This document shows positions 1-64,000 of a stretch of 64,000 nucleotides of DNA, one piece after another. The position numbers and the translations under genes were made by a program. Positions within the stretch are counted from its first letter, which is position 1. Each line of letters begins with the position of its first letter. The notes beneath the pieces are model-generated. The model made no database searches and was not told the origin of the DNA. It was given only the letters and a program-made list of their open reading frames with translations. The stretch is from Blastococcus saxobsidens DD2 (lineage in GTDB: Bacteria > Actinomycetota > Actinomycetes > Mycobacteriales > Geodermatophilaceae): the NCBI RefSeq assembly GCF_000284015.1, contig NC_016943.1:3823541-3887540 (forward strand). Direction: 5' to 3'.

Positions 1-60
1 GAACGCCAACTCAATAGTCAATCCGCCAGCGGGACGCAGGCCTATTTGCTGCCCAGTAGC

Positions 61-72
61 GTTACATGTAAC
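61..72. promoter_or_regulatory. Palindromic operator of the mazEF operon
   Basis: GTTACATGTAAC is a perfect 12-bp palindrome ending 8 bp before the mazE start codon. MazE-type antitoxins usually repress their own operon by binding such palindromes, so this is the likely autoregulatory site. A TAGCGT box at 56-61 could be the -10 element, which the operator would cover. The site is seen directly; its function is inferred. Confidence 0.55.
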
Positions 73-80
73 ATCGTCCC

Positions 81-305
81 ATGGCAAGCACGCGGGATCG
101 GGTACGTGAGCATCGACAGCGTTTGCGCGAACAGGGTCTCAGGCCTGTTCAGATCTGGGTGCCCGACGTACGGGCTCCGGAGTTCGTCGCGGAATCTCAC
201 CGCCAGTCGGCTGTCGTCGCGGTCAGCGAACATGAAGTTGACGAGCAGGCGTTCGTCGATGCCATCTCCGTCGATTGGGACGACGAGGCGGAGCCCGCCG
301 AGTGA
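81..305 (+). CDS. mazE: Antitoxin, MazE family (DUF3018)
   Basis: This 74-residue protein matches the DUF3018 type of MazE antitoxin: a basic N-terminus with the pattern REHRQRLREQGLRPVQIWVP and an acidic C-terminal tail that would wrap the toxin. It should neutralise the MazF ribonuclease encoded next and repress the operon. The ATG at 81 follows a 12-bp palindrome closely. Its stop codon overlaps the GTG start of mazF (GTGA), the usual translational coupling in these pairs. It lies in the mobile element, where such modules stabilise inheritance. Confidence 0.85.
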   Translation: MASTRDRVREHRQRLREQGLRPVQIWVPDVRAPEFVAESHRQSAVVAVSEHEVDEQAFVDAISVDWDDEAEPAE

Positions 306-631
306 GGCGAGGCGACATCTGCATTGCAGCTGCGCGTGGTGCCTACACCGGCAAGCCGAGGCCCGTTGTCATCGTCCAGGACGATCGGTTCGATGCCACC
401 GCCTCCGTTACGGTCTGCCCGCTGACCACCAATCTGGTCGAGGCGCCGTTGATCCGGATCGCTGTAGAGCCGACGGCCGCCACCGGAATCGAGCAAGCAA
501 GTCAGATCATGGTCGACAAGGTTGTGACGATGCCGCGGGCAAATGTGCGCAGTCCTCTCGGCCGACTCGCCGATTCAGATATTGTTCGGCTCAATCGCGC
601 ACTCCTGGTGTTTTTCGGGCTTGCAGAGTGA
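302..631 (+). CDS. mazF: MazF-family endoribonuclease toxin
   Basis: A 109-residue PemK/MazF toxin, expected to cleave mRNA at short specific sequences. The chosen start is the GTG at 302, which overlaps the mazE stop and gives the typical opening MRRGDI. An ATG at 275 would add a non-conserved tail lying inside mazE. Family features seen are RRGDI at the N-terminus, the KPRPVVIVQDD strand with the conserved proline and arginine, and a central TVCPLTTN segment. The length is normal and no residue appears lost, so the toxin looks intact. It forms a two-gene operon with mazE. Confidence 0.85.
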   Translation: MRRGDICIAAARGAYTGKPRPVVIVQDDRFDATASVTVCPLTTNLVEAPLIRIAVEPTAATGIEQASQIMVDKVVTMPRANVRSPLGRLADSDIVRLNRALLVFFGLAE

Positions 632-883
632 CGAGCTCACCCGCGCGCGGTGACGCACAATCCCTTCCGCTATGGAGTCGGGAAGCCACTTGGACCCCAT
701 ATGTCATGACGGGATCCGCCGCTGCGAGCAGCGACGACCGGGGGTCCGTGAGGCTGGTGGGCGTCACCCGCTGCGACCGGCTCCCCCGGCCCGGGGAGCG
801 CCGGATGGGACTCCGAGGCCGTCCAGTTGTCTTCGGCGCTCGGTGCGTTCTCGCCGGTGTGCTCCTCCCCGTCTTCTGACGGT

Positions 884-1372
884 TCACTGGATGTTTGCTT
901 GCGGCCAGGGGACCAGTGGCGGCAGCCGCCCACCCGGGTGCGGGGCGCCGTCGAGGTCGCGCGTGATGTGGTGGTGTTCGTGGCTTCCGGCGGCGTGAGC
1001 GATCGCGGCGAGGACGAGGGTCAGGGCGCGGCGGTCGAGGCCGGCGGCGAGGTCACCGAGGTCGATGGGATGGCCGTCGGCGATGCTGGCGGCCGCCTGC
1101 AGGACCCGGCGTTGGCTGCTGCTGCCGGTGATCGTGCCGATGCCCACGGCCCCGTCGAGGCCTGGCCAGGCGATGTGGGCCCACAGTCCGTCGCCGTCGA
1201 CGTTCCCGTCGAGGGTGATCAGCCCGGCGTGGTGCAGTTGCGGCAGCCAGTGGCCGGAGGTGATCAGCAGGAGGATCGCGGCCTCGTCGGAGTAGTCGCC
1301 CAGGGCGGCGCGCAGCAGGGCGTTCTCCACGTCGACCGGGTCGAGATCGGCGGCTCTAGGTTTGAAGATCAC
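884..1372 (-). CDS. Unknown mobile-element protein
   Basis: A 162-residue protein I do not recognise. It starts with a GTG at 1372 behind a strong purine-rich site (GGGAGAGGGAGA), which decides the start against an upstream ATG. It is mostly helical, with a tryptophan-containing middle (HWLPQLHHAGLITLDG), a glycine-rich segment, a histidine cluster (HEHHH) near the end and no cysteines. It lies about 270 bp downstream of the ParB-family gene on the same strand and may be cotranscribed with it. The gap between them holds only GC-rich sequence. Linkage to ParB suggests a plasmid or integrative-element function, but none can be assigned. Confidence 0.6.
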   Translation of the reverse strand: MIFKPRAADLDPVDVENALLRAALGDYSDEAAILLLITSGHWLPQLHHAGLITLDGNVDGDGLWAHIAWPGLDGAVGIGTITGSSSQRRVLQAAASIADGHPIDLGDLAAGLDRRALTLVLAAIAHAAGSHEHHHITRDLDGAPHPGGRLPPLVPWPQANIQ

Positions 1373-1639
1373 TAAGTTCTCCCTCTCCCGGCCGGCGTGG
1401 GTCGGGGCTGAGTGTGCCGGTGGGGTCTGACAGGCGCGGCCGGTGACGGGTGTCGGGTGGCGGTCGAGGGGCTGGTGAGCGCGTCGGGCCGGCAGGCCCG
1501 CCGGCAGCTTGCTGACGGTGGGCCTCGACGCGCCAGCGGCGAGGCCTCGCGCGACCCCCGCCGCCGGCCGGCCACCCCGAACCACCCCCCGCCTCGACGT
1601 GGCCGCCCCCGCGGGGGTGCGGGGACGGCCGAACGCCGG

Positions 1640-3337
1640 TCAGGTTGCGTCGGGTGCGGGATCGGCGGTGGGTTGGTCGGCGGCGTCGATGATCTGCCGC
1701 TCGATGTCGGCAAGGGTGTAGCCGCACGAGACCAGGAACCGCAGCCAGCGGGCGTCGCCGGCCCCGGGGTTGCGCCAGGACTGGCGATGCAGCCCGGACT
1801 CGATGGCCCCGGCGACGTGGGCCAGCAGCGCCACGCCCAGCCGGGCGTCGGGCACTCGTTCGCCACTGGTCAGCGTGAGCGACGGCTTGTCCCGGGTGGC
1901 CCACCACTGACCGGGGGCGTCGATGCCGAGGTCGGCGGCGGCGGCATTCTGGGCACGGTTGGGCTGCCCGGATAGCCACCGGGACAGCGCCCGGGGGTCG
2001 ATGGCCAGTGTCTCGACGGCGAACCGCAGCGCCCCCTTGGGCGCGGTCTTGCGCAGCAGCAGGCCCTTGATCCACTCCCGGCGGGTCTCGTTGGCCGCCG
2101 CCATCGCCTTGTTGTTGTCGATGGTGGCCCGCCGCCCGGCCGCGGCGGCCTCCCGCTCGGCCTCGCTGGGTTCCTCGGCTGCTGTACCGGCGGGCAGGGC
2201 GGTGGCCGTCCAGCGGTCACGGTGGCCGTTGCCGGCCGGGTCGGTGCACACCTCGACCGCCCGTGGCCCAGACCAGCCGGTCGTGCAGACGTAGACCGCC
2301 GCACCGGGGCACCCGGCGTGGCCGTCGGCGGTCAGCGGCTCGCCGTCGTGCTCAAGGTCGGCCAGCCGGGTGCGCGTGCGGCCGGTGTCCTCGTCCAGGA
2401 CGGTGCGCCCGGCGGCGGTCAACTCCGCCAGCAGGGCGGCGGCCTTCTCCGCTTCCTGCCTCGCCTGCTTGGCGCGGGTCAGTGCGTGGGCGAACCGCCC
2501 CGGCCCTTCCCCCGCTGCCGCGATGAGGGTCGCGGTGGTGTCGGGGTCATCGGCGTAGACGGCGACGGCGGCGGCCTGGTCCAGGGTCAGCCCGGCATCG
2601 GCGACCGCCGCGGCGGTGTCGCTGTCCAGCCGGGCCACACCGGCGGCCTTGGCGACCCGCTTGCGGGCCAGCCCGGTGGACTTGGCCACCCTGGTGAGGG
2701 ATACGCCGAGGTCGAGCATCGCCTGTACGCCGCGGGCCTCCTCCACCGCGGACAGGCCGCGGCGGTGCAGGTTCTCGGCCAGCATCGCGCCCACGTGTCC
2801 GGCCTGGGCGGCCCGGTCACCGTCGGCGGCGTCACGGTCGAGGGCGAGGTCGGGGCGCAGCACGCACGGCACCGAGGTGAGGCCGGCGAGGATCGCGGCG
2901 GCCGCCCGGCGGTGCCCGGCGACCAGCTGATGGCGCGGCGTGCCGTCGGCGGCGGCGTGCGGGATCACGGTGAGGGCCTCCAGCACGCCCTGGGCGGCGA
3001 TGGAGTCGGCCAGCCCGGACAGGTCGCCGAGGTCGTCGCGGATGTTGCGGGGGTGCACGGCCAGCCCTCGGGGGTCCAGCCACACCAGCCGGTGTGCCCG
3101 CCCGCTGTCCTCGGCCGTGTCGGCGCCTGCGCTGCCGGTGTCGGCCGGGTCGACGTGCTCGGCCTCGCGCTGCTCGCTCCCGGCACGCTGAGCGGTTCCG
3201 GTCGCGGAACCCTCGTCGGGCGTGCTCTCCCGGCCGGTGGTCAAGGCGGTGGCTGTAGTGGTCGTGGTCATGCCGGGTTCTCCTTCGATGCTCTGCGGGA
3301 TGGCGGTGCTCTCGGCGGGAGTGCTGGTGGCGGCCAT
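1640..3337 (-). CDS. ParB/Spo0J-family DNA-binding protein
   Basis: A 565-residue protein with a ParB-type nuclease/CTPase fold. The ParB N-terminal domain spans about residues 85-200, with the GERR-like motif GHRR at 141-144 and the conserved AENLHRRGLS at 187-196. A helix-turn-helix follows (about 205-235), then a long alanine-rich region and a C-terminal domain of unknown role. It is much longer than chromosomal ParB and resembles versions on actinobacterial plasmids and integrative elements. A second ATG at 3271 has a better ribosome site (AAGGAG) and may be the real start. It begins 18 bp after the ardC-like stop codon, so both were probably one operon before ardC was interrupted. No ParA partner is visible. 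Confidence 0.8.
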   Translation of the reverse strand: MAATSTPAESTAIPQSIEGEPGMTTTTTATALTTGRESTPDEGSATGTAQRAGSEQREAEHVDPADTGSAGADTAEDSGRAHRLVWLDPRGLAVHPRNIRDDLGDLSGLADSIAAQGVLEALTVIPHAAADGTPRHQLVAGHRRAAAAILAGLTSVPCVLRPDLALDRDAADGDRAAQAGHVGAMLAENLHRRGLSAVEEARGVQAMLDLGVSLTRVAKSTGLARKRVAKAAGVARLDSDTAAAVADAGLTLDQAAAVAVYADDPDTTATLIAAAGEGPGRFAHALTRAKQARQEAEKAAALLAELTAAGRTVLDEDTGRTRTRLADLEHDGEPLTADGHAGCPGAAVYVCTTGWSGPRAVEVCTDPAGNGHRDRWTATALPAGTAAEEPSEAEREAAAAGRRATIDNNKAMAAANETRREWIKGLLLRKTAPKGALRFAVETLAIDPRALSRWLSGQPNRAQNAAAADLGIDAPGQWWATRDKPSLTLTSGERVPDARLGVALLAHVAGAIESGLHRQSWRNPGAGDARWLRFLVSCGYTLADIERQIIDAADQPTADPAPDAT

Positions 3338-3355
3338 GTCGCGCGCTCTCCCCGC

Positions 3356-3688
3356 TCAGGCGGTGGCGAGGACGCGGGCGCCCCCGGGCTGCGCGGCCGA
3401 GCCGGCCGACCGGGCGTCGTCCCCGTCCCTCGGTGGGTTCTCGGCGCCGTCGAGGTGGTCGAGGATGCGGCGCGCGGCGGCGGTCACGGTCGTGGCGGCG
3501 GCGCGGACGACGGCGACGTCCCCGGCCGCCCAGGCAGCGACGTAGGGGACGGTGTAGGCGCCGGCGTCCAGCCCGGCCCAGGCGGTGACGATGTAGGCGA
3601 CCGACTCGGCTTCGGCCTCTGCCCGCCCGCGGCAGCCCCGGTAGTCATAGCCGTCGGCGGTGTGCCCGCACTCGATGTGCGCGAGTTC
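3356..3688 (-). pseudogene. 3' part of an interrupted ardC-like antirestriction gene
   Basis: This fragment encodes 110 residues from the second half of the zincin motif to the natural stop at 3356. It begins ELAHIECGH, continues to the EAESVAYIV helix that supplies the third zinc ligand in this family, and ends with the tail QPGGARVLATA. The first half lies at 7785-8555. Joining the two pieces gives KTLAHELAHIECGH with no frame change, so the gene was intact before the 4.1-kb insertion. The fragment has no start codon or ribosome site of its own. The parB-like gene follows 18 bp later and has lost its upstream promoter. Confidence 0.85.
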
Positions 3689-3928
3689 TTTTCCGCACCA
3701 AGATCGTTGTGTGCAGACGATCGCGGTGACCGGCCGGACCGGTGCAGCGCAGGGCGCACTAACGTGTTGACGTGGCGTCTTGGCTCCGAAGGGTTGGCCA
3801 GTACCTCGGCCTGATCTATCGCGATGACGGGACCTGGAAGATCGGTCGCGGCTACCCGAAGCCGCCGCGGAGCAGCCGTCGCTCGCGGCCCTCTCGCTAG
3901 GGACCGTTTCTCATCGTCGTCTCCGTAC

Positions 3929-6445
3929 TCATGGCGGTGTGATGGCCGCTGGGGTGGCTGGAATGGCGGGGAGGCCGAGGTCGGTGGTCGTTCGGCTGCG
4001 GCGCATCTGGGCGAGCTTCTGTTCGGCCGCGGCGAGGCTGGTCTCCAGGCCGTCGACCTCGCCGAGCCAGTCCTGATCCTTGGCCTCGGCCAGCCGGGCG
4101 TGGAGGTTGGCTCTGATCTCTTCCAGCCGGTGCTGCTGCGCGGGGTCGGGCCGCAGCATGGGGCAGCGGATGCAGGCGTGCTCGTGCTGGCAGGGGGTGC
4201 CGTAGGCGCGCCCGCAGACGCCGAGCTCGACCTTGCGCCGTTGGAAGTGGCCGAGGAACTCGTCCCATTCGGCGTCGGTCGGCTCGCGGTACTCCTCGCT
4301 GGGTCGCACCGCCCTGCGCCGGGCGAGGAAGCCGCGGTAGTGCTCGACGACGTCGGAGTCATAGACGGCGACGTAGATCTGGGTGGTGGCCAGCGTCTGG
4401 TGGCCGAGGATCTTCGCCGCGATGTGGATCGGCAGGCCGGCGGCGACGGCTTCGGTGGCGAAGAGCCGCCGGAAGTCGTGCGGGGAGAACCGCATGGGCG
4501 TGCCGTCGGGAGCGGTCAGCCCGGCGGCGGTGACCAGCCGGTCGAGCAGCACCCGCACGTAGTGGTGGGTCAGGCAGTGCGCCGAGGCGCCCCACCAGCG
4601 TTGGAACAGGAACGGCAGCGCGGAGCTGTGCACGCGTTCCATGTGGTCGTAGCGGGAGACCAGCGGGATCTGCTGGTGGCCGGCGCGCACTCGGGCGATC
4701 ACGGCGGCGAGCACGTCGGCCAGCTCGGGGCTGACCACGAGCAGCCGTTCCCGGTCGGTCTTCGATGGCACGATCTGCAGCAGCGGCACCACCTCGCCGG
4801 TGTCGGGCACGGTGTAGGCGACGAAGGCCCGGTGGGTGAGCTCGAGCATCTCCTCGATGCGCATCCCGGTGTGCCGGAGCACCTCGACGATGGCCCAGGT
4901 CCAGAACGCGTTGTCCTCGGCGAGGGTGAGGTTGCACCGCGGGCCGCCGTCGGGGTCGTCGACGTAGACGACGCCAGGTCGCCGGGTGCTGGCGGCGCGC
5001 TGGCCGGTCGCGACCGCCGAGCGCCGCCGCTGCACTCCGTCGAGGTCGAAGGTCTCGCCGGGAGCGACGGCGGAGGCGGCCTGTAGCAGCGCCGCCGCAG
5101 TCCGCCGACCGGTCTCGGCGGCGTCGACCAGCGCGGGCAGCCCCGAGGCCTGGGTGCGGGTGCGCTGGTGCATGCGGGCGGTGGTGCGGGTGCGCTGCTT
5201 GCCCATTCCGCGCAGGTCGTTGGCGCTGACCGGGTTGGGAGCGACCCACCGCCCCCAACGGAGCGGTTCCTCCAGCGCCCAGTGGGTCAGGTCGGCGTAG
5301 AACGCCCGCACCGCCATCAGGATCGCGTGCGGGTCCTCGCGGCGTTCCCCGATCCGGTGGTTGCCATAGCGGATCTCGCCCAGCCGGCTCTTCCAACCCC
5401 GCACCATCTGCTGGGACAGCTGGAACGAGTCGATGCCCGGTTCGTGGAGTTCCAGGTCGCGCCAGAACAGCAGCACCAGCTTGGTCGCCAGCTGGCGCAG
5501 CGAGGCGTAGTCCATGCCGGCCTGCCGCTCGTGCAGGTAGTCCACCAGCAGGTCGCGGACCGGACGGCACTCCACGTCGTAGCCGTCGACCAGCTCCTCC
5601 ACGGTCAGCTGCCCGCGTCGGCTGGCCGCCCAGATGCTCGGTGGGCTGCCCGGCGGCAGGATGCCGGCCCGCAGCAACAGCACGTACCAGTAGCTGTGCT
5701 GGCGCTGGCTGTATCCGGCCTGCGCCCGGTAGGCCTCCACGCAGTCGGCAAGGGTGACGTCAGCGAGCCGGCCGCCGTTGTGGATGAGGATGCGGGTCAG
5801 CTGACAGAAGGCCAGCCGCCGATCCGCCGGGGTCAACCGCGTGTCGTCCTCGGTGAACAGGGCGTCCAGCGCGGCGAACCCGTCCGGGTCGTGGCGGGCG
5901 CGGAACCGCTCCAGCACGCTGGCCGAGCGCAGCGCATACAGCCAGGCGTAGCTCGGCCGCAGCGCGCCGAGCACGATCAGCCGGCCGACCGCCCCGGTGA
6001 GCTGTGCGCGGCGGTCAGGGCCGGTCTGCAGCCCGTCGACGTCCACCAGGTCGGCCCAGTCGGAGCCGGCGGCGTCCGCGCCGCAGGCCTGCCAGCGCTG
6101 CTGCCAGGACCCGCCGGGAAAGGTCTGCAGCCAGTCCAGCAGCAGTCCGACCGCGGCGCGACGGCGGCGCCGCTCTTTGACCGGCACCCCACCGCCCAGC
6201 TCGTCCAGCGCGGCGAGGACCTCGCTGCGGCTGCGGGCGGTCTCCGGCCACACGCTCGGCCGCGCCAGGATCGGGGTCGGCAGCGTCGGCGTGCGGAAGT
6301 CGTGCTGCTCGGACGGCCGGCGGGCGGTGCGCGGGCCACGTCCGCGCGGCGCCGGCACCGCATCGACGTAACGGTCCGCCCCGGAATCGACGCCCTGCTC
6401 TACGAGCTCCTGACCGGACTGGCGGCCGGTGGTCTCAGCGCGCAT
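3929..6445 (-). CDS. Large tyrosine recombinase with C-terminal zinc-finger-like region
   Basis: An 838-residue site-specific recombinase. The catalytic residues of the family are all visible: Arg529 in HTGMRIEEML, Lys562 in PSKTDRER, His656 and Arg659 in SPHDFRR, His682 in LGHQ and the nucleophile Tyr691 in TTQIY. The first 500 residues are a long helical DNA-binding region. After the catalytic domain comes a cysteine/histidine cluster (GTPCQHEHACIRCPML) that could bind zinc, then a charged coiled coil. The ATG at 6445 overlaps the end of the upstream recombinase by 11 bp, so the two are translationally coupled. Its size recalls TnpB of Tn554-like elements more than a phage integrase. It probably acts with its partner to move the 4.1-kb element. 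Confidence 0.85.
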   Translation of the reverse strand: MRAETTGRQSGQELVEQGVDSGADRYVDAVPAPRGRGPRTARRPSEQHDFRTPTLPTPILARPSVWPETARSRSEVLAALDELGGGVPVKERRRRRAAVGLLLDWLQTFPGGSWQQRWQACGADAAGSDWADLVDVDGLQTGPDRRAQLTGAVGRLIVLGALRPSYAWLYALRSASVLERFRARHDPDGFAALDALFTEDDTRLTPADRRLAFCQLTRILIHNGGRLADVTLADCVEAYRAQAGYSQRQHSYWYVLLLRAGILPPGSPPSIWAASRRGQLTVEELVDGYDVECRPVRDLLVDYLHERQAGMDYASLRQLATKLVLLFWRDLELHEPGIDSFQLSQQMVRGWKSRLGEIRYGNHRIGERREDPHAILMAVRAFYADLTHWALEEPLRWGRWVAPNPVSANDLRGMGKQRTRTTARMHQRTRTQASGLPALVDAAETGRRTAAALLQAASAVAPGETFDLDGVQRRRSAVATGQRAASTRRPGVVYVDDPDGGPRCNLTLAEDNAFWTWAIVEVLRHTGMRIEEMLELTHRAFVAYTVPDTGEVVPLLQIVPSKTDRERLLVVSPELADVLAAVIARVRAGHQQIPLVSRYDHMERVHSSALPFLFQRWWGASAHCLTHHYVRVLLDRLVTAAGLTAPDGTPMRFSPHDFRRLFATEAVAAGLPIHIAAKILGHQTLATTQIYVAVYDSDVVEHYRGFLARRRAVRPSEEYREPTDAEWDEFLGHFQRRKVELGVCGRAYGTPCQHEHACIRCPMLRPDPAQQHRLEEIRANLHARLAEAKDQDWLGEVDGLETSLAAAEQKLAQMRRSRTTTDLGLPAIPATPAAITPP

Positions 6446-7643
6446 CGCGGGCCTGCCCGAGCAGCTCGCGCAGCGAGTCCGGGCGGTAGCCGCCCGACGG
6501 CGGCGCTGCCGGCTGCCGTGCCGGCCGGTCACCGCGCGCCCGGTGGTGCTCGAGCACCCGGGCGACCACCGCGTCCTCGCGTGGACGCAGGTAGATCTGC
6601 GTGGTGGCCAGCTGCGCGTGCCCGAGCACCCACTGCACGTCGGTCAGCGTCAGCCGCGGATCCTCGGCCATCCGGAAGGCCGCGGTGTGCCGCAGATCGT
6701 GCAGCGTCCAGCCGGTGCCCAGCTCCTCGTTGGCCCGCTGCAGCACCCGCCGCATCGCCGAATAGGTCAGCGGCCGGTGCGGTGCCCGGCGGGTCAGCCA
6801 CAACGCCTGCTGCCCGGCCGGCCGGTCCTGCCGCTGCTGATAGAGCCGTAGCCACACGAACGCGTCCGCCGACCCGGGCAGCCACTGCAGCCGACCGCTG
6901 CCCTTGCGATGCACCCCGATCCGCTGAGCGCCCACGTCGACCCGGTCCACGCTCACCCCGAGCAGCTCGCTGGCCCGGGCGCCGGTGCTGACGTAGAGGG
7001 CCAGCAGCGCCCGGTCCCGGTCACTGCGCATCGCCGCGAACAACGTGTCGAACAAGTGATCTGGCAGGCTGCGCGGCAGCCGGGCCGGCGTCTTCTGCCG
7101 CAGCGGCGCGCGGCGGTGCCGCTCCGGCGGCGCCATCGGATTGGCGTGCGCACCCACCCGCTGCCCGCCGCGGCCGACCGCCTCCGGCACCGGGTTGACC
7201 ACCGGACCGTCCCCGGCCGCCATCCGGTCGGCGTAGAAGCCGCGCAGCACCGCCAGGTTGTGGTTGATCGTCGCCGGCGCGTACCCGACCCGCTCTCCCA
7301 CCCGGCCGGCGCGCGTCGCGCCGCCGGCAGTCGTCGCGGCCAGCCGCATCCACAGCACGAAGTCGCGGGCCTCGACCCGACTCGCCCGCTGCCAGCCCAG
7401 CTCCACGGCCGCCAGAAACCGCCACCAGCGCAGCAGCGCGAGCGCGTAGGACCGCACGCTGCCGGTGGCAGCGCCGCTGGCCAGCAATGAGCACAGGTAG
7501 TCCGCGATCGCCGGCACCGGCACCCCCGCAGCGTCGAGCACCGCCACCCCGGGCAGCTCGTCGCTCACCCGGATCCCGCCAACCGCGGCCACCGTCAACC
7601 CCGTCACGTCCCGTGACGGATCACACTCCCCGGCCCTCGCCAC
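6435..7643 (-). CDS. Tyrosine recombinase, first gene of the pair
   Basis: A 402-residue XerC/D-like recombinase. A SAM-like core-binding domain (about residues 40-160) precedes the catalytic domain with Arg223 (TGARASELLG), Lys247, His315 and Arg318 (LHDLRH), His342 (LGHAQ) and Tyr351 (TTQIYLRP). The GTG at 7643 has a strong ribosome site (GGGGAGGAG) five bases before it and is chosen over an ATG at 7661. The frame stays open upstream through the element end into the ardC fragment, so a fused product of 706 residues starting at 8555 is also possible. It overlaps the second recombinase gene, with which it should form a heteromeric transposition machine. Confidence 0.85.
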   Translation of the reverse strand: MARAGECDPSRDVTGLTVAAVGGIRVSDELPGVAVLDAAGVPVPAIADYLCSLLASGAATGSVRSYALALLRWWRFLAAVELGWQRASRVEARDFVLWMRLAATTAGGATRAGRVGERVGYAPATINHNLAVLRGFYADRMAAGDGPVVNPVPEAVGRGGQRVGAHANPMAPPERHRRAPLRQKTPARLPRSLPDHLFDTLFAAMRSDRDRALLALYVSTGARASELLGVSVDRVDVGAQRIGVHRKGSGRLQWLPGSADAFVWLRLYQQRQDRPAGQQALWLTRRAPHRPLTYSAMRRVLQRANEELGTGWTLHDLRHTAAFRMAEDPRLTLTDVQWVLGHAQLATTQIYLRPREDAVVARVLEHHRARGDRPARQPAAPPSGGYRPDSLRELLGQARDAR

Positions 7644-7784
7644 AGCGGCTCCTCCCCACATCGGTGGAGAGAGCGCAGCAGCCAACCAGCCCGGATGATC
7701 GCAACCGAACCCGCGACGGCGAGTCCGCTGCGCGCGAACCGGCCGCGCACGCTCACCGACCCGGCTTGGTGCGGTCAATAGGTC

Positions 7785-8555
7785 GTGGGCGAGGGTCTTG
7801 ACCGCCTGGGCGTCGGCGACGTCCGGGCGGACCCGCACGGTGCGGGCGACCGGGTCGGTGAGGCCGTTGGCCTGCCCGCAGTCCTCGCGGCTGAGCGTGT
7901 AGCCGTGCGCGGCGACCTGGGCGGCCAGCGCCTGCCACAGGGCGGCGGGGGCGTCGCCGCACAACAGCTCGGGTGCGACGTCGGGCAGCGGGTCGCCCTC
8001 GGTTTGGGAGATGTCGAAGACGTGCGCGACGCGGAACCCGCGCAGCACCCGCCCCCGGGCCGGCCTGTCGGAGTCCCCGCCGGCCGGCTCCCCCGCCGTC
8101 CCCGTCGCTGTCGCGACCGCGGGCGCAGCCCGGTCGGTGCCCTCGCCGGTGCCGGTGCCGGTGTCGGCTCGGGTGTCCTTGGGGGTGTAGGTGCAGGGGG
8201 CCAGCACCGCGAGCCCGGTGGATCCCTTGACCACGCTGCGGCCCAGCGCCTTCCAGGTGCCGAACCCGGCGACCCGGGTCGGGTTGATGCCCAGCCGCGC
8301 GGCCTGCAGTGTGATCAGCAGCTGGTTGTTGAGGCTGTAGGTGTGGAACTTCGCGGCGGCATCGAGCATCGCCCGCCACTGCGGATCGGCGGTCAGCTGC
8401 TCGACGCGCTCGCCGATCTGCTCGTGCAGGGCGGTGATCTTCGCTGCCCGCGCGGCGTCGGCGGCTTCCGCCTGCGCGGCGCTGAGGTGGGCGCTCCTGC
8501 CCCGCTTGCCCTTGCCGGTGCGACTGCTGCTCGTTGCGCTTCTGGTGCTGGTCAT
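7785..8555 (-). pseudogene. 5' part of the interrupted ardC-like antirestriction gene
   Basis: The first 257 codons of an ArdC-type protein, starting at an ATG behind GGGAGG. The N-terminal ArdC single-strand DNA-binding domain is present, with family landmarks SLNNQLLITLQ, GINPTRVAGFGTWKALGRSV and VVKGSTGLAVLAPC. A low-complexity threonine/glycine linker follows, then FRVAHVFDISQTEG and VKTLAH, where the gene breaks. The remaining half of HELAH and the tail are at 3356-3688. ArdC proteins protect incoming DNA from restriction during conjugation. Translation from this start does not end at the break: it runs in frame into the first recombinase and stops at 6435. Confidence 0.85.
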
Positions 8556-8682
8556 CTGGACCCTCCCGGAACTGGAGCCGACACCGGTACGGGAGGAACT
8601 GCGGAACAGGTGTCCTGCCACCCATTCCCCCGGCCCGTCCGGCACAGAGCTCTGCTCAGGGGCCGGGAGCGCCGGCGGGGGA

Positions 8683-8746
8683 CGACCGGACCAAGACTGC
8701 TTCCGCAGCGAAGCGCCCGAAGGGCGGAAGGATCTTGGTCCGGTCG
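8683..8746. repeat. Long hairpin upstream of ardC
   Basis: The outer arms CGACCGGACCAAGA (8683-8696) and TCTTGGTCCGGTCG (8733-8746) are perfect complements. Inner arms CTTCCGC and GCGGAAG extend the stem with a small bulge, and the tip contains CGCCCGAAGGGCG. The arm sequence GATCTTGGTCCG recurs at 11449 and, with one change, at the left end of the two-recombinase element. It could be an operator, a replication or transfer hairpin, or a recombinase site. Confidence 0.6.
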
Positions 8747-9152
8747 GGAGGAGACGGCGCGGGAGGCCCCTACGCTGAGCTGCCGGACGGGTCGGGGGAC
8801 CAGCAAGCACAGCCCGCCGAAGGCGGACCTTGACGACGGCGCAGCCGGCGCCACGCGCAGCGTGGCCCGAAGGGTGCTCCTGGCCCGCCTCACCGGCCGC
8901 GGCGGCGACGACGTCGGCGGCACGCTCACCGGATAGCGAGCGCCGGTAACCCGACACGTCGCGGAGGCTCCTGGCGGACCAGTCACGGGCCCGCCGTCTC
9001 GCCGTACTCCCGATGCGATGTCGTGCGCCATGGGTCGAGCGTGGCCAGCTCAGCGCTCGTCCAAGGGCGTCGGTTCGGATGCTGTGGACAGGAGCCGTCG
9101 TCCACAGGAACCGGTTGCGCAGGGACGCCCCGATCCTCGCCTGCATCGGCTG

Positions 9153-9197
9153 ACTGGAGGACAACTGGAGAAATCCCAGGTCAGGTAGTCCTCCAGT
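9153..9197. repeat. Inverted repeat ACTGGAGGAC/GTCCTCCAGT
   Basis: Two perfect 10-bp arms are separated by 25 bp. The site lies about 380 bp before the excisionase-like gene, beside another palindrome. It is a candidate protein-binding site or hairpin; no function can be assigned. Confidence 0.45.
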
Positions 9198-9201
9198 ACC
9201 C

Positions 9202-9216
9202 ATGAGCTGTGCTCAT
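9202..9216. promoter_or_regulatory. Palindrome ATGAGC-TGT-GCTCAT
   Basis: A perfect 6-bp dyad with a 3-bp centre in the non-coding region of the element. Its geometry suits a dimeric repressor operator. It is AT-richer than its surroundings. The role is inferred from symmetry only. Confidence 0.35.
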
Positions 9217-9578
9217 ACCTCGCGGCGGCTGTAATACCACAACATCCACCGCGACGACTTGCAGGGTGATCGGCGCGAGCAGGAGGAAAACAAGAGACCC
9301 CTCGGCCATCGTCCCGGTCCCGGGAGACCGCTGATCGGGACATGTCGAACCCAGCCGCAGGACCGGGGGCTGTCCCCCGGCTATACCGGCGCCGACCCGG
9401 GCGTCGGCAGATGAAGCGCTTCCGTCGCTGGCAGGTGACGTGCCAGAAGCGCGCCGCTACAGGAGAAGAACCGGAGATCGTCAGAGAAGGCTGGCTGTGC
9501 AGTGTCACCACCGGGCCCGAAATGGCGCCTTCTGTGGTGACGGCACAGCCCACCACCGATGACCCCCGGGAGCCAGCC

Positions 9579-9788
9579 ATGCCCGAGCCCACCGCCGACC
9601 ACGAGCCCGAGTTGCTCACCATCACCGAGGCCGCGGACGTGCTCCGCGCGCCCGTGGCCACCCTCCGGTACTGGCGACACCTCGGCACCGGCCCGAACAG
9701 CTTCCGGCTCGGCCGGTGCGTCCTCTACCGCCGCGCCGATCTGCGCTCCTGGATCGACGCACAAGCAGACCAGTCCCGGCGCCGATAG
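9579..9788 (+). CDS. Excisionase-like helix-turn-helix protein
   Basis: A 69-residue MerR/excisionase-type DNA-binding protein. The core reads LLTITEAADVLRAPVATLRYWRHLG and ends with FRLGRCVLYRRADLRSWIDAQ, the classic helix-turn-helix plus wing of Xis proteins. The ATG at 9579 follows GGGAG; a longer reading frame upstream is not conserved-looking and was excluded. Xis proteins bend DNA at attachment sites and steer the integrase toward excision. The protein sits between the non-coding region and two unknown genes, and the attachment site is 1.8 kb downstream. No integrase gene is adjacent, which is unusual for this class of element. Confidence 0.75.
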   Translation: MPEPTADHEPELLTITEAADVLRAPVATLRYWRHLGTGPNSFRLGRCVLYRRADLRSWIDAQADQSRRR

Positions 9789-9969
9789 TCCCGTGCCTCC
9801 GGAGAGCGGCTGGACGGGGCGCGGGGCCGCTTGCGTCTCCGGGCCCACGGTGGGGACTTGTGGCCACCCCTGTCTGTGGACAACGACGGCCATCCACAGA
9901 AGCCGAACAGGACAGGTCCGGCAGGCGCCGGAGCGGCGACGCTGCGCACACGCATCGAGAGGAGGAGCG

Positions 9970-10626
9970 ATGGGATGGATGGGCCCGGTCGTGGACGACC
10001 AAGAGCACGAGGGCTGGGTGGTGCCGCTGTTCGCCGACGGCGCGCAAGGCGCCGGCACCACCAGCGCCCGCGGGGTGCTGATAGTCCGTCGGCCCGACGA
10101 TGGACCCTGCGACGGCGACCGGGTGCGGCTGGCCTACCGCGACGGCTGCACCGCCGAGGGCATCTGGCAGGACGGCACGGTCATCGGCGGTGACGGGATC
10201 ATGCCCGGCAATGCCGGCGGCCAGGTGCACTGCGAGGTGATCGAGGAGGCCGACCAGTGGCGTCCGGACGCGGAGGTGGTCGGCTGGGTCGCCGGCTGCA
10301 CCTGCGGCTGGCGCGGCACCCCCTGGACCCGCGTGCCACCGCGGCTGGCCGACCCGGCGGCGCGGCGGCTGGCCGTAGCCGGCCCGTGGGCCGAGCTGGA
10401 GGCCGCAGACGAGAACCGGGTGCGACAGGAATGGCGCCAGCACATCGCCGGATGGCAAGCCCTCGAAGACGTCAAGGAGGCCGCCACCCGGCAGGCCGCC
10501 GCCGCCCGCGCGCTCGACGAGGCGGTGCGCGCTGCACTCGCCGCCGGGGCCTCGTGGGCCGACATCGGCCAGGTCACCGGCATGACCGGCCGGTCGGCCA
10601 CCGAGCGGTGGTCCGCCCGTGACTGA
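9970..10626 (+). CDS. Unknown mobile-element protein with C-terminal HTH-like segment
   Basis: A 218-residue acidic protein starting at an ATG behind GAGGAGGAG. The N-terminal half looks like a small beta-rich domain (GVLIVRRPDDGPCDGDRVRLAYRD). The middle holds a CTCGWRGTPW motif with two cysteines and a tryptophan. The last 60 residues are helical and end in AGASWADIGQVTGMTGRSATERW, which resembles the recognition helix region of sigma-like or MerR-like regulators. Its stop overlaps the GTG of the next gene, so the two are coupled. It may be a regulator of the element, but no known family is recognised. Confidence 0.55.
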   Translation: MGWMGPVVDDQEHEGWVVPLFADGAQGAGTTSARGVLIVRRPDDGPCDGDRVRLAYRDGCTAEGIWQDGTVIGGDGIMPGNAGGQVHCEVIEEADQWRPDAEVVGWVAGCTCGWRGTPWTRVPPRLADPAARRLAVAGPWAELEAADENRVRQEWRQHIAGWQALEDVKEAATRQAAAARALDEAVRAALAAGASWADIGQVTGMTGRSATERWSARD

Positions 10627-11308
10627 GCAGCCGACCGGCCACCCCGGACCGAGCGAGCAGCCCGCGCCAGGGCAGCGGACCGTGCTCGTCGTCGACCTCG
10701 ACGGCGAGCCGCTGGCGCCGCTGCGCGCCCTGGAAGAGATTCTCCTGTGCCTGGGCGGGTGGGAGGACGACGACCAGGAGGATCCGGGCGCCGGCACGGA
10801 GCCGCAGCGGTTGCCGGCGCCGCTGGCCGGCCGGGTCGCCCTCGCCGCCGTGCAGCGCCTGCTCGCCGCGCTGGCGCCCACCCAGTCCCGAGGACCAGGG
10901 TGCGGCCGGCTGCTCGCCCCGGACGGCCGCTACGAGCACGCGCCGATGACCGCGCTCAGCCTGCCCGCCGCCGACATCGAGCTTCTGTCCGCAACCGCAG
11001 CCGCCCTCGGCCACCCCGGGCTGGACGCCCACCTCGCCGAGCTGGTTGACGCGCACGCCGCGCAGCTCGCCGGCGGCTACCGCCGGACCGGCCGCATCGA
11101 GCTGGTCTCGCTTCTCGCGCGGCTGGCCAGCCTGCTCGACCTCGCTCCCACCGACGACACCCGACTGCTCACCGCCCGGCTTCGGGCCACCCCGCTCGGC
11201 ATCGACTGCGTGCTCAGCGACGCCGAGGAAGCCGCCCACGCCCGCACCGCCGACCGCATGAACCACCTGTGGGCGCGCGGCTCCGGCATCGACCGGTACC
11301 TCTACTGA
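10619..11308 (+). CDS. Unknown mobile-element protein
   Basis: A 229-residue protein starting at a GTG that overlaps the preceding gene by 8 bp, which indicates coupled translation. It is helical and rich in alanine, leucine and arginine, with no cysteine or histidine cluster that suggests an enzyme. It is the last gene before the attachment site. In related integrative elements this position is often held by an integrase, but no recombinase motif is present. Function unknown. Confidence 0.55.
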   Translation: MTEQPTGHPGPSEQPAPGQRTVLVVDLDGEPLAPLRALEEILLCLGGWEDDDQEDPGAGTEPQRLPAPLAGRVALAAVQRLLAALAPTQSRGPGCGRLLAPDGRYEHAPMTALSLPAADIELLSATAAALGHPGLDAHLAELVDAHAAQLAGGYRRTGRIELVSLLARLASLLDLAPTDDTRLLTARLRATPLGIDCVLSDAEEAAHARTADRMNHLWARGSGIDRYLY

Positions 11309-11454
11309 CCCGCGGCCCCGCGAGCGGCGAGCCGGCAGGAAGGCCGCACCATTTTCCGGGGGTCGGTGCAACAGACGCTCGGGCCGACGCGATCTAGGCA
11401 GCGAAGTCCTCGTCGCCGCACGGGCGGTCGACGAACCGACAGCGCACGATCTTG

Positions 11455-11498
11455 GTCCGCACAGAGTCCGCAGAAAGTCCGCAGACCGTCCGGAGATG
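11455..11498 (+). repeat. Four 11-bp phased direct repeats (iterons)
   Basis: GTCCGCA/GTCCGGA starts at 11455, 11466, 11477 and 11488, exactly 11 bp apart, so all copies face one side of the helix. The first three carry GTCCGCA and the fourth GTCCGGA. A fifth, unphased copy lies at 11561 next to the attachment site. Phased repeats beside an att core are typical of arm-type sites for integrase or Xis, or of replication iterons. Confidence 0.65.
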
Positions 11499-11591
11499 GC
11501 CACTCTCACCCATCAGTGGCCAACGACATAACGGCAGGTCAACTGCAGGTTTGGACGCGTGTCCGCAGGTCAGCCAACCAGCCGAATGGCC

Positions 11592-11632
11592 CTCCGGAGG
11601 CGGGTGCGCAGGTTCGAATCCTGCCGGGGGCA
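11592..11632 (+). repeat. Attachment site: 3' half of tRNA-Arg(CCG)
   Basis: The sequence runs from an anticodon loop CTCCGGA (anticodon CCG) through the 3' anticodon strand GGCGG and a T arm with the loop TTCGAAT between GCAGG and CCTGC. It ends with the acceptor strand CGGGGGC and discriminator A. Upstream there is no matching 5' acceptor strand, D arm or anticodon strand, so this is not a whole tRNA. Integrases that use tRNA genes copy the 3' part into the far att site, so this marks the element boundary. The complete tRNA-Arg should lie beyond the left end of the window. Confidence 0.75.
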
Positions 11633-11794
11633 CAGAGAACGTGTGCTGGTCAGCGCGACGATCGCCTCGGTCGGCCAGCACTGGTCGCATCCGCCCGCGG
11701 GGTCTCGGCGCGGTCGGCAACTGGTCGGCGAGGCATGACTGGCTGCTGCTCCGCGCACGTCGTCGCACCGGCAGGCGGACGATGCGACACCCGA

Positions 11795-13153
11795 TCAAGC
11801 TCCCGCAGGGACGTGGTCGCGGACCTCGGGTGGGACGTGGTCCCCGTGCACGTCGATGCGGTAGCGGAGGCCGTCCTCCGGTGTCGCGGCGATGGCACGG
11901 AGGGCCTCCCCGAGCGCTATGACGTCCCGGATCGAGGTGGCCCGGTTGGCGCTGGCGCGCACGGCTCCGGGCAACTGGCGGCGCCCGGCGCGGGCGTCCT
12001 GGTGGAAGCGCTCCACCTGCTTCTCGGTCAGGTCCAGCAGCCGGGCCATGTAGGGGTGGGCGCAGAAGCAGCCACTGCGCACGCCGATCCCGTACTCGGC
12101 CGACAGCCGGGCAGCCAGCAGTCCGTGCGGCACGCCTTCGAGGTTGAAAGCGGCGACCGGCAGCCGGTCCCCCGAGCTGGGTCCATAGCGCCGGAGCCCC
12201 GGGACCGTGCTCAGCTCGGCGTCCAGCGCCTCGGTCAGTACCCGCTCGTGGGCCAGCAGTCCGGGCCAGTCGCTCCGCAGCTCGTCGGCGGCAGCGGCCA
12301 GGGCGACGGCGCCGAGGACGTTGGGCGACCCGGCCTCGTCGCGGTCGGGGGCATCGGCCCAGACCACGTCGCCGAACGAGACCGCCCTGACCGCACCGCC
12401 GCCGGCGAGCAGCGGCTCGCCGTGGCGGAGGACATGTCGCGGCACGACCAGGGCCCCGGACCCGAAGGGCGCGTACATCTTGTGGCCGGAGAGGGCCAGG
12501 GCATCCACTCCGAGCGCCGTCATGTCGATGGGCCGGTGCGGTGCCAGCTGGGCCGCGTCGACCACCACGAACACACCCCGCTCCCGCGCGGCGGTGGCGA
12601 TCGCGGCGAGGTCGGGTACCCAGCCCGTGACGTTCGATGCCCCACTGACGGCCAGGACGCGCGGCGCGGGACTCCGGTCGAGTGCGGTCACGACCTGCTC
12701 CGGGGTGAAGGTCCCCCTGGAGTCGACGTCGACGACCCGCAGCCGCGCGTGCCGGCGCCACGGGAGGAGGTTGGCGTGGTGCTCGACGGCCGTGGTGACC
12801 ACCACGTCGTCGGGCCGTAGGTCCAGCCGGAAGGCCAGCGCGTTGAGCGCCTCGGTGGTGTTCCGGGTGAAGACCGCGACGTGCGAGCGCGGATCGGCCC
12901 CCACCAGACGCAGCACGCCCTCCCGTGCCTCCTCGTACCGGGCACTGGTGTAGCGGGACTTGGCGCCCGCGCCCCGGTGCACGCTGGAGTACCAGGGCAG
13001 CAGGTCCTGGACGGCCTGGACCACCCGGACGGAGGCGGAGCTGGTCGCGGCAGCGTCCAGGTCGACGTAGCGGGTCAACTGCCCACCGCGCGTCGGAACC
13101 TGGACGTCCTCACCGACGAGTCGGCCCGCGGTCATGTCGAATGCCGGTCGCAT
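11795..13153 (-). CDS. Class V aminotransferase / cysteine desulfurase-like enzyme
   Basis: A 452-residue PLP-dependent enzyme of the SufS/CsdA-like branch. The PLP-binding lysine is Lys225 in LALSGHKMYAPFG, preceded by the conserved VVVDAAQLAPHRPIDM strand that contacts the cofactor. RSGCFCAHP supplies Cys362, at the place of the persulfide-forming cysteine, plus a second cysteine two residues on. Length and motif order are normal, with HxN at TAVEHHANLLPWR. It stands alone, not beside suf genes, so the physiological substrate is uncertain. The start could be the ATG at 13153 or the one six codons later. It is the first chromosomal gene after the integrated element. Confidence 0.8.
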   Translation of the reverse strand: MRPAFDMTAGRLVGEDVQVPTRGGQLTRYVDLDAAATSSASVRVVQAVQDLLPWYSSVHRGAGAKSRYTSARYEEAREGVLRLVGADPRSHVAVFTRNTTEALNALAFRLDLRPDDVVVTTAVEHHANLLPWRRHARLRVVDVDSRGTFTPEQVVTALDRSPAPRVLAVSGASNVTGWVPDLAAIATAARERGVFVVVDAAQLAPHRPIDMTALGVDALALSGHKMYAPFGSGALVVPRHVLRHGEPLLAGGGAVRAVSFGDVVWADAPDRDEAGSPNVLGAVALAAAADELRSDWPGLLAHERVLTEALDAELSTVPGLRRYGPSSGDRLPVAAFNLEGVPHGLLAARLSAEYGIGVRSGCFCAHPYMARLLDLTEKQVERFHQDARAGRRQLPGAVRASANRATSIRDVIALGEALRAIAATPEDGLRYRIDVHGDHVPPEVRDHVPAGA

Positions 13154-13282
13154 GGTGATGCCATCGGCTGCGGATCGCGGTTACTCAAGCGCAACCCGGC
13201 GACCGGAACCTGTACCGACCCGTTGTGGTGATCTCCGGGCGGCAGGCTCAACGTGCTGCCCCCGGTTGACGAGGGACTGGGC

Positions 13283-15487
13283 ATGAGCCCGGTTCCGATC
13301 GAGATAAGCACCGTGCGCCGTCGTCGGCGCGGGTTCCGGCTGACGTCGCGCGTCTTCTGGGACCTGGCCGTCTGGATGATCGGACTCGGCATCGCCGTCG
13401 GGCTGGTGTTCCCGCCGTTCGCGACCGGCCTGGGCGTGCCCGCCGAGTACGCCGAGCGCCCGCTGTTCCAGGCGGCCTGCCTCGGCGCCGGCTTCCTCGT
13501 CGGCGCCCTCAGCTACGCGCTGTGCCGCTGCCTGGTCGGCGGCCGGCTGGCCGTGCTCAGCAGCCACCTGCGGTCGGTGGCTCAGGGCATCTCGCAGGCC
13601 AGCCGCACCGGCGACTGGGCACAGTCGACCTCCCAGCGCATCCGCGTGGACTCCGACGACCAGCTCGGGGAGACCGCCCAGGCCTTCAACAGCCTGCTCG
13701 ACGCACTCGAGGCGGGGGAACACTTCCGCTCACTCGTGCGCAACGCCTCCGACGTCATCACCGTCGTCGACCCCGCCGGCACGGTCACCTACCAGACCCC
13801 GTCGGTCGGCTGGGTGCTCGGCTACCCACCCGGGACGCTCATCGGCACCGACATCCACGCGCTCGTCCACCCCGAGGACGCCCGGACCTTCCGCGATCAG
13901 CTGGCCTCGGTCGTCCGTGGGCCGTCCCCGGCTCCTTGCCCCGCCGTCCGGATACGGCACCGCAACGGCTCCTGGCGGTGGACCGAGACCGTCGTCAACG
14001 ACCTCCTGGACGACCCCGCCGTCACCGGCGTCGTGCTCACCACCCGGGACGTCAGCGACCGCAGGGAGCTCGAGGAGCAACTGCGGACCCAGGCGTTCTA
14101 CGATCCGCTGACCGGCCTGCCGAACCGGGCTTTGTTCATGGACCGCCTGCGCGCCGCCGAGGAGCTCGAACGCGACACCGGTACCCCGGCTGCGGTGCTG
14201 TTCCTGGACCTGGACAACCTCAAGACGGTCAACGACACGCTCGGCCACGACGGCGGAGACGCACTCCTCGAGGTGGTGGCCCAGCGGGTCGGCGCCTGCC
14301 TGCGTCCGGGCGACACGCTCGCCCGCCTGGCCGGTGACGAGTTCGCCGTGCTCCTCGGCGGCCCGCAGAGCGGCGAGATGGCTCTTCGCGTGGCCGAGCG
14401 CATCCTCGGCGCGCTCCGCGAACCGGTACTCGTCGTCGACCGCATGGTCCGGGCCGGGCTCAGCATCGGCCTGGCCACGACCGCCACCGCCGGCGTCAGC
14501 GGCATCGGCCTGCTCCGCGCGGCCGACATCGCCATGTACGTGGCCAAGACCAGCGGCAAGGGTCGTTGCGAGGCGTTCCAGCCCAGTCACCACGCCGACC
14601 ACCTGGAGCGCGAACGTCTGCAGGCCGGCCTGTACCAGGCGCTGGAACGGCACGAGCTCGTCCTGCACTACCAGCCGATCGTCGACCTGGCCTCCCGTGA
14701 GATCAACGGCTACGAGGCGCTCGTGCGCTGGCAGCATCCGGAGCGGGGGCTGGTGCCGCCGGCGCAGTTCATCACCTTGGCCGAGGACAGCGGCCTCATC
14801 GTCCCGATCGGCCGGTGGATCCTCCGGGAGGCCACCCGTCAGGCCGCCGCCTGGCAGCGGATCGACGGCAGGGCACCCCGGATGAGTGTCAACGTGTCGG
14901 TGTGCCAGTTCCGGCACCCCGACCTCGTCGACGACGTCACCGAAGCACTGCGGGCCTCTGGCCTGGCACCGGACCGGCTGACCCTGGAGATCACCGAGTC
15001 GCTGTTCGCCCAGGACACCACCGGCACCACGCTCAAGCTCGAGCAGCTCAAGGCCCTCGGCGTCCGGCTCGCCCTCGACGACTTCGGGACGGGATACTCG
15101 TCGCTGAGCTACCTGCGGCGCTTCCCCATCGACATCCTCAAGATCGACAAGTCCTTCGTCGACGGCGTCGCCACGAGCTGCGAGGACCGAGCCGTCATCG
15201 GGGCGATCGTCGCGCTGGGGCAGACCCTGCACCTCGACCTCGTGGCCGAGGGCATCGAGACGGCCGAAGAGCTCGCCGCCCTGGAGGCGCTGGGCGTGCA
15301 GTCCGGGCAGGGCTACCACCTCGGGCGGCCCGCACCGCCGCAGTACGCCTCGCCCGGCGCAGAGCGCCGCCGGTCAGGCAGTCCGGGAACCGCGCTCCGG
15401 TCCGCACCCGCGCCCCGGGCGGCCACCGCGGCCTCCCCCGGGCAGGACGACCCTGTCCGGGAAGCTGCGTCACCCGGCCATTCCTAG
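13283..15487 (+). CDS. Membrane PAS-GGDEF-EAL cyclic-di-GMP protein
   Basis: A 734-residue signalling protein. Two transmembrane segments (residues about 25-85) are followed by a HAMP-like linker, a PAS domain (NASDVITVVDPAGTVTYQTPS), a GGDEF domain (YDPLTGLPNR; motif RLAGDEF, an accepted AGDEF variant) and an EAL domain (EALVRWQHPERG, LDDFGTGYSSL, KIDKSF, EGIET). Both synthesis and breakdown of c-di-GMP are possible, because the metal-binding and catalytic residues of EAL are present. The alanine/proline-rich tail after EAL (about 50 residues) looks disordered. The ATG at 13283 follows GAGGGA; a GTG ten codons upstream is less likely. No neighbouring effector gene is seen. Confidence 0.9.
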   Translation: MSPVPIEISTVRRRRRGFRLTSRVFWDLAVWMIGLGIAVGLVFPPFATGLGVPAEYAERPLFQAACLGAGFLVGALSYALCRCLVGGRLAVLSSHLRSVAQGISQASRTGDWAQSTSQRIRVDSDDQLGETAQAFNSLLDALEAGEHFRSLVRNASDVITVVDPAGTVTYQTPSVGWVLGYPPGTLIGTDIHALVHPEDARTFRDQLASVVRGPSPAPCPAVRIRHRNGSWRWTETVVNDLLDDPAVTGVVLTTRDVSDRRELEEQLRTQAFYDPLTGLPNRALFMDRLRAAEELERDTGTPAAVLFLDLDNLKTVNDTLGHDGGDALLEVVAQRVGACLRPGDTLARLAGDEFAVLLGGPQSGEMALRVAERILGALREPVLVVDRMVRAGLSIGLATTATAGVSGIGLLRAADIAMYVAKTSGKGRCEAFQPSHHADHLERERLQAGLYQALERHELVLHYQPIVDLASREINGYEALVRWQHPERGLVPPAQFITLAEDSGLIVPIGRWILREATRQAAAWQRIDGRAPRMSVNVSVCQFRHPDLVDDVTEALRASGLAPDRLTLEITESLFAQDTTGTTLKLEQLKALGVRLALDDFGTGYSSLSYLRRFPIDILKIDKSFVDGVATSCEDRAVIGAIVALGQTLHLDLVAEGIETAEELAALEALGVQSGQGYHLGRPAPPQYASPGAERRRSGSPGTALRSAPAPRAATAASPGQDDPVREAASPGHS

Positions 15488-15591
15488 GACAGACCGGATC
15501 ACCGCGTTGATCGATCGCGTCGAACGCCCAGCGTGACCGCCGCTCCGCCGGGGTTCCCGGCCAGCGGCGACGCGCGTAGCGTCGGCCAACT

Positions 15592-16008
15592 GTGAACTGG
15601 GTCACCATCGAGGTCTTCGACGGCGGCACGCCCGCCGCGGGGTGGCTGCGCGCCTGGCACGACCTGCTGGTCGAGACGGCGGTGACCTCCGGTGCCCGGT
15701 TCTGGGACGAGCACGAGCACCGGTGGGGGGTCGTCCTCGAGTTCGTCTTCGACGAGGAGACCCAGCGCGACGGCTTCCGCGACTCGGCCGCCGTGCGGGC
15801 GGCGCTGGACGCCGCTCCCGACCCGGTGAACGGCGTCCTGGTCTACCCGCACCGCGGTGGCGGCAGCGGCAGCCGCCAGCCTCGTCGTCCGCACCCGCGC
15901 GCCGGCGGGGGGACGGCGGCGCTGCCGGAGCCGGATCCGGATGCCGGCCGTGTGCTGCCGTGCACCGCCCCGGCCGAGCTCGCCGCCGAGGCGCCGCTCA
16001 GCTGGTGA
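15592..16008 (+). CDS. Unknown small actinobacterial protein
   Basis: A 138-residue protein with an ordered N-terminal two thirds (MNWVTIEVFDGG, then ARFWDEHEHRWGVVLEFVFDEE) and a proline/glycine-rich tail. The GTG start has no ribosome site, but TAGCGT ends 9 bp before it, which suggests a leaderless transcript. I do not recognise a family; the first 80 residues resemble a small alpha/beta fold. It converges with the SDR gene, overlapping it by 11 bp. Confidence 0.5.
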   Translation: MNWVTIEVFDGGTPAAGWLRAWHDLLVETAVTSGARFWDEHEHRWGVVLEFVFDEETQRDGFRDSAAVRAALDAAPDPVNGVLVYPHRGGGSGSRQPRRPHPRAGGGTAALPEPDPDAGRVLPCTAPAELAAEAPLSW

Positions 16009-16768
16009 GCATCCCGCCCTCGACCGGGATGGTGGTGCCGGTGACGTACCCGCCGGCGTCGCTGACAAGGAAGACGAGGGCGGCGGCGAGCTCCTCGGGC
16101 TCACCCTTGCGCCCGACGAGCACCCGGGACAGCTGCGACTCCAGGTACCCCTCGGGGTACTGGTCGGTCATCTCCGAGGTGAAGAAGCCCGGCGCCAGGG
16201 CGTTGACCCGGATGCCCTTGCGGCCGGTCCACTGCTGGGCGAGGTCGCGGGTCAGCCCGATCAGCCCCGCCTTGCTCGCCGCGTAGGCCGCCTGCGGCAG
16301 ACCCGCGGTGGTCAGGCCGAGGACGCTGGAGATGTTGACGATGGAGCTGCCCGGCTGCATCACCCGGCCGCAGGCCTGGGCCATCCAGTAGCAGCCGTTG
16401 AGGTTGACCTCGATGACCTGCCGGAACTGCTCGGGGGCCTCCCGCGTCGCCGGAGCGGCGGTGCCGACCCCGGCGTTGTTCACCAGGATGTCGACCTTGC
16501 CGAACTCCGCCATGGCGGCGTCGACGAGCGCCTGGCAGTCCTCGGGCTTCGACACGTCGGTGGCCACCGCGATCGCCCGCCGCCCGGCCGCCTCCACGGA
16601 CCGCTGGGTGTCGGCCAGCCGGTCGACCCGGCGGGCGCCCAGCACGACGTCGCAGCCGGCCTCGGCCAGCGTCCGGGCGAAGACCGCGCCGAGCCCGGAG
16701 GACGCGCCGGTCACGACGGCGACGCGGTCGTCGAGGCGGAAGAGGTCGAGGATCGGGCGGTCGGGCAT
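15998..16768 (-). CDS. Short-chain dehydrogenase/reductase
   Basis: A 256-residue classical SDR. The cofactor motif is TGASSGLG near residue 20, NNAG marks the central strand, and the catalytic set is Ser in NISSVLG with YAASK supplying Tyr and Lys. An arginine shortly after the first strand (GARRVDRL) suggests NADP(H). The closing segment GGYVTGTTIPVEGG is typical. The ATG at 16768 has GAGGAG upstream and is chosen over a longer unconserved start. It is divergent from the acyl-CoA ligase and PHA synthase genes, so a 3-hydroxyacyl substrate such as in acetoacetyl-CoA reduction is plausible but unproven. Confidence 0.88.
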   Translation of the reverse strand: MPDRPILDLFRLDDRVAVVTGASSGLGAVFARTLAEAGCDVVLGARRVDRLADTQRSVEAAGRRAIAVATDVSKPEDCQALVDAAMAEFGKVDILVNNAGVGTAAPATREAPEQFRQVIEVNLNGCYWMAQACGRVMQPGSSIVNISSVLGLTTAGLPQAAYAASKAGLIGLTRDLAQQWTGRKGIRVNALAPGFFTSEMTDQYPEGYLESQLSRVLVGRKGEPEELAAALVFLVSDAGGYVTGTTIPVEGGMLTS

Positions 16769-16889
16769 GAGCGGGGATCTCCTCGCAGACGGTGGGCGGT
16801 CCCGCCACCGTATCCGCCCTGTGCGGTAGATCACCGGTCGAGCCGGGTAGGGGCTGCCAGTCCAGCTCAGGGCACAGGGAGGACCACGC

Positions 16890-18392
16890 ATGACCAACCT
16901 CGCGCAGAACCTGCTCGATTCGGCCGCCGAGCGAGAGAGCCGCCCCGCCTTGCGGATGGACGACGCCGTGCTGACCTACGGCGAGTTCCGGGACGCCGCG
17001 CTGCGGGTCGCCGCGGCACTGCAGGGCCGTGGCGTGCGACCCGGTGACCGCGTGGGCCTGGTGCTGCCCAACGTGCTGGCGTTCCCGGTCGTCCTCTACG
17101 GCGCCCTGCTCGCCGGGGCCGCCGTCGTCCCCATGAACCCGCTGCTCAAGGCGCGGGAGGTGCAGTACTACCTGGAGGACTCCGGGGCACGGGTCGTCGT
17201 CACCCTCGGGTCCACCGCCGAGCCGGTGCGCGAGGCGGCCGGCACGGTCGGCGTCGAGGCCGTGGTGGTGGGGCCGGCGTCCCCGTCCGAGCTGATGGCC
17301 GACGAGCCGCTGGCCGAGCCGGTCGAGCGGTCCGACGAGGACCTCGCGGTGATCCTCTACACCTCGGGCACGACCGGGCAGCCGAAGGGCGCCGAGCTCA
17401 CCCACGCCAACCTGGGCCGCAACGCCGTGACCACGGCCGACACCCTCGCCGAGAACACCCCCGACGACGTGATCATGGGCTGCCTGCCGCTGTTCCACGT
17501 CTTCGGGCTGACCTGCGGCCTCAACACCGCCGTCCTGCGGGGCTCGCTGCTCACGCTCATCCCCCGGTTCGACGGCGGCAAGGCGCTGGAGGTCATCGAA
17601 CGCGACCGGGTGACCATCTTCGAGGGCGTCCCGACGATGTTCGCGGCGATGCTGCACCAGCCCGACGCCGACCGGCACGACGTGTCGAGCCTGCGGCTGT
17701 GCGTCTCCGGCGGGTCGGCCATGCCGGTGGAGATCATGCGGTCGTTCGAGGAGCGGTTCGGCTGCATCATCCTCGAGGGCTACGGCCTGTCGGAGACCTC
17801 GCCGGTCGCCTCCTTCAACCACCCGCACGCCGCGCGGAAGCCGGGCTCCATCGGCACCCCGATCCGCGGCGTGGAGATGCGACTGGTCGACGACGAGGGC
17901 GAGGACGTCGGTCCGGGCGAGGTCGGCGAGATCGCCATCCGCGGCGAGAACGTCATGACGGGCTACTGGCAGCGCGACGAGGAGACGGCCAAGGCGATCC
18001 CCGACGGCTGGTTCCGCACCGGCGACCTGGCCCGGAAGGACGACGACGGCTACTTCTTCATCGTCGACCGCAAGAAGGAGATGATCATCCGCGGCGGCTA
18101 CAACGTGTACCCGCGGGAGATCGAGGAAGCCCTCTACGAGCACCCGGCGGTGGCCGAGGTGGCGGTGATCGGCATCTCGCACCCCGACCTGGGTGAAGAG
18201 GTGGCCGCGGCGGTCGCGCTGAAGCCGGGGGCCGGCGCCGAGGTCGAGGAGCTCCGCGAGTTCGTCAAGTCGCGGGTGGCCGCCTACAAGTACCCGCGGC
18301 ACCTGTGGCTGGTGGACACCCTGCCCAAGGGGCCGACGGGGAAGATCCTGCGACGGTCGGTGGAGGTTCCCCAGGAGGTGGGGACCCGATGA
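16890..18392 (+). CDS. Acyl-CoA synthetase (AMP-forming fatty acid CoA ligase)
   Basis: A 500-residue member of the ANL superfamily. Motifs are in order: the phosphate loop [11 protein letters not shown] (about residue 155), GYGLSETSP (about 295), the [24 protein letters not shown] hinge in parts (about 370-395), [12 protein letters not shown] and the catalytic lysine near the end in [11 protein letters not shown]. It activates a carboxylic acid to its CoA thioester through an acyl-adenylate. The ATG follows GGGAGGA. The next gene overlaps it by 4 bp (ATGA), and a PHA synthase follows, so it may feed acyl-CoA precursors into polyhydroxyalkanoate or lipid synthesis. Confidence 0.9.
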
Positions 18393-18847
18393 CCCAGCAG
18401 CCGGCCCCCCGCACACCACCACCGTCGCCACCGCTGTGGCGGCAGGCCTTCGACGCCGCCGAACGGGCCGTGGCACCCCACGCGGAGAGCCTGGTCCGCT
18501 CGGAGCACTTCGCCCTCGGCACCGCTCTGGTGCGCCGGGCGCAGACCCTCGCGGGCCGCTCGGTGCAGGGCCTCAGCGCCCGCGCCTGGCACCTGCTCAA
18601 CCTGCCCGCGGGCAGCGACATCAGCCGGCTGCGCGCGCAGATCGGCTCCCTGGACCGGGAGGTCCGCCGGCTGACCCTGCAACTGGAGTCCGAGCGGCGA
18701 CGGGCCTCGGCCCCCGCGCGCACCCGGCCCCCCGAGACGACGACACCCGCGACCACGGAGGACGACGATGCCGACGGTGCCCAGCCCGCAGACGGTGCTC
18801 GACCGCGTCCGGCGAGACGTCGAGCGCAACGCTCTACGGGCGCGTAA
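18389..18847 (+). CDS. Putative PHA synthase partner protein (PhaE/PhaR-like position)
   Basis: A 152-residue protein starting at an ATG that overlaps the ligase stop. It has a helical N-terminal half, a predicted coiled coil around [20 protein letters not shown] and a proline/threonine/arginine-rich tail. The last 80 bp overlap the start of phaC in another frame. Class III PHA synthases need a second subunit (PhaE) that is helical with a C-terminal coiled coil. Position and shape suggest such a partner or a phasin, but no sequence signature confirms it. Confidence 0.55.
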
Positions 18848-19877
18848 CGGGATCAAGCTTGCGGCGGGCGTCGACCGCCCCGGCGTCGGGCAGACCCCCA
18901 AGGACGTCGTCTGGCAGCGCGGCCGCACCCAGCTGTGGCACTACCGCAACGACGACGTGCGCTACGGGCCGCCGCTGCTGCTGGTGTTCAGCCTGATCAG
19001 CCGGAGCTACATCCTCGACCTCACGCCGGGCAACAGCTTCGTGGAGCAGCTGCTCGATGCGGGATTCGACGTGTACATGCTCGACTGGGGCGAACCCGAC
19101 GAGCGGGACGCGGAGAACCGGCTCGAGGACTACGTCGACGACTACATCCCGGCCGGGATCGACCGGGTCCTGGAGCTGTCCGGTGCCGACGAGGTGAACC
19201 TGTTCGGCTACTGCTTCGGCGGCGACCTCGCGCTGCTCTACGCCGCGCACCATCCCGACGCCCCGCTGCGCAGCCTGACCGTGCTGGCGACGCCGGTCGA
19301 CTTCCAGCACATGGGCCCGCTCGCCGACATCTTCAGCGTCGGCGGCATGGACGTCGGCTCGGTCCTCGGCCCCGACGGCAACGTGCCGCCGTCGGTCGTC
19401 GTCCAGGGGTTCCGGACCCTGACCCCGACCGCCGAGGTGACCCGGTACGTGACGCTCTGGGAACGGCTCTGGAGCGACGAGTACGTCGCCTCCTACCAGG
19501 CCATGACCGGCTGGTCGGACGACCACGTGCCGTTCCCCGGCGCGGCTGCCCGGGAGACCGCGGAGATGCTGGTGCGGAACAACGGGATGGTCAACGACCG
19601 GCTCACCGTGGGCGGCGACCGGGTGCACCTCTCCGACATCCAGGTGCCGTTCCTGACCGTGCGGGCCAACCGCGACCACATCGTCCCGCCGGACGCGACC
19701 GCGCCGCTGATCGACCTGATCGGTTCCCCCGACAAGCACGAGCTGTGCCTCGACGCCGGCCACATGGGGCTGGTCGTCGGACGCACCGCGGCGAAAACGA
19801 CGGTGCCGACCATCATCGACTTCATCCGGCGGCGCAGCGACGCACTGGATGCCGACGACGCGAGAGAAGAGGCCTGA
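18768..19877 (+). CDS. phaC: Class III polyhydroxyalkanoate synthase
   Basis: A 369-residue alpha/beta-hydrolase-type PHA synthase. Its length fits class III PhaC (about 350-370), not class I (about 600). The synthase box is GYCFGG with nucleophile Cys149; Asp303 (NRDHIV) and His332 (AGHMGL) complete the triad. The conserved tryptophan motif DWGEP is present at YMLDWGEPD. It polymerises 3-hydroxyacyl-CoA into granules. It is the third gene of an operon with an acyl-CoA ligase and a coiled-coil protein, and a GNAT gene follows directly. The start lies inside the preceding gene, an unusually long overlap. Confidence 0.9.
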   Translation: MPTVPSPQTVLDRVRRDVERNALRARNGIKLAAGVDRPGVGQTPKDVVWQRGRTQLWHYRNDDVRYGPPLLLVFSLISRSYILDLTPGNSFVEQLLDAGFDVYMLDWGEPDERDAENRLEDYVDDYIPAGIDRVLELSGADEVNLFGYCFGGDLALLYAAHHPDAPLRSLTVLATPVDFQHMGPLADIFSVGGMDVGSVLGPDGNVPPSVVVQGFRTLTPTAEVTRYVTLWERLWSDEYVASYQAMTGWSDDHVPFPGAAARETAEMLVRNNGMVNDRLTVGGDRVHLSDIQVPFLTVRANRDHIVPPDATAPLIDLIGSPDKHELCLDAGHMGLVVGRTAAKTTVPTIIDFIRRRSDALDADDAREEA

Positions 19878-19878
19878 C

Positions 19879-20445
19879 GTGGCGGTGGTGGAACTCGGAC
19901 CGGAGCGTTGCGACGCGCTGCTGCGGTTCTTCGGAGAACTCCCCGAGGGCGACCTGACCTTCATCAAGGAGGAGGTCACCGACCCGGAGACCGTCCGCTC
20001 GTGGGCCACCGGCGACTCCGCCGGTGGCCGCTGGGTGGCGGTCGACACCGGTGGGGAGGGTGGGGACGGCAGAGACGACGTGACCGGTTACGTCGCCGTC
20101 CGGCCGCTCCCCGGGTGGTCGGACCACGTCGGCGAGGTGCGGCTGGTCGTCGCGCCGTCCCGCCGCGGCAGCGGGCTCGGGCGCGAGCTGGCCCGGCAGG
20201 CCCTGGTGGGCGCCGTCTCGTCGGGTCTGTCGAAGCTCGTCGTGGAGGTCGTCGCCGAGCAGGGGGCGGCCCTGGCACTCTTCACCGACCTGGGCTTCTC
20301 CGGGGAGGCGCTGCTGCGCGACCACATCCGCGGCCGCGACGGCGAGCTGCGCGACCTCATGGTGCTCGCCCACCACGTCTCGGACACGTGGTCGGGCATG
20401 GACACCGTCGGCGTCGCCGACGAGCTGGGCGCTCCCGCCGGCTGA
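19879..20445 (+). CDS. GNAT-family N-acetyltransferase
   Basis: A 188-residue acetyltransferase. The acetyl-CoA loop appears as VVAPSRRGSGLGRELARQAL after the beta strand VGEVRLVV, followed by LALFTDLGFSGEALLRDHI. Chosen start: the GTG at 19879, one base after the phaC stop and six bases after AAGAGG; a start inside phaC at 19849 is possible. The substrate is unknown. It is the last gene of the PHA operon and converges with the ABC-F gene. Confidence 0.8.
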   Translation: MAVVELGPERCDALLRFFGELPEGDLTFIKEEVTDPETVRSWATGDSAGGRWVAVDTGGEGGDGRDDVTGYVAVRPLPGWSDHVGEVRLVVAPSRRGSGLGRELARQALVGAVSSGLSKLVVEVVAEQGAALALFTDLGFSGEALLRDHIRGRDGELRDLMVLAHHVSDTWSGMDTVGVADELGAPAG

Positions 20446-20450
20446 CCGCC

Positions 20451-22088
20451 TCAGCTCTCGGTGACCCGGCCCCCGACCACCTCGAACCGCCGGGTGGTCG
20501 CCACCGCCTCGAGCATCCGCCGGTCGTGCGTGACCAGCAGCAGGGTGCCGGGGTAGTCGGCCAGCGCCTGCTCGAGCTGCTCGATGGCCGGCAGATCGAG
20601 GTGGTTGGTGGGCTCGTCGAGCACCAGCACGTTCACGCCGCGCGCCTGCAGCAACGCCAGGGCCGCGCGGGTCCGCTCCCCGGGAGAGAGGGTGACGGCC
20701 GGCCGGAGCACGTGGTCGGCGGTGAGGCCGAACTTGGCCAGCAGCGTCCGCACCTCCGCCGTCGGCCAGTCGGGCACCTCGGTGCCGAACGCGTCCAGCA
20801 GCTGCTCGGGGCCGAGGAACCGCCCCCGCGCCTGGTCGATCTCGCCGATCCGCACGGCCGGGCCCACCGAGCCCGCGCCGTCGTCCAGCGGCACCCGGCC
20901 GAGCAGGGCGGCCAGCAGGGTGGACTTCCCCGAGCCGTTGGCCCCGGTGATGGCCACCCGGTCCCCCCAGCCGATCTGGAGGTCCACCGGTCCCAGCGTG
21001 AACCCGCCCCGCCGGACGACGGCCCCGCGCAACGTGGCCACCACCGCGCCCGCCCTCGGCGCGACGGCGATCTCCATGCGCAGCTCCCACTCCTTGCGGG
21101 GCTCCTCGACGACGTCCAGGCGCTCGATCATGCGCTGGGTCTGCTTGGCCTTGGCCGCCTGCTTCTCCGAGGACGCCCGGTTGGCGGCCCTGATGTGCTT
21201 GTCGCCGTCCTTGGATTTCTTGATCGAGTCGCGGACCCCCTTGGCCATCCAGTTCCGCTGCATCCGCGCGCGCGCCTCGAGCGATGCCTTCGTATCGGCG
21301 AACCCCTCGTACTCCTCGCGGGCGTGCCGCCGGGCCACCTCGCGCTCGACCAGGTAGGCCTCGTAGCCGCCGTCGTGCACCCGTACCAGCTGCTGCACGA
21401 GGTCCAGCTCGACGATCCGGGTGACGGTGCGGGCCAGGAACTCGCGGTCGTGGCTGACGACCACCACGCCGACCCGGGTGCCGGTGACGAACCGCTCCAG
21501 CTGGTCGAGCCCGGCCAGGTCGAGGTCGTTGGTCGGCTCGTCGAGCAGCAGGACGTCGTACCGGGACAGCAGGAGCGCGGCGAGCCCCACGCGGGCGGCC
21601 TGGCCGCCGGAGAGCCCGGCGGTCGGCGCGTCGAGGGCGACACCGGGCGCCACGTCGGCCACCACCTCGGCGGCCCGCTCGTCGAGGTCGGCCCCACCGA
21701 GGGCGAGCCACCGCTCGAGCGCGTCGCCGTAGCCGTCATCGGCGCCCGCCGCACCGGAGGTGAGCGCCTCGGTCGCGGCGTCCAGGGCCGCCTGGGCGGC
21801 GGCGACGCCGGTGCGCCGGGCGAGCGCGGCCAGCACCGTCTCCCCCGCCCGCCGTTCGTGCTCCTGCGGGAGGTAGCCGAGGGTCGCGCTCGGTGGGCTG
21901 AGCGCGATGCTGCCGGCCTCGGCCGGGAGGTCCCCGGCCAGGATGCGCAGCAGCGTGGACTTGCCCGCGCCGTTCACCCCCACGAGCCCGACGACGTCGC
22001 CGGGCGCGACGACGAGGTCGAGGTCGGAGAAGAGCACGCGGGCGCCGTGACCGGCCGACAGTCCGCGGGCGACGAGGGTGGCGCTCAC
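20451..22088 (-). CDS. ABC-F family ATPase
   Basis: A 545-residue protein with two ABC ATPase domains and no membrane segments. The first domain has GVNGAGKST and LSGGQAARVGLA with LLLDEPTNDLD. The second has GANGSGKST, LSPGERTRAAL and VLVLDEPTNHLD. Between them is a basic, helical linker (about residues 235-320) typical of ribosome-binding ABC-F factors. Such proteins act at the ribosomal E site as translation factors or protect against ribosome-targeting antibiotics; the subfamily cannot be fixed here. The GTG start gives MSATLVARGLS. It stands alone. Confidence 0.9.
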   Translation of the reverse strand: MSATLVARGLSAGHGARVLFSDLDLVVAPGDVVGLVGVNGAGKSTLLRILAGDLPAEAGSIALSPPSATLGYLPQEHERRAGETVLAALARRTGVAAAQAALDAATEALTSGAAGADDGYGDALERWLALGGADLDERAAEVVADVAPGVALDAPTAGLSGGQAARVGLAALLLSRYDVLLLDEPTNDLDLAGLDQLERFVTGTRVGVVVVSHDREFLARTVTRIVELDLVQQLVRVHDGGYEAYLVEREVARRHAREEYEGFADTKASLEARARMQRNWMAKGVRDSIKKSKDGDKHIRAANRASSEKQAAKAKQTQRMIERLDVVEEPRKEWELRMEIAVAPRAGAVVATLRGAVVRRGGFTLGPVDLQIGWGDRVAITGANGSGKSTLLAALLGRVPLDDGAGSVGPAVRIGEIDQARGRFLGPEQLLDAFGTEVPDWPTAEVRTLLAKFGLTADHVLRPAVTLSPGERTRAALALLQARGVNVLVLDEPTNHLDLPAIEQLEQALADYPGTLLLVTHDRRMLEAVATTRRFEVVGGRVTES

Positions 22089-22163
22089 CCCTACAGCCTG
22101 CCAAGCCGTCGCGGTCGGCCGGCAGCCGACGTCGGGGACGCGCCGACCCGACCCCCCGGCAGC

Positions 22164-23228
22164 TCAGGCGTCGGGGTCGTCACCGGCCTCGTCGAACGCG
22201 TTCTCGTCGTAGCCGCTGTCGCTGTCGTGCTCGCCGGCGGCACCCGCCGGGCGGCGGACCAGCCACGGCTGCAGGTGGTCGTAGCCGCGCACCGACACCC
22301 GGCGCAGCGGCCGTACCCGGTAGCCCGGGAGCCCGCGGAGCCGGTCGGCCAGGTCGCGGTCGACCAGGAGCGCCCCGGGGCGGGCCAGCGAGGTGAGCCG
22401 GCTGGCCAGGTTCACGACCGGCGAGTACACGTCACCGAGCCGGGTGAGCACGGCGCCGTAGGCCGCGCCCACCCGCAACGGCGGGCGGTCGGCGGCCGCC
22501 CAGATACCGGGCAGCTCGAGGCCGATGCCGGCGGCGTCGGTGGCCGTCCGGGCGGTGAACAGCACCCCGTCCCCCACCGTCTTCACCACCCGGCCGTGGT
22601 GCCGGGCGATGACCTCGGCCGCGATGCTCTCGAAGTCCTCCACCATCGCGCCGAGCTCCCGGCCACCCATGCCCCGGCTGCGGGAGGTGTAGCCGACGAG
22701 GTCGGCGAAGCCCACCGCGAGCTCCCGCCGGTCCCCCGGTCCGGTCGCCGCCAGCAACCTGTCGACGTTCGCCGCCAGGTGGCGCAACCAGACGTAGCTC
22801 TGAAGCTGGAGCATCTTCGGCAGCATCGCGCCGGCGACCGCCACGGCCTCCTCAGGAGAGGCCGGCCGCCGCTCGCCGTCCGGCCCGGTCCGGGTCAGGG
22901 CGTCGGCGAGCATGTCCGCCTGCCAGTCAGCCAGCCGCGACAGCGCCTGTCCCATGGCCCGCGCGATCGATGCTTCGGTGTCCTCGTCCACGAACCCCGA
23001 CCTGATCAGGTCCGACAGGACGCCGAGGGCGTGGATGTCGGCATCGGTGAACGCGGGGTCGTCGTCGGCGGCGTCCGGGAAGCCCAGCGCCCGCCACAGC
23101 CGCTGAGTGCGCTCCGGCGGCATGCCCGCCCGCTGATGCACCTGCAGCCGGGTGTACCGGCGCGGACCGTCGAGCAGGAGCCGCTCCATGGCCTCGCGGG
23201 CGTCGGGTACCGGGGCGTCGGCGTCCAT
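22164..23228 (-). CDS. Class III adenylate/guanylate cyclase (Rv1264-like)
   Basis: A 354-residue cyclase. The N-terminal 170 residues are helical (RYTRLQVHQRAGM, DADIHALGVL) and resemble the autoinhibitory, pH-responsive domain of Mycobacterium Rv1264. The C-terminal catalytic domain shows the metal-binding aspartate in FADLVGYTSR, the second in KTVGDG and the transition-state Asn/Arg in VVNLASRLTSLARPG, so activity is likely. An acidic tail follows. The ATG at 23228 follows GCGAGGGC. uspA is encoded just upstream on the same strand, 14 bp away. Confidence 0.85.
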   Translation of the reverse strand: MDADAPVPDAREAMERLLLDGPRRYTRLQVHQRAGMPPERTQRLWRALGFPDAADDDPAFTDADIHALGVLSDLIRSGFVDEDTEASIARAMGQALSRLADWQADMLADALTRTGPDGERRPASPEEAVAVAGAMLPKMLQLQSYVWLRHLAANVDRLLAATGPGDRRELAVGFADLVGYTSRSRGMGGRELGAMVEDFESIAAEVIARHHGRVVKTVGDGVLFTARTATDAAGIGLELPGIWAAADRPPLRVGAAYGAVLTRLGDVYSPVVNLASRLTSLARPGALLVDRDLADRLRGLPGYRVRPLRRVSVRGYDHLQPWLVRRPAGAAGEHDSDSGYDENAFDEAGDDPDA

Positions 23229-23242
23229 GCCCTCGCCGGACC

Positions 23243-23722
23243 TCAGTCGGTGGTGTGGACGACGAGCACGTCGCACTGCGACCGACGGGTCGCATCGGCG
23301 GGGACCGAACCCAGCAGCCGGCCCTTGATCCCGTTCAGCCCCCGGTTGCCGACGACCAGCAGGTCGGCGTTCTCCCGCCGGACCACGTCCAGCAGCGTCT
23401 CGACCGGGGAACCCATGACCGCGACCGTGCGCACCTTCCCCGCACCGGCGGCAGCTGCTCGCTCGGCCGCGGTGCGCACGGTGTCCTCCGCGGGGTGCGC
23501 CCCCACCACCTGGTAGGCCTCGTCCCCGAGGACGTCCTGGGCGCGGGCCAGCTCCCGCTCGTCCGCCTCCGTGGGGAGGTAGGCGCAGGCGACGACCAGG
23601 GTCGCCCCGCAGGCGCCGGCGAGGGCACCGGCGCGGGCGACCGCACGCAGGGACGATTCCGACCCGTCGGTTCCGACGACGACCGTGGAGTACGCGCTGG
23701 CGGGCTCGCTCACGGCGCGCAC
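23243..23722 (-). CDS. Universal stress protein (UspA family)
   Basis: A single-domain, 159-residue Usp. The N-terminal strand VVVGTDGSESSLRAV and the ATP-binding signature GNRGLNGIKGRLLGSVP (Gly-x2-Gly-x9-Gly-Ser form) are complete, so ATP binding is expected. GTG codons at 23722 and 23713 are both possible starts. It is followed by the cyclase gene with a 14-bp gap, which suggests joint stress signalling. Confidence 0.88.
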   Translation of the reverse strand: MRAVSEPASAYSTVVVGTDGSESSLRAVARAGALAGACGATLVVACAYLPTEADERELARAQDVLGDEAYQVVGAHPAEDTVRTAAERAAAAGAGKVRTVAVMGSPVETLLDVVRRENADLLVVGNRGLNGIKGRLLGSVPADATRRSQCDVLVVHTTD

Positions 23723-23872
23723 TCTATGGGATCGCCGCGGCTGGTGTGCCCGTGGTCACGCGAACGGATGCCGCCCGGCGCAGCCGGGAGCCCCCGCGCG
23801 GCGCGGGGCTCCCGCGGACGTCGCCGGGTGCGCTTGGATGGAACTCACCAGGACCGATGAGGGGAGCAGGCC

Positions 23873-24844
23873 ATTTCCAGCGGCACGACGGCGAGGGTCG
23901 ACCCCGTCCGGGTCGAGATCCGCGGTCTCACGAAGAGCTTCGGGAGCGTGCGGGCGGTCTCCGATCTCGGGTTCACCGTGGAGCCCGGCACCGTGACCGG
24001 CTTCCTGGGCCCCAACGGCGCAGGCAAGACGACCACCCTGCGGATGGTCCTGGGACTGCTGAACCCCGACGCCGGCACCGCGACGTTCGACGGCGTGCCC
24101 TACTCGTCGCTCTCCCAGCCGCTGCGCACCGTCGGGGCGGTGCTGGAGACCGCGTTCCACCCCGCCCGGTCGGGACGCAACCACCTGCGCGTCTACTGCC
24201 GCGCCGCCGGACTGCCGCTGCAGCGCGCGGACGAGGTGCTCGCGCAGGTCGGGCTCGCCGACGCCGGCCAGCGCCGGGCGGGTGGCTACTCCCTGGGCAT
24301 GCGGCAGCGGCTCGGACTGGCCACTGCGCTCCTCGGCGACCCCGCGGTCCTGGTGCTCGACGAGCCGGCCAACGGCCTCGACCCCGAGGGCATCCAGTGG
24401 CTGCGCGGTTTCCTCCGCCACCTCGCGCACGAGCAGGGGCGGACGGTCCTCGTCTCCAGCCACCTGCTGTCGGAGGTGGAGCAGACCGTCGACCGGGTCG
24501 TCATCGTCGGGGCCGGGCAGCTCGTGCGCGAAGGCTCGATGGAGCAGCTGCGGTCCGGCGCCGACGGCGCGGGGACCGTGCTGGTGCGCAGCCCGGAGGC
24601 CGCCCGGCTGGCCGAGGCCCTCCGTACCGACGGCACCGGCGTCTCGCTGGACGGCGACGCCCTCACCGTCAGCGGTCGGACGACCGCCGAGATCGGGGCC
24701 TGCGCCTTCGCCGCCGGGGTCGAGCTGCACGAGCTGCGCTCGCAGACCAGCGGCCTCGAGGAGATCTACTTCCAGCTCACCGCCGGGCGCGGGCAGTTCG
24801 CCGCGCCCTCGGCCGGTCCGGTCGCCGAGGAGACCACCCGATGA
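23873..24844 (+). CDS. ABC transporter ATP-binding protein with probable ATT start
   Basis: A 323-residue ABC ATPase for an ABC-2-type exporter. Walker A is GPNGAGKTT, the signature is GYSLGMRQRLGLA and Walker B is VLVLDEPANGLDPEG, with the H loop at VLVSSHLLSEV. The conserved first strand (VEIRGLTKSFGSVRAV) lies upstream of the first in-frame ATG/GTG codon (23948). The only initiator fitting it is ATT at 23873, seven bases after GGGGAG; an in-frame stop at 23858 limits extension. Its stop overlaps the permease start (ATGA). A GC-rich hairpin lies near 23785-23814. Confidence 0.8.
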   Translation: MSSGTTARVDPVRVEIRGLTKSFGSVRAVSDLGFTVEPGTVTGFLGPNGAGKTTTLRMVLGLLNPDAGTATFDGVPYSSLSQPLRTVGAVLETAFHPARSGRNHLRVYCRAAGLPLQRADEVLAQVGLADAGQRRAGGYSLGMRQRLGLATALLGDPAVLVLDEPANGLDPEGIQWLRGFLRHLAHEQGRTVLVSSHLLSEVEQTVDRVVIVGAGQLVREGSMEQLRSGADGAGTVLVRSPEAARLAEALRTDGTGVSLDGDALTVSGRTTAEIGACAFAAGVELHELRSQTSGLEEIYFQLTAGRGQFAAPSAGPVAEETTR

Positions 24845-25596
24845 TGCGCCTCGTCCGTGCCGAGTGGACGAAGCTGTTCACCACCCGCGTCTGGATCGGG
24901 CTGCTGATCGGCGCGGTCGCCCTGGCGGTCCTGTCCACCGTCCTCCTCACCGCGTTCGCCGGGGACAGCCAGGGCGGCGTGGGCATCCCCCCGGTGGGCA
25001 CCCCGACCTTCGAGCAGCTGGCCCTCGCGGGGCCGGCGAACTCCGTCGTCCTCATGCTCGTGCTGGGCGTCATCGGGATGACGCAGGAGTACCGCCACCG
25101 CACCGCCACCCCGACGTTTCTCACCACGCCGCACCGCGGCCAGGTCGTGATCGCCAAGCTGGTGGCCTACGCCCTGGTCGCCGTGCCGTTCGCGGTGGTC
25201 GTCACCGCCGTCAACTACGCCGTCCTGGCGGTGTTCGCGGGCAGCCGCGGAAACGTCCCCGCACTCACCGGCGACAACCTCCGCGTCGTGCTGACCTCGG
25301 CGCTGGCCCTGGTGATCTACACGGTCATCGGCGTCGGCCTGGGCGCGCTCATCCGCAACCAGATCGGGGCGATCGTCGGCGCCCTGGTCTACCTCTTCGT
25401 CATCGAGGCGCTGATCCGCCAGTTCGTCGGCACGGCGTACAAGTGGTTGCCCGGCGGTGGCCTCGAGGCGCTCACGGCGACCTTCCAGGGCCCGGACGTC
25501 CTGGAGGCGTGGCAGGGCGGCGTCCTGCTGCTCGGCTACGGTCTGGTGGCCGCCGTGCTGGGCACGTTCCTGGCCGTCCGGCGTGACATCGTCTGA
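24841..25596 (+). CDS. ABC-2 type transporter permease
   Basis: A 251-residue membrane protein with about six transmembrane segments. It opens with the cytosolic MRLVRAEWTKLFTTR typical of ABC-2 permeases, then WIGLLIGAVALAVLSTVLL, a loop, and further hydrophobic stretches up to LLGYGLVAAVLGTFLAV. It pairs with the preceding ATPase, with which it overlaps by 4 bp. Substrate unknown; lipids, peptides or small drugs are typical for this class. Confidence 0.85.
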   Translation: MMRLVRAEWTKLFTTRVWIGLLIGAVALAVLSTVLLTAFAGDSQGGVGIPPVGTPTFEQLALAGPANSVVLMLVLGVIGMTQEYRHRTATPTFLTTPHRGQVVIAKLVAYALVAVPFAVVVTAVNYAVLAVFAGSRGNVPALTGDNLRVVLTSALALVIYTVIGVGLGALIRNQIGAIVGALVYLFVIEALIRQFVGTAYKWLPGGGLEALTATFQGPDVLEAWQGGVLLLGYGLVAAVLGTFLAVRRDIV

Positions 25597-25606
25597 CGAC
25601 AGCCCC

Positions 25607-25641
25607 GTGAGCATCGCAGCGAGGAACGAGCGAGGAGCGGA
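25607..25641 (+). repeat. Dispersed 35-bp repeat, copy 1
   Basis: This sequence begins GTGAGCATCGCAGCGAGG and is identical over 35 bp to 49117-49151. A related, altered copy is at 56392-56451. It lies in the gap between the ABC permease and the ankyrin gene. The CGAGCGAGGAGCGGA core recurs more than once, which suggests a mobile or recombinogenic short repeat family. Confidence 0.7.
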
Positions 25642-25753
25642 CCGGGGCACGGAGTCGGACCCGAGGAATCGCCTGAGGCGCCGGCGGACAGCGCACGATC
25701 CCCGTCCGGGCGAGACCACGCGCCGGGCGCCCCGAACGGAGAACGGAGACCGC

Positions 25754-26563
25754 GTGACGACCCGCATGACCGTGCAGCGACTGGACCGGATGATCGCCGA
25801 GGAGCACGCCGACGACGTCCGCGCCGCCGTCGCCGAGGCCCCGCACCTGCTCACCGCCTCGGTGGAGCGGCAGGGCGAGGGCGGCTGGACGCCGCTGCAC
25901 CTCGCCGTCGCCTGCGACCGCGCCGACGTGGTGCCGGTCCTGGTGGAGGCCGGAGCCGACCTGGCGGCGCGCACCGACGGTCACCGCACCCCGCTACACG
26001 TGGCGCTCGAGCACGCACCCGGTCTGGTGCCGATGCTGGTGGAGCTCGGTGCGGTCGTCGACGCGCCCAGCGCGGCCTACCTCGACGACGTCGACCGGCT
26101 CACCGCCGAGCTCGACGGCGGTGCCCCGCTCACCGACCCCACCACCGGGTTGGACCTGCTCGCGTGGGCCGCCTACGGTGGCGCGGCCCGTGCCGCGCGG
26201 CTCCTGATCGACCGGGGCGCCGACCCCGACGGCGGAGCGCTGCACGCCGCAGCCGAGGGTCGGCGCCTGGAGCTGGTCCGCCTGCTCCTGGACGCCGGGG
26301 CCGAGGTCGACCGCCGGGATCCCGACACCGGCCGCACCCCGTTGCACACGGCCGTGGCGGCCGGCGGCACCGGCGCCTCGCCGGAGATCGTCCGGCTGCT
26401 CCTGGACGCCGGCGCGGACGTCGACGCCACCACCCACGACGGCGCCAGCGCGCTCGACATCAGCCGGGTCGCCGCGGCACGCCACCGCCGCGCCGACGAG
26501 GGAGAGGCCAGTGGTGCCGACGCCCTGGCCGACCTCCTCGTCGCGCGCGGGGCGAGCCATTGA
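25754..26563 (+). CDS. Ankyrin-repeat protein
   Basis: A 269-residue protein built of about five to six ankyrin repeats. Clear copies are [52 protein letters not shown] and [11 protein letters not shown], each followed by a GADV/GAEV turn. There is no signal peptide or membrane segment, so it should act in the cytoplasm as a binding scaffold. The GTG at 25754 follows GGAG; an ATG four codons later is the alternative. No partner gene is evident. Confidence 0.85.
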
Positions 26564-26693
26564 CCTCGTTCCGGGCGGGGCACGCGGGAGCGGCTCCGCA
26601 CCCGGTCAGCCCCCGCACACGGGCGTAGACTCGGCACCCGGTTCAGCGACGCCCCTCAGACGCAGCCCCGAGACGAAGAAGGCACTCGACCCC

Positions 26694-29600
26694 GTGTCAA
26701 GCGTGAGTTCATCCCGACCGTCGTCCGCCTCGTCCCCGGTCGCCGGTTTCGGCACCAACGAGTGGCTGGTCGAGGAGATGTACCAGCAGTTCCTCGCCGA
26801 CCCGTCCAGCGTCGATCAGGCGTGGCACGAGTTCTTCGCCGACTACCGGCCGGGCAGTCCGGTCGGTGGCGGCGACCGAGGCGAGGCGCCGGCCGGTGAC
26901 GGCGCGCCCGCGGCGGCCCCGAAGCAGGCGGCCCCGAAGCAGGCGGCCCCGGCCACTCCCGCGCCGGAGGCGCCCGCCGCCGCGAAGAAGCCCGACGTCC
27001 CGCGCCCGGCCGCCGGGTCCCAGCCGACGGGGAGCTCGCCCGTGCAGAAGTCCAGCCAGCCCGCCGCCAAGGCCGCGCCCAAGCTCCCGGTCGCGGACGG
27101 CAGCCAGTCGCCGCTGCGCGGCGCCGCCGCCGCGGTGGTCAAGAACATGAACGCGTCGCTGACCGTGCCGACGGCGACCAGCGTGCGCGCGGTGCCGGCC
27201 AAGCTCCTGGCCGACAACCGCATCGTCATCAACAACCACCTGGCCCGCGCGCGCGGCGGCAAGATCTCGTTCACCCACCTGATCGGTTACGCGCTGATCC
27301 GGGCGCTCGAGGCGTTCCCGAACATGAACAGCGCCTTCGCCGAGGTCGACGGCAAGCCGGTGCTCGTGCAGCCGGAGCACGTCAACTTCGGCCTGGCCAT
27401 CGATCTGCCGAAGCCCGACGGCTCCCGCTCGCTGGTGGTGGCCTCCATCAAGGGCGCCGAGGAGATGGACTTCGCCGGCTTCTGGGCCGCCTACGAGGAC
27501 ATCATCCGCCGGGCCCGGAACAACAAGCTGACGATGGAGGACTTCTCCGGCACCACGATCAGCCTGACCAACCCGGGCACGATCGGCACCAACCACTCGG
27601 TGCCGCGGCTCACCGCCGGCCAGGGCGCGATCATCGGCGTGGGGGCCATGGAGTACCCGGCCGAGTTCCAGGGGATGAGCCCCGAGGTGCTCACCGAGAT
27701 GGGCATCTCGAAGATCATCACGCTGACCTCGACCTACGACCACCGGATCATCCAGGGCGCGGAGTCCGGCGACTTCCTGCGGAAGCTGCACGCGCTGCTG
27801 CTGGGTGAGGACGGCTTCTACGACGAGGTCTTCCGCTCCCTGCGAATCCCCTACGAGCCGGTGCGCTGGATGCCGGACGTGCGGGTCACGCGCGAGGGGC
27901 AGATCGACAAGGAAGCCCGCGTCATCGAGGTCATCGAGGCCTACCGGCGCAACGGCCACCTGATGGCCGACACCGACCCGCTCGAGTTCAAGGTCCGCAC
28001 CCACCCCGACCTCGACATCCTCGAGCACGGCCTGACCCTGTGGGACCTGGACCGCCGGTTCCCCGTGGGCGGCTTCGCCGGTGAGCGACTCATGCCGCTG
28101 CGCGACATCCTCGGCGTGCTGCGCAACTCCTACTGCCGCACGGTCGGCGTGGAGTACATGCACATCACCGACCCCGAGGAGCGCGAGTGGCTCCAGCAGC
28201 GCATCGAGGTCAAGCACGAGCAGCCCGACCGGGAGAAGCAGAAGCACATCCTGGGCCGGCTCAACGCCGCCGAGGCGTTCGAGACGTTCCTGCAGACGAA
28301 GTACGTCGGGCAGAAGCGGTTCTCCCTCGAGGGCGGCGAGTCGGTCATCCCGATCCTCGACGAGGTGCTCATCGCCGGCACCGACCACGGCCTCGACGAG
28401 GTCGCGATCGGCATGGCGCACCGCGGCCGGCTCAACGTGCTCGCGAACGTGCTGGGCAAGAGCTACGCGAAGATCTTCGGCGAGTTCGAGGGCAACATCG
28501 ATCCGGGCACGGTCCAGGGCTCCGGTGACGTGAAGTACCACCTCGGCGCCACCGGCAGGTTCCGCAACCCGTTCCAGCCCGACGCCGAGATCGCCGTCTC
28601 GCTGGCCAGCAACCCGAGCCACCTGGAGACGGTGAATCCCGTCCTCGAGGGCATCGTGCGGGCCAAGCAGGACATGATCGACAAGGGCGAGGAGGGCTTC
28701 ACCGTCCTCCCGGTCCTGCTGCACGGTGACTCCGCGTTCGCCGGGCAGGGCGTGGTCCAGGAGACGCTGAACCTCTCCCAGCTGCGCGGTTACCGCACCG
28801 GCGGCACGGTCCACGTGGTCATCAACAACCAGGTCGGGTTCACCACCAGCCCCGGCTCCGCGCGCTCGACGCTCTACTCCACCGACGTCGCGCGGATGGT
28901 CAACGCGCCGATCTTCCACGTCAACGGCGACGACCCCGAGGCGTGCGTCCGGGTGGCGCGGCTGGCGATCGAGTACCGGCAGAAGTTCAAGAAGGACGTC
29001 GTCATCGACCTCGTCTGCTACCGCCGCCGGGGGCACAACGAGGGCGACGACCCCTCGATGACCCAGCCGCAGATGTACGACATCATCGACCGCAAGCGCT
29101 CGGTCCGGAAGCTCTACACCGAGGCGCTGGTCGGCCGCGGCGACATCACCCTCGAGGAGGCCGAGGAGGCACTCAAGGACTACCGCGGTCAGCTCGAGCG
29201 GGCGTTCGCCGAGACCCACGACGCGCAGGACTCCTCGAAGCCCGAGCCGGTCATGGACCCGCGCACCCCGGAGCAGTCGCAGGTGAAGACCGCGATCACC
29301 CCCGAGGTGCTCAAAGCCATCGGCGACGCGCACGTCTCCTTCCCGCCGGACTTCACCCCGCACCCGAAGCTGCAGAAGATGCTCGAGCGTCGCGCGGCGA
29401 TGGCCAGCGAGGGCGGCATCGACTGGGCGATGGGCGAGCTGCTGGCCTTCGGATCGCTGCTCATGGACGGCGTCCCCGTGCGCCTGGCGGGCCAGGACTC
29501 GCGCCGCGGCACGTTCGTGCAGCGCCACTCGGTGCTCATCGACCGGGAGAACGGCGATGAGTACACCCCGCTGGCCAACCTCACCGAGGAGCAGGCGAAG

Positions 29601-30458
29601 TTCTTCGTCTACGACTCGTTGCTGTCCGAGTACGCCGCAGTCGGCTTCGAGTACGGCTACTCGGTGGCCAACCCCCAGGCGCTGGTGCTCTGGGAGGCGC
29701 AGTTCGGCGACTTCGTCGACGGGGCGCAGATGGTCATCGACGAGTTCATCAGCTCCGGCGAGGCCAAGTGGGGCCAGCGCTCCGGCGTCGTCATGCTCCT
29801 GCCGCACGGCATGGAGGGGCAGGGCCCCGACCACTCCAGCGGCCGGATCGAGCGGTTCCTGCAGCTGTCGGCCGAGAACAACATGACGGTCGCCAACTGC
29901 ACGACGCCCGGCAACTACTTCCACCTGCTCCGCCGCCAGGCGCTGTCGGACGTGCACCGGCCGCTGGTCATCTTCACGCCGAAGTCGCTGCTGCGGGCCA
30001 AGGCCGCGGTCAGCCCCGTCAGCGACTTCACCGAGGAGAACTTCCGCCCGGTGCTGCCCGACACCGGCGTCGGCGGCGAGCCCCTCGAGGCATCCGCGGT
30101 CACGCGGGTGCTGCTGTGCAGCGGCAAGGTCGCCTACGACCTGATGGCGCAGCGGGAGGCCGACGGCCGCGCCGACACCGCCGTGGTGCGGGTCGAGCAG
30201 CTGTACCCGCTGCCGGCCGAGCAGATTCGTGCGGAGCTCGAGCGCTACCCGAACGCCTCCGACGTCGTCTGGGTGCAGGAGGAGCCGGCCAACATGGGGG
30301 CCTGGCAGTTCATGGCGGTCAACCTGCCCGAGGAGCTGCCGGCCGACCGGAAGCTGCGGCGGGTCAGCCGCCGGGCGTCGGCCAGCCCGGCCGTGGGCTC
30401 GGCGAAGGTGCACGAGGTCGAGCAGCGCACGCTGGTCGCCGAGGCCTTCGCCGACTGA
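26694..30458 (+). CDS. kgd: Multifunctional 2-oxoglutarate metabolism enzyme (2-oxoglutarate dehydrogenase E1/decarboxylase with E2 domain)
   Basis: A 1,254-residue Kgd/OdhA-type protein, the actinobacterial fusion of an E2 acyltransferase domain with a thiamine-diphosphate E1. Residues 1-45 form the helical [15 protein letters not shown] segment that binds partners. An alanine/proline-rich linker (about 50-130) follows. The E2 core has its catalytic His near 349 in [15 protein letters not shown]. The E1 part shows [13 protein letters not shown] and [10 protein letters not shown] (ThDP and metal site) and later [12 protein letters not shown]. It decarboxylates 2-oxoglutarate in the TCA cycle. 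GTG codons at 26694 and 26703 are both possible starts. A strong hairpin terminator follows. Confidence 0.95.
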
Positions 30459-30472
30459 CGCAGCAGGAAGCC

Positions 30473-30516
30473 CTACGACACCCGGTCCCCGATCCGCTGG
30501 GGACCGGGCGTCGTAG
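30473..30516 (+). terminator. Terminator hairpin after kgd
   Basis: CTACGAC-A-CCCGGTCCCC pairs with GGGGACCGGG-C-GTCGTAG around an 8-base loop, giving a stem of about 18 bp with one mismatch. It starts 14 bp after the kgd stop. There is no U tract, as is common for actinobacterial terminators. The right arm overlaps the TAGGTT box of the next gene. Confidence 0.8.
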
Positions 30517-30526
30517 GTTCTGCGGC

Positions 30527-30715
30527 ATGTACTTCACCGACAGGGGCCTCGAGGAGCTGGCCGAGCGGCGGGGCGGGGAGCAGGTCACCCTCGCCTGGCT
30601 GGCCGACCAGATGCAGGCGTTCGTCGACCAGCACCCTGACTTCGAGGTGCCGGTCGAGCGGCTGGCCACCTGGCTGGCCCGCGGCGGCACGGACGACGAC
30701 GAGCTGGACGACTGA
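30527..30715 (+). CDS. Small conserved actinobacterial protein (DUF6104-like)
   Basis: A 62-residue acidic protein, MYFTDRGLEELAERRGGEQVT at its start and a DDDELDD tail. Short proteins of this type next to kgd or in actinobacterial genomes are annotated as DUF6104; that assignment is from memory of the family. It has no ribosome site. TAGGTT ends 7 bp before the ATG, consistent with a leaderless mRNA from a promoter set inside the kgd terminator region. Function unknown. Confidence 0.7.
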   Translation: MYFTDRGLEELAERRGGEQVTLAWLADQMQAFVDQHPDFEVPVERLATWLARGGTDDDELDD

Positions 30716-30745
30716 CTCGGCCTGCCCCCGCGTCGGCTCCGGGCG

Positions 30746-31513
30746 ATGGGTACCGCGAGCCTCCGTCCGGACATGCCCGGAGCGAGGCACTCTCCGTACG
30801 TGCTCGGTCACTCGCATGCGCTCTCGGGTCTCGCCGCCGGCGCCGCGACCCTGCCCTGGGCCCCGGTGCAGGGTGCGGTCGCCCAGGGCGCTTGGATCGC
30901 CGCCGTCGGGGGGTTCGCGATGCTGCCGGACCTCGACCACCGCAACTCCACGGTGTCGGACATGTGGGGCCCGGTGACCGACGTACCGGCGGGGGCGATC
31001 GGGGCGCTGTCCGGCGGGCACCGCTGGGGCACCCACGACGCGATCCTCGCCCCGCTGGCCTTCGGCGCCCTCGCGGTGCTCGCCGCCGGCGCGTTCTGGT
31101 CCACCTACCTGCTGATGGCGCTGGCCATCGGGCTGGCGCTGCGGGCGCTGCACTTCGTCATCCCCGGGCGGACCGAGACGACGATCCTCGGCAACCTGGT
31201 CCTGTCCTGGGGCGGCGCGTGGCTGCTGCTGGACCACATGAGCAGCCCGGCGTGGCTGCCGTGGGCGGTGGCCGCCGGCGTCCTGACGCACGTCCTCGGC
31301 GACGCGATCACCACCGCCGGCGTACCGGTGCCGGTGCTGTGGCTGATCAAGCGGAAGCGGCTGGCCCTCTCCCCCATCCGCACCGGTGCCGGGGTGGAGA
31401 AGATGGCGCTGGTGCCGCTGTTCGTGGTCGCCACCCTCGTGTTCGCCTACAGCAACACCGGCCTGCACCTGGCCGTCGACCCGCTGGTGGACCGCCTGCT
31501 CAGCGCCGGCTGA
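30746..31513 (+). CDS. Membrane-bound metal-dependent hydrolase (YdjM/DUF457 type)
   Basis: A 255-residue integral membrane protein with about six hydrophobic segments. The family signature is visible: HSHALSGLAAG near the start, PDLDHRNS after the second segment, GGHRWGTHD and HVLGDAITTAG later. These histidines and aspartates probably bind a metal. Members are annotated as metal-dependent hydrolases, with E. coli YdjM as the model, but the substrate is unknown. An ATG at 30773 is an alternative start. Confidence 0.8.
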   Translation: MGTASLRPDMPGARHSPYVLGHSHALSGLAAGAATLPWAPVQGAVAQGAWIAAVGGFAMLPDLDHRNSTVSDMWGPVTDVPAGAIGALSGGHRWGTHDAILAPLAFGALAVLAAGAFWSTYLLMALAIGLALRALHFVIPGRTETTILGNLVLSWGGAWLLLDHMSSPAWLPWAVAAGVLTHVLGDAITTAGVPVPVLWLIKRKRLALSPIRTGAGVEKMALVPLFVVATLVFAYSNTGLHLAVDPLVDRLLSAG

Positions 31514-31514
31514 C

Positions 31515-31811
31515 TCACGGCCGGGGATTGGTCCGCGTCCAGCCGCGCTCGTCCCGCCGGGCGCCCCGGGCGGCACGGCAGCGGCGGCACACGACCTGCA
31601 CGCCTTCCGCGTGCCGGCCCGACTCCGGCTGGACGTCGGGCCAGCCGACGTGCGGGAAGCGGGTGAGGCGCGAGCGGCTCAGCGACAGCCCGCAGACCGT
31701 CTCGTTGCGCCCGCGCTCCCACGCATGCACCTCCCCGGCGGGGTACCGGATCCCGTCATCGGGATCGACCCACTGGTCCGTGGCTGCCACGGCCGCGCTG
31801 CCCGCTCCCAT
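31515..31811 (-). CDS. Unknown small protein with CxxC motif
   Basis: A 98-residue protein starting at an ATG behind GGAGCGG. It carries DGIRYPAGEVHAWERGRNET, then VCGLSLSRSRLTRFPHVGWPD and VVCRRCRAARGA. The single cysteine plus a CxxC could form a zinc site. The pattern looks conserved, as in short actinobacterial hypothetical proteins, but no named family comes to mind. It is divergent from rtcB, 77 bp away, and converges with the hydrolase gene. Confidence 0.6.
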   Translation of the reverse strand: MGAGSAAVAATDQWVDPDDGIRYPAGEVHAWERGRNETVCGLSLSRSRLTRFPHVGWPDVQPESGRHAEGVQVVCRRCRAARGARRDERGWTRTNPRP

Positions 31812-31887
31812 GCGCCGCTCCGTACCCGAGACCCTGGCCTGCGACAAACCGTTCGCCGCGATCGGCCGCGGCACGCAGACTCGGGGC

Positions 31888-33075
31888 GTGGAAAGACTGT
31901 CCGACAAACTCCTGAACTGGGCCAGCATCCTCGACGACGAGACGCTGAAGCAGGCCGAGCGCACCGCCTCCCTCGACATCGTCGACCCGCACGTCGCGCT
32001 CATGCCCGACGCACACCTGGGCAAGGGCGCGACCGTCGGCTCGGTGCTACCGACGCGGGCGGCGATCATCCCGGCGGCGGTCGGCGTCGACATCGGCTGC
32101 GGCATGATCGCCGTCCGCACCCCGTGGTCGGCGGACGAGGTGCGGGCCCGCGGCCCGCTCGCGCCGCTGCGCGGCGACATCGAGCGCGCCGTCCCGCTGT
32201 CGGCGGGGCGCTACAACAAGAAGCTGACCGAGACCGCCCGCCGCCGGGTCGTCGAGCTCGAGGCCACGGCCGAGGGGCTCGGCGACCGCGTCCTGCACTC
32301 GGTGACGACGACGGCGCCGAACTGGGCGATGCAGCTGGGCAGCCTAGGCTCGGGCAACCACTTCATCGAACTGACCGCCGACGAACAGGACCGCGTCTGG
32401 CTCTTCCTGCACTCCGGCAGCCGCGGGGTGGGCAACAAGATCGCCCAGAAGCACGTCGCTATCGCCCAGGAGCAGGCCCGCCGGGACGGGCTCGACCTGC
32501 CCGACCGCGACCTCGCCTGGCTCGACGAGGGCACCCCGGAGTTCGACCGATACATCGCCGAGCTGCGGTGGGCGCAGCACTTCGCGCTGCTCAACCGCGA
32601 GGAGATGATGGACCGGGTCGCCGACTGCCTAGCCCGGCACATGCGGGCCGACGGCACGCCGGAGCTCGAGCGGATCAACGCCCACCACAACTTCACCCAG
32701 CACGAGCGGCACTTCGGCCAGGACCTCTGGGTGTCCCGCAAGGGCGCCATCCAGGCGCAGAAGGGGCAGGCGGGCCTCATCCCCGGCTCGATGGGGACGG
32801 CGAGCTACGTGGTCAGCGGGCTCGGCAACCCGGAGTCGCTGGAGTCCTCGCCGCACGGCGCCGGGCGGGTGTTCTCGCGGACCCGGGCGAGGAAGACGTT
32901 CACCCGCGCCCAGCTGGAGGAGTCGATGCGCGGCATCGAGTGGCGGCACAGCGACGCCTTCCTCGACGAGATCCCCGCGGCGTACAAGGACGTGGACCAG
33001 GTCATGGCCGACGCCGCGGATCTGGTGGAGGTCCGGCACACGCTGCGCCAGCTGGTCAACGTGAAGGGCGACTGA
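31888..33075 (+). CDS. rtcB: RtcB-family RNA ligase
   Basis: A 395-residue RtcB homologue that joins RNA 2',3'-cyclic phosphate and 5'-OH ends using GTP and manganese. Metal and substrate motifs are present: LMPDAHLGKGATVG, GVDIGCGMIAVRT, LGSLGSGNHF, LHSGSRGVGN, INAHHNFTQHE and GSMGTASYVVSG. The histidine that is guanylated lies in SPHGAGRVFSR. The GTG at 31888 has no ribosome site and gives the opening MERLSDKLLNWASIL. No RNA repair partner (archease, RtcA) is nearby. Confidence 0.9.
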   Translation: MERLSDKLLNWASILDDETLKQAERTASLDIVDPHVALMPDAHLGKGATVGSVLPTRAAIIPAAVGVDIGCGMIAVRTPWSADEVRARGPLAPLRGDIERAVPLSAGRYNKKLTETARRRVVELEATAEGLGDRVLHSVTTTAPNWAMQLGSLGSGNHFIELTADEQDRVWLFLHSGSRGVGNKIAQKHVAIAQEQARRDGLDLPDRDLAWLDEGTPEFDRYIAELRWAQHFALLNREEMMDRVADCLARHMRADGTPELERINAHHNFTQHERHFGQDLWVSRKGAIQAQKGQAGLIPGSMGTASYVVSGLGNPESLESSPHGAGRVFSRTRARKTFTRAQLEESMRGIEWRHSDAFLDEIPAAYKDVDQVMADAADLVEVRHTLRQLVNVKGD

Positions 33076-33095
33076 CCCGCTACGGTCTCGATCTT

Positions 33096-34439
33096 GTGAC
33101 CGCCGTCCCCTCGATCCCTCGCCTGTCCCGGGGCACGCAGCTGGGCTACGCGCTGGGATCGGTCGGGACGGCGGCGTTCGGGACCGTGCCGGGGCTGCTG
33201 CTCCTGTACTACCTGACCGACGTGCTCGGCGTCGCCGCGGGGATCGCCGGGCTGGTGGTCTTCGCGCCGAAGGCCTGGGACGTGCTGCTCAACCCGTGGA
33301 TCGGCAGCCGCTCGGACCGCACGGAGAGCCGCTGGGGGCCCCGCCGCCCGTGGATGCTGGCCGGCGGGGTCACCCTCCCCCTGCTGTTCGTGCTGGTCTT
33401 CGCCGGGCCGGGTGCTCCCCCGGCCCTGGCGGCGGGCTGGGTGGCGGTCACCTTCCTGCTGGCGGCGACCGCCTACGGCTGCTTCCAGGTGCCCTACGTC
33501 GCCCAGCCGGCCGAGATCACCGACGATCCGGGTGAGCGGGCGACGCTGATGTCCTGGCGGGTCGCGGCCCTGGCGCTCGGCATCCTGCTGGCCGGGGCGG
33601 GGGCACCGGCCGTCGTCGACGCATTCGGCGGCGGGCGGGGCGGCTACCTGGCCATGGCGGTCTTCGTCGCCCTGCTGCTCGCGCTCGGCATGCTCGGCGC
33701 GGTGGCCGGGACGCGGCGGGCGCCGACGCTCACCCGGGTGCGCAGCGAGGCCCGGCTGCTGCCCACCCTCCGGCTGGCGTGGCGGTCCCGGCCGTTCCGG
33801 GTGCTCCTGGCCGGCTTCGTCCTCCAGGCGCTGGGCATCGGCGTGATGCTGGCCGGGGTGCCCTACTACTCGGAGCAGGTGCTCGGGGACCCGGCCGCCG
33901 GCACGGTGCTGTTCGTCGCGCTCGTGGCGCCGGCGATCCTGGTCATGCCGCTGTGGCTGCGGGTCAGCCGCCGTCTCGGCAAGCGCAAGGGGCTACTGCT
34001 CTCCGCGGCCGTGTTCGTCTTCGGGGCCGGGAGCGTGGTGGTCTGGGACGACTTCGGTCCGGCCGGGGCGTATGCAGCCGTCGTCCTGGTCGGCATCGGC
34101 TACGCCGGCATGCAGATGTTCCCGCTGGCGATGCTCCCCGACGTCATCGCCGCCGACGAGGCGACGTCGGGGCAGCGCCGGGCGGGCGTCTTCACCGGCG
34201 TCTGGACCGCGGCGGAGACCCTCGGCCTGGCGATCGGCCCCGGCCTGCTCGGCGGCCTGCTGGCGCTGGCCGGATACGTCTCCTCCACGGGCGACGAGGT
34301 GGTCACCCAGGGCACGGCGGCCGCCGTGACGGTCGAGCTCGGTCTCAGCGTCGTCCCGGCCCTGCTCGTCCTGCTCAGCCTGCCCGTCCTCGCCCGCTAC
34401 CGGCTCGATCCCGTCCCCACCCAGGAGGTCCCCGCGTGA
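33096..34439 (+). CDS. MFS transporter, GPH cation symporter-like
   Basis: A 447-residue carrier with twelve predicted membrane segments. The signature after helix 2 is KAWDVLLNPWIGSRSDRTESRWGPRRPWM, which in pieces is typical of the glycoside-pentoside-hexuronide (MelB) family. The GTG at 33096 lacks a ribosome site, but TACGGT ends 9 bp upstream, suggesting a leaderless message. The stop overlaps the GTG of the PLP enzyme (GTGA), so carrier and enzyme are coupled. The carrier may import the substrate or exchange the product of that lyase. Confidence 0.85.
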   Translation: MTAVPSIPRLSRGTQLGYALGSVGTAAFGTVPGLLLLYYLTDVLGVAAGIAGLVVFAPKAWDVLLNPWIGSRSDRTESRWGPRRPWMLAGGVTLPLLFVLVFAGPGAPPALAAGWVAVTFLLAATAYGCFQVPYVAQPAEITDDPGERATLMSWRVAALALGILLAGAGAPAVVDAFGGGRGGYLAMAVFVALLLALGMLGAVAGTRRAPTLTRVRSEARLLPTLRLAWRSRPFRVLLAGFVLQALGIGVMLAGVPYYSEQVLGDPAAGTVLFVALVAPAILVMPLWLRVSRRLGKRKGLLLSAAVFVFGAGSVVVWDDFGPAGAYAAVVLVGIGYAGMQMFPLAMLPDVIAADEATSGQRRAGVFTGVWTAAETLGLAIGPGLLGGLLALAGYVSSTGDEVVTQGTAAAVTVELGLSVVPALLVLLSLPVLARYRLDPVPTQEVPA

Positions 34440-35875
34440 ACCCGCAGGACGTGCTCGCCGAGCTCACCGCGCTGCAGTCCGGCGACGTGCCCACCCACGG
34501 CGGCGCGACGATGGCCTACGTCTACGACTCCGGGCGTCCGGACGTCGACGAGCTGGCCGCCGCCGCCCAGGTGGCGTTCCAGTGGACCAACGCGCTGGAT
34601 CCGACCGCCTTCCCGAGCGTTGCCCGCATCGAGAACGACCTCGTCGGCGCGGCACTGGCGCTGCTGGGCGGCGGACCGGACGCCGTCGGCACGCTGACCA
34701 GCGGTGGCACGGAGAGCTGCCAGCTGGCCGTCCTCGCCGCCCGCGAGCAGTGGCGGGCCCGGGGCGGGACCGGACGCCCCCGGCTGCTGCTCCCGGTCAC
34801 CGCGCACGCGGCCTTCCGCAAGGCCGCGCACCTGTTCGGGATCGAGGTCGTCGACATACCGGTCGACCGCGACACCTGCCGGGCCGACCCGTCGGCGGTG
34901 GTGCGGCAGCTGGACGAGCGGACGGTGCTGGTGGTCGTCAGCGCCCCGTCCTACCCGCACGGCGTGCTCGACCCGGTGGGCCAGATCGCCGGGCTGGCGG
35001 CCGCCGCCGGAGTGCCCTGCCACGTCGATGCCTGCATCGGCGGCTGGATCCTGCCCTTCCTCGACGACGTCCCCGAGCCGTTCGACCTGTCGGTGACCGG
35101 CGTGACGTCGCTGTCGGTGGACCTGCACAAGTACGGCTACGCACCCAAGGGCGTCTCGGTGCTGCTCACCGCGACGCCGGAGCTGCGGCACGCGCACTGG
35201 TTCAGCACCGCGGGCTGGCCCGGCTACCCGGTGGTGAACCCGACCCTGGCCGGCACCCGGCCCGCCGGGGCCATGGCGGCGGCGTGGGCAGTGCACCGGT
35301 GGCTGGGCACCGGCGGCTACCGGGAGCTGGCCCGGAGCGCCCGGCAGGCCACGGTGCAGCTCGCCGACGGGGTCGCCGGCATCCGCGGCCTGCGGGTGGT
35401 CGGCCGGCCGGTGGCCACGCTGGTGGCGCTGGCCGAGGACGGGCCGGACGGCGTCGACGTGCTCAACCTCGCCGACGAGATGACCGCCCGCGGGTGGCTG
35501 CTCCAGCCACAGCCCCCGTTCGCCCAGCCCGCGGGCGAGCTGCCGGCGACCCTGCACCTCACGGTCACCGCCGCGACCGCCGGTCGGGTGGACGCGCTCC
35601 TGACCGACCTCGCCGACGCCGCGCGATCGGCGGCCGCGCTCCCCCGTCCCGTCCCCGATCGCGACCTGGTCGCCGCCGCCGCGACGATCGACCCGGCGGC
35701 GCTGACCGTGGCCGAGGTGGAGGCGCTGCTGGAGCTCGCCGGGGTCGCCGGCGGCGCGCTGCCCGAGCGCATGGCCCCGGTGCACGCACTGGTCGCCGCG
35801 CTGCCCCGGCCGGTCGCCGAGCGGCTGCTGGCCGGGGTGCTCGGCCGGGTCTACCGGCCCAGCGTCAGCGGGTGA
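34436..35875 (+). CDS. PLP-dependent decarboxylase/lyase, sphingosine-1-phosphate-lyase-like
   Basis: A 479-residue fold-type I PLP enzyme. The cofactor site reads TSGGTESCQLAVLAAR, the aspartate strand HVDACIGGWILPFLD and the PLP lysine lies in SVDLHKYGYAPKGVSVLL, a pattern closer to sphingosine-1-phosphate lyase than to glutamate decarboxylase. A C-terminal helical extension of about 80 residues follows. The GTG start has AGGAGG upstream and overlaps the carrier stop. In bacteria such enzymes cleave or decarboxylate amino acids or phosphorylated long-chain bases; the substrate is not fixed here. The end overlaps the convergent malic enzyme gene by 11 bp. Confidence 0.82.
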   Translation: MNPQDVLAELTALQSGDVPTHGGATMAYVYDSGRPDVDELAAAAQVAFQWTNALDPTAFPSVARIENDLVGAALALLGGGPDAVGTLTSGGTESCQLAVLAAREQWRARGGTGRPRLLLPVTAHAAFRKAAHLFGIEVVDIPVDRDTCRADPSAVVRQLDERTVLVVVSAPSYPHGVLDPVGQIAGLAAAAGVPCHVDACIGGWILPFLDDVPEPFDLSVTGVTSLSVDLHKYGYAPKGVSVLLTATPELRHAHWFSTAGWPGYPVVNPTLAGTRPAGAMAAAWAVHRWLGTGGYRELARSARQATVQLADGVAGIRGLRVVGRPVATLVALAEDGPDGVDVLNLADEMTARGWLLQPQPPFAQPAGELPATLHLTVTAATAGRVDALLTDLADAARSAAALPRPVPDRDLVAAAATIDPAALTVAEVEALLELAGVAGGALPERMAPVHALVAALPRPVAERLLAGVLGRVYRPSVSG

Positions 35876-37061
35876 TGCCCTGCTCGCGGGCGCAGGCGGC
35901 GACGGCGGTGGCGACGGCGGTGGCGACCCGGCGGTCCAGCGGACTGGGCACGATGTAGTCCGGCCGCAGGTCCTCCCCCACCACGTCGGCGATCGCGGTG
36001 GCGGCCGCGAGCTTCATCTCCTCGGTGATGCCGGTCGCGCCGGCGTCGATGGCACCCCGGAAGACGCCGGGGAACGCCAGCACGTTGTTGATCTGGTTCG
36101 GCAGGTCGCTGCGACCGGTGGCGACGACGGCGGCGTACTTCGCCGCCATCTCCGGATCGACCTCGGGGATGGGGTTGGCCAGCGAGAAGACGATGCAGTT
36201 CTCGGCCATCGAGGCGATCGCCGCTTCCGGCACCGTGCCACCGGAGACGCCGACGTAGACGTCGGCGCCCTCGAGCGCCCCGACCATGGACCCGGCGAAG
36301 CCGGCCTCGTTGGTGTGATCCACCAGCCACTGCTTGGTGCCGGTCAGCGCCTCGCGCCCCGGGTGCAGGATCCCCTGCGAATCGGCGACGGCGATGTCGC
36401 CGACCCCCGCCTCCAGCAGGATCTTGGTGCAGGCCACACCGGCGGCACCGGCACCGGCGACGACCACCCGCAGGTCGGAGAGCTCCCGGCCGACGACCTT
36501 GGCCGCGTTGCGCAGCGCGGCGAGCACGACGATCGCCGTCCCGTGCTGGTCGTCGTGCATGACCGGGATGTCCAGCCGGTCGCGCAGCCGGGCCTCGATC
36601 TCGAAGCAGCGGGGGGCGCTGATGTCCTCGAGGTTGATGCCGCCGAAGGAAGGGGCGATCGCGGCGACGGTCTCGACGATCGCGTCGACGTCGGTGGTCG
36701 ACAGCACGATGGGGACCGAGGACAGCCCGGCGAACTCGCTGAACAGGCAGGCCTTGCCCTCCATCACCGGCAGCGCCGCTGCGGGGCCGATGTTCCCGAG
36801 CCCCAGCACCGCGGTGCCGTCGGAGACGACGGCGACCACGCGCGGCGCCCAGGTGAACCGACGGGCGAGCTCCGGCTCGGCGGCGATGGCGCTGGACACC
36901 CGGGCGACACCGGGGGTGTAGGTGAGCGCGAGATCGGCGATCGAGGCGATCGAGCGGATGGCGGCTACGGAGAGCTTGCCGCCCTCGTGCACCGCGAACG
37001 CCGGGTCGTCGGCGAAGCGGTCGCTGCTGACGTGCTGCTCGGGCCCGGCATTTCCGCTCAT
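35865..37061 (-). CDS. NAD(P)-dependent malic enzyme
   Basis: A 398-residue malic enzyme of the short, MaeB-core type without a phosphotransacetylase domain. The catalytic tyrosine is in [13 protein letters not shown], the lysine near VMEGKACLF, metal ligands in [15 protein letters not shown] and [11 protein letters not shown]. The cofactor fold is [12 protein letters not shown] and [16 protein letters not shown] is the conserved late motif. It converts malate to pyruvate and CO2. The ATG at 37061 is chosen because MSGNAGPEQ precedes the conserved [11 protein letters not shown] region closely. Confidence 0.92.
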
Positions 37062-37114
37062 GGGCACAGCAGCGTAACGGTGATCGGGCGGGCTCCGGTC
37101 GCGACGGTGGCGAC

Positions 37115-37460
37115 GTGGAGATGCGCGCACTCGCCGTTCCCGACGGCTACGTGCTGGACCTGGTACGGCACGGTGATACGCGTGGACGTTTCACGCAGCG
37201 GTACAACGCCGACGTGCTGTCCCAGCTCCTGGGACACCCGCCTGCCCCTCGCCCAGGACGACACAGCGTCTCCGAGGCGTCCTGCGCGGGGCGCACGTCG
37301 TGCTGCCGTGGCCGCCGACGTGGAGCGGGAGCTGTCGGCCAGGACCGTGCCCCCCCCCCCCCCCCCCCCCCCCCACCCGCTCGACGAGGCCCGGCGGCAG
37401 GGCCTGCTGCCCACCCTGGCGGAGTGCACCGCGCGGTACGCGGCGCTACGCCATGCCTAG
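37115..37460 (+). pseudogene. Degraded reading frame with a 25-C run
   Basis: This stretch looks coding but switches frame. One frame gives MRALAVPDGYVLDLVRHGDT and on to QRYNADVLSQLL. A second gives WDTRLPLAQDD. A third gives LRGVLRGAHVVLPWPP. The second frame returns with DVERELSARTV and, after the poly-C tract, PLDEARRQGLLPTLAECTAR to a stop at 37460. The family is not recognised. Either the gene is dead or the sequence here contains errors; the homopolymer argues that indels are likely. Confidence 0.4.
37350..37374 (+). repeat. Homopolymer run of 25 C
   Basis: Twenty-five consecutive cytosines lie within a broken reading frame. Such a tract is far beyond what base composition explains. 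It is prone to slippage both in the cell and in sequencing, so its length should be treated as uncertain. Confidence 0.9.
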
Positions 37461-37840
37461 GGCCGCCCGGGCAGCCGGCCCGGCCGCGGCCACAGCCGCC
37501 CCACGACCCGGCCGACGACCACGGCCGGGCCGAACGAGCGGCTGTCGTCGGTGGCGAACGGGTTGTCGCCCTCGACCCAGTGCCCGCCGGCGACGGCCCG
37601 GCGCACCCGTTTGACCACCAGGAGCTCCGGCCGCGCCGGAAACCCGGCCAGGACGACGTCGCCCGGCCGCACCCGCCCCGCCGGCCGGCTCCCCGGCCGC
37701 ACCCGGCGGGCGAGCAGCCGATCACCGGAGCGCACGGTCGGGGACATCGACGGCCCGCTCACCCGCACCAGGGCCCACGCACTCGGCAGCGGCTGCACCG
37801 GGCCGTTCGCGTGCTCTCTCGCACTGTCGCCGTCGATCAC
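37457..37840 (-). CDS. sodX: Nickel superoxide dismutase maturation protease (S26 family)
   Basis: A 127-residue signal-peptidase-like enzyme. The catalytic serine is in VSGPSMSPTVRSGDRLLA and the lysine in LLVVKRVRR, with the conserved EGDNPFATDDSRSFG strand near the end. There is no obvious transmembrane helix, as in cytosolic SodX. It removes the leader of SodN to expose the nickel-binding histidine. It is transcribed divergently from sodN, starting 51 bp away, a regulatory link. A GTG at 37840 is chosen as start; the frame has no suitable ATG. Confidence 0.85.
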   Translation of the reverse strand: MIDGDSAREHANGPVQPLPSAWALVRVSGPSMSPTVRSGDRLLARRVRPGSRPAGRVRPGDVVLAGFPARPELLVVKRVRRAVAGGHWVEGDNPFATDDSRSFGPAVVVGRVVGRLWPRPGRLPGRP

Positions 37841-37891
37841 CGCGAGTAGGGTCGCAGACGACACAACCCCACGACCTTCGGAGGCATCTTC

Positions 37892-38296
37892 ATGCGTCTC
37901 ACCCGCATGTTCTCCGCCGTGGAGGCCACCGCGCACTGCGACCTCCCCTGCGGCGTGTACGACCCGGCCCAGGCCCGCATCGAGGCGGAATCCGTCAAGG
38001 GCATCCAGGAGAAGTACCAGGCCAACGATGACCCGGTCTTCCGCACCCGCGCCATCATGATCAAGGAGCAGCGGGCGGAGCTGGTCAAGCACCACCTGTG
38101 GGTGCTGTGGACCGACTACTTCAAGCCGCCGCACTTCGAGAAGTACCCGCAGCTGCACGAGCTGTTCAACAAGGCCACCAAGCAGGCCGGCGCGGCCGGC
38201 GGCAAGGGCAGCATGGACCCCGCCGAGGGCCAGAAGCTGCTCGACTACATCGCCGAGATCGACAAGATCTTCTGGGAGACGAAGGCCGCCGCCTGA
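37892..38296 (+). CDS. sodN: Nickel superoxide dismutase
   Basis: A 134-residue NiSOD precursor. Residues 1-14 (MRLTRMFSAVEATA) form the leader that SodX removes. The mature protein begins HCDLPCGVYDPAQ, the nickel hook with His15, Cys16 and Cys20. The rest is the four-helix bundle, including EAESVKGIQEKY and FKPPHFEKYP. The enzyme dismutates superoxide as a hexamer in the cytoplasm. GGAGG lies nine bases before the ATG. A perfect 17-bp terminator hairpin follows. The spacer to divergent sodX probably contains a nickel-responsive (Nur-type) promoter, which I cannot identify by sequence. Confidence 0.97.
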   Translation: MRLTRMFSAVEATAHCDLPCGVYDPAQARIEAESVKGIQEKYQANDDPVFRTRAIMIKEQRAELVKHHLWVLWTDYFKPPHFEKYPQLHELFNKATKQAGAAGGKGSMDPAEGQKLLDYIAEIDKIFWETKAAA

Positions 38297-38313
38297 CGTT
38301 CCCCGCGCCATCC

Positions 38314-38351
38314 GCTGCTGCCGGACCACCACACGGTGGTCCGGCAGCAGC
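38314..38351 (+). terminator. Terminator hairpin after sodN
   Basis: GCTGCTGCCGGACCACC and GGTGGTCCGGCAGCAGC form a perfect 17-bp stem with the loop ACAC. It lies 18 bp after the sodN stop and has no U tract. It is one of the strongest hairpins in the window. Confidence 0.85.
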
Positions 38352-38406
38352 GTCGCGTGCGCCGTACCGGCCGCAGCGCTGCCGTACGTGCGCCTAGGGT
38401 CGGCCC

Positions 38407-39654
38407 ATGCGCGGTTCGGAGGACTTCGTGATCGACGTCGGAGATCTCCTCCAGAAGGTGGAGGCAGCTGCGCCCATCGAGGCGGTGGAAGCCGTCGCCG
38501 ACGCTCTCGGCGCGATGGTCGAGGCCCGCGGCGTCACCCTGCTGATCGCTGACTTCAGCGGCCGGGCCGTCGTCCGGCTGACCTCCGGCGCGCTGGTCGA
38601 GTGCGCGCGCGGGCACGGCATCGAGCAGGCCGAGACGCTGCCGCTGGCCGGCACCGTCTACGAGCGGGTCCTGCGGACGCAGGAGGCCGACGTCCGGGAG
38701 GACGGCGGCGGGGCTGTCATGGTCGTGCCGGTCACCGACCGCGGCGACGCGATCGGCGTCATCGAACTCGAGCTGGCCCGGTATCCCTCCGCCAAGGAGG
38801 TGGCCGACGTCCGTAGCGCGGCACATGCGCTCGCCTACGTCGTCATCGCCGCCCGCCGGCACACCGACGTGTTCGAGTGGGGCCAGCGCTCGACGCCCTT
38901 CGCGCTGGCCGCGGAGATCCAGCGCCGGCTGTTGCCCGCGTCCTACACGTGCGAGGCCGGCCAGTTCACCCTCGCCGGCTGGCTGGAGCCGGCCAGCTCG
39001 GTCGGCGGGGACACCTTCGACTACACGCAGGACCGCGACTGCCTCCAGCTTTCGATCACCGACGCCGTCGGCCACCAGGTGGCGGCGGCCCTGGTGGCCA
39101 CGCTGCTGGTGGGCGCCCTGCGGAACGGGCGACGCCGGGGCATGGATCTGGCCGACCAGGCCCGGTACGCCAACGACTCCCTCGTACAGCACGCGGGCCC
39201 CGGGCAGTTCGTCACCGGGCAGCTCGTCCGGGTGGATCTGCACGCCGGTACCGGGGTGATCGTCAACGCCGGGCACGTCCTCCCGCTGCGGCTGCGCGAC
39301 GGCAGGGTCGAGGAGATCGAGCTGCGGATCGACCCGCCGTTCGGTGTCGTGGCCGGCAAGTCCTTCGACGTGCAGTCCTTCCCGCTCCAGCCCGGTGACC
39401 GGATCGTCTTCCTGACCGACGGCATGCAGGAGCGGAACGCAGTCGACCTCGACGTCGCGCAGGCTCTCGCCGACACGGCCGACCAGCATCCGCGGGAGGT
39501 CGTCCACGCCCTCGGCAGGGCCGTCCTCAAGGAGACCGGCGGCGATCTCCGCGACGACGCCACCATGATCTGCCTCGACTGGTACGGCGGGCCGCCCCGA
39601 GCGCGCACCACCGAGGAGGGGGCCGACCCGGAGATCGCCTCGGGACCTGCCTGA
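38407..39654 (+). CDS. GAF and SpoIIE-type PP2C phosphatase
   Basis: A 415-residue signalling phosphatase. A GAF-like domain (about residues 20-155: VTLLIADFSGRAV, MVVPVTDRGDAIGVIELEL) precedes a PPM phosphatase of the SpoIIE/RsbU type (about 165-395). Family blocks are LAAEIQRRLLP, SVGGDTFDY, ITDAVGHQVAAAL, VNAGHVLPLRLR, LTDGMQERN and GDLRDDATMICLD, with the metal-binding aspartates present. It probably dephosphorylates an anti-anti-sigma factor, but no such gene is nearby. TAGGGT ends 6 bp before the ATG and no ribosome site is seen, so the mRNA may be leaderless. Confidence 0.88.
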   Translation: MRGSEDFVIDVGDLLQKVEAAAPIEAVEAVADALGAMVEARGVTLLIADFSGRAVVRLTSGALVECARGHGIEQAETLPLAGTVYERVLRTQEADVREDGGGAVMVVPVTDRGDAIGVIELELARYPSAKEVADVRSAAHALAYVVIAARRHTDVFEWGQRSTPFALAAEIQRRLLPASYTCEAGQFTLAGWLEPASSVGGDTFDYTQDRDCLQLSITDAVGHQVAAALVATLLVGALRNGRRRGMDLADQARYANDSLVQHAGPGQFVTGQLVRVDLHAGTGVIVNAGHVLPLRLRDGRVEEIELRIDPPFGVVAGKSFDVQSFPLQPGDRIVFLTDGMQERNAVDLDVAQALADTADQHPREVVHALGRAVLKETGGDLRDDATMICLDWYGGPPRARTTEEGADPEIASGPA

Positions 39655-39706
39655 ACCGGCCGGCGTCCGAACCGACCCGGGGTGTGGCCGGTACGGTCTG
39701 AGGACG

Positions 39707-40372
39707 ATGCGCATCGACCCCGCCGGGTGGCCCTTCATCACCGGACCGCTGGCCCCTGCCGCCCTGCTCGCTGCAGGAGGCCGTGCCACGGGCCGTCGTT
39801 GGCCTCGCCTGGCCGCCTGGCCCCTGCTCGGCATGTCCGCCTACATGGCGCTCTTCTTCCGCGACCCCGACCGCCGGTGCGACACCACCCCGGCCGGTCC
39901 CGACGACGTCCTGTCCCCCGCCGACGGTGTGGTCATGGTCGCCGGCGAGCCGCAGGCGGGCGTCGCACCCGAGGGCGACTGGCAGCAGGTCAGCGTCTTC
40001 CTGTCGGTGGTCGACGTGCACGTCAACCGCTCCCCCTACCGGGGCGAGGTCGTGGAGAGCTCCTACCGCAAGGGGAGCTTCCTCGCCGCGTACCGCAAGG
40101 AGTCGGCGCACCGGAACGAGCGCAGCGAGCTGTGGCTGCGTGACGGCGAGCGCACGGTCGTCTTCCGGCAGATCGTGGGTGTGCTGGCGCGGCGGATCGT
40201 CACCCGCACCGGTCCCGGCCAGTCGCTGGAGACCGGTGAGCGGATGGGGCTGATGAAGTTCGGCTCCCGCATGGACGTGTTCGTGCCGCCCGAGTGCACG
40301 ATCACCGTGACGAAGGGGCAGCGCGTGCGGGGCGGCGAGACCGTCATCGCCCGCTGGCCCTCGACCAACTGA
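39707..40372 (+). CDS. psd: Phosphatidylserine decarboxylase
   Basis: A 221-residue PSD of the short (type II, PsdA-like) class. A hydrophobic N-terminus (about residues 15-52) anchors it. RDPDR, LSPADGVV, FLSVVDVHVNRSPYRGEV and SYRKGSFLAAY are conserved. Self-cleavage at Gly-Ser in MKFGSRMDVF would create the pyruvoyl cofactor. It makes phosphatidylethanolamine from phosphatidylserine. TACGGT lies 9 bp before the ATG. pssA starts 11 bp downstream, so substrate supply and use share an operon. Confidence 0.93.
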   Translation: MRIDPAGWPFITGPLAPAALLAAGGRATGRRWPRLAAWPLLGMSAYMALFFRDPDRRCDTTPAGPDDVLSPADGVVMVAGEPQAGVAPEGDWQQVSVFLSVVDVHVNRSPYRGEVVESSYRKGSFLAAYRKESAHRNERSELWLRDGERTVVFRQIVGVLARRIVTRTGPGQSLETGERMGLMKFGSRMDVFVPPECTITVTKGQRVRGGETVIARWPSTN

Positions 40373-40383
40373 GGGAGCGTCGC

Positions 40384-41211
40384 GTGCCCAGCTCCGCATC
40401 CGGCGAACGCCCGCCGCAGACGCGCCGGACGGCCACCGTCGAATTCGTCCGCGGCTCGGTGCGGGGCAGCCGGCGCCGAGCGCTGGCGACGCTTCCCAGC
40501 CTGTTCACCCTCGCGAACATGCTCTGCGGCTTCGCCGCCATCCTGGTCTCGATCCGTGGCCAGTACACCCTCGCCGCGGTGCTGATCGGGCTCTCGGTGC
40601 TCTTCGACATCACCGACGGCGCCGTCGCCCGCCTGGTCGGGGCCGTGACGCCCTTCGGCCTGCAGTTCGACTCGCTGGCCGATCTGGTGTCCTTCGGGTT
40701 GGCGCCGGCGTTGCTGGCCTTCACCCTCTTCTCCGAGGGCCGCGACGAGTGGGACCCGCTCGGCTGGGTCGTCTGCTTCCTGTGGGTGGCCTGCGCGGCG
40801 ATCCGGCTGGCCCGGTTCAACACCACGATCGACCCGACGGCGGACAAGCGGTACTTCATCGGCATGCCCAGCCCCGGCGCCGCCGGCATCGTGCTGGCGT
40901 CGGTGTTCGCCTTCGGGGACTCCATGCAGGGCCGCGACCGGCTCTGGGTGCTGCTGGTCGTGGCGCTGCCGGCGGTGCTGATGGTCACCAACATCCGGTT
41001 CCGGTCGTTCCGGTCGCTGGTCAGCCCCAAGAGCGGGCGCCCCTACGGCCTGATCGCCGCTGCTGTGCTGCTGGTCGTCGGCCTTGCCCTCTGGCCCGTG
41101 GTCACCTTCTGCCTGCTGGCCTACGGCTACCTGTTCGCGCCGGTCCTCGTGCCGGTCGTCGCTCCGCTGGCCGGGCTGCTGCCGGCGAGGCTGAAGGAGG
41201 TCCTCTCATGA
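40384..41211 (+). CDS. pssA: CDP-diacylglycerol-serine O-phosphatidyltransferase
   Basis: A 275-residue CDP-alcohol phosphatidyltransferase with about seven membrane segments. The catalytic motif DG-x2-AR-x8-G-x3-D-x3-D is visible as ITDGAVARLVGAVTPFGLQF followed by DSLAD. SLFTLANMLCGFAAI and RLARFN are family features, and KRYFIGMPSPGAA is typical of PssA. It makes phosphatidylserine at the membrane. The GTG at 40384 follows GGGAG. Its last codons overlap the start of a GNAT gene. Confidence 0.93.
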   Translation: MPSSASGERPPQTRRTATVEFVRGSVRGSRRRALATLPSLFTLANMLCGFAAILVSIRGQYTLAAVLIGLSVLFDITDGAVARLVGAVTPFGLQFDSLADLVSFGLAPALLAFTLFSEGRDEWDPLGWVVCFLWVACAAIRLARFNTTIDPTADKRYFIGMPSPGAAGIVLASVFAFGDSMQGRDRLWVLLVVALPAVLMVTNIRFRSFRSLVSPKSGRPYGLIAAAVLLVVGLALWPVVTFCLLAYGYLFAPVLVPVVAPLAGLLPARLKEVLS

Positions 41212-41687
41212 GCGTGCGCCCCGTCCGCGCCGACGACGTACCCGCCGTCGTCGGCCTGGTCCGCGAACTGGCCGAGTACGAGAAGGCGCTGCACGAGGTG
41301 CGCCTCACCGAGGAGCAACTCGCCGCATGCCTGTTCGGCGACTCCCCGGCGCTGTTCGGCCACGTGGCCGAGCACGAGGGCACCGTGGTCGGCATCGCCC
41401 TGTGGTTCCTGAACTTCTCCACCTGGCGCGGCACCCACGGGGTGTACCTCGAGGACCTGTACGTCCAGCCGCAGCACCGCGGCAGCGGCCTGGGCCGGGA
41501 GCTGCTCCGCACCCTCGCCCAGGTCTGCGTCGACGGGGGATACTCCCGGCTCGAGTGGTCGGTGCTCGACTGGAACGCCCCGTCCATCGAGTTCTACCGG
41601 GCCGCCGGCGCCGTCCCCATGGACGAGTGGACGGTCTTCCGCCTCACCGACGGCGCCCTGGGCTCCTTCGCCGCCGACCGCCGCTGA
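41208..41687 (+). CDS. GNAT acetyltransferase, spermidine/thialysine-acetyltransferase-like
   Basis: A 159-residue GNAT enzyme. The sequence LVRELAEYEKALHEVRLTEE, GIALWFLNFSTWRGTHGVYL and EDLYVQPQHRGSGLGRELL with WSVLDWNAPSIEFYRAAGA closely follows the SSAT/SAT2 type that acetylates polyamines or thialysine. AAGGAGG precedes the ATG, which overlaps the pssA stop (ATGA). Its link to phospholipid synthesis is positional only. Confidence 0.85.
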   Translation: MSVRPVRADDVPAVVGLVRELAEYEKALHEVRLTEEQLAACLFGDSPALFGHVAEHEGTVVGIALWFLNFSTWRGTHGVYLEDLYVQPQHRGSGLGRELLRTLAQVCVDGGYSRLEWSVLDWNAPSIEFYRAAGAVPMDEWTVFRLTDGALGSFAADRR

Positions 41688-41765
41688 GACACGCACCGAG
41701 GCCTGGACCGGCGCGCCCGAGAGCGGCACGATGCCGCCACCCGGTAGTCCCCCGAGGAGCGCGCC

Positions 41766-42236
41766 ATGCCTCGACCGTTCGCCGTGCACCGTGACGACGC
41801 CCCCGCGTACTGGTCCCTGGGCGAGCTGCTGACCGTCCTGGCCACCGGCGAGCAGACCGGCGGCGCCTTCAGCCTGCTCGAGGAGCGGTTGCCCCGGGGG
41901 GCCGAGCCGCCGCCGCACGTCCACCACCGGGAGGACGAGTCGTTCCTGGTCCTGGCCGGCGAGCTCACCGTCCAGGCCGGCGACGACCTCTTCCGCGCCC
42001 GCGCCGGCTCGTTGGTGTTCTGCCCCCGGGACGTCCCGCACCTGTTGACCGTGGAGTCCGAGGAGGTGCGGATGCTCACGCTCTGCACGCCCGGCGGCGT
42101 GGAGCGGTTGTTCGTGGAGCTGGGCGAGCCGGCCACCGCCCCCACCCTGCCGCCGCACGACCGTGCACCCGACCCCGAGCGGGTCGTCACGCTGGCCGCC
42201 CACTACGGAGCCGAGGTGCTGACCACCTGGCCGTGA
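41766..42236 (+). CDS. Cupin-domain protein
   Basis: A 156-residue single cupin of the quercetinase-like group. Motif 1 is PPPHVHHREDESFLVLAGE and motif 2 is GSLVFCPRDVPHLLTV, giving the usual three histidines and one glutamate for a metal. It may be a dioxygenase or a regulator of sugar-type ligands; the substrate is unknown. GAGGAG lies eight bases before the ATG. The next gene begins within or just after its stop codon. Confidence 0.82.
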   Translation: MPRPFAVHRDDAPAYWSLGELLTVLATGEQTGGAFSLLEERLPRGAEPPPHVHHREDESFLVLAGELTVQAGDDLFRARAGSLVFCPRDVPHLLTVESEEVRMLTLCTPGGVERLFVELGEPATAPTLPPHDRAPDPERVVTLAAHYGAEVLTTWP

Positions 42237-42259
42237 CCGGAAGCGCTAGCGTTCGCCGC

Positions 42260-43042
42260 GTGACCACCGAGCGCGGGCCCATCGAGTGCTGGCTGACCGA
42301 CATGGACGGCGTCCTCGTCCACGAGGGCAACGCCCTGCCGGGAGCCAGGGAGTTCCTCGACCGGCTCGTCGAACGTCGTCGCCGGTTCCTGGTGCTCACG
42401 AACAACTCGATCTTCACGCCGCGCGACCTCGCCGCCCGCCTGGCCCGCGGCGGGCTGCAGGTGCCCGAGGAGGCGATCTTCACCTCCGCCCTCGCCACGG
42501 CGGACTTCCTCACCTCCCAACTGCCCGGCGGCTCGGCGTACGTCATCGGTGAGGCCGGGCTGACCACCGCGCTCTACGAGGCCGGCTACACGCTCACCGA
42601 CACCGATCCGGACTACGTCGTCCTCGGCGAGACGCGCACGTACTCCTTCGAGGCGATCACCCGCGCCGTCCGCCTGGTCGCCAAGGGCGCCCGCTTCATC
42701 GCGACCAACCCGGACGTGACCGGCCCCTCCCCCGAGGGCCCGCTGCCGGCCACCGGCTCGGTGGCCGCGATGATCACCGCGGCCACCGGCGCGAAGCCCT
42801 ACTTCGTGGGCAAGCCCAACCCGATGATGTTCCGCAGCGCGATGAACCGGATCGAGGCCCACTCGGAATCCACGATGATGGTCGGCGACCGCATGGACAC
42901 CGATGTCGTGGCCGGGATCGAGGCCGGGCTGGAGACGGTCCTGGTGCTCACCGGCTCCACCGCGGCCAGCGAGGTCAGCCGCTTCCCGTTCCGCCCCAGC
43001 CGGGTGTGCGACTCGATCGCCGACGTGATCGACCTGATCTGA
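42260..43042 (+). CDS. HAD-IIA family phosphatase (NagD-like)
   Basis: A 260-residue HAD hydrolase. Motif I is LTDMDGVLVHEG, motif II VLTNNSIFTPRDLA, motif III the lysine in YFVGKPNPMMF and motif IV GDRMDTDVVAG. The C2-type cap lies between motifs II and III, as in NagD and 4-nitrophenylphosphatase-like enzymes. The GTG at 42260 is preferred because TAGCGT ends 6 bp before it; a GTG at 42233 overlapping the cupin stop is the alternative. The substrate is probably a small phosphorylated metabolite. Confidence 0.87.
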   Translation: MTTERGPIECWLTDMDGVLVHEGNALPGAREFLDRLVERRRRFLVLTNNSIFTPRDLAARLARGGLQVPEEAIFTSALATADFLTSQLPGGSAYVIGEAGLTTALYEAGYTLTDTDPDYVVLGETRTYSFEAITRAVRLVAKGARFIATNPDVTGPSPEGPLPATGSVAAMITAATGAKPYFVGKPNPMMFRSAMNRIEAHSESTMMVGDRMDTDVVAGIEAGLETVLVLTGSTAASEVSRFPFRPSRVCDSIADVIDLI

Positions 43043-43110
43043 CCCAGGCATAGGAACCTGTGCCTATGGTCTTGGGGCGCCTTCCGTATGCATAGCTTCC
43101 TATGCCTGGG
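43043..43110. terminator. Inverted repeat between convergent genes
   Basis: CCCAGGCATAGGAA (43043-43056) and TTCCTATGCCTGGG (43097-43110) are perfect 14-bp arms around a 40-bp spacer that repeats parts of the arms. The site starts directly after the HAD stop codon and faces the convergent membrane protein gene, so it may be a bidirectional terminator. The right arm runs into a tandem repeat. Confidence 0.5.
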
Positions 43111-43159
43111 CGGTGGCGCGCTCCCGTGCCTGGGCGGTGGCGCGCTCCCGTGCCTGGGC
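43103..43159 (+). repeat. 24-bp tandem repeat
   Basis: Two exact 24-bp units (43103-43126 and 43127-43150), each beginning TGCCTGGGCGGTGGCG, are followed by the first nine bases of a third. They lie in the gap before the end of the minus-strand membrane protein gene. Copy number may vary between strains. Confidence 0.8.
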
Positions 43160-43170
43160 CGGGCCGTGGT

Positions 43171-43653
43171 TCAGCGGTCGAGATAGACCAGCCGGGACTC
43201 CGGGGTCGCCAGCAGGTAGAGCACCGTGGCCACGAGCGCGAGGACCGGCAGGCCGACCAGCGGCAGCTGGGCGGAGAACGCGAACGTGAAGCCGGTCAGG
43301 CCGAGGAAGAGCTGGAGCGCGATCACCGGCCCCCGGGCCCAGCCGGCCACCCGCCACAGACCGCGGGCCCCGGCACCCAGGACGCCCGCGACCACGGCGG
43401 CGAGCACCACCTCGGCCAGCGCCCGGGGCACGCTCTCCGGGCTCCCGGTCAGCGTCAGGAACAGCAGGACCAGGGCGCCGAGCGCGAAGGCCAGCGCCTC
43501 GAGGGCGACCGCCAGCGCCGCCCGGCGCAGGGACGCCGGCGCCTCGGTCGCGGGCCGCGTGGGGCGCGGCGCCGGCTGTGCCGCCGCGGCGCCGAACAAC
43601 CGGTCGGCCAGGCGACGGGGCGGCGGGGACGGCGCGCTGCGGTCCTCGGTCAC
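43171..43653 (-). CDS. Integral membrane protein (Rv3217c position)
   Basis: A 160-residue protein with a proline-rich cytosolic N-terminus (about 45 residues) and four predicted membrane helices: ALEALAFALGALVLLFLTL, AEVVLAAVVAGVLGAG, PVIALQLFLGLTGFTF and VGLPVLALVATVLYLL. The ending ATPESRLVYLDR looks conserved. Its place next to the lipid kinase and whiB1 matches Rv3217c in Mycobacterium tuberculosis, also a membrane protein; that equivalence is from synteny. GTG start with TAGTCT 7 bp upstream suggests a leaderless mRNA. Function unknown. Confidence 0.75.
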   Translation of the reverse strand: MTEDRSAPSPPPRRLADRLFGAAAAQPAPRPTRPATEAPASLRRAALAVALEALAFALGALVLLFLTLTGSPESVPRALAEVVLAAVVAGVLGAGARGLWRVAGWARGPVIALQLFLGLTGFTFAFSAQLPLVGLPVLALVATVLYLLATPESRLVYLDR

Positions 43654-43743
43654 GACGGCGAGACTACGCGGCACATCCGGCCCCCGGCCCGGCTTCCCCG
43701 CTTCCTCCCACGGCCGTCCGGCGCCGCTGGATAGCCTGGCGGC

Positions 43744-44763
43744 ATGCGCGCGCTCGTGGTGGTCAACCCTGCGGCGACCACCACGACCGCCAACATGCGA
43801 AACGTGCTGGTCGGCGCTCTCGCCAGCGAGCTCAAGGTCGACGTCGCCGAGACCGGCCACCGCGGGCACGCCCGCGAACTCGCCGCCCAGGCCGCGGCGG
43901 AGGGGATCGACGTCGTGGTCTCCCTGGGCGGCGACGGGACGGTCAACGAAGTGGTCAACGGCCTGTTGAGCGACGGTCCCGGGCCGGCGGTGCCCACCCT
44001 GGCCGTCGTCCCCGGCGGATCGACGAACGTCTTCTCCCGCGCCCTGGGCCGCTCTCGGGACCCGGTGGAGGCCACCGCCGAGATCCTGGCCGCGCTCCGG
44101 GCGGGCCGGACCCGCATGGTGTCGCTGGGCACGGCGCGCGCCACGGGCACCAGCACGGCGGCGGTCAGCGGTGTCGCGCCGGCCGTGGCCGAGGCCGTGG
44201 CCCGGGCCGACGCCGACGAGTCGGGGTGGACCGCGCCACGCTGGTTCGTCTTCGCCGCCGGATTCGGCTTCGACGCCGACGTCATCGCCCGGGTGGAGGC
44301 CCGCCGGGCCCAGGGACGGCGGTCCACCGGGGCGCTGTACGTACGCGAGGCCACCAGCGCCTTCCTGTTCGGCCGGGAGCGGCGCCGTCCGGCCATGAGC
44401 CTGCGAGTGCCCGGCGAACCCGACCTGGACGGGCTGTTCCTCTGCCTGATCTCCAACGTGAGTCCCTGGACGTATCTGGGCGCGCGCCCGGTGAACCCGA
44501 CGCCCGAGGCGTCCTTCGAGACCGGGCTCGACGTGTTCGCCCTCGGCCGCACGAGCACCGCCCGGATGCTGCGGGCGCTGCGGCAGACGATGGCGAAGGA
44601 GCCCGACCTCCGGGGCCGGGGGCTGCACCGACGGCACGACCTCCGGCAGCTCACGCTGACGGCTGAGCGCCCGCAGGGCTGGCAGGTCGACGGCGACCAC
44701 CTCGGGACCGCCACCGGGCTGCGCATCGAGAACGTGCCGGATGCGCTCCGGGTAGTGGCCTGA
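43744..44763 (+). CDS. Diacylglycerol kinase-family lipid kinase
   Basis: A 339-residue DAGK catalytic-domain protein. The first strand is MRALVVVNPAA, the nucleotide loop VVSLGGDGTVNEVVNGLL near residue 60 and the proline-glycine turn VVPGGSTNVFSRAL. The C-terminal half has the usual beta-rich fold with FGFDADVI. It should phosphorylate a lipid alcohol such as diacylglycerol or sphingosine-like base at the membrane. It occupies the Rv3218 position beside whiB1. TAGCCT ends 6 bp before the ATG, again without a ribosome site. Confidence 0.87.
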   Translation: MRALVVVNPAATTTTANMRNVLVGALASELKVDVAETGHRGHARELAAQAAAEGIDVVVSLGGDGTVNEVVNGLLSDGPGPAVPTLAVVPGGSTNVFSRALGRSRDPVEATAEILAALRAGRTRMVSLGTARATGTSTAAVSGVAPAVAEAVARADADESGWTAPRWFVFAAGFGFDADVIARVEARRAQGRRSTGALYVREATSAFLFGRERRRPAMSLRVPGEPDLDGLFLCLISNVSPWTYLGARPVNPTPEASFETGLDVFALGRTSTARMLRALRQTMAKEPDLRGRGLHRRHDLRQLTLTAERPQGWQVDGDHLGTATGLRIENVPDALRVVA

Positions 44764-45042
44764 TCCGATTTCTTGCGCGCCGGCGCGGCGAGATTCGTCC
44801 CGCCGAGTGGCGGGCCTATCACGGCCATGGTGAGGTTGCTCACGCGGGGGTCCGCCCTCAGCCCGTTTCCCTTGACAGGCGTCCGTGCCGTGAAAACATC
44901 GCTGCTGGAACGCAACCTGTCGGTAACACAGCGGAAAGTCGCTGCCGCCATGGCGCTGGGTACACCGGTGTCGGCCCGGCGAAGGCGGACCGAGCAGGCG
45001 ACTGACGCAAAATCCGTAGACGACATCGAGGAGTACAACGCC

Positions 45043-45294
45043 ATGGACTGGCGCCACCGCGCGCTCTGCCGGGACGAGGATCCGGAGCTGTTCTTCCCGA
45101 TCGGGACGACCGGCCCGGCCCTGGTCCAGATCGAGCAGGCGAAGGCCGTGTGCCAGCGCTGTCCGGCCGTGCAGCCGTGCCTGGACTGGGCCCTGCGCTC
45201 GGGTCAGGACTCCGGTGTCTGGGGTGGGCTCTCCGAGGACGAGCGACGCGCGCTGAAGCGCCGTCAGGCTCGGACCCGGGTGCACACCGCCTGA
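45043..45294 (+). CDS. whiB1: WhiB1-type iron-sulfur transcription factor
   Basis: An 83-residue Wbl protein. Four cysteines (RALCRD, AVCQRCPAVQPC) bind a [4Fe-4S] cluster, GVWGGLSEDERR is the turn that contacts sigma factor, and the basic tail KRRQARTR binds DNA. Length and sequence match WhiB1, an essential nitric-oxide-sensitive regulator that binds SigA in mycobacteria. The ATG follows GAGGAG. The long upstream region (about 280 bp, 44764-45042) has no gene; a TTGACA at 44872 is a possible -35 box. It sits next to convergent pdtaS, as in M. tuberculosis. Confidence 0.95.
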   Translation: MDWRHRALCRDEDPELFFPIGTTGPALVQIEQAKAVCQRCPAVQPCLDWALRSGQDSGVWGGLSEDERRALKRRQARTRVHTA

Positions 45295-45367
45295 TCCGGA
45301 GAACACGACCGGCTGCGGGGGACGCCCCCGCGGCCACTGCACCACCGCGATCGCACTGACCGCCACG

Positions 45368-45400
45368 AGGCCGGTCCGGGTTGTCCCCGGACCGGCCTCG
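45368..45400. terminator. Bidirectional terminator between whiB1 and pdtaS
   Basis: GAGGCCGGTCCGGG and CCCGGACCGGCCTC form a perfect 14-bp stem with a 5-base loop. It lies between the two convergent stop codons and can serve both genes. No U tract is present. Confidence 0.8.
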
Positions 45401-45421
45401 GCGTTCTCGGAGCCGGCCGGG

Positions 45422-46903
45422 TCAGCGACGCGGTCGCTTCCCGCCGGGCAGCGTGAGCACCACCTCGGTGCCGGTCCGCCCCTCCGGAGGACCCATGCTC
45501 AGGCTGCCGCCGAGCTCGCTGGTCACCAGGGTCCGCACGATCTGCAGCCCCAGGCCGTCGCTGTCGATCGGGTCGAACCCCGGCGGCAGGCCCTGCCCGT
45601 CGTCGCGGACCCGGACGACCAGGTCGTCGCCGTCGCGCTCGGCGACCAGTTCGATCGTCCCGGGCTCGGCACCGACGAACGCGTGCTCGGCGGCGTTGTG
45701 GAGCAGCTCGGTCACCGCCAGGACCAGCGGCGTCGCCGCCGCAGCGGGCAGCTCCCCGAACGAGCCGGTGCGGCGGGTGCCGGCCGCCGGGCCCACGGAG
45801 GTGAGGTCGCCCAGCATCGGCAGCACCTGGTCGAGCACGTCGTCGACGTCGACGACGTCCTCGCGGCTGCCGGCCAGCGTCTCGTGCACCACGGCGATCG
45901 ACGCCACTCGGCGCACCGACTCCTCCAGCGCCGCCCGGGCGGCCGGCTCGGTCATGCGCCGGGCCTGCAGCCGGAGCAGCGCGGCCACCGTCTGCAGGTT
46001 GTTCTTCACCCGGTGGTGGATCTCCCGGATGGTCGCGTCCTTGGTGAGCAGCGCCCGGTCTCGGCGCCGCACGTCGGTGACGTCCCGGACCAGCACGAGG
46101 GCACCCGGATCGGCGCCGGGGGCCTGCAGGGGCAGCGCGCGCAGCAGCAGCGTGGCGCTCGCGGCCTCGACGTCCATGGGGTCGGGGTACCGCCCGGCCA
46201 CCGCCGCCGTGACACGGGCGGCCGCCGCCTCCCCGGCGACCCGGTCGGTCACGACGCGGGACGTCACCTCGGCCAGGTCGGCCCCGGCGAGATCGCCGGC
46301 CACCCCGATCCGCCGGTAGGCCGAGAGCGCGTTCGGGCTGGCATAGCTGACCCGCCCGGCGCCGTCGAGGCGCACCAGCCCGTCGCCGACCCGGGGGCCC
46401 ATCTCCGCGTCCTGGAGCTTCTCCGGCGGAAAGGTGCCGGCGGACACCATGAGGCAGAGGTCGGCGGCGATGTCCAGATAGGTGAACTCGAGCGTCGACG
46501 GCGACCGGGTGACCGCCAGGTTGGTGTCCTTGGCCAGGACGGCGACACCGACGCCTGCGTGACGGACCGGGATGACCTCCCGTCGTCGCGGCCTGCTGCC
46601 GGCCCGGTCCGGCTCGCCGTCGGTGACCGGGCACCCGTCCCGGTGCGCCGCGGCGAACGCCTCGGCAGCCGCCGCGTCGAGTTCGGCGCCGACCATGTCC
46701 TCCGGCAGGCTGGTCGGGGCGGTGAGCGGGCGGACCTGCGCCACGCACCACCACGCCCCGGTCGGCAACGGCACCCACAGCGTGAGGTCGGCGAAGGCGA
46801 GATCGGCCAGCAACTGCCAGTCGGCGACCAGCCGACGGGCGTGATCGACCTGCGCGGGGCTCGACGCCGTTCCGCGGGTGAGGCGCTCGGAGAGGCTGCT
46901 CAT
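45422..46903 (-). CDS. pdtaS: Sensor histidine kinase PdtaS
   Basis: A 493-residue soluble kinase. Residues 1-150 form a GAF-like domain, about 170-280 a PAS domain (DGLVRLDGAGRVSYASPNALS), then a HisKA_2 domain with the phospho-acceptor in EIHHRVKNNLQTVAALLRLQ, and an HATPase with LLHNAAEHAF, VRDDGQGLPPGF and GLGLQIV. No membrane segment is present. In M. tuberculosis PdtaS (Rv3220c) signals to the antitermination regulator PdtaR and responds to nitric oxide and copper. PdtaR is not encoded here. Position next to whiB1 is conserved. Confidence 0.95.
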   Translation of the reverse strand: MSSLSERLTRGTASSPAQVDHARRLVADWQLLADLAFADLTLWVPLPTGAWWCVAQVRPLTAPTSLPEDMVGAELDAAAAEAFAAAHRDGCPVTDGEPDRAGSRPRRREVIPVRHAGVGVAVLAKDTNLAVTRSPSTLEFTYLDIAADLCLMVSAGTFPPEKLQDAEMGPRVGDGLVRLDGAGRVSYASPNALSAYRRIGVAGDLAGADLAEVTSRVVTDRVAGEAAAARVTAAVAGRYPDPMDVEAASATLLLRALPLQAPGADPGALVLVRDVTDVRRRDRALLTKDATIREIHHRVKNNLQTVAALLRLQARRMTEPAARAALEESVRRVASIAVVHETLAGSREDVVDVDDVLDQVLPMLGDLTSVGPAAGTRRTGSFGELPAAAATPLVLAVTELLHNAAEHAFVGAEPGTIELVAERDGDDLVVRVRDDGQGLPPGFDPIDSDGLGLQIVRTLVTSELGGSLSMGPPEGRTGTEVVLTLPGGKRPRR

Positions 46904-46970
46904 GGTCCCCCGAGCCTATGGCCGGCGTCCCGAGGCGCACCCCGAGCGAGCGAGGGGTGAGGAGGACGGG

Positions 46971-47489
46971 GTGTTTCTCTACGCTTCGGACGTGCCGCCG
47001 CCCAGCCAGCTCGCCGTGGTCGCCGCCGGGCCCGAGGACTTCCCCGCGATCGCCGAGCTGACGGTGCGGGTCTACCTCGGCGGCGATCTGGCCTCCCCCG
47101 ACTACACCCACCAGCTCGCCGACGTCGCCGGCCGCGCGGTCCGGTCGGAGCTCCTCGTGGTGCACGACCCCGGCGGGCGGCTGGTGGGGAGCGTCGCGCT
47201 GGTGCTCGACGGCGACTTCGGCGAGATCACCGAGACCGACGACGAGGCGGCGTTCCGGATGCTGGCGGTGGACCCGGCGGCCCGGGGTCGCGGTGTCGGC
47301 GAACTGCTGGTGACCACCTGCCTCGAGCGGGCGCGGGCGGCCGGCAGGCGCCGCATGGTGCTGTCGACCGACCCGCGGATGGTCGCCGCGCACCGACTGT
47401 ACCGGCGGCTGGGCTTCGTCCGGATGCCGGAACGGGACTGGTCGCCGGTACCCGGCATCGACCTGCTCGTCTACGGCCGGGAACTCTAG
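46971..47489 (+). CDS. GNAT-family N-acetyltransferase
   Basis: A 172-residue acetyltransferase with the fold landmarks LVGSVALVLDGDFGEI, FRMLAVDPAARGRGVGELLV (acetyl-CoA loop) and AAHRLYRRLGFVRMPERDW. GAGGAG lies six bases before the GTG at 46971. It is divergent from pdtaS and abuts the convergent biotinyl protein gene. The substrate is unknown. Confidence 0.85.
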   Translation: MFLYASDVPPPSQLAVVAAGPEDFPAIAELTVRVYLGGDLASPDYTHQLADVAGRAVRSELLVVHDPGGRLVGSVALVLDGDFGEITETDDEAAFRMLAVDPAARGRGVGELLVTTCLERARAAGRRRMVLSTDPRMVAAHRLYRRLGFVRMPERDWSPVPGIDLLVYGREL

Positions 47490-47494
47490 AGCGC

Positions 47495-47719
47495 TCAGCC
47501 GTCGGAGACGGTGGCGATCAGGTCGCCCTCCTGGAGGACCTCGCCCTCCACCACGTGCAGCTCCCGCACGGTGCCGGCACGCTCGGTGAGCACCGGGATC
47601 TCCATCTTCATCGACTCGAGGATCACCAGCGTGTCACCGGCCGCCACGGGCGTCCCCGGCGCGACGAGCACCTTCCAGACGCTGGAGACCATCTCCGCGT
47701 GGATCTCCTCGACCGCCAC
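47495..47719 (-). CDS. Stand-alone biotinyl/lipoyl domain protein (TB7.3-like)
   Basis: A 74-residue protein that is only a biotinyl domain. The modification site is LESMKMEIPVL with the lysine between two methionines, the classic biotin acceptor. The opening VEEIHAEMVSSVWKVLVAPG and the end GDLIATVSD match TB7.3 (Rv3221c) of M. tuberculosis, a known biotinylated protein of unclear role. The GTG at 47719 follows GGGAGGAA. A degenerate biotin carboxylase relative lies just upstream on the same strand, a suggestive pairing. Confidence 0.9.
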   Translation of the reverse strand: MAVEEIHAEMVSSVWKVLVAPGTPVAAGDTLVILESMKMEIPVLTERAGTVRELHVVEGEVLQEGDLIATVSDG

Positions 47720-47775
47720 CGGTTCCTCCCGCGCTCGCCGTTCGTGAGCCCACATCCAAGCACGGCGGACGCTGG

Positions 47776-48825
47776 TCAGGCTCCCGGCACGGTCGCTGCC
47801 GAGGCGAGCCGGCCGAGCACCGCGCACACCTCCGGTCCGTCGTGCGGCACACCGGTCTCGGGCAGCCCCGAGAGCGTCCCGCTCGCGACCCGTGCCGCCG
47901 TCGGGATGTCGTCGGCGCCCACGCTCACCGTGGCCAGCAGCGCGTCGTACCAGCCGTCCAGCCGGTCGCCCGGGTCGTAGCCGCTGCGCGCCACCAGGTC
48001 GACGTCGGCCGCGGCCGCCGGCGGGCGGCCGGAGCCCGGGAGGCGACCGCTGATCCTGCCCGCGGTCCCGGGGGGCAGGGTCGACCGCAGCTGGACGGCG
48101 ATCGCGGCCCGCGGCGGGGTGTCCCCCGCGGAGCCCGGGCCGGCCGCCCGCGGGTCCCCCGCGCTGCGGAGGGCGAGCTCCACGGCATCCACCCCGTACG
48201 CCCGCTCCAGCACGGCCATGTCCAGGGAGAATCCGGCGGCGACCTCGGCGAGCGCGCCGTCCGGGGCGATGCCCACGGTGACCAGCCCCCGCCAGCCCAC
48301 CTCCGCCAGCCGGGAGGCCGCTGCCGGCAGCTCCTCCGGGACGCCGGGCGTCCAGGAGACCCGGGCGATCCCGGCGGCACGGTCGCGGGCCACCGGGGTC
48401 GTGAAGCGCAACCCGTCGGCGGTCACCCAGGCCAGGAAGCCGCGCTCGCTGGCCGGCTCCACGCCGTCCCCACCGAGCCGCTCCAGCACCTCCGGGTCGG
48501 GGCCCGCCCAGCGGAGCCCGGCAGCGATGACCGCGCCGGCCAGCCGCGCGTTCCCGGCCAGCGCCGGGGGCACCGGCAGCACGGTGTCGGCCCCGCTGCG
48601 GCGAGCGGCCTCGACGATGCGGTCGACGGCCAGGTAGGACTCCGCGGCGGGCGCCGGGCCGAGCAGGACGGCGTCGTCGGCCAGCCGGACGTGCCGGGCG
48701 GCACGTTCGACCTCGCTGTGCACCGCCACGGCCTTGACGTCCAGTCGATGGCAGGCGGCGACCACGGCGCAGGCCGCCGGTCCCCGCCCGGCGACCAGGA
48801 CGGTCTCGATCCCCAGCTGCGGCAC
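47776..48825 (-). CDS. Degenerate biotin carboxylase-like protein
   Basis: A 349-residue protein related to acetyl/propionyl-CoA carboxylase alpha chains but much shorter than the roughly 450-residue biotin carboxylase. The N-terminal domain is clear: TVLVAGRGPAACAVVAACHR, AARHVRLADDAVLLGPAPA, ESYLAVDRIVEAARRSGAD. The glycine-rich ATP-grasp lid is missing, and where FLEMNPRLQVEH-type catalytic residues belong it reads AEVAAGFSLDMAVLE. The C-terminal domain returns with DRLDGWYDALLATVSVGA. It therefore looks like a pseudoenzyme. GGAGGAA precedes the GTG. It is followed by the biotinyl protein, 56 bp away. Confidence 0.75.
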   Translation of the reverse strand: MPQLGIETVLVAGRGPAACAVVAACHRLDVKAVAVHSEVERAARHVRLADDAVLLGPAPAAESYLAVDRIVEAARRSGADTVLPVPPALAGNARLAGAVIAAGLRWAGPDPEVLERLGGDGVEPASERGFLAWVTADGLRFTTPVARDRAAGIARVSWTPGVPEELPAAASRLAEVGWRGLVTVGIAPDGALAEVAAGFSLDMAVLERAYGVDAVELALRSAGDPRAAGPGSAGDTPPRAAIAVQLRSTLPPGTAGRISGRLPGSGRPPAAAADVDLVARSGYDPGDRLDGWYDALLATVSVGADDIPTAARVASGTLSGLPETGVPHDGPEVCAVLGRLASAATVPGA

Positions 48826-48997
48826 TGCTGTTCCTCCTGCATCGCCCTGCCCGGCACACGGCCGGGTCCCCCCGTGAGAGGCTTGTCGGGTCAGCTTGGC
48901 GGGTTCGTCGGCGTCGTGCACCCTACGTGCACCACGCTCCGGCCCCGCGAGATCCACGGGCCCAGCGGCCCACCGGCAGTGCGAGAGGAGGGCAGCG

Positions 48998-49072
48998 ATG
49001 TCCAAGCGTGGACGCAAGCGTCGCTCCCGCAAGGGGAACAAGGCCAACCACGGCAAGCGCCCCAACGCGTGA
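48998..49072 (+). CDS. Ribosomal protein bL37-like (AURKAIP1/COX24 domain), 24 residues
   Basis: A 24-residue, very basic peptide: MSKRGRKRRSRKGNKANHGK then RPNA. It matches the actinobacterial bL37 / AURKAIP1-COX24 type small protein seen in mycobacterial 50S subunits. GAGGAGG lies 8-9 bases before the ATG. It is normally missed because of its size. It sits between the carboxylase-like gene and the rsrA-sigR operon. Confidence 0.85.
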   Translation: MSKRGRKRRSRKGNKANHGKRPNA

Positions 49073-49116
49073 CGACAGGCCCGGGAGCATCGCAGCGAGG
49101 CCGCCGCCGACAGAGA

Positions 49117-49197
49117 GTGAGCATCGCAGCGAGGAACGAGCGAGGAGCGGAGCGACCGCGGAGGCGGCGTACGGCTTCGAGCGAGGAGCGGACCGGG
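49117..49197 (+). repeat. Dispersed repeat, copy 2 with partial copies
   Basis: Positions 49117-49151 are identical over 35 bp to 25607-25641. A partial copy (GAGCATCGCAGCGAGG) sits just upstream at 49085-49100. Another (CGAGCGAGGAGCGGACCGGG) lies at 49178-49197. The cluster is in the gap between bL37 and rsrA, so the family has inserted or amplified repeatedly here. Confidence 0.7.
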
Positions 49198-49285
49198 CCG
49201 CGGATGGGGGCACCTCCCGCTTGCGGGGGACGCGCCAGCGGTGACGCGTGAGAGCGGCCCCCTCTACACGCAGAGGGGCTGCGCG

Positions 49286-49322
49286 CCAGAAGCCCAGAAC
49301 CGGACCGGTTCTGGGCTTCTGG
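49286..49322. terminator. Terminator hairpin after rsrA
   Basis: CCAGAAGCCCAGAACCGG and CCGGTTCTGGGCTTCTGG are perfect 18-bp complements almost without a spacer; the practical stem is 16 bp with a 5-base loop. It ends 13 bp before the rsrA stop codon on the plus-strand map, so it lies just downstream of the minus-strand sigR-rsrA operon. Confidence 0.8.
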
Positions 49323-49334
49323 CGTTTCCCGGTC

Positions 49335-49676
49335 CTATGCGGTGGGGCGCTCCGCCGACCGCTCGATCGTCAACCGCTCGACGCTGACCGAGGTGCCGTC
49401 GTCCTCGATGGACACGGTGGTCAGCTGCATCTTGATCCGGTCCCGCAGGCCCGACGGCGGCTTGTCCCCACCGCAGCGCCGGCGCACCAGCGCCTTGAAC
49501 TCCTGCTCGATGCCGAACTCGCGCAGGCACGAAGAGCAGTCCTCGAGGTGCTCGGCGATCAGCCCGCGGCGCTCGTCGCTGGTCTCGTGGTCGAGGAACT
49601 CGAACACGTGCGTCAGGACGTCGTCGCAGGAGTTGATCTCGATCGGCCCACCGGCCTGAGAAGCCTCGTCGGCCAT
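49335..49676 (-). CDS. rsrA: Mycothiol-system anti-sigma factor RsrA/RshA
   Basis: A 113-residue zinc-binding anti-sigma factor. The ZAS motif is visible: an early cysteine in INSCDDVLTHVFEFLD, then the His-x3-Cys-x2-Cys of AEHLEDCSSCLREFG. Oxidation of the cysteines would release zinc and free SigR. A second cysteine pair is absent except RRRCGGDK. Its ATG overlaps the sigR stop codon by one base (TGATG), so the two are coupled. The C-terminal 30 residues are less conserved. Confidence 0.92.
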   Translation of the reverse strand: MADEASQAGGPIEINSCDDVLTHVFEFLDHETSDERRGLIAEHLEDCSSCLREFGIEQEFKALVRRRCGGDKPPSGLRDRIKMQLTTVSIEDDGTSVSVERLTIERSAERPTA

Positions 49677-50368
49677 CAGTGGCTCGCCTCCTCACCGGCT
49701 CCGGCACGGACGAAGCCGCGCTCACGGGCGTAGTCGGCCAGCAGCTTCTGCAGCCCGCGCCGACCGCGGTGGAGACGGGACATCACCGTGCCGATGGGCG
49801 TGCCCATGATCTCGGCGATCTCCTTGTAGGCGAACCCCTCGACGTCGGCGAGGTAGACGGCCAGCCGGAAGTCCTCCGGCAGTTGCTGCAGGGCCTCCTT
49901 GATGTCGGAGTCCGGCAGGTGGTCCAGCGCCTCGATCTCGGCCGACCGCAGCCCCGTGGAGCTGTGCTCCTCCGCCGCGTACAGCTGCCAGTCCTGCACC
50001 TGCTCGGTGGGGTACTGCTGCGGCTGCCGCTGCTTCTTCCGGTAGCTGTTGATGTAGGTGTTGGTCAGGATCCGGTACAGCCACGCCTTGAGGTTGGTGC
50101 CCTGGGCGAACTGGTGGAAGGCCGAGTAGGCCTTCACGAACGTCTCCTGCACCAGGTCCTCGGCGTCGGCCGGGTTGCGGGTCATCCGCAGCGCGGCCGG
50201 GTAGAGCTGGTCCAGGAAGGGCAGCGCATCCCGCTCGAACCGCGCATCGCGTTCCGCGCGGGTCTCGGCCAGCTCCGTGCGGCTGCCGCCCTCGCGGGCC
50301 TCGGGCACCTCTACGGGTGCGGCCACGGGCGTCTGGCCGGGGTTGTCGACCGCGGAATCCTCAGGCAC
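49676..50368 (-). CDS. sigR: ECF sigma factor SigR/SigH (thiol-oxidative stress)
   Basis: A 230-residue ECF sigma factor. Region 2 is [20 protein letters not shown] with [17 protein letters not shown], then [26 protein letters not shown] typical of the SigR/SigH group. Region 4 is [20 protein letters not shown] and [21 protein letters not shown]. It drives thioredoxin, mycothiol and protein quality-control genes under disulfide stress. The GTG at 50368 follows AGAGGATG; longer starts upstream are not conserved. It is the first gene of the sigR-rsrA operon. Confidence 0.93.
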
Positions 50369-50565
50369 CGACCATCCTCTCTGGGGCCCCCTGGTGCGGG
50401 GCGCCACATCGGTCGATCCTAGCCGTGCTGCGTCCGGACGGCCCGGGGGACGTCGGTGCGCGGCCCGCGTGCGCGTGCTGGAGAGGGTGCTGCTCACGGC
50501 CGGTGCAACCGCCCGGCCGGGCGGGGACATTCCCGGCCGGGGCCAGCTCGCTAGGCTCCGGCGCC

Positions 50566-51039
50566 GTGGCGGCGACCCCGGCGGTGCGGGCCCTGGAGCG
50601 GGCGAGCGTGGCGTACGTACTGCACCCGTACGACGCGGAGCACCCAGCGGACCAGGGCCACGGCGAGGCGGCCGTGGCCGCGCTGGGTGCCGACCCCCGC
50701 CAGGTGCTCAAGACGCTGGTGACCCGGGTCGACGGCGCCCTCACCGTCGCGGTCGTACCGGTCAGCGGCACCCTCGACCTCAAGGCACTCGCCGCCGCCG
50801 GCGGCGGCCGGAAGGCGGTGATGGCCGACCCGGCAGACGCCGAGCGGGCCACCGGCTACGTGCTCGGCGGCATCAGCCCGCTCGGTCAGCGGAAGGCGCT
50901 GCCCACCGTCGTCGACTCCTCGGCGCTGGAGTTCGACACCGTCCTGGTCAGCGCCGGCCGGCGCGGGCTGCAGGTGGAGCTGTCGCCGGCCGAACTCGTC
51001 CGGCTGACCCGCGCCCGTGCCGCGCCGATCGGCAGGTGA
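50566..51039 (+). CDS. Cys-tRNA(Pro) deacylase, YbaK/EbsC family
   Basis: A 157-residue editing enzyme. The YbaK fold is seen in the early [13 protein letters not shown] strand, [19 protein letters not shown] (with the conserved lysine), [20 protein letters not shown] and [20 protein letters not shown]. It hydrolyses Cys-tRNA(Pro) mischarged by ProRS. TAGGCT ends 8 bp before the GTG; no ribosome site is seen. It is divergent from sigR. Confidence 0.9.
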
Positions 51040-51064
51040 GCGCCTGAAACGGCGCTCTGCAGGG

Positions 51065-51092
51065 CCCCGCCGGGAACCAGCGGGTGGCGGGG
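51065..51092. terminator. Weak hairpin between convergent genes
   Basis: CCCCGCC (51065-51071) pairs with GGCGGGG (51086-51092) around a 14-base loop in the 60-bp gap between the YbaK gene and the spermidine-synthase-like gene. It is a modest terminator candidate. Confidence 0.35.
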
Positions 51093-51100
51093 GTCCTCCC

Positions 51101-52663
51101 TCAGCCGTAGGGGTTGAGCAGCTGGTCGACCGGCGCGAAGTCGTCGGTGAGCACGGCGGCATCGCCGACGAACCGGTCCAGCTCCTCGCCGCCGGCCACC
51201 CGCCAGGCGAGGTCGCGCTCGGCCAGCTCCACCGCGATCTCCTCGACCGGCAGCGGCTGCTGCGAGGCGACGGCGACGAGGTTGCCGCCGTCCTCCCCTG
51301 CCAGCACGGGTGCACGAGCGAGCAGCAGCACGTGGTCGAAGACCTCCCGGAGCGTGGCGACCTCCGCCCGGACGAACGACAGCGGCGGGTGGTCGATGAG
51401 GTTGACGGCGTAGACGCCGTCGTCGGCCAGTGCCCGGTCCACCAGCTCCAGCGCCTCCCGGGTGGTGAGCTGCCAGGGCACCGACAGCCCGCCGAAGGCG
51501 TCGCCGACGACGAGGTCCCGCTCGCCGGCCGCTTCCTCGGCCAGCCCGACCCGGCCGTCGGCGACCCGCACCCGCAGGTCCTCGGACGTCTCCAGCCCCA
51601 GCTGGTCGCGGTCCATGGCGACGACACCCGGGTCGACCTCCACCACCACGCTCTCCGTCCCCGGGCGCACCTCGGCCAGATACCGCGGCAGGGTCAGCCC
51701 ACCGCCGCCGATGTGCAGCGCGGAGACCGGCTCGCCCGCCGGGAACACCGCGTCGGTGACCGCGGCGATCGCCCGCACGTACTGGAACTCCAGGTGCGTC
51801 GGATCGGCGAGGTCGACGTAGGAGTGCCGGAGGGTGTCGAGCATCAGCACCCGGCCGGACGGCCGGTCGGGATCGGCCACCACACGGGCGCAGTGGTAGG
51901 CGGTCTCCTCCTCGCACGGCGTGGGCGCGACCGCGGCGAGCCCGCCACCGACCACCGCCAGCACCAGCAGCCCGGTGGTCACCGGACGGGCGCCCGTGCC
52001 ACGCCGCAGGACCAGGCCCACGGCCAGCCCGGTGACCACGGTGACCGCGCCGGTCGCGACGAGGATGACGCTGCTGGGGAGAATCGCCACCAGCACGAAG
52101 CCGGTGGCGAACGTCGCGGCGATGCCGCCGAGCGTGCCGATGCCCGACAGCCGCCCCACCACCGCCCCGGTCTCGGACAGGCTGGCCAGCTGCAGCTTGA
52201 CCACCATCGGCGGTACGGCCGACAGCAGCGCCGCAGGGACCACGACCGCGACCGCGGCCAGCAGGAGCACACCACCGGCATCGGCCCCGGAGAGCGCCGA
52301 ACCGGTGAACCGGACGAGCGGCAGGACGGCGACGATCAGCGCACCCCCGGCGACTAGCAGGGGGGCCAGCAGGCGGCGGGGGTCGGTGCGATCGGCGGTC
52401 GCACCACCGACCCACGCGCCGAGGGCGATCGCCGCCAGCGCGAAGCCGATCACCGCGGTGCTGGTCTGCACGGTGACGCCGACGTAGGGCGCGATCAGCC
52501 GCAGCCCCACGATCTCCAGCACGAGGACCGCCCCCGAGCTGAGGAAGGTCAGCGCCGCCGCCACCCACGTCGGGAGGGCGCCGCCGGGGGGCGGGGGCTC
52601 CGGCGGCAGGTCGTCGGCGGGCAGGTTCCGAGTGCGTGGGGAGTGCCCGGGTCCGGCGGCCAC
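51101..52663 (-). CDS. Fused membrane/spermidine synthase-like protein
   Basis: A 520-residue fusion. Residues about 30-250 hold six to eight membrane helices (LTFLSSGAVLVLEIVGLRLIAPYVG at the start, in parts). Residues about 280-510 are a spermidine-synthase-type methyltransferase fold: ALHIGGGGLTLPRYLAE, VVEVDPGVVAMDRD, RVADGRVGLAEE, DLVVGDAFGG and the late VNLIDHPPLSF. The glycine-rich loop suggests that a decarboxylated SAM-like ligand is bound, but aminopropyl transfer is unproven for this fused class. It is preceded on the same strand by the SRAP gene. Confidence 0.85.
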   Translation of the reverse strand: MAAGPGHSPRTRNLPADDLPPEPPPPGGALPTWVAAALTFLSSGAVLVLEIVGLRLIAPYVGVTVQTSTAVIGFALAAIALGAWVGGATADRTDPRRLLAPLLVAGGALIVAVLPLVRFTGSALSGADAGGVLLLAAVAVVVPAALLSAVPPMVVKLQLASLSETGAVVGRLSGIGTLGGIAATFATGFVLVAILPSSVILVATGAVTVVTGLAVGLVLRRGTGARPVTTGLLVLAVVGGGLAAVAPTPCEEETAYHCARVVADPDRPSGRVLMLDTLRHSYVDLADPTHLEFQYVRAIAAVTDAVFPAGEPVSALHIGGGGLTLPRYLAEVRPGTESVVVEVDPGVVAMDRDQLGLETSEDLRVRVADGRVGLAEEAAGERDLVVGDAFGGLSVPWQLTTREALELVDRALADDGVYAVNLIDHPPLSFVRAEVATLREVFDHVLLLARAPVLAGEDGGNLVAVASQQPLPVEEIAVELAERDLAWRVAGGEELDRFVGDAAVLTDDFAPVDQLLNPYG

Positions 52664-52664
52664 C

Positions 52665-53450
52665 TCAGAACAGCGCCGGCTGGTCGTCGCTGCTCCGCAG
52701 GGGAACCGGAAGGGCGTCCTGATGAGCGGGTGCGGCGACCGAACCGGCCCGGGCCAGCAGCTCGGGACCGTTGTTGCGGACGTTGTTCACGTCCGCACCC
52801 ACCGGACGGAGCTCGAGGCCGGCCACGAAGTCCGCCGGGGTCGGCCGGGCCAGCTCCGCGACGTCCTCCCGACCCGGGTCCAGCCAGTCGGCCCACCGGT
52901 CGGGAGGCAGCACCAGGGGCATCCGATCGTGGATCTCGGTCAGGGCGCCGGTCGCCGGGGCGGTGACCACCGTGCAGGTGTAGAGCCGGTCCTCGCCCTG
53001 GCCCCACACCTCCCACAGGCCCGCGAAGGCCAGCACCGACCCGTCCTCGGGCGTGATGAAGTACGGCTGCTTGGCCGTGGAGTCCAGCCGCTTGGCCCAC
53101 TCGTACCAGCCGTCCGCGGGTACCAGGCAGCGGCGAGAGGCGGCCGCCTTCCGGAAGGCGGGCTTCTCGGGAAGCGACTCCACGCGCGCGTTGAGCATCC
53201 GGTTGCCGACCGAGGGGTCCTTGGCCCACGACGGCACCAGGCCCCACCGGACCGCGCGCAGTTCCCGGTGCGCACCGCCGGTCGGCCGGCCCTCGGCGTC
53301 CCGCTCCTTGGCCTGCCGCACGACGTAGACGTCCTTCGTGGGCGCCACGTTGTAGTCCGCGGGGAGCGGCGGATGCCCCTCGGCCGGCACCGCCTCGAAC
53401 TCCACCGCGAGGTCCTCGGGCTTGCGGCTGGCCGCGTAGCGACCGCACAT
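52665..53450 (-). CDS. SOS response-associated peptidase (YedK/HMCES, SRAP)
   Basis: A 261-residue SRAP protein that crosslinks to abasic sites in single-stranded DNA. The catalytic cysteine is residue 2 (MCGRYAAS), so the ATG at 53450 with GAGGAGG upstream must be the start; an ATG seven codons earlier would mask it. Other active-site elements are YNVAPTKDV, VRWGLVPSWAKD, LNARVESLPEKPAF, CLVPADGWYEW and the histidine in EIHDRMPLVL. It corresponds in position to Rv3226c near aroA. Confidence 0.93.
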   Translation of the reverse strand: MCGRYAASRKPEDLAVEFEAVPAEGHPPLPADYNVAPTKDVYVVRQAKERDAEGRPTGGAHRELRAVRWGLVPSWAKDPSVGNRMLNARVESLPEKPAFRKAAASRRCLVPADGWYEWAKRLDSTAKQPYFITPEDGSVLAFAGLWEVWGQGEDRLYTCTVVTAPATGALTEIHDRMPLVLPPDRWADWLDPGREDVAELARPTPADFVAGLELRPVGADVNNVRNNGPELLARAGSVAAPAHQDALPVPLRSSDDQPALF

Positions 53451-53587
53451 GGGCGCCTCCTCGACGGGCACGGGCTGACCGTTGGCACTCTAGGCGCGGC
53501 CGCTGACACCGGGCGGAGCGTGCGTGCACCCGGGCCCCCGGGGTAGCCCCCCTGTCGCAACGACCGCCGAGAGACGAGGATCACCGC

Positions 53588-55051
53588 GTGACCGCTACGC
53601 AGAATCCACCGACCGAGCACCCGAAGACCGCGAGCGAGAGCGCCGAGCGGCGCTACGCCACGGTCAACCCCTTCACCGGGGAGACGGAGAAGGAGTTCCC
53701 CTTCACCGACACCGCGGAGATCGACGGCATCGTCGAGCGGGCGCACGCCGCCTACCAGGAGTGGCGCGACCGCCCCGTCGAGGAGCGTGCCGCCGTCGTC
53801 CGGCGGGTCGCCGAGCTCATGGACGAGCGCCGGAACGACCTCGCCGCCCTCATCACCACCGAGATGGGCAAGCGCCGCGAGGAGGCGACCGGCGAGCTGT
53901 TCCTGTGCTCGATGATCCTGAAGTACTACGCCGACAACGGCCCCGGCTTCCTCCAGCCCCAGGCCATCCAGCCGCTCATGGGCAAGGGTGAGGCGGTCGT
54001 CGAGACCCAGCCGATCGGCGTCCTGCTGGCCATCGAGCCGTGGAACTACCCCTTCTACCAAGTCGTCCGCGTCGCCGGCCCGAACCTGGTGCTGGGCAAC
54101 ACGGTCATCCTCAAGCACGCCGAGATCAATCCGCAGTGCGCGGTGGCGCTCGAGCAGCTGTTCACCGACGCCGGAGCGCCGCAGGGCGTCTTCACCAACA
54201 CCTTCCTGCGCATCGCCGACGTCGAGCAGGTCATCGCCGACCCGCGCGTCCAGGGCGTGACCCTGACCGGCAGCGAGCGGGCCGGCAGCGCGGTGGGCGC
54301 CCTGGCCGGCAAGCACCTGAAGAAGTCGGTGCTGGAGCTCGGTGGCAGCGACCCGTTCATCGTGCTCGACGCCGACGACCTCGGCGCCACGGTCAAGGCC
54401 GCGACGATGGGCCGGATGCAGAACACCGGTCAGGCGTGCACCGCATCCAAGCGGCTGATCGTCACCGAGGACCTCTACGAGCCGTTCGTCCAGGGCCTCA
54501 AGCAGGCATTCTCGACCTTCGCGCCCGGCGACCCGGCCGACCCGTCGACGTCGCTGGCCCCGCTGTCGAGCGAGCGGGCGGCCCAGGACCTGCACGCGCA
54601 GATCCAGGACGCCATCGACAAGGGCGCCACCGTGGTCGCCGGGGGCAAGCGCCCCGATCACCCGGGCGCCTTCGTGGAGCCCACGATCCTCACCGACGTC
54701 ACGCCGGAGATGCGGGCCTACCACGAGGAGCTGTTCGGTCCCGCGGCCGTCGTCTACAAGGTCAAGGACGCCGACGAGGCGGTCACGCTGGCCAACTCCA
54801 GCGTCTACGGCCTGGGGGCCACCGTGATGAGCGGCGACATGGACCGCGCGCGGTCGGTGGCCGACCGGCTCGAGGCCGGGATGGTCTGGATCAACCAGCC
54901 CACCGGCTCGTCCCCGGAGCTGCCCTTCGGCGGCGTGAAGCGGTCCGGCTACGGCCGGGAGCTCTCCGAGCTGGCCATGTTCGAGTTCGCCAACCGGCGG
55001 CTGGTGCGCACGGTTCCGGTGAAGAAGGCCGACAAGCCGCAGGCCGGCTGA
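53588..55051 (+). CDS. NAD(P)-dependent aldehyde dehydrogenase (succinate-semialdehyde type)
   Basis: A 487-residue aldehyde dehydrogenase. The catalytic cysteine is Cys284 in [12 protein letters not shown], the general-base glutamate is in [12 protein letters not shown], and the cofactor region shows [11 protein letters not shown] and [15 protein letters not shown]. The opening [17 protein letters not shown] and the overall pattern resemble GabD-like succinate-semialdehyde dehydrogenases. In this setting it could provide succinate next to Kgd-based 2-oxoglutarate metabolism, but the substrate is not certain. The GTG start has GAGGAT upstream. Confidence 0.88.
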
Positions 55052-55097
55052 ACGGGTGTAGGGACGGTGCGGCGCGGAGACCGGGCAGACTGATCAC

Positions 55098-56462
55098 GTG
55101 AGTGACGTCTGGTCCGCGCCGCACCACCCGGCTCCCGTCGACGCCGTCGTCACCCTGCCCGGGTCCAAGTCGCTGACCGCACGGGCCCTGGTGCTCGCGG
55201 CGCTGGCGGAGGGCCCCAGCCGGCTGGTCCGGCCGCTCCGGGCGCGGGACACCGACCTCATGGCCGGTGCGCTGCGCGCCCTGGGCGTGCGCGTCGACGA
55301 GGACGGCGCGGACTGGCTGGTCAGCCCTGGGCCGCTGCGCGGTCCGGTCACGGTCGACGCCGGCCTGGCCGGGACCGTCCTGCGGTTCCTCCCTCCGGTG
55401 GCCGCGCTCGCCGACGGCCCGGTGACCGTCGACGGCGATCCGCGGCTGCGCGAGCGCCCCAACGCCGGGCTGATCGCCGCCCTGCGCGCCCTGGGCGTCG
55501 AGGTCGACGACGGCGGCCGCGGCCGGGCGCCGTTCACCGTGCGCGGCACCGGTCGTGTCCGCGGCGGGGCGGTCACGGTGGATGCGAGCGAGTCCTCGCA
55601 GATTGTCTCGGGGCTGCTCCTGGCCGCCGCCCGCTTCGACGGGGGCGTCGACCTCGCCCTGTCCGGCGGGGTGCCGTCGATGCCGCACGTCGAGATGACC
55701 GTGACGACGCTGCGGGAGCACGGCGTCGACGTCTCGACCACCGACCGCGGCTGGCGGGTCGCCCGCGGGCCGATCGCCGCCCTGGACCGGGTGATCGAGC
55801 CCGACCTCTCCAACGCCGCCCCGTTCCTCGCCGCCGCGCTGGTCACCGGCGGACGGGCGACCGTGCGCGACTGGCCGGAGCGCACCACCCAGCCGGGGGC
55901 CCAGCTGGACCGGCTGCTGTCGCAGATGGGCGCCGAGGTCGCCCGCACCGCCGAGGGCGGGCTGCGGGTCGCAGGCAGGGGGACGATCGGCCCGCTGGTC
56001 GCCGACCTCGGGGAGGTGGGCGAGCTGACCCCGGTGCTGGCGGCGCTGTGCGCGCTGGCCGACGGGCCGTCGCGGCTGACCGGCATCGCCCACCTGCGCG
56101 GGCACGAGACCGACCGGCTGCAGGCCCTCGACGAGGTGCTGACCGCGGTCGGGGCGCGGGTCCGGCAGCTCCCCGACGGCCTGGAGATCGAGCCCGGACC
56201 GCGGCGGTCCGCCCGACTGGACTCCTACGCCGACCACCGCATGGTCATGGCCGCCGCCGTCCTCGGCCTGGCGATCGACGGCGTCCAGGTCGCCGACCCC
56301 GGCGCCGTGACCAAGACGCTCCCGGACTTCCGGGAGCGGTGGGCCGGGTTGCTGGGCGGGCACCCGGGGCGCACGAAGACGACGCCCGAGCGAGCATCGC
56401 AGGGAGCGCCAGCGACCGAGGAGCGGAACGAGGGCGGAGTCGAGCGAGGGAGGATCCGCTGA
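55098..56462 (+). CDS. aroA: 3-phosphoshikimate 1-carboxyvinyltransferase (EPSP synthase)
   Basis: A 454-residue EPSP synthase. Signatures are LPGSKSLTARALVLAALAEG, DAGLAGTVLRFLPP, RPNAGLIAALRALG, SSQIVSGLLLAA, GHETDRLQAL and SYADHRMVMAAAV. It joins shikimate-3-phosphate and phosphoenolpyruvate for aromatic amino acids. The last 26 residues (TPERASQGAPATEERNEGG and on) are encoded by a copy of the dispersed repeat and are not part of the enzyme fold. GTG start without a clear ribosome site. rsgA follows 26 bp later, as in the Rv3227-Rv3228 order. Confidence 0.95.
   Translation: MSDVWSAPHHPAPVDAVVTLPGSKSLTARALVLAALAEGPSRLVRPLRARDTDLMAGALRALGVRVDEDGADWLVSPGPLRGPVTVDAGLAGTVLRFLPPVAALADGPVTVDGDPRLRERPNAGLIAALRALGVEVDDGGRGRAPFTVRGTGRVRGGAVTVDASESSQIVSGLLLAAARFDGGVDLALSGGVPSMPHVEMTVTTLREHGVDVSTTDRGWRVARGPIAALDRVIEPDLSNAAPFLAAALVTGGRATVRDWPERTTQPGAQLDRLLSQMGAEVARTAEGGLRVAGRGTIGPLVADLGEVGELTPVLAALCALADGPSRLTGIAHLRGHETDRLQALDEVLTAVGARVRQLPDGLEIEPGPRRSARLDSYADHRMVMAAAVLGLAIDGVQVADPGAVTKTLPDFRERWAGLLGGHPGRTKTTPERASQGAPATEERNEGGVERGRIR
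56392..56451 (+). repeat. Dispersed repeat, altered copy inside the aroA 3' end
   Basis: The sequence GAGCATCGCAGGGAGCG, followed by CCGAGGAGCGGAACGAGG and CGAGCGAGG, is a diverged form of the repeat at 25607 and 49117. It lies in frame at the end of aroA and supplies the C-terminal tail of the protein. Confidence 0.6.
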
Positions 56463-56488
56463 GCGGCAACCAGCGCGGCGCCCGGCGG

Positions 56489-57481
56489 ATGGACGAGGAC
56501 GACGTCCGCGTCCGGCCCAGCCGGCGCGGTTCCCGCCCCCGCACGCGCACCCGCCCCACGCACGAGGACGCCGTCCCCGGGCTGGTGATCGCCGTCGACC
56601 GGGGGCGGATGACCGTGCGGGTCGAGGGAACCGACGGCGGGCAGGTCGACGTCACCGCCATGCGGGCTCGGGAGCTCGGGCGGCACGGCGTGGTCGTGGG
56701 CGACCGGGTGCGCCTGGTCGGCGACACCAGTGGCCGGACCGACACGCTGGCCCGGATCGTGGTGATCGAGCAGCGGGCGACGTCGCTGCGCCGCACCGCC
56801 GACGACACCGACCCCACCGAGCGCATCGTCGTCGCCAACGCCGACCTGCTGGTGATCGTCACCTCGGTCACCGACCCGGAGCCGGCGCTGGGCTTCCTCG
56901 ACCGGTGCCTGGTCGCCGCCTACGCCGGCGGGCTCGAGCCGCTGCTGTGCCTCACCAAGACCGACCTCGCCTCGGCCCAGCCGCTGCTGGACCGGTACGC
57001 CGGGCTGAGCCTCGACGCCGTCCCGATGTCCCGGGAGCTGCCGCTGGACGACTTGACCGGCCGGTTGCGGGACCGGATGAGCGTCTTCGTCGGGCAGTCC
57101 GGGGTCGGCAAATCCACCCTGGTCAACCGGCTGGTGCCCGACGCGCTCCGCGCCACCGGCGATGTCAGCAAGATCGGCAAGGGCCGGCACACCTCGTCGT
57201 CGGCCGTGCTGTTCGACCTCCCCGGCGGGGGCACCGTCATCGACACCCCGGGCATCCGCTCCTTCGGGCTGGCCCACGTCACCGCCGACGACGTCCTCTC
57301 CGCCTTCGACGACCTCGCGGAGGCGGCGACCGAGTGCCCGCCCGGCTGCGGGCACACCGCCGAGGACCCCGACTGCGCGCTCGACGCCTGGGCGGCCGAC
57401 GGCGCGCCGCGCCGGCGGGAGCAGCTCAGTGCCCTGCGGGTCCTGCTCGGCGCGGTGGGCCAGGTCGGCCCCGGCTACTAG
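56489..57481 (+). CDS. rsgA: Small ribosomal subunit biogenesis GTPase RsgA
   Basis: A 330-residue circularly permuted GTPase. An OB-like domain (about residues 30-95) precedes the GTPase domain with TKTD (G4), then Walker A GQSGVGKST near 202-210, the switch region GKGRHTSS, and DTPGIRSF (G3). A C-terminal zinc motif is CPPGCGHTAEDPDC. It assists late 30S assembly. The ATG at 56489 lacks a strong ribosome site. Its TAG stop codon uses the TA duplicated by the IS630 insertion and the first base of the element. Confidence 0.93.
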   Translation: MDEDDVRVRPSRRGSRPRTRTRPTHEDAVPGLVIAVDRGRMTVRVEGTDGGQVDVTAMRARELGRHGVVVGDRVRLVGDTSGRTDTLARIVVIEQRATSLRRTADDTDPTERIVVANADLLVIVTSVTDPEPALGFLDRCLVAAYAGGLEPLLCLTKTDLASAQPLLDRYAGLSLDAVPMSRELPLDDLTGRLRDRMSVFVGQSGVGKSTLVNRLVPDALRATGDVSKIGKGRHTSSSAVLFDLPGGGTVIDTPGIRSFGLAHVTADDVLSAFDDLAEAATECPPGCGHTAEDPDCALDAWAADGAPRRREQLSALRVLLGAVGQVGPGY

Positions 57482-58755
57482 TGCCGCGTCACGCGACCTT
57501 TGCCCTGTTGCGGGCCTCGCCTCTCTTGATCACCTTCCGGAGCTTCGGATCGGTGGTGTGCCGGTTCCGCCAGGCGATGTAGCGGCGGATCATGCTGGCC
57601 TGCTCGTGGTGGGTCTGGTGGTCGGTGCCGTCGAGGGTGAAGTAGCGCAGCGCGGTGAACTGCGGCTCGATGCGGTTGAGCCAGGAGCAGTAGATCGGCG
57701 TGTAGGCGATCTCGACGTTGTTGGCCGCGGCCCACCGGCCGACTCGGTCATCGACCTGGGTGGACAGGTGTGGGCTGAAGTTGTCGCAGACGATGGCGAT
57801 CCGCACGTCGGCGGGGTAGAGCGAGCGCAGGTAGCGGCAGAAGGCCAGGAACTGGGTACGGCTCTTGCGGTGGGTGACGTGTCCGTACATCTTGTCGCGG
57901 GCCAGGTCCAGGGCGGCCATCAGATGCCGGACCCCGTGCCGGCGGGTGTAGGTCGCCCGCCGGCGGCGACGCCGTGGTGCGCCCTGATCACCCTTGCCGA
58001 CCGCGCGCGGCGCCCACTGCTTGCCCGGGTGGGGCTGCAGGTTCAGCGGCCCGAACTCGTCGACGCAGAACACGATGGTCGGGTCGCCGGGGCCGGGCGA
58101 GCAGGTGCCGTCGGCGATCGCGTAAAGCTCCAGCACCCGGTGCTTCTTCGCCTCGTAGTCCGAATCGGTGCTGGTCTTCCAGGTCTTCACCGCTTGAAAG
58201 CTGACGCCCTGCTCGCGGAGCAACACGCGCAGGCGCTCGTGGCTGATGTCGTCGACCACCCCCTCGGCGACCAGGAAATCGGCCAGCTTCGGCAGGCTCC
58301 AGGTCGAGAACGGGAGATCATGATCTCCGGGGTGGCTCAGCGCGATCTTCTTGATCTCGGCCCGCTGCTTGAGGTCGAACTTGGGCGGCCGGCCGCCGGC
58401 GTAGCGCGGATACAGCGAGTCGAAGCCGTCGGCGTTGAAGTTGTGCAGCACGTCGCGGACCCGGTCCGGGCTGGTGAACGTCACCTCCGCGATCCTGGGC
58501 ACGGGCATGCCCTGCGCCGACAGCAGCACCATCTGTGCGCGCCGCCAGGTCACCACCGACCCGGAGTCGCGACGCACGATGCGCAGCAGCCGGTTGCCCT
58601 CGTCGTCACCAATGGGCCGGACTTGCACGGGGTGGACCATCTCGCATCTCCTGCGGGGAAGACAGGATCGGACGCGACAAGGCTGACACTCTGACCCTCC
58701 ATTGGGACCCTTCCCGTGCTCCCTACTACGGGGCGAAGGTTCCGAGCCGCGGCAC
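57481..58755. mobile_element. IS630-family insertion sequence
   Basis: A 1,275-bp insertion with inverted ends: GTGCCGCGTCACGCGACCTT on the left and GTGCCGCGGCTCGGAACCTT read inward from the right, matching at 20 of the outer 25 positions. TA is duplicated at 57479-57480 and 58756-58757, the IS630/mariner hallmark. It carries one intact transposase gene. Both ends and the transposase are complete, so it may be active. It sits exactly between the rsgA and DUF222 genes. Confidence 0.92.
57489..58640 (-). CDS. IS630-family transposase
   Basis: A 383-residue DDE transposase. The N-terminal winged/helix-turn-helix region (about residues 30-130) recognises the ends: WRRAQMVLLSAQGMPVPRIA, then PRYAGGRPPKFD. 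The catalytic triad is Asp194 (FCVDEFGP), Asp286 (IVCDNFSPH) and Glu325 (SWLNRIEPQF), the usual IS630 spacing. A short arginine run (RRRRRR near 223-228) is unusual. No frameshift is needed, unlike in many IS630 members. Confidence 0.95.
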   Translation of the reverse strand: MVHPVQVRPIGDDEGNRLLRIVRRDSGSVVTWRRAQMVLLSAQGMPVPRIAEVTFTSPDRVRDVLHNFNADGFDSLYPRYAGGRPPKFDLKQRAEIKKIALSHPGDHDLPFSTWSLPKLADFLVAEGVVDDISHERLRVLLREQGVSFQAVKTWKTSTDSDYEAKKHRVLELYAIADGTCSPGPGDPTIVFCVDEFGPLNLQPHPGKQWAPRAVGKGDQGAPRRRRRRATYTRRHGVRHLMAALDLARDKMYGHVTHRKSRTQFLAFCRYLRSLYPADVRIAIVCDNFSPHLSTQVDDRVGRWAAANNVEIAYTPIYCSWLNRIEPQFTALRYFTLDGTDHQTHHEQASMIRRYIAWRNRHTTDPKLRKVIKRGEARNRAKVA

Positions 58756-60245
58756 TAGAACGGCGGTGGTTCGCCGTCCGGTTCGGCCGGTGGCGGCTCC
58801 CGTTTCGGCTCCGGTGGCGGCTCGGACTGGGGTCTCCGCAGGCCTGGTGGCCTGGTCGTGCGGGTGATCCCGGTGGGGGTGGTGACGTGCAGGGTGCCGT
58901 CCGGGTCCATGATGAAGCGCCAGCCGCGGGCGAAGGTCTTCAGCCGGTGGTCGGAGCGGCACAGGCAGCAGAGGTTCGCGCACGTCGTCGCACCGCCGCG
59001 GGAGTGCGGGATGACGTGGTCCAGATCGGCCCAGCCCACCCGCTGCCCGCAGTTGGGCATCCGGCAGGTGCGGTCCCGGGTCGTGACGAACGCCTCCTGC
59101 CGGCTGGTCGGCTCGTAGCCATCCGAGTCCGGGGGACTGCCGATCACCGGGCAGCCGCAGCTTTCGCCCGGATGTTCGGCGCAGCCGTTCTTGGCCACCC
59201 GCAGCAGTTCGGTCACCGTGGTGGTGGCCAGCAGCCGGCCGTCCGCGTCGGTGATGGCGAACGTCAGGCTGCCGCCGGGTGGGGTCTGCAAGCCCAGGGC
59301 ACCGATCCGGGCGAGCAGGTCGCGGGCGTGCGCGGCGGTGATCGCCAGCCCGTTCACCGATCCCGCCTGCGTGGCAGCGCCCTGGAGGGACTCGAGCGTG
59401 GCGGTGATCCTCAGATCTGCGGCGACGTCGGGCTGGTCGTGCCCGCCGGGGCGGCGTAGCAGCAGGGAGAACAGCTCGGTGCGGATCTGGGCGATCGGAC
59501 GGTCGTCGCCGTCGGCCTTCGCCATCGTCGCCAGCTCGTTGATCACTGCGTAGGCCTCGGCCGCCTCATCGGCCGACAGTTCCGCGCCCAGGGTCGCCAT
59601 GCCGTCCTGCCCGGGCTGCAGGAAGACGTCCGCACAGCGCTTGGCCTGCTCGCGACGCTCCTCGGCCGCTGCGGCGTCCAGCTCGAGCAGGAGCTCCAGC
59701 GCGCGGGCCTTCAGCTTGGCCACCGACAGGTCGACCGCGTCGGGCAGCAGCAGGTCCTCGACCGCCCGCGCCAGCTCGGGGCTGGTGTGCCCGAGCACGT
59801 CCGCGAGCGCCGCCGCGCGCGCCTCGTCCAGCTCTCCCCGGGAGAGGGCACGGTAGGTGGCGGGCAGGCTGTCGCGCCATACCTGGGCCCGGTGGTGCCG
59901 GTGGTTGGCGGTGCCGCGGCCGCGGTTGAGCACCAGCGCCAGCTCTCCGGCGAAGAACTCACTGACCCCCGCCGGATCGTGTCCGGCCACCCACCCGGGT
60001 CTGCGCGCCCCGCGAGTACCGGCCGGCGGATCGTGCTCATCCGAGGTCAGCTCAGCCAGCCGAAGGATCAGCTCCGCCTCATAGGCGGCAGCCATCGCCT
60101 GCCGGCGCTGGTGCTGGGCGAGCTCCGCGGCGGCCTGCTCCCTCGACAGCAACGCCACCGGCAGCCGCGACGGGGCGATCGGCTGGTCAAGCGACCAGTC
60201 GATCAGCACGCCCTCGACGGTCGAGGAGCCGGACATCCGGGACAC
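58755..60245 (-). CDS. DUF222 / HNH endonuclease-domain protein
   Basis: A 496-residue protein of the large actinobacterial DUF222 family. The N-terminal helical DUF222 region (about residues 30-340) includes QHQRRQAMAAAYEAELILRL and LSRGELDEARAAALADVLGH. The C-terminal HNH nuclease reads RTCRMPNCGQRVGWADLDHV, then IPHSRGGATTCANLCCLCRS and DHRLK, with four cysteines that bind structural zinc. A proline-rich tail ends at the IS630 junction. The family is often multi-copy and mobile, resembling 13E12 repeat proteins of mycobacteria. The biological role is unknown. Confidence 0.9.
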   Translation of the reverse strand: MSRMSGSSTVEGVLIDWSLDQPIAPSRLPVALLSREQAAAELAQHQRRQAMAAAYEAELILRLAELTSDEHDPPAGTRGARRPGWVAGHDPAGVSEFFAGELALVLNRGRGTANHRHHRAQVWRDSLPATYRALSRGELDEARAAALADVLGHTSPELARAVEDLLLPDAVDLSVAKLKARALELLLELDAAAAEERREQAKRCADVFLQPGQDGMATLGAELSADEAAEAYAVINELATMAKADGDDRPIAQIRTELFSLLLRRPGGHDQPDVAADLRITATLESLQGAATQAGSVNGLAITAAHARDLLARIGALGLQTPPGGSLTFAITDADGRLLATTTVTELLRVAKNGCAEHPGESCGCPVIGSPPDSDGYEPTSRQEAFVTTRDRTCRMPNCGQRVGWADLDHVIPHSRGGATTCANLCCLCRSDHRLKTFARGWRFIMDPDGTLHVTTPTGITRTTRPPGLRRPQSEPPPEPKREPPPAEPDGEPPPF

Positions 60246-60384
60246 ACCGACAAGCTACGGCCAGCCTACGACACTTTTCCGCCCCGGCCGGACCTTCGCA
60301 GGACGCACGGGCAGCTCGGCGGCCCGTACTCGGCGCCAGAAGGACCTCCCTGCCCCCACGGCTCGCACGCTCGCGCCGGGCTCC

Positions 60385-61125
60385 TCAGGGGTAGGTGCTC
60401 CAGCCGCGGCGGCGGAGGATCCCTCGACGGGGCTCGGTGAACAGGTCGTCGGCCATCGGTTCGTCGACCGCCTCGATCCGCAGCTCGTGACCCCGCCCCG
60501 CGACGTCGCCGCCGAGCGCCTCCGTCAGCACACAGACACCGGTCTGCACGTCCAGCCGCACCCGGAAGGCGTCGGGGTACGCATCGAGCAGGTGCCGGCC
60601 GCCGGCGCCGAACTCGGCCAGGTCGACGACCCGCGTGCGCAGCAGGGGGCAGCAGCCGCAGCGCGGCTCGTAGGCGTCGGTCGGCCGGACGAAGGCCTCC
60701 CACGTCGGCCGCCCGGCGTGCTCGACCTCCGCCACGGACTCCAGCTCCAGCGCGGGCACCAGCACCTCGGTGTCCGGATCGCGTCCGTCGCCCAGCTCCA
60801 CCGGGTCGAGCATCGCCACCCAGTGGTAGTCCTGGTGCATCGGGTCGTCGAGAGAGTGGTCCCACGCGCGACGCCGCTCCGCCACCAGTCCGTCCGGCCG
60901 GCATCCTGGCTCCGGTACCGCATCCCTCTGCGGCTCCCGGACCACCTGCAGCAGCGCGCCGTCGATCGTCTCCACCCGCAGCACGTCCGGCCGACGCAGC
61001 CACGCCCGCAGCCGGCCGGTCTTCCAGGGATCGCCGGGCCAGCGCACCGTGCAGCGCAGCGTGTTCCACCGCCACGGCGAGGAACGCGCGAGGGCGGCGA
61101 AGGCGTCGGGAGACGGGGTGGGCAC
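60385..61125 (-). CDS. Unknown actinobacterial protein
   Basis: A 246-residue protein without membrane segments. It opens FAALARSSPWRWNTLRCTVRW, continues VRAWLRR-type and QDYHWVAMLDPVEL stretches, has a CGCCPLL cysteine cluster and a beta-rich C-terminal half (FRVRLDVQTGVCVLTEALGG). Tryptophan-rich beginnings like this occur in conserved hypothetical proteins of Geodermatophilaceae and related groups. No function is known to me. Confidence 0.6.
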   Translation of the reverse strand: MPTPSPDAFAALARSSPWRWNTLRCTVRWPGDPWKTGRLRAWLRRPDVLRVETIDGALLQVVREPQRDAVPEPGCRPDGLVAERRRAWDHSLDDPMHQDYHWVAMLDPVELGDGRDPDTEVLVPALELESVAEVEHAGRPTWEAFVRPTDAYEPRCGCCPLLRTRVVDLAEFGAGGRHLLDAYPDAFRVRLDVQTGVCVLTEALGGDVAGRGHELRIEAVDEPMADDLFTEPRRGILRRRGWSTYP

Positions 61126-61195
61126 GCGGCGAGTGTGCGCGGATCGCGGCGTGGCCGTCGAGGCGATTCGGCGACAGGCCGACGTGTCGACTCGT

Positions 61196-61253
61196 CGAGA
61201 TGCGGCGCATGCCGGTCTCCGGGGCCACCGAGAGCGGCTTCCGGCGCATCTCG
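61196..61253. terminator. Imperfect inverted repeat after the DUF2087 gene
   Basis: CGAGATGCGGCG (61196-61207) and CGGCGCATCTCG (61242-61253) match at 11 of 12 positions as inverted arms with a 34-base spacer. It lies just downstream of the minus-strand DUF2087 gene and upstream of the next gene, so it may be a terminator or an operator. Confidence 0.35.
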
Positions 61254-61269
61254 GGGGCGTGCGATCTAG

Positions 61270-61806
61270 CTAGACCTCGACGTAGCCGCCGCTGCGCCAG
61301 TAGACGCCCGAGTCCCGGCTGAGCAGGCCCTCGTCGACCAGGTAGCGGCGGAGCGCGGCGACGTCGGGGTGCCAGACGGCCAGCAGCGCGTTGACCTCCC
61401 GCTCGGGGTACCGGACACCGGGATCGAACACCCGCACCAGGTGGTCGAGGACGACCAGCCGCTTGCTGCGCTGCGACGGGATCGAGGTGAGCCGGCCGTC
61501 CCGGACGAAGGCCGACAAGACCGCGTCGGCCGCCGGGTCGTCGGACAGCGGCTCCGGTGCCGGAGCGGCCTCGGCGGCGGCGCGGGCAGCGGCGCCGAAC
61601 CGCTCGGTGTGCAGCACGAGCAGGCGCCCGTCCCGGTGCACCAGGCCGGCCCGGGCCAGCCGCCGGGCGGCGAGCGCGACCTCCTTCAGCGACAGGCCGG
61701 AGGCGTCGGCGACCTGCTCGATGGTGCCCGCGCCCAGCGCCAGGGCCGCCACCACCTTCAGTCGCACCGGGTCGGCCAGCAGCCCCACGATCGTCGCTGC
61801 CTCCAC
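61270..61806 (-). CDS. ArsR-like HTH protein with DUF2087 domain
   Basis: A 178-residue protein. The N-terminal 75 residues form a winged helix: [46 protein letters not shown] in parts, then the wing [14 protein letters not shown]. The C-terminal part (about 105-178) is DUF2087: [40 protein letters not shown] and [19 protein letters not shown]. It is probably a DNA-binding regulator, though the ligand and target are unknown. It is divergent from the DUF2795 gene. Confidence 0.85.
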
Positions 61807-61859
61807 GCAGCCGACGGTAATCGGTGCGTCGACGGGGCGGGGCCGGGTAGGGACCGGGC

Positions 61860-62042
61860 ATGGTCAGCCCCATCGACATCCAGAAGGCCCTGTCCGGCAT
61901 CGACTACCCGGCGAGCAAGGACGACATCGTCGCGCACGCCGAGCAGCACGGCGGCGACGACCAGGTGCTCGCGGCGCTCCGAGGCATCGAGGACCGGGAG
62001 TACGAGGGCCCCAGCGGCGTCAGTTCCGCGGTCTTCGAGTGA
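61860..62042 (+). CDS. DUF2795 protein
   Basis: A 60-residue protein: [20 protein letters not shown], then [20 protein letters not shown] and a tail [15 protein letters not shown]. This is the DUF2795 pattern common in actinobacteria, probably a small DNA- or protein-binding fold of unknown role. It starts 54 bp from the divergent regulator and is followed after 22 bp by hisN. Confidence 0.85.
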
Positions 62043-62064
62043 CCGCCCGCTAGGTTCGGTGCCC

Positions 62065-62904
62065 ATGACGTCGGGTCGGGGCTACTCAGAGGACATGCGG
62101 CTGGCACACGTGCTGGCCGACCAGGCCGACTCGATCAGCCTGGACCGCTTCAAGGCCCAGGACCTCACCGTCGAGACCAAGCCGGATCTGACGCCGGTGA
62201 CCGACGCCGACCGCGCGGTCGAGGAGCAGCTGCGGATCACCCTCGGCCGGGCCCGCACGCGCGACGCGGTGCTGGGCGAGGAGTTCGGCACCACCGGCCA
62301 CGGATCCCGCCGCTGGGTGCTCGACCCGATCGACGGCACGAAGAACTTCGTCCGGGGCGTCCCGGTGTGGGCCACGCTCATCGCGCTGTTCGACGGGGAC
62401 GAGCCGGTGGTCGGGCTGGTCTCCGCGCCGGCCCTGAACCGCCGTTGGTGGGCGGCCAAGGACGTCGGCGCCTGGACCGGGCGCCGGCTGGAGTCGGCCA
62501 CCCGCTGCCACGTCTCGGAGGTCGCGCGCCTCGAGGACGCCAGCCTCAGCTACTCCAGCCTCTCCGGATGGGAGCAGCGCGGCGGGCTCGACGGGTTCCT
62601 CGACCTGACCCGTTCGGTCTGGCGCACCCGCGCCTACGGCGACTTCTGGAGCTACGTGCTGCTCGCCGAGGGCGCGGTGGACATCGCCTGCGAACCCGAG
62701 GTGTCGCTGTGGGACCTCGCGGCACTGGACGTGATCGTGCGGGAGGCCGGTGGCCGGTTCACCGACGTCACCGGGGCGCCCGGTCCGGCCGGCGGGAGTG
62801 CGCTGGCCAGCAACGGGAAGCTGCACGACGCCGCCCTGGAGCGGCTGGGGCTGCCCGAGACGGTCCACCCGCTGACCTCCGCCCCGCCGGTCCCGCCGTC
62901 CTGA
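62065..62904 (+). CDS. hisN: Histidinol-phosphatase, inositol monophosphatase family
   Basis: A 279-residue IMPase-fold enzyme. Metal ligands are in [24 protein letters not shown] and [33 protein letters not shown] and the lack of an inositol-type loop favour the actinobacterial HisN type that dephosphorylates histidinol phosphate. TAGGTT ends 8 bp before the ATG and there is no ribosome site. It is isolated from other his genes, as HisN often is. Confidence 0.88.
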
Positions 62905-62927
62905 TCAGGTCCGGGACGGCTCCACCG

Positions 62928-63029
62928 CTACCCGGCCTCCGCCTCGGCGACCAGGCCGCCGCCGGCGTCCAGCGCGACGACCTCCAGGCCGCTGGTCCCC
63001 AGGTCCGCGCCGAGGAACAGGCCGTTCAC
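62928..63029 (-). pseudogene. N-terminal remnant of an FGGY sugar kinase
   Basis: A 33-codon frame from a GTG at 63029 to TAG at 62928 reads VNGLFLGADLGTSGLEVVAL then DAGGGLVAEAEAG. GADLGTSG is the first phosphate-binding motif of FGGY kinases such as xylulokinase. Nothing of the remaining 450 residues is present, so this is the stump of a lost gene. It lies between hisN and the aldo/keto reductase gene. Confidence 0.6.
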
Positions 63030-63063
63030 CGGCGGCCCCGCACCGGCCCGCGCGCGGCTGCGT

Positions 63064-64000
63064 TCACCGGGCCCGCTCCGGGCTGTCGCCGTAGGCGTAG
63101 CCGGCGTCGACGTAACGTCCTCCTGCCGCGGCCCCCGGTGGCGCGATGACGTCCAGCCGGGCGAGGTCGTCGGCGGAGAGCTCCATGCCCGCCGCGCCGA
63201 CGTTCTCCTCCAGGTAGCTCCGCCGCTTGGTGCCGGGGATCGGGACGACGTCGTCGCCCTGCGCCAGCACCCACGCCAGCGCTAGCTGGCCGGGCGTTCC
63301 CCCCTTCTCCGTCGCCAGCGCGCGGACGGCCTCCACCAGGCGCAGGTTGGCCGCGAAGGCCGCGCCGGTGAACCGCGGATGGTTGCGGCGCCAGTCGCCG
63401 TCGCCGAAGTCGGCCGGGCTGGTGATCGCCCCGGTGAGGAACCCACGGCCCAGCGGGCTGAACGGCACGATGCCGATGCCGTGCTCCCGGGCGACGCCGA
63501 GGACCTCACCCTCGATGTCCCTGGTCCACAGCGACCACTCGCTCTGCAACGCGGCGATCGGGTGCACCGCCACCGCTCGCCGGATCGAGGCGGCGCTGGC
63601 CTCGGAGAGCCCGAGGTGGCGCACCTTCCCCTGCTGCACGAGCTCGGCCATGGCGCCCACGGTGTCCTCGATCGGGATCCGGGGATCGACGCGGTGCTGG
63701 TAGTAGAGGTCGATGACGTCGGCGCCCAGCCGGCGCAGGCTCGCCTCGGCGCAGGCGCGCACGTTCTCCGGCCGGCCGTCGATCGTCATGCCCCCGTCCG
63801 CGGTGCGGGCGAGGGAGAACTTGGTGGCCAGCTGCACCTCGTCCCGGCGGCCGGCGATCGCCTCGCCGACGAGCTCCTCGTTGTGGCCGCTGCCGTAGAC
63901 GTCGGAGGTGTCCAGGAAGGTGACGCCGAGGTCGAGCGCCCGGTGGACGGTCGCGATCGACTCGGTGCGGTCGGCGGGGCCGTACATCTGGCTCATCCCC
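63064..64000 (-). CDS. Aldo/keto reductase (5' end outside the window)
   Basis: At least 310 residues of an aldo/keto reductase are present; the frame is open at the window edge, so the first residues (usually a short strand and LGLGCM-like turn) are missing. Catalytic elements are the Asp/Tyr in [15 protein letters not shown], the Lys in [11 protein letters not shown] and the His in [14 protein letters not shown] binding is shown by [16 protein letters not shown]. It resembles the Tas/YakC/AKR13-like group that reduces broad aldehydes. Confidence 0.9.

Follow-up and report, generated by a model that had tools for sequence, protein, structure and literature searches.

How did a two-recombinase element come to lie inside the active-site motif of an ardC gene in Blastococcus saxobsidens DD2, and was that position chosen? 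A preliminary description of the locus, contained in a stretch of 64,000 nucleotides (the window), had proposed that the element splits the HELAH motif of ardC, and this was borne out. The 5′ part of the gene (7785-8555, minus strand, 257 aa) ends with KTLAH and matches the ArdcN domain PF08401 (E 1.8e-11, 44.7 bits). The 3′ part (3356-3688, minus strand; 110 aa at 3359-3688, plus the stop) begins with ELAHIECGH; by itself it gave no Pfam match, and its alignment to intact ArdC proteins extends across HExxH and EAESVA. Joined, the parts form one open frame of 257+110 = 367 aa with the ArdcN domain and the HExxH domain together, which we aligned with three intact ArdC proteins. Because all three of these relatives read uninterrupted across the site, the two pieces are those of one gene, as had been claimed. 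The element (3689-7784, minus strand, 4,096 bp) lies between the codons for His and Glu in HELAH. Its ends are uncertain by the 2 nt GA, present on both sides, and the coordinates are correct within that ambiguity; there is no target duplication, these 2 nt being all that both sides have in common.

The element encodes two adjacent tyrosine recombinases in the same direction, the ATG of the second gene overlapping the stop of the first. R1 (6435-7661, minus strand) is short and by position and size resembles TnpA of Tn554; its start was picked by inspection, and its open frame runs on from the 5′ part of ardC. R2 (3929-6445, minus strand, 838 aa) is long and resembles TnpB on the same grounds. 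Both match PF00589 above the curated cut-off. The residues that we take to be catalytic from knowledge of the fold, R232, K256, H324xxR327, H351 and Y360 in R1 (numbering of alignment A2) and R529, K562, H656xxR659, H682 and Y691 in R2 (numbering of alignment A1), are invariant in four of four aligned sequences of each protein, and both recombinases are intact.

Near both ends lies the perfect 10-bp inverted repeat CCGCACCAAG that had been noticed earlier, now located at 7774-7765 (minus strand) and 3693-3702 (plus strand). The left terminal arm is TTGACCGCACCAAG (7765-7778, minus strand), and the right arm (3689-3702, minus strand) is its inverted repeat at 12/14 positions. Outside the left arm, on the R1 side, stands the hexamer GACCTA (7779-7784, minus strand), which travels with the element; beyond the right end, the Glu-Leu codons of HELAH provide the host hexamer GAACTC (3683-3688, minus strand). 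The 240-bp tail after R2 (3689-3928, minus strand) holds no conserved gene and no tnpC, and the tails of two relatives, L007 and L008, are just 21 and 30 bp. A plus-strand ORF (3772-3900) was considered as a third gene and ruled out by blastn of ten tails from the clade described below, where similarity was found solely within the pairs L004/L153 and L010/L011. With a short and a long recombinase and no TnpC, the element belongs to the known actinobacterial class of Tn554-related transposons.

Searching the genome for ArdcN returned three genes, all of them interrupted, each adjoining one of the three full copies of R2. Aligned over 4095 bp, the three element copies (A, B and C) show 0, 1 and 1 nt differences, and they occupy the same ardC codon in the same, sense orientation. 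In the 100-column bins bordering the element, the flanks share 86-93% identity on the upstream side and 91-93% on the downstream side. Since the ardC flanks thus differ by about 10-15% and the elements are nearly identical, the copies represent three insertions and not one that was duplicated. The host hexamer varies among them (GAACTC, GAGCTC, GAACTG), and the left hexamer GACCTA is the same in A, B and C and in L004, L153 and L011. Chance is excluded by far, as the joint recurs in three genes here and in other genera. Two further genome sites, which would read VAHELGH, are empty, so CACGAR followed by GSSCAC is not sufficient for insertion.

We then asked which sites are used by close relatives. 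A recombinase tree of 96 rows, made by a quick method, contains a 13-row clade (SH-aLRT 100). Ten of its 11 readable rows lie, like the three copies here, in sense orientation at the HE codons of zinc proteases, a targeting of the Tn554 type: eight are in ArdC-type genes and two in M48 peptidase genes, at the same His-Glu codons (L057 and L067 gave neither a readable target nor ends). In six relatives, Pfam scans of the ArdC part on the left agree with the assignments. The eleventh, L008, is inserted at CAC|GAGCGC of a DUF222-like gene without HExxH, and for this reason it is the DNA, not the protein motif, that we consider to be recognised. The earlier proposal that the recombinases target this conserved coding sequence is thus supported both by the genome's own ArdcN genes and by the clade. 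Its focus on ardC holds for the main target, and the M48 and DUF222-like cases rule out targeting of "only ardC" or "only HExxH".

The joints point to a very short common sequence. Left flanks end with CAC in 12/12 cases and host spacers begin with GAR in 12/12, so that CAC|GA is present in every joint read. Counted per lineage, CAC (10/10 left) and GA (9/9 right) are the sole invariants, in columns where recombinase preference and protein conservation are inseparable. Some loci were read from one side (L043 right only; L012 and L007 practically left only), and L012 and L078 come from the same metagenome-assembled genome. The first right-end motif contained GA; when right ends were searched again without it, exactly one right arm was found in 8/9 loci, each followed by GAG or GAA. 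The contrast between element and flanks also recurs: L004 and L153 are 99.5-99.9% identical within the element versus 83% and 76% in the flanks, and L010 and L011 are 90% identical (85% for one end piece) versus 69-75%.

Outside the clade, other lineages of the family are found at other conserved codons, namely in dprA, uracil-DNA glycosylase, DUF4192, transposase and sister recombinase genes. Recombinase pairs at unrelated sequences, which the preliminary description had named as evidence against its reading, are thus found among the distant homologues and not in this clade. Pfam scans agree with the DUF4192 assignment and with that of the second glycosylase target, and gave no name for the targets of L013, L073 and the Arthrobacter loci L040 and L044. 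One lineage has three identical 4848-bp copies in three DUF4192 genes, the flanks of one being hardly alignable to those of the other two. When a 13-base motif was used to search for left ends, allowing at most 4 mismatches, 63 of 83 loci gave one and 20 did not; no left end was found in the copies L156 and L157 of genome G040. For 29 loci the analysis drew on both ends, and for L033 the second of two right-end candidates was taken. In the identical copies of genome G328 no ends were recognised, three of the four stretches stopping at a contig end. Of 18 lineages that do not belong to the clade, 10 have left and right hexamers starting with the same two bases, compared with 2.61 in shuffles; this count, reached in 0/10000 shuffles, includes five lineages without a frame across the joint or with an unsure right end.

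Judging from these sequence comparisons, the element is very probably a site-specific Tn554-related transposon that enters at CAC|GA in one orientation, with a left hexamer that is presumably fixed and with HExxH as a lasting site. R1 and R2 would bring a circular junction (right arm, GACCTA, left arm) together with the target. Exchange would begin at the CAC|GA boundary and need a match over only the first 2-3 bases of the 6-bp spacer; the element's own hexamer would be kept at the left end and that of the host left at the right end. As the HExxH codons hardly vary, the site would persist across diverged genes, and a new ardC would nearly always offer a landing place. Transferable elements with ArdC could bring the transposon both to new cells and to fresh ardC copies.

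Alternatively, the three islands might all descend from one whose ardC already contained the element, and gene conversion would since have kept the copies identical. The islands are indeed homologous, and position and orientation are common to all copies. However, identity drops from 99.98-100% to 86-93% directly at both ends in all three pairs, so that conversion tracts must have stopped at identical bases each time, and the same contrast is seen in L004/L153 and in the three DUF4192 copies; we regard this history as improbable. Even less credible is a decaying integrase pair from a larger ICE or prophage that has lost its cargo. It draws on the existence of longer relatives (L010, 11.1 kb; L004, 7.2 kb), but the minimal forms L007 and L008 consist of the two genes only, and here both genes are intact, present in three fresh copies, with no room in the window element for anything besides R1 and R2. 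Least probable to us is an apparent preference created by wide insertion, of which only the hits in dispensable genes such as ardC would be seen: many targets of the family, e.g., transposases, are probably dispensable, yet dispensability does not explain why diverged genes of the ardC and M48 kinds are entered at the same dinucleotide of the same codon pair (12/12 left and 12/12 right joints).

Building on the site-specific transposon, we tentatively suggest, as a possibility less likely than not, that the family evolves by switching between conserved active-site or core motifs, comparable to inteins, and that a specialisation arose in this clade for the zincin motif of ardC, an antirestriction gene with which transferable elements travel and on which they depend in recipient cells. 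Inserted in sense downstream of the ardC promoter, the recombinases might then be turned on at cell entry, when fresh targets arrive, with the left hexamer kept.

ArdC-type antirestriction genes are carried by transferable elements, and the element had been suggested to ride from one mobile or conjugative element to another. This is plausible, with support from context: L153 adjoins a TrwC relaxase and a TraG/TraD-type protein. The window itself shows only a parB-ardC module, with a ParB-like gene (1640-3337, minus strand) downstream of ardC, and no relaxase was found in the scanned ORFs (19 of 145 ORFs of at least 150 aa in the three own loci, plus one window ORF); the same partial scan of the host islands returned ParB, HTH, transposase-type and ordinary genes. 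The plasmid pCHL is a further context point for riding on mobile elements. We rejected a tRNA-anchored integrative element, since neither the window nor the three 20-kb stretches contain a tRNA. A phage integrase pair is unsupported: in the phage collection 2 Listeria records matched at 23% identity, and of 30 pattern matches among viral contigs none was confirmed.

Compared with known systems, the element resembles Tn554 in its short then long recombinase, conserved target, fixed orientation and lack of target duplication, and differs in having no tnpC and in residing in ardC, M48 or DUF222-like genes instead of radC. In the sections drawn on here, Tn554, Tn6188 and their kin in Firmicutes are described as inserting at a fixed point of radC even at 45% RadC identity (PMC3788773) and as not repeating the target (PMC3261861). 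The latter source, in that section, has the circle carry the radC hexamer and the far-side hexamer derive from the former target. Measured against that account the hexamer rule is reversed: the element in ardC has a fixed hexamer on the tnpA side and that of the host on the far side. The Tn554 circle was detected by PCR according to PMC3261861 and not evaluated according to PMC10214605, both cited in part. SE elements, in the portion of PMC10214605 cited, have the extra genes Tfp and Srap and the target hexamer at attL, unlike the window element, which has neither of these nor any third gene and no target hexamer at attL. RIT elements, from the same portion, likewise have adjacent overlapping tyrosine recombinases, three versus two here, and 34-bp terminal repeats. 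The split gene has the N-domain, HExxH and the EAESVA glutamate helix in common with R388 ArdC, in which, according to the excerpt used (PMC7213743), the third metal-ligand mutant E229A still supported conjugation; loss of the protease may therefore cost little.

New here are the three same-codon copies in one genome, the HE-codon targets of the clade, the conserved codons used by other lineages and the reversed hexamer polarity; the matches listed in a search of the open PMC literature (titles and abstract starts, not proof of absence) included no two-recombinase element in ardC. The element lands where the coding sequence of a protein is conserved most strongly, and selection on an active site would give a recombinase a durable cross-species target, which in this case is mostly a gene belonging to other mobile elements. 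The kept left hexamer is a polarity absent from the Tn554 and SE descriptions as far as cited, and the reversed rule offers a testable handle on the transposition route of Tn554, called unresolved in the cited part of PMC10214605. The minimal two-gene forms, with their short conserved core, would be convenient for studies of two-recombinase integration. For the actinobacterial class, widespread and known since 2012, the account of Van Houdt et al. 2012 (PMC3414803), in the parts considered, gives short (~350 aa) and abnormally long (611-828 aa) recombinases, Famint36/41 pairs without TnpC and identical multi-copy cases, and on targets says no more than that several similar attB sites might exist. 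The adjacent short and long (838 aa here) recombinases, the lack of TnpC and the multiple copies agree with that account, to which defined ends, targets and a hexamer rule are now added, with one clade on HExxH codons. Table 2 of that paper lists pRHL2 (NC_008270) as a member of the Famint36/41 type, and in our blastn comparison this plasmid matched the window element at 69.0% over 44% of the element.

An ardC gene split in two had been proposed in the preliminary description, and the sequence bore this out: on the minus strand of the window, the 5′ part (8555-7785) ends in KTLAH and matches the ArdcN domain (PF08401), the 3′ part (3688-3359) starts with ELAHIECGH, and joining 7785 to 3688 regains one open frame of 367 codons. 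By itself the 3′ part gave no match in the Pfam search; three intact ArdC-type proteins encoded on other actinomycete plasmids (L164, L165 and L166) do align with it, and they are uninterrupted across the site (KTMIHELGH, LTLAHEVGH and KTILHEAAH, respectively). The insert is 4096 bp long (3689-7784), and the perfect 10-bp inverted repeat CCGCACCAAG, found where it had been placed, is the outer portion of 14-bp arms that agree at 12 of 14 positions. The element encodes, on the minus strand, R1 (6435-7661, start picked by inspection) and the 838-aa R2 (3929-6445), whose ATG overlaps the R1 stop. Both match Phage_integrase (PF00589) above the cut-off and contain the R-K-HxxR-H-Y residues, which are invariant across four aligned relatives. 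There is no third gene in the element, where R2 is followed by a 240-bp tail; in relatives L007 and L008 the DNA after R2 spans only 21 and 30 bp. The stretch from R2 to the right end also contains a plus-strand ORF of 42 codons (3772-3900), which bears no similarity to the relatives' tails. The gene layout is that of the actinobacterial Tn554-related transposons, as described by Van Houdt et al. (PMC3414803), in a variant without TnpC, and plasmid pRHL2, a member listed there, matches the element at the DNA level with 69.0% over 44% of its length. It is well supported that the element belongs to a known recombinase class and that what is newly defined is its target logic.

Searching the Blastococcus genome for ArdcN yielded three genes, and searching it for R2 yielded three full copies, each adjoining one of these genes, and one weak unrelated match. 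All three detected ArdcN genes are broken at the His-Glu codons, with the element at the same position and in the same orientation. The element copies show 0, 1 and 1 nt differences over 4095 bp, while their flanks have diverged: identity in the adjoining 100-column bins is 86-93% on the upstream side and 91-93% on the downstream side, farther bins are variable, and longer alignments of pieces outside the element give 84-89%. Near-identical elements in diverged flanks, at one position and in one orientation, point to three separate, recent insertions. Identical copies could also stem from gene conversion restricted exactly to the element; we regard this as less likely than separate, recent insertions.

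Relatives of R2 were collected by a contig scan of genomes, from which the best 80 of 151 were kept, and on plasmids, with 273 records. At E 1e-60, a relative was found in 7 of 121 genomes of the order, exceeding 46% identity in the Blastococcus genome only. For the genus of L010, 7 of 128 genomes yielded one, two of them above 55% identity (G144, G170); the window clade is rare among the whole genomes sampled. In a tree of 96 rows built by a quick method this clade comprises 13 rows (SH-aLRT 100): the window, L004, L007, L008, L009, L010, L011, L012, L043, L057, L067, L078 and L153. An ArdC-type target was found in eight of them: the window, L007 (via contig stretch L175), L009, L010, L011, L012, L043 and L078 (flank reading). 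ArdcN scored above the cut-off in all six 5′ parts (L175, L012, L009, L010, L011, L078), L043 was assigned from its 3′ part alone (ELAHVLLH...EVEAESVAY), and L012 and L078 come from one metagenome-assembled genome. The target is an M48 peptidase in L004 and L153 (PF01435 above the cut-off, from profile position 72 onward) and a DUF222-like gene in L008 (23.7 bits versus a cut-off of 24.4); flank reading gave no readable target for L057 and L067. The zincin HE codons are thus the target in 10 of the 11 readable rows, and the zincin active-site codons of ardC are well supported as the main att site of the clade. Independent insertion beyond the Blastococcus genome is indicated by two pairs: L004 (plasmid pCHL) and L153, whose elements are 99.5-99.9% identical versus 83% and 76% for the flanks, and L010 and L011, with 90% over 3.8 kb of element versus 69-75% for the flanks. 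At L078:14940 the interrupted ArdC gene continues past the joint with ELAY in place of ELAH, and the match to R2 is broken into three pieces, as decay following insertion would produce. In the Nocardioides carbamazepini element, about 7 kb of cargo separates R2 from the right end (L010:12400-19700).

At the joint, left flanks end in CAC and host spacers begin with GAR in all 12 joints read; counted per lineage, the sole invariant columns are CAC (10/10) and GA (9/9). The right-end motif first used contained GA, and the search was repeated without it. Exactly one right arm was then found downstream of R2 in eight of the nine loci searched, each followed by GAG or GAA; in L012 no right arm was found there. 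The insertion of L008 in a DUF222-like gene shows that it is the DNA, and not the protein motif, that the enzymes recognise. The Blastococcus genome has two empty sites that fit the searched pattern (would-be VAHELGH), so that insertion needs more than these bases.

A hexamer lies between host and arm at each side of the element. The left one is GACCTA in the three Blastococcus copies, L004, L153 and L011, and GANNNG in the other clade members read. The right one belongs to the host and reads GAACTC, GAGCTC and GAACTG in the three Blastococcus copies. If the left hexamer were the host's, the joined gene would read HDLAH, with the catalytic Glu lost. A second triple within one genome was seen in G179, from the genus of L010, where three identical 4848-bp copies sit in three DUF4192 genes (L159-L161) at LGFxP codons. 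Here the left hexamer is GCCATG in 3/3, and the right ones (GCTTGA, GCTTGA, GCAGGA) restore LGFKP, LGFKP and LGFLP, where the left one would yield LGSWP; the DUF4192 lineage agrees with the clade's rule. Outside the clade, the left and right hexamers share their first two bases in 10 of 18 lineages versus 2.61 in shuffles, and 0 of 10000 shuffles reached 10. The pattern looks like tyrosine recombination with homology required only beside the first cleavage, as is the case in CTnDOT. Compared with SEs and Tn554 the rule is reversed, when ends are matched by gene order: in the published rule for those elements, the host hexamer is found at the tnpA/intA end and the hexamer of the donor moves to the far side (PMC10214605, PMC3261861).

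Across the wider family, a left end could be recognised at 63 of 83 loci, and both ends were used in 29. Targets outside the window clade differ, and most of the named ones are coding sequences: a Mutator-family transposase (L006), transposases with a Mu-type C-terminal domain, IS21-like by reading (L014, L036), a DDE transposase below the cut-off (L026), a subtilase (L033), DUF4192 (L038, L159-L161), DprA (L042, L051), the uracil-DNA glycosylase superfamily (L059, L085), an R1-type recombinase (L066) and, judged from flank reading, the CxHEH zinc-like motif of another R2-type gene (L180:1460-1520). The interrupted gene received no Pfam name in L013, L073 and the Arthrobacter target, and no convincing frame was found in L016, L020, L021, L069 and L071, among the 29 loci with both ends. 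L180 and L066 are family members sitting inside other elements' recombinase genes, and in L005 and L017 the left flank gives IRCPML when read antisense, by eye a motif of the same kind. Two separate recombinase lineages hit dprA (L042, L051) at the RF..RNR motif; the insertions are no more than about two codons apart, and one runs with the gene and the other against it. Four contigs of G328 (C43, C45, C49, C55) hold R2 copies of equal score at 47% identity, some near contig ends, for which no element ends or target were recognised.

The suggestion that the element may ride between mobile elements is supported by gene context. On pCHL, typed as non-mobilizable by PLSDB, a TraM-recognition-domain gene is close to the insertion; L153 adjoins a TrwC-type relaxase and a TraG/TraD-type protein; and L009 has a ParB-type gene. 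The Blastococcus islands show ParB and ArdC and no relaxase among the 20 ORFs scanned, so that riding is plausible for the window.

Most likely, the element ends would be circular or paired, R1 and R2 would form a synapsis with CAC|GA, exchange would proceed with 2-3 bp of homology, and insertion would follow in the sense orientation. In the window copy no stop separates the ardC 5′ frame from R1 (7661-7785), and the same element sits at the same codon in the other two, so that the ardC promoter may drive R1 in the Blastococcus copies. A one-frame ArdC-N/R1 fusion is possible in the window copy and not in L009 and L010, which have stops between the ardC 5′ part and R1. The insertion of Tn6188 is placed at radC bp 540/541 (PMC3788773). 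The HNHP motif of E. coli YicR is at codon 171, and the Tn554 site may thus, going by these two positions, also lie near a metal-binding motif.
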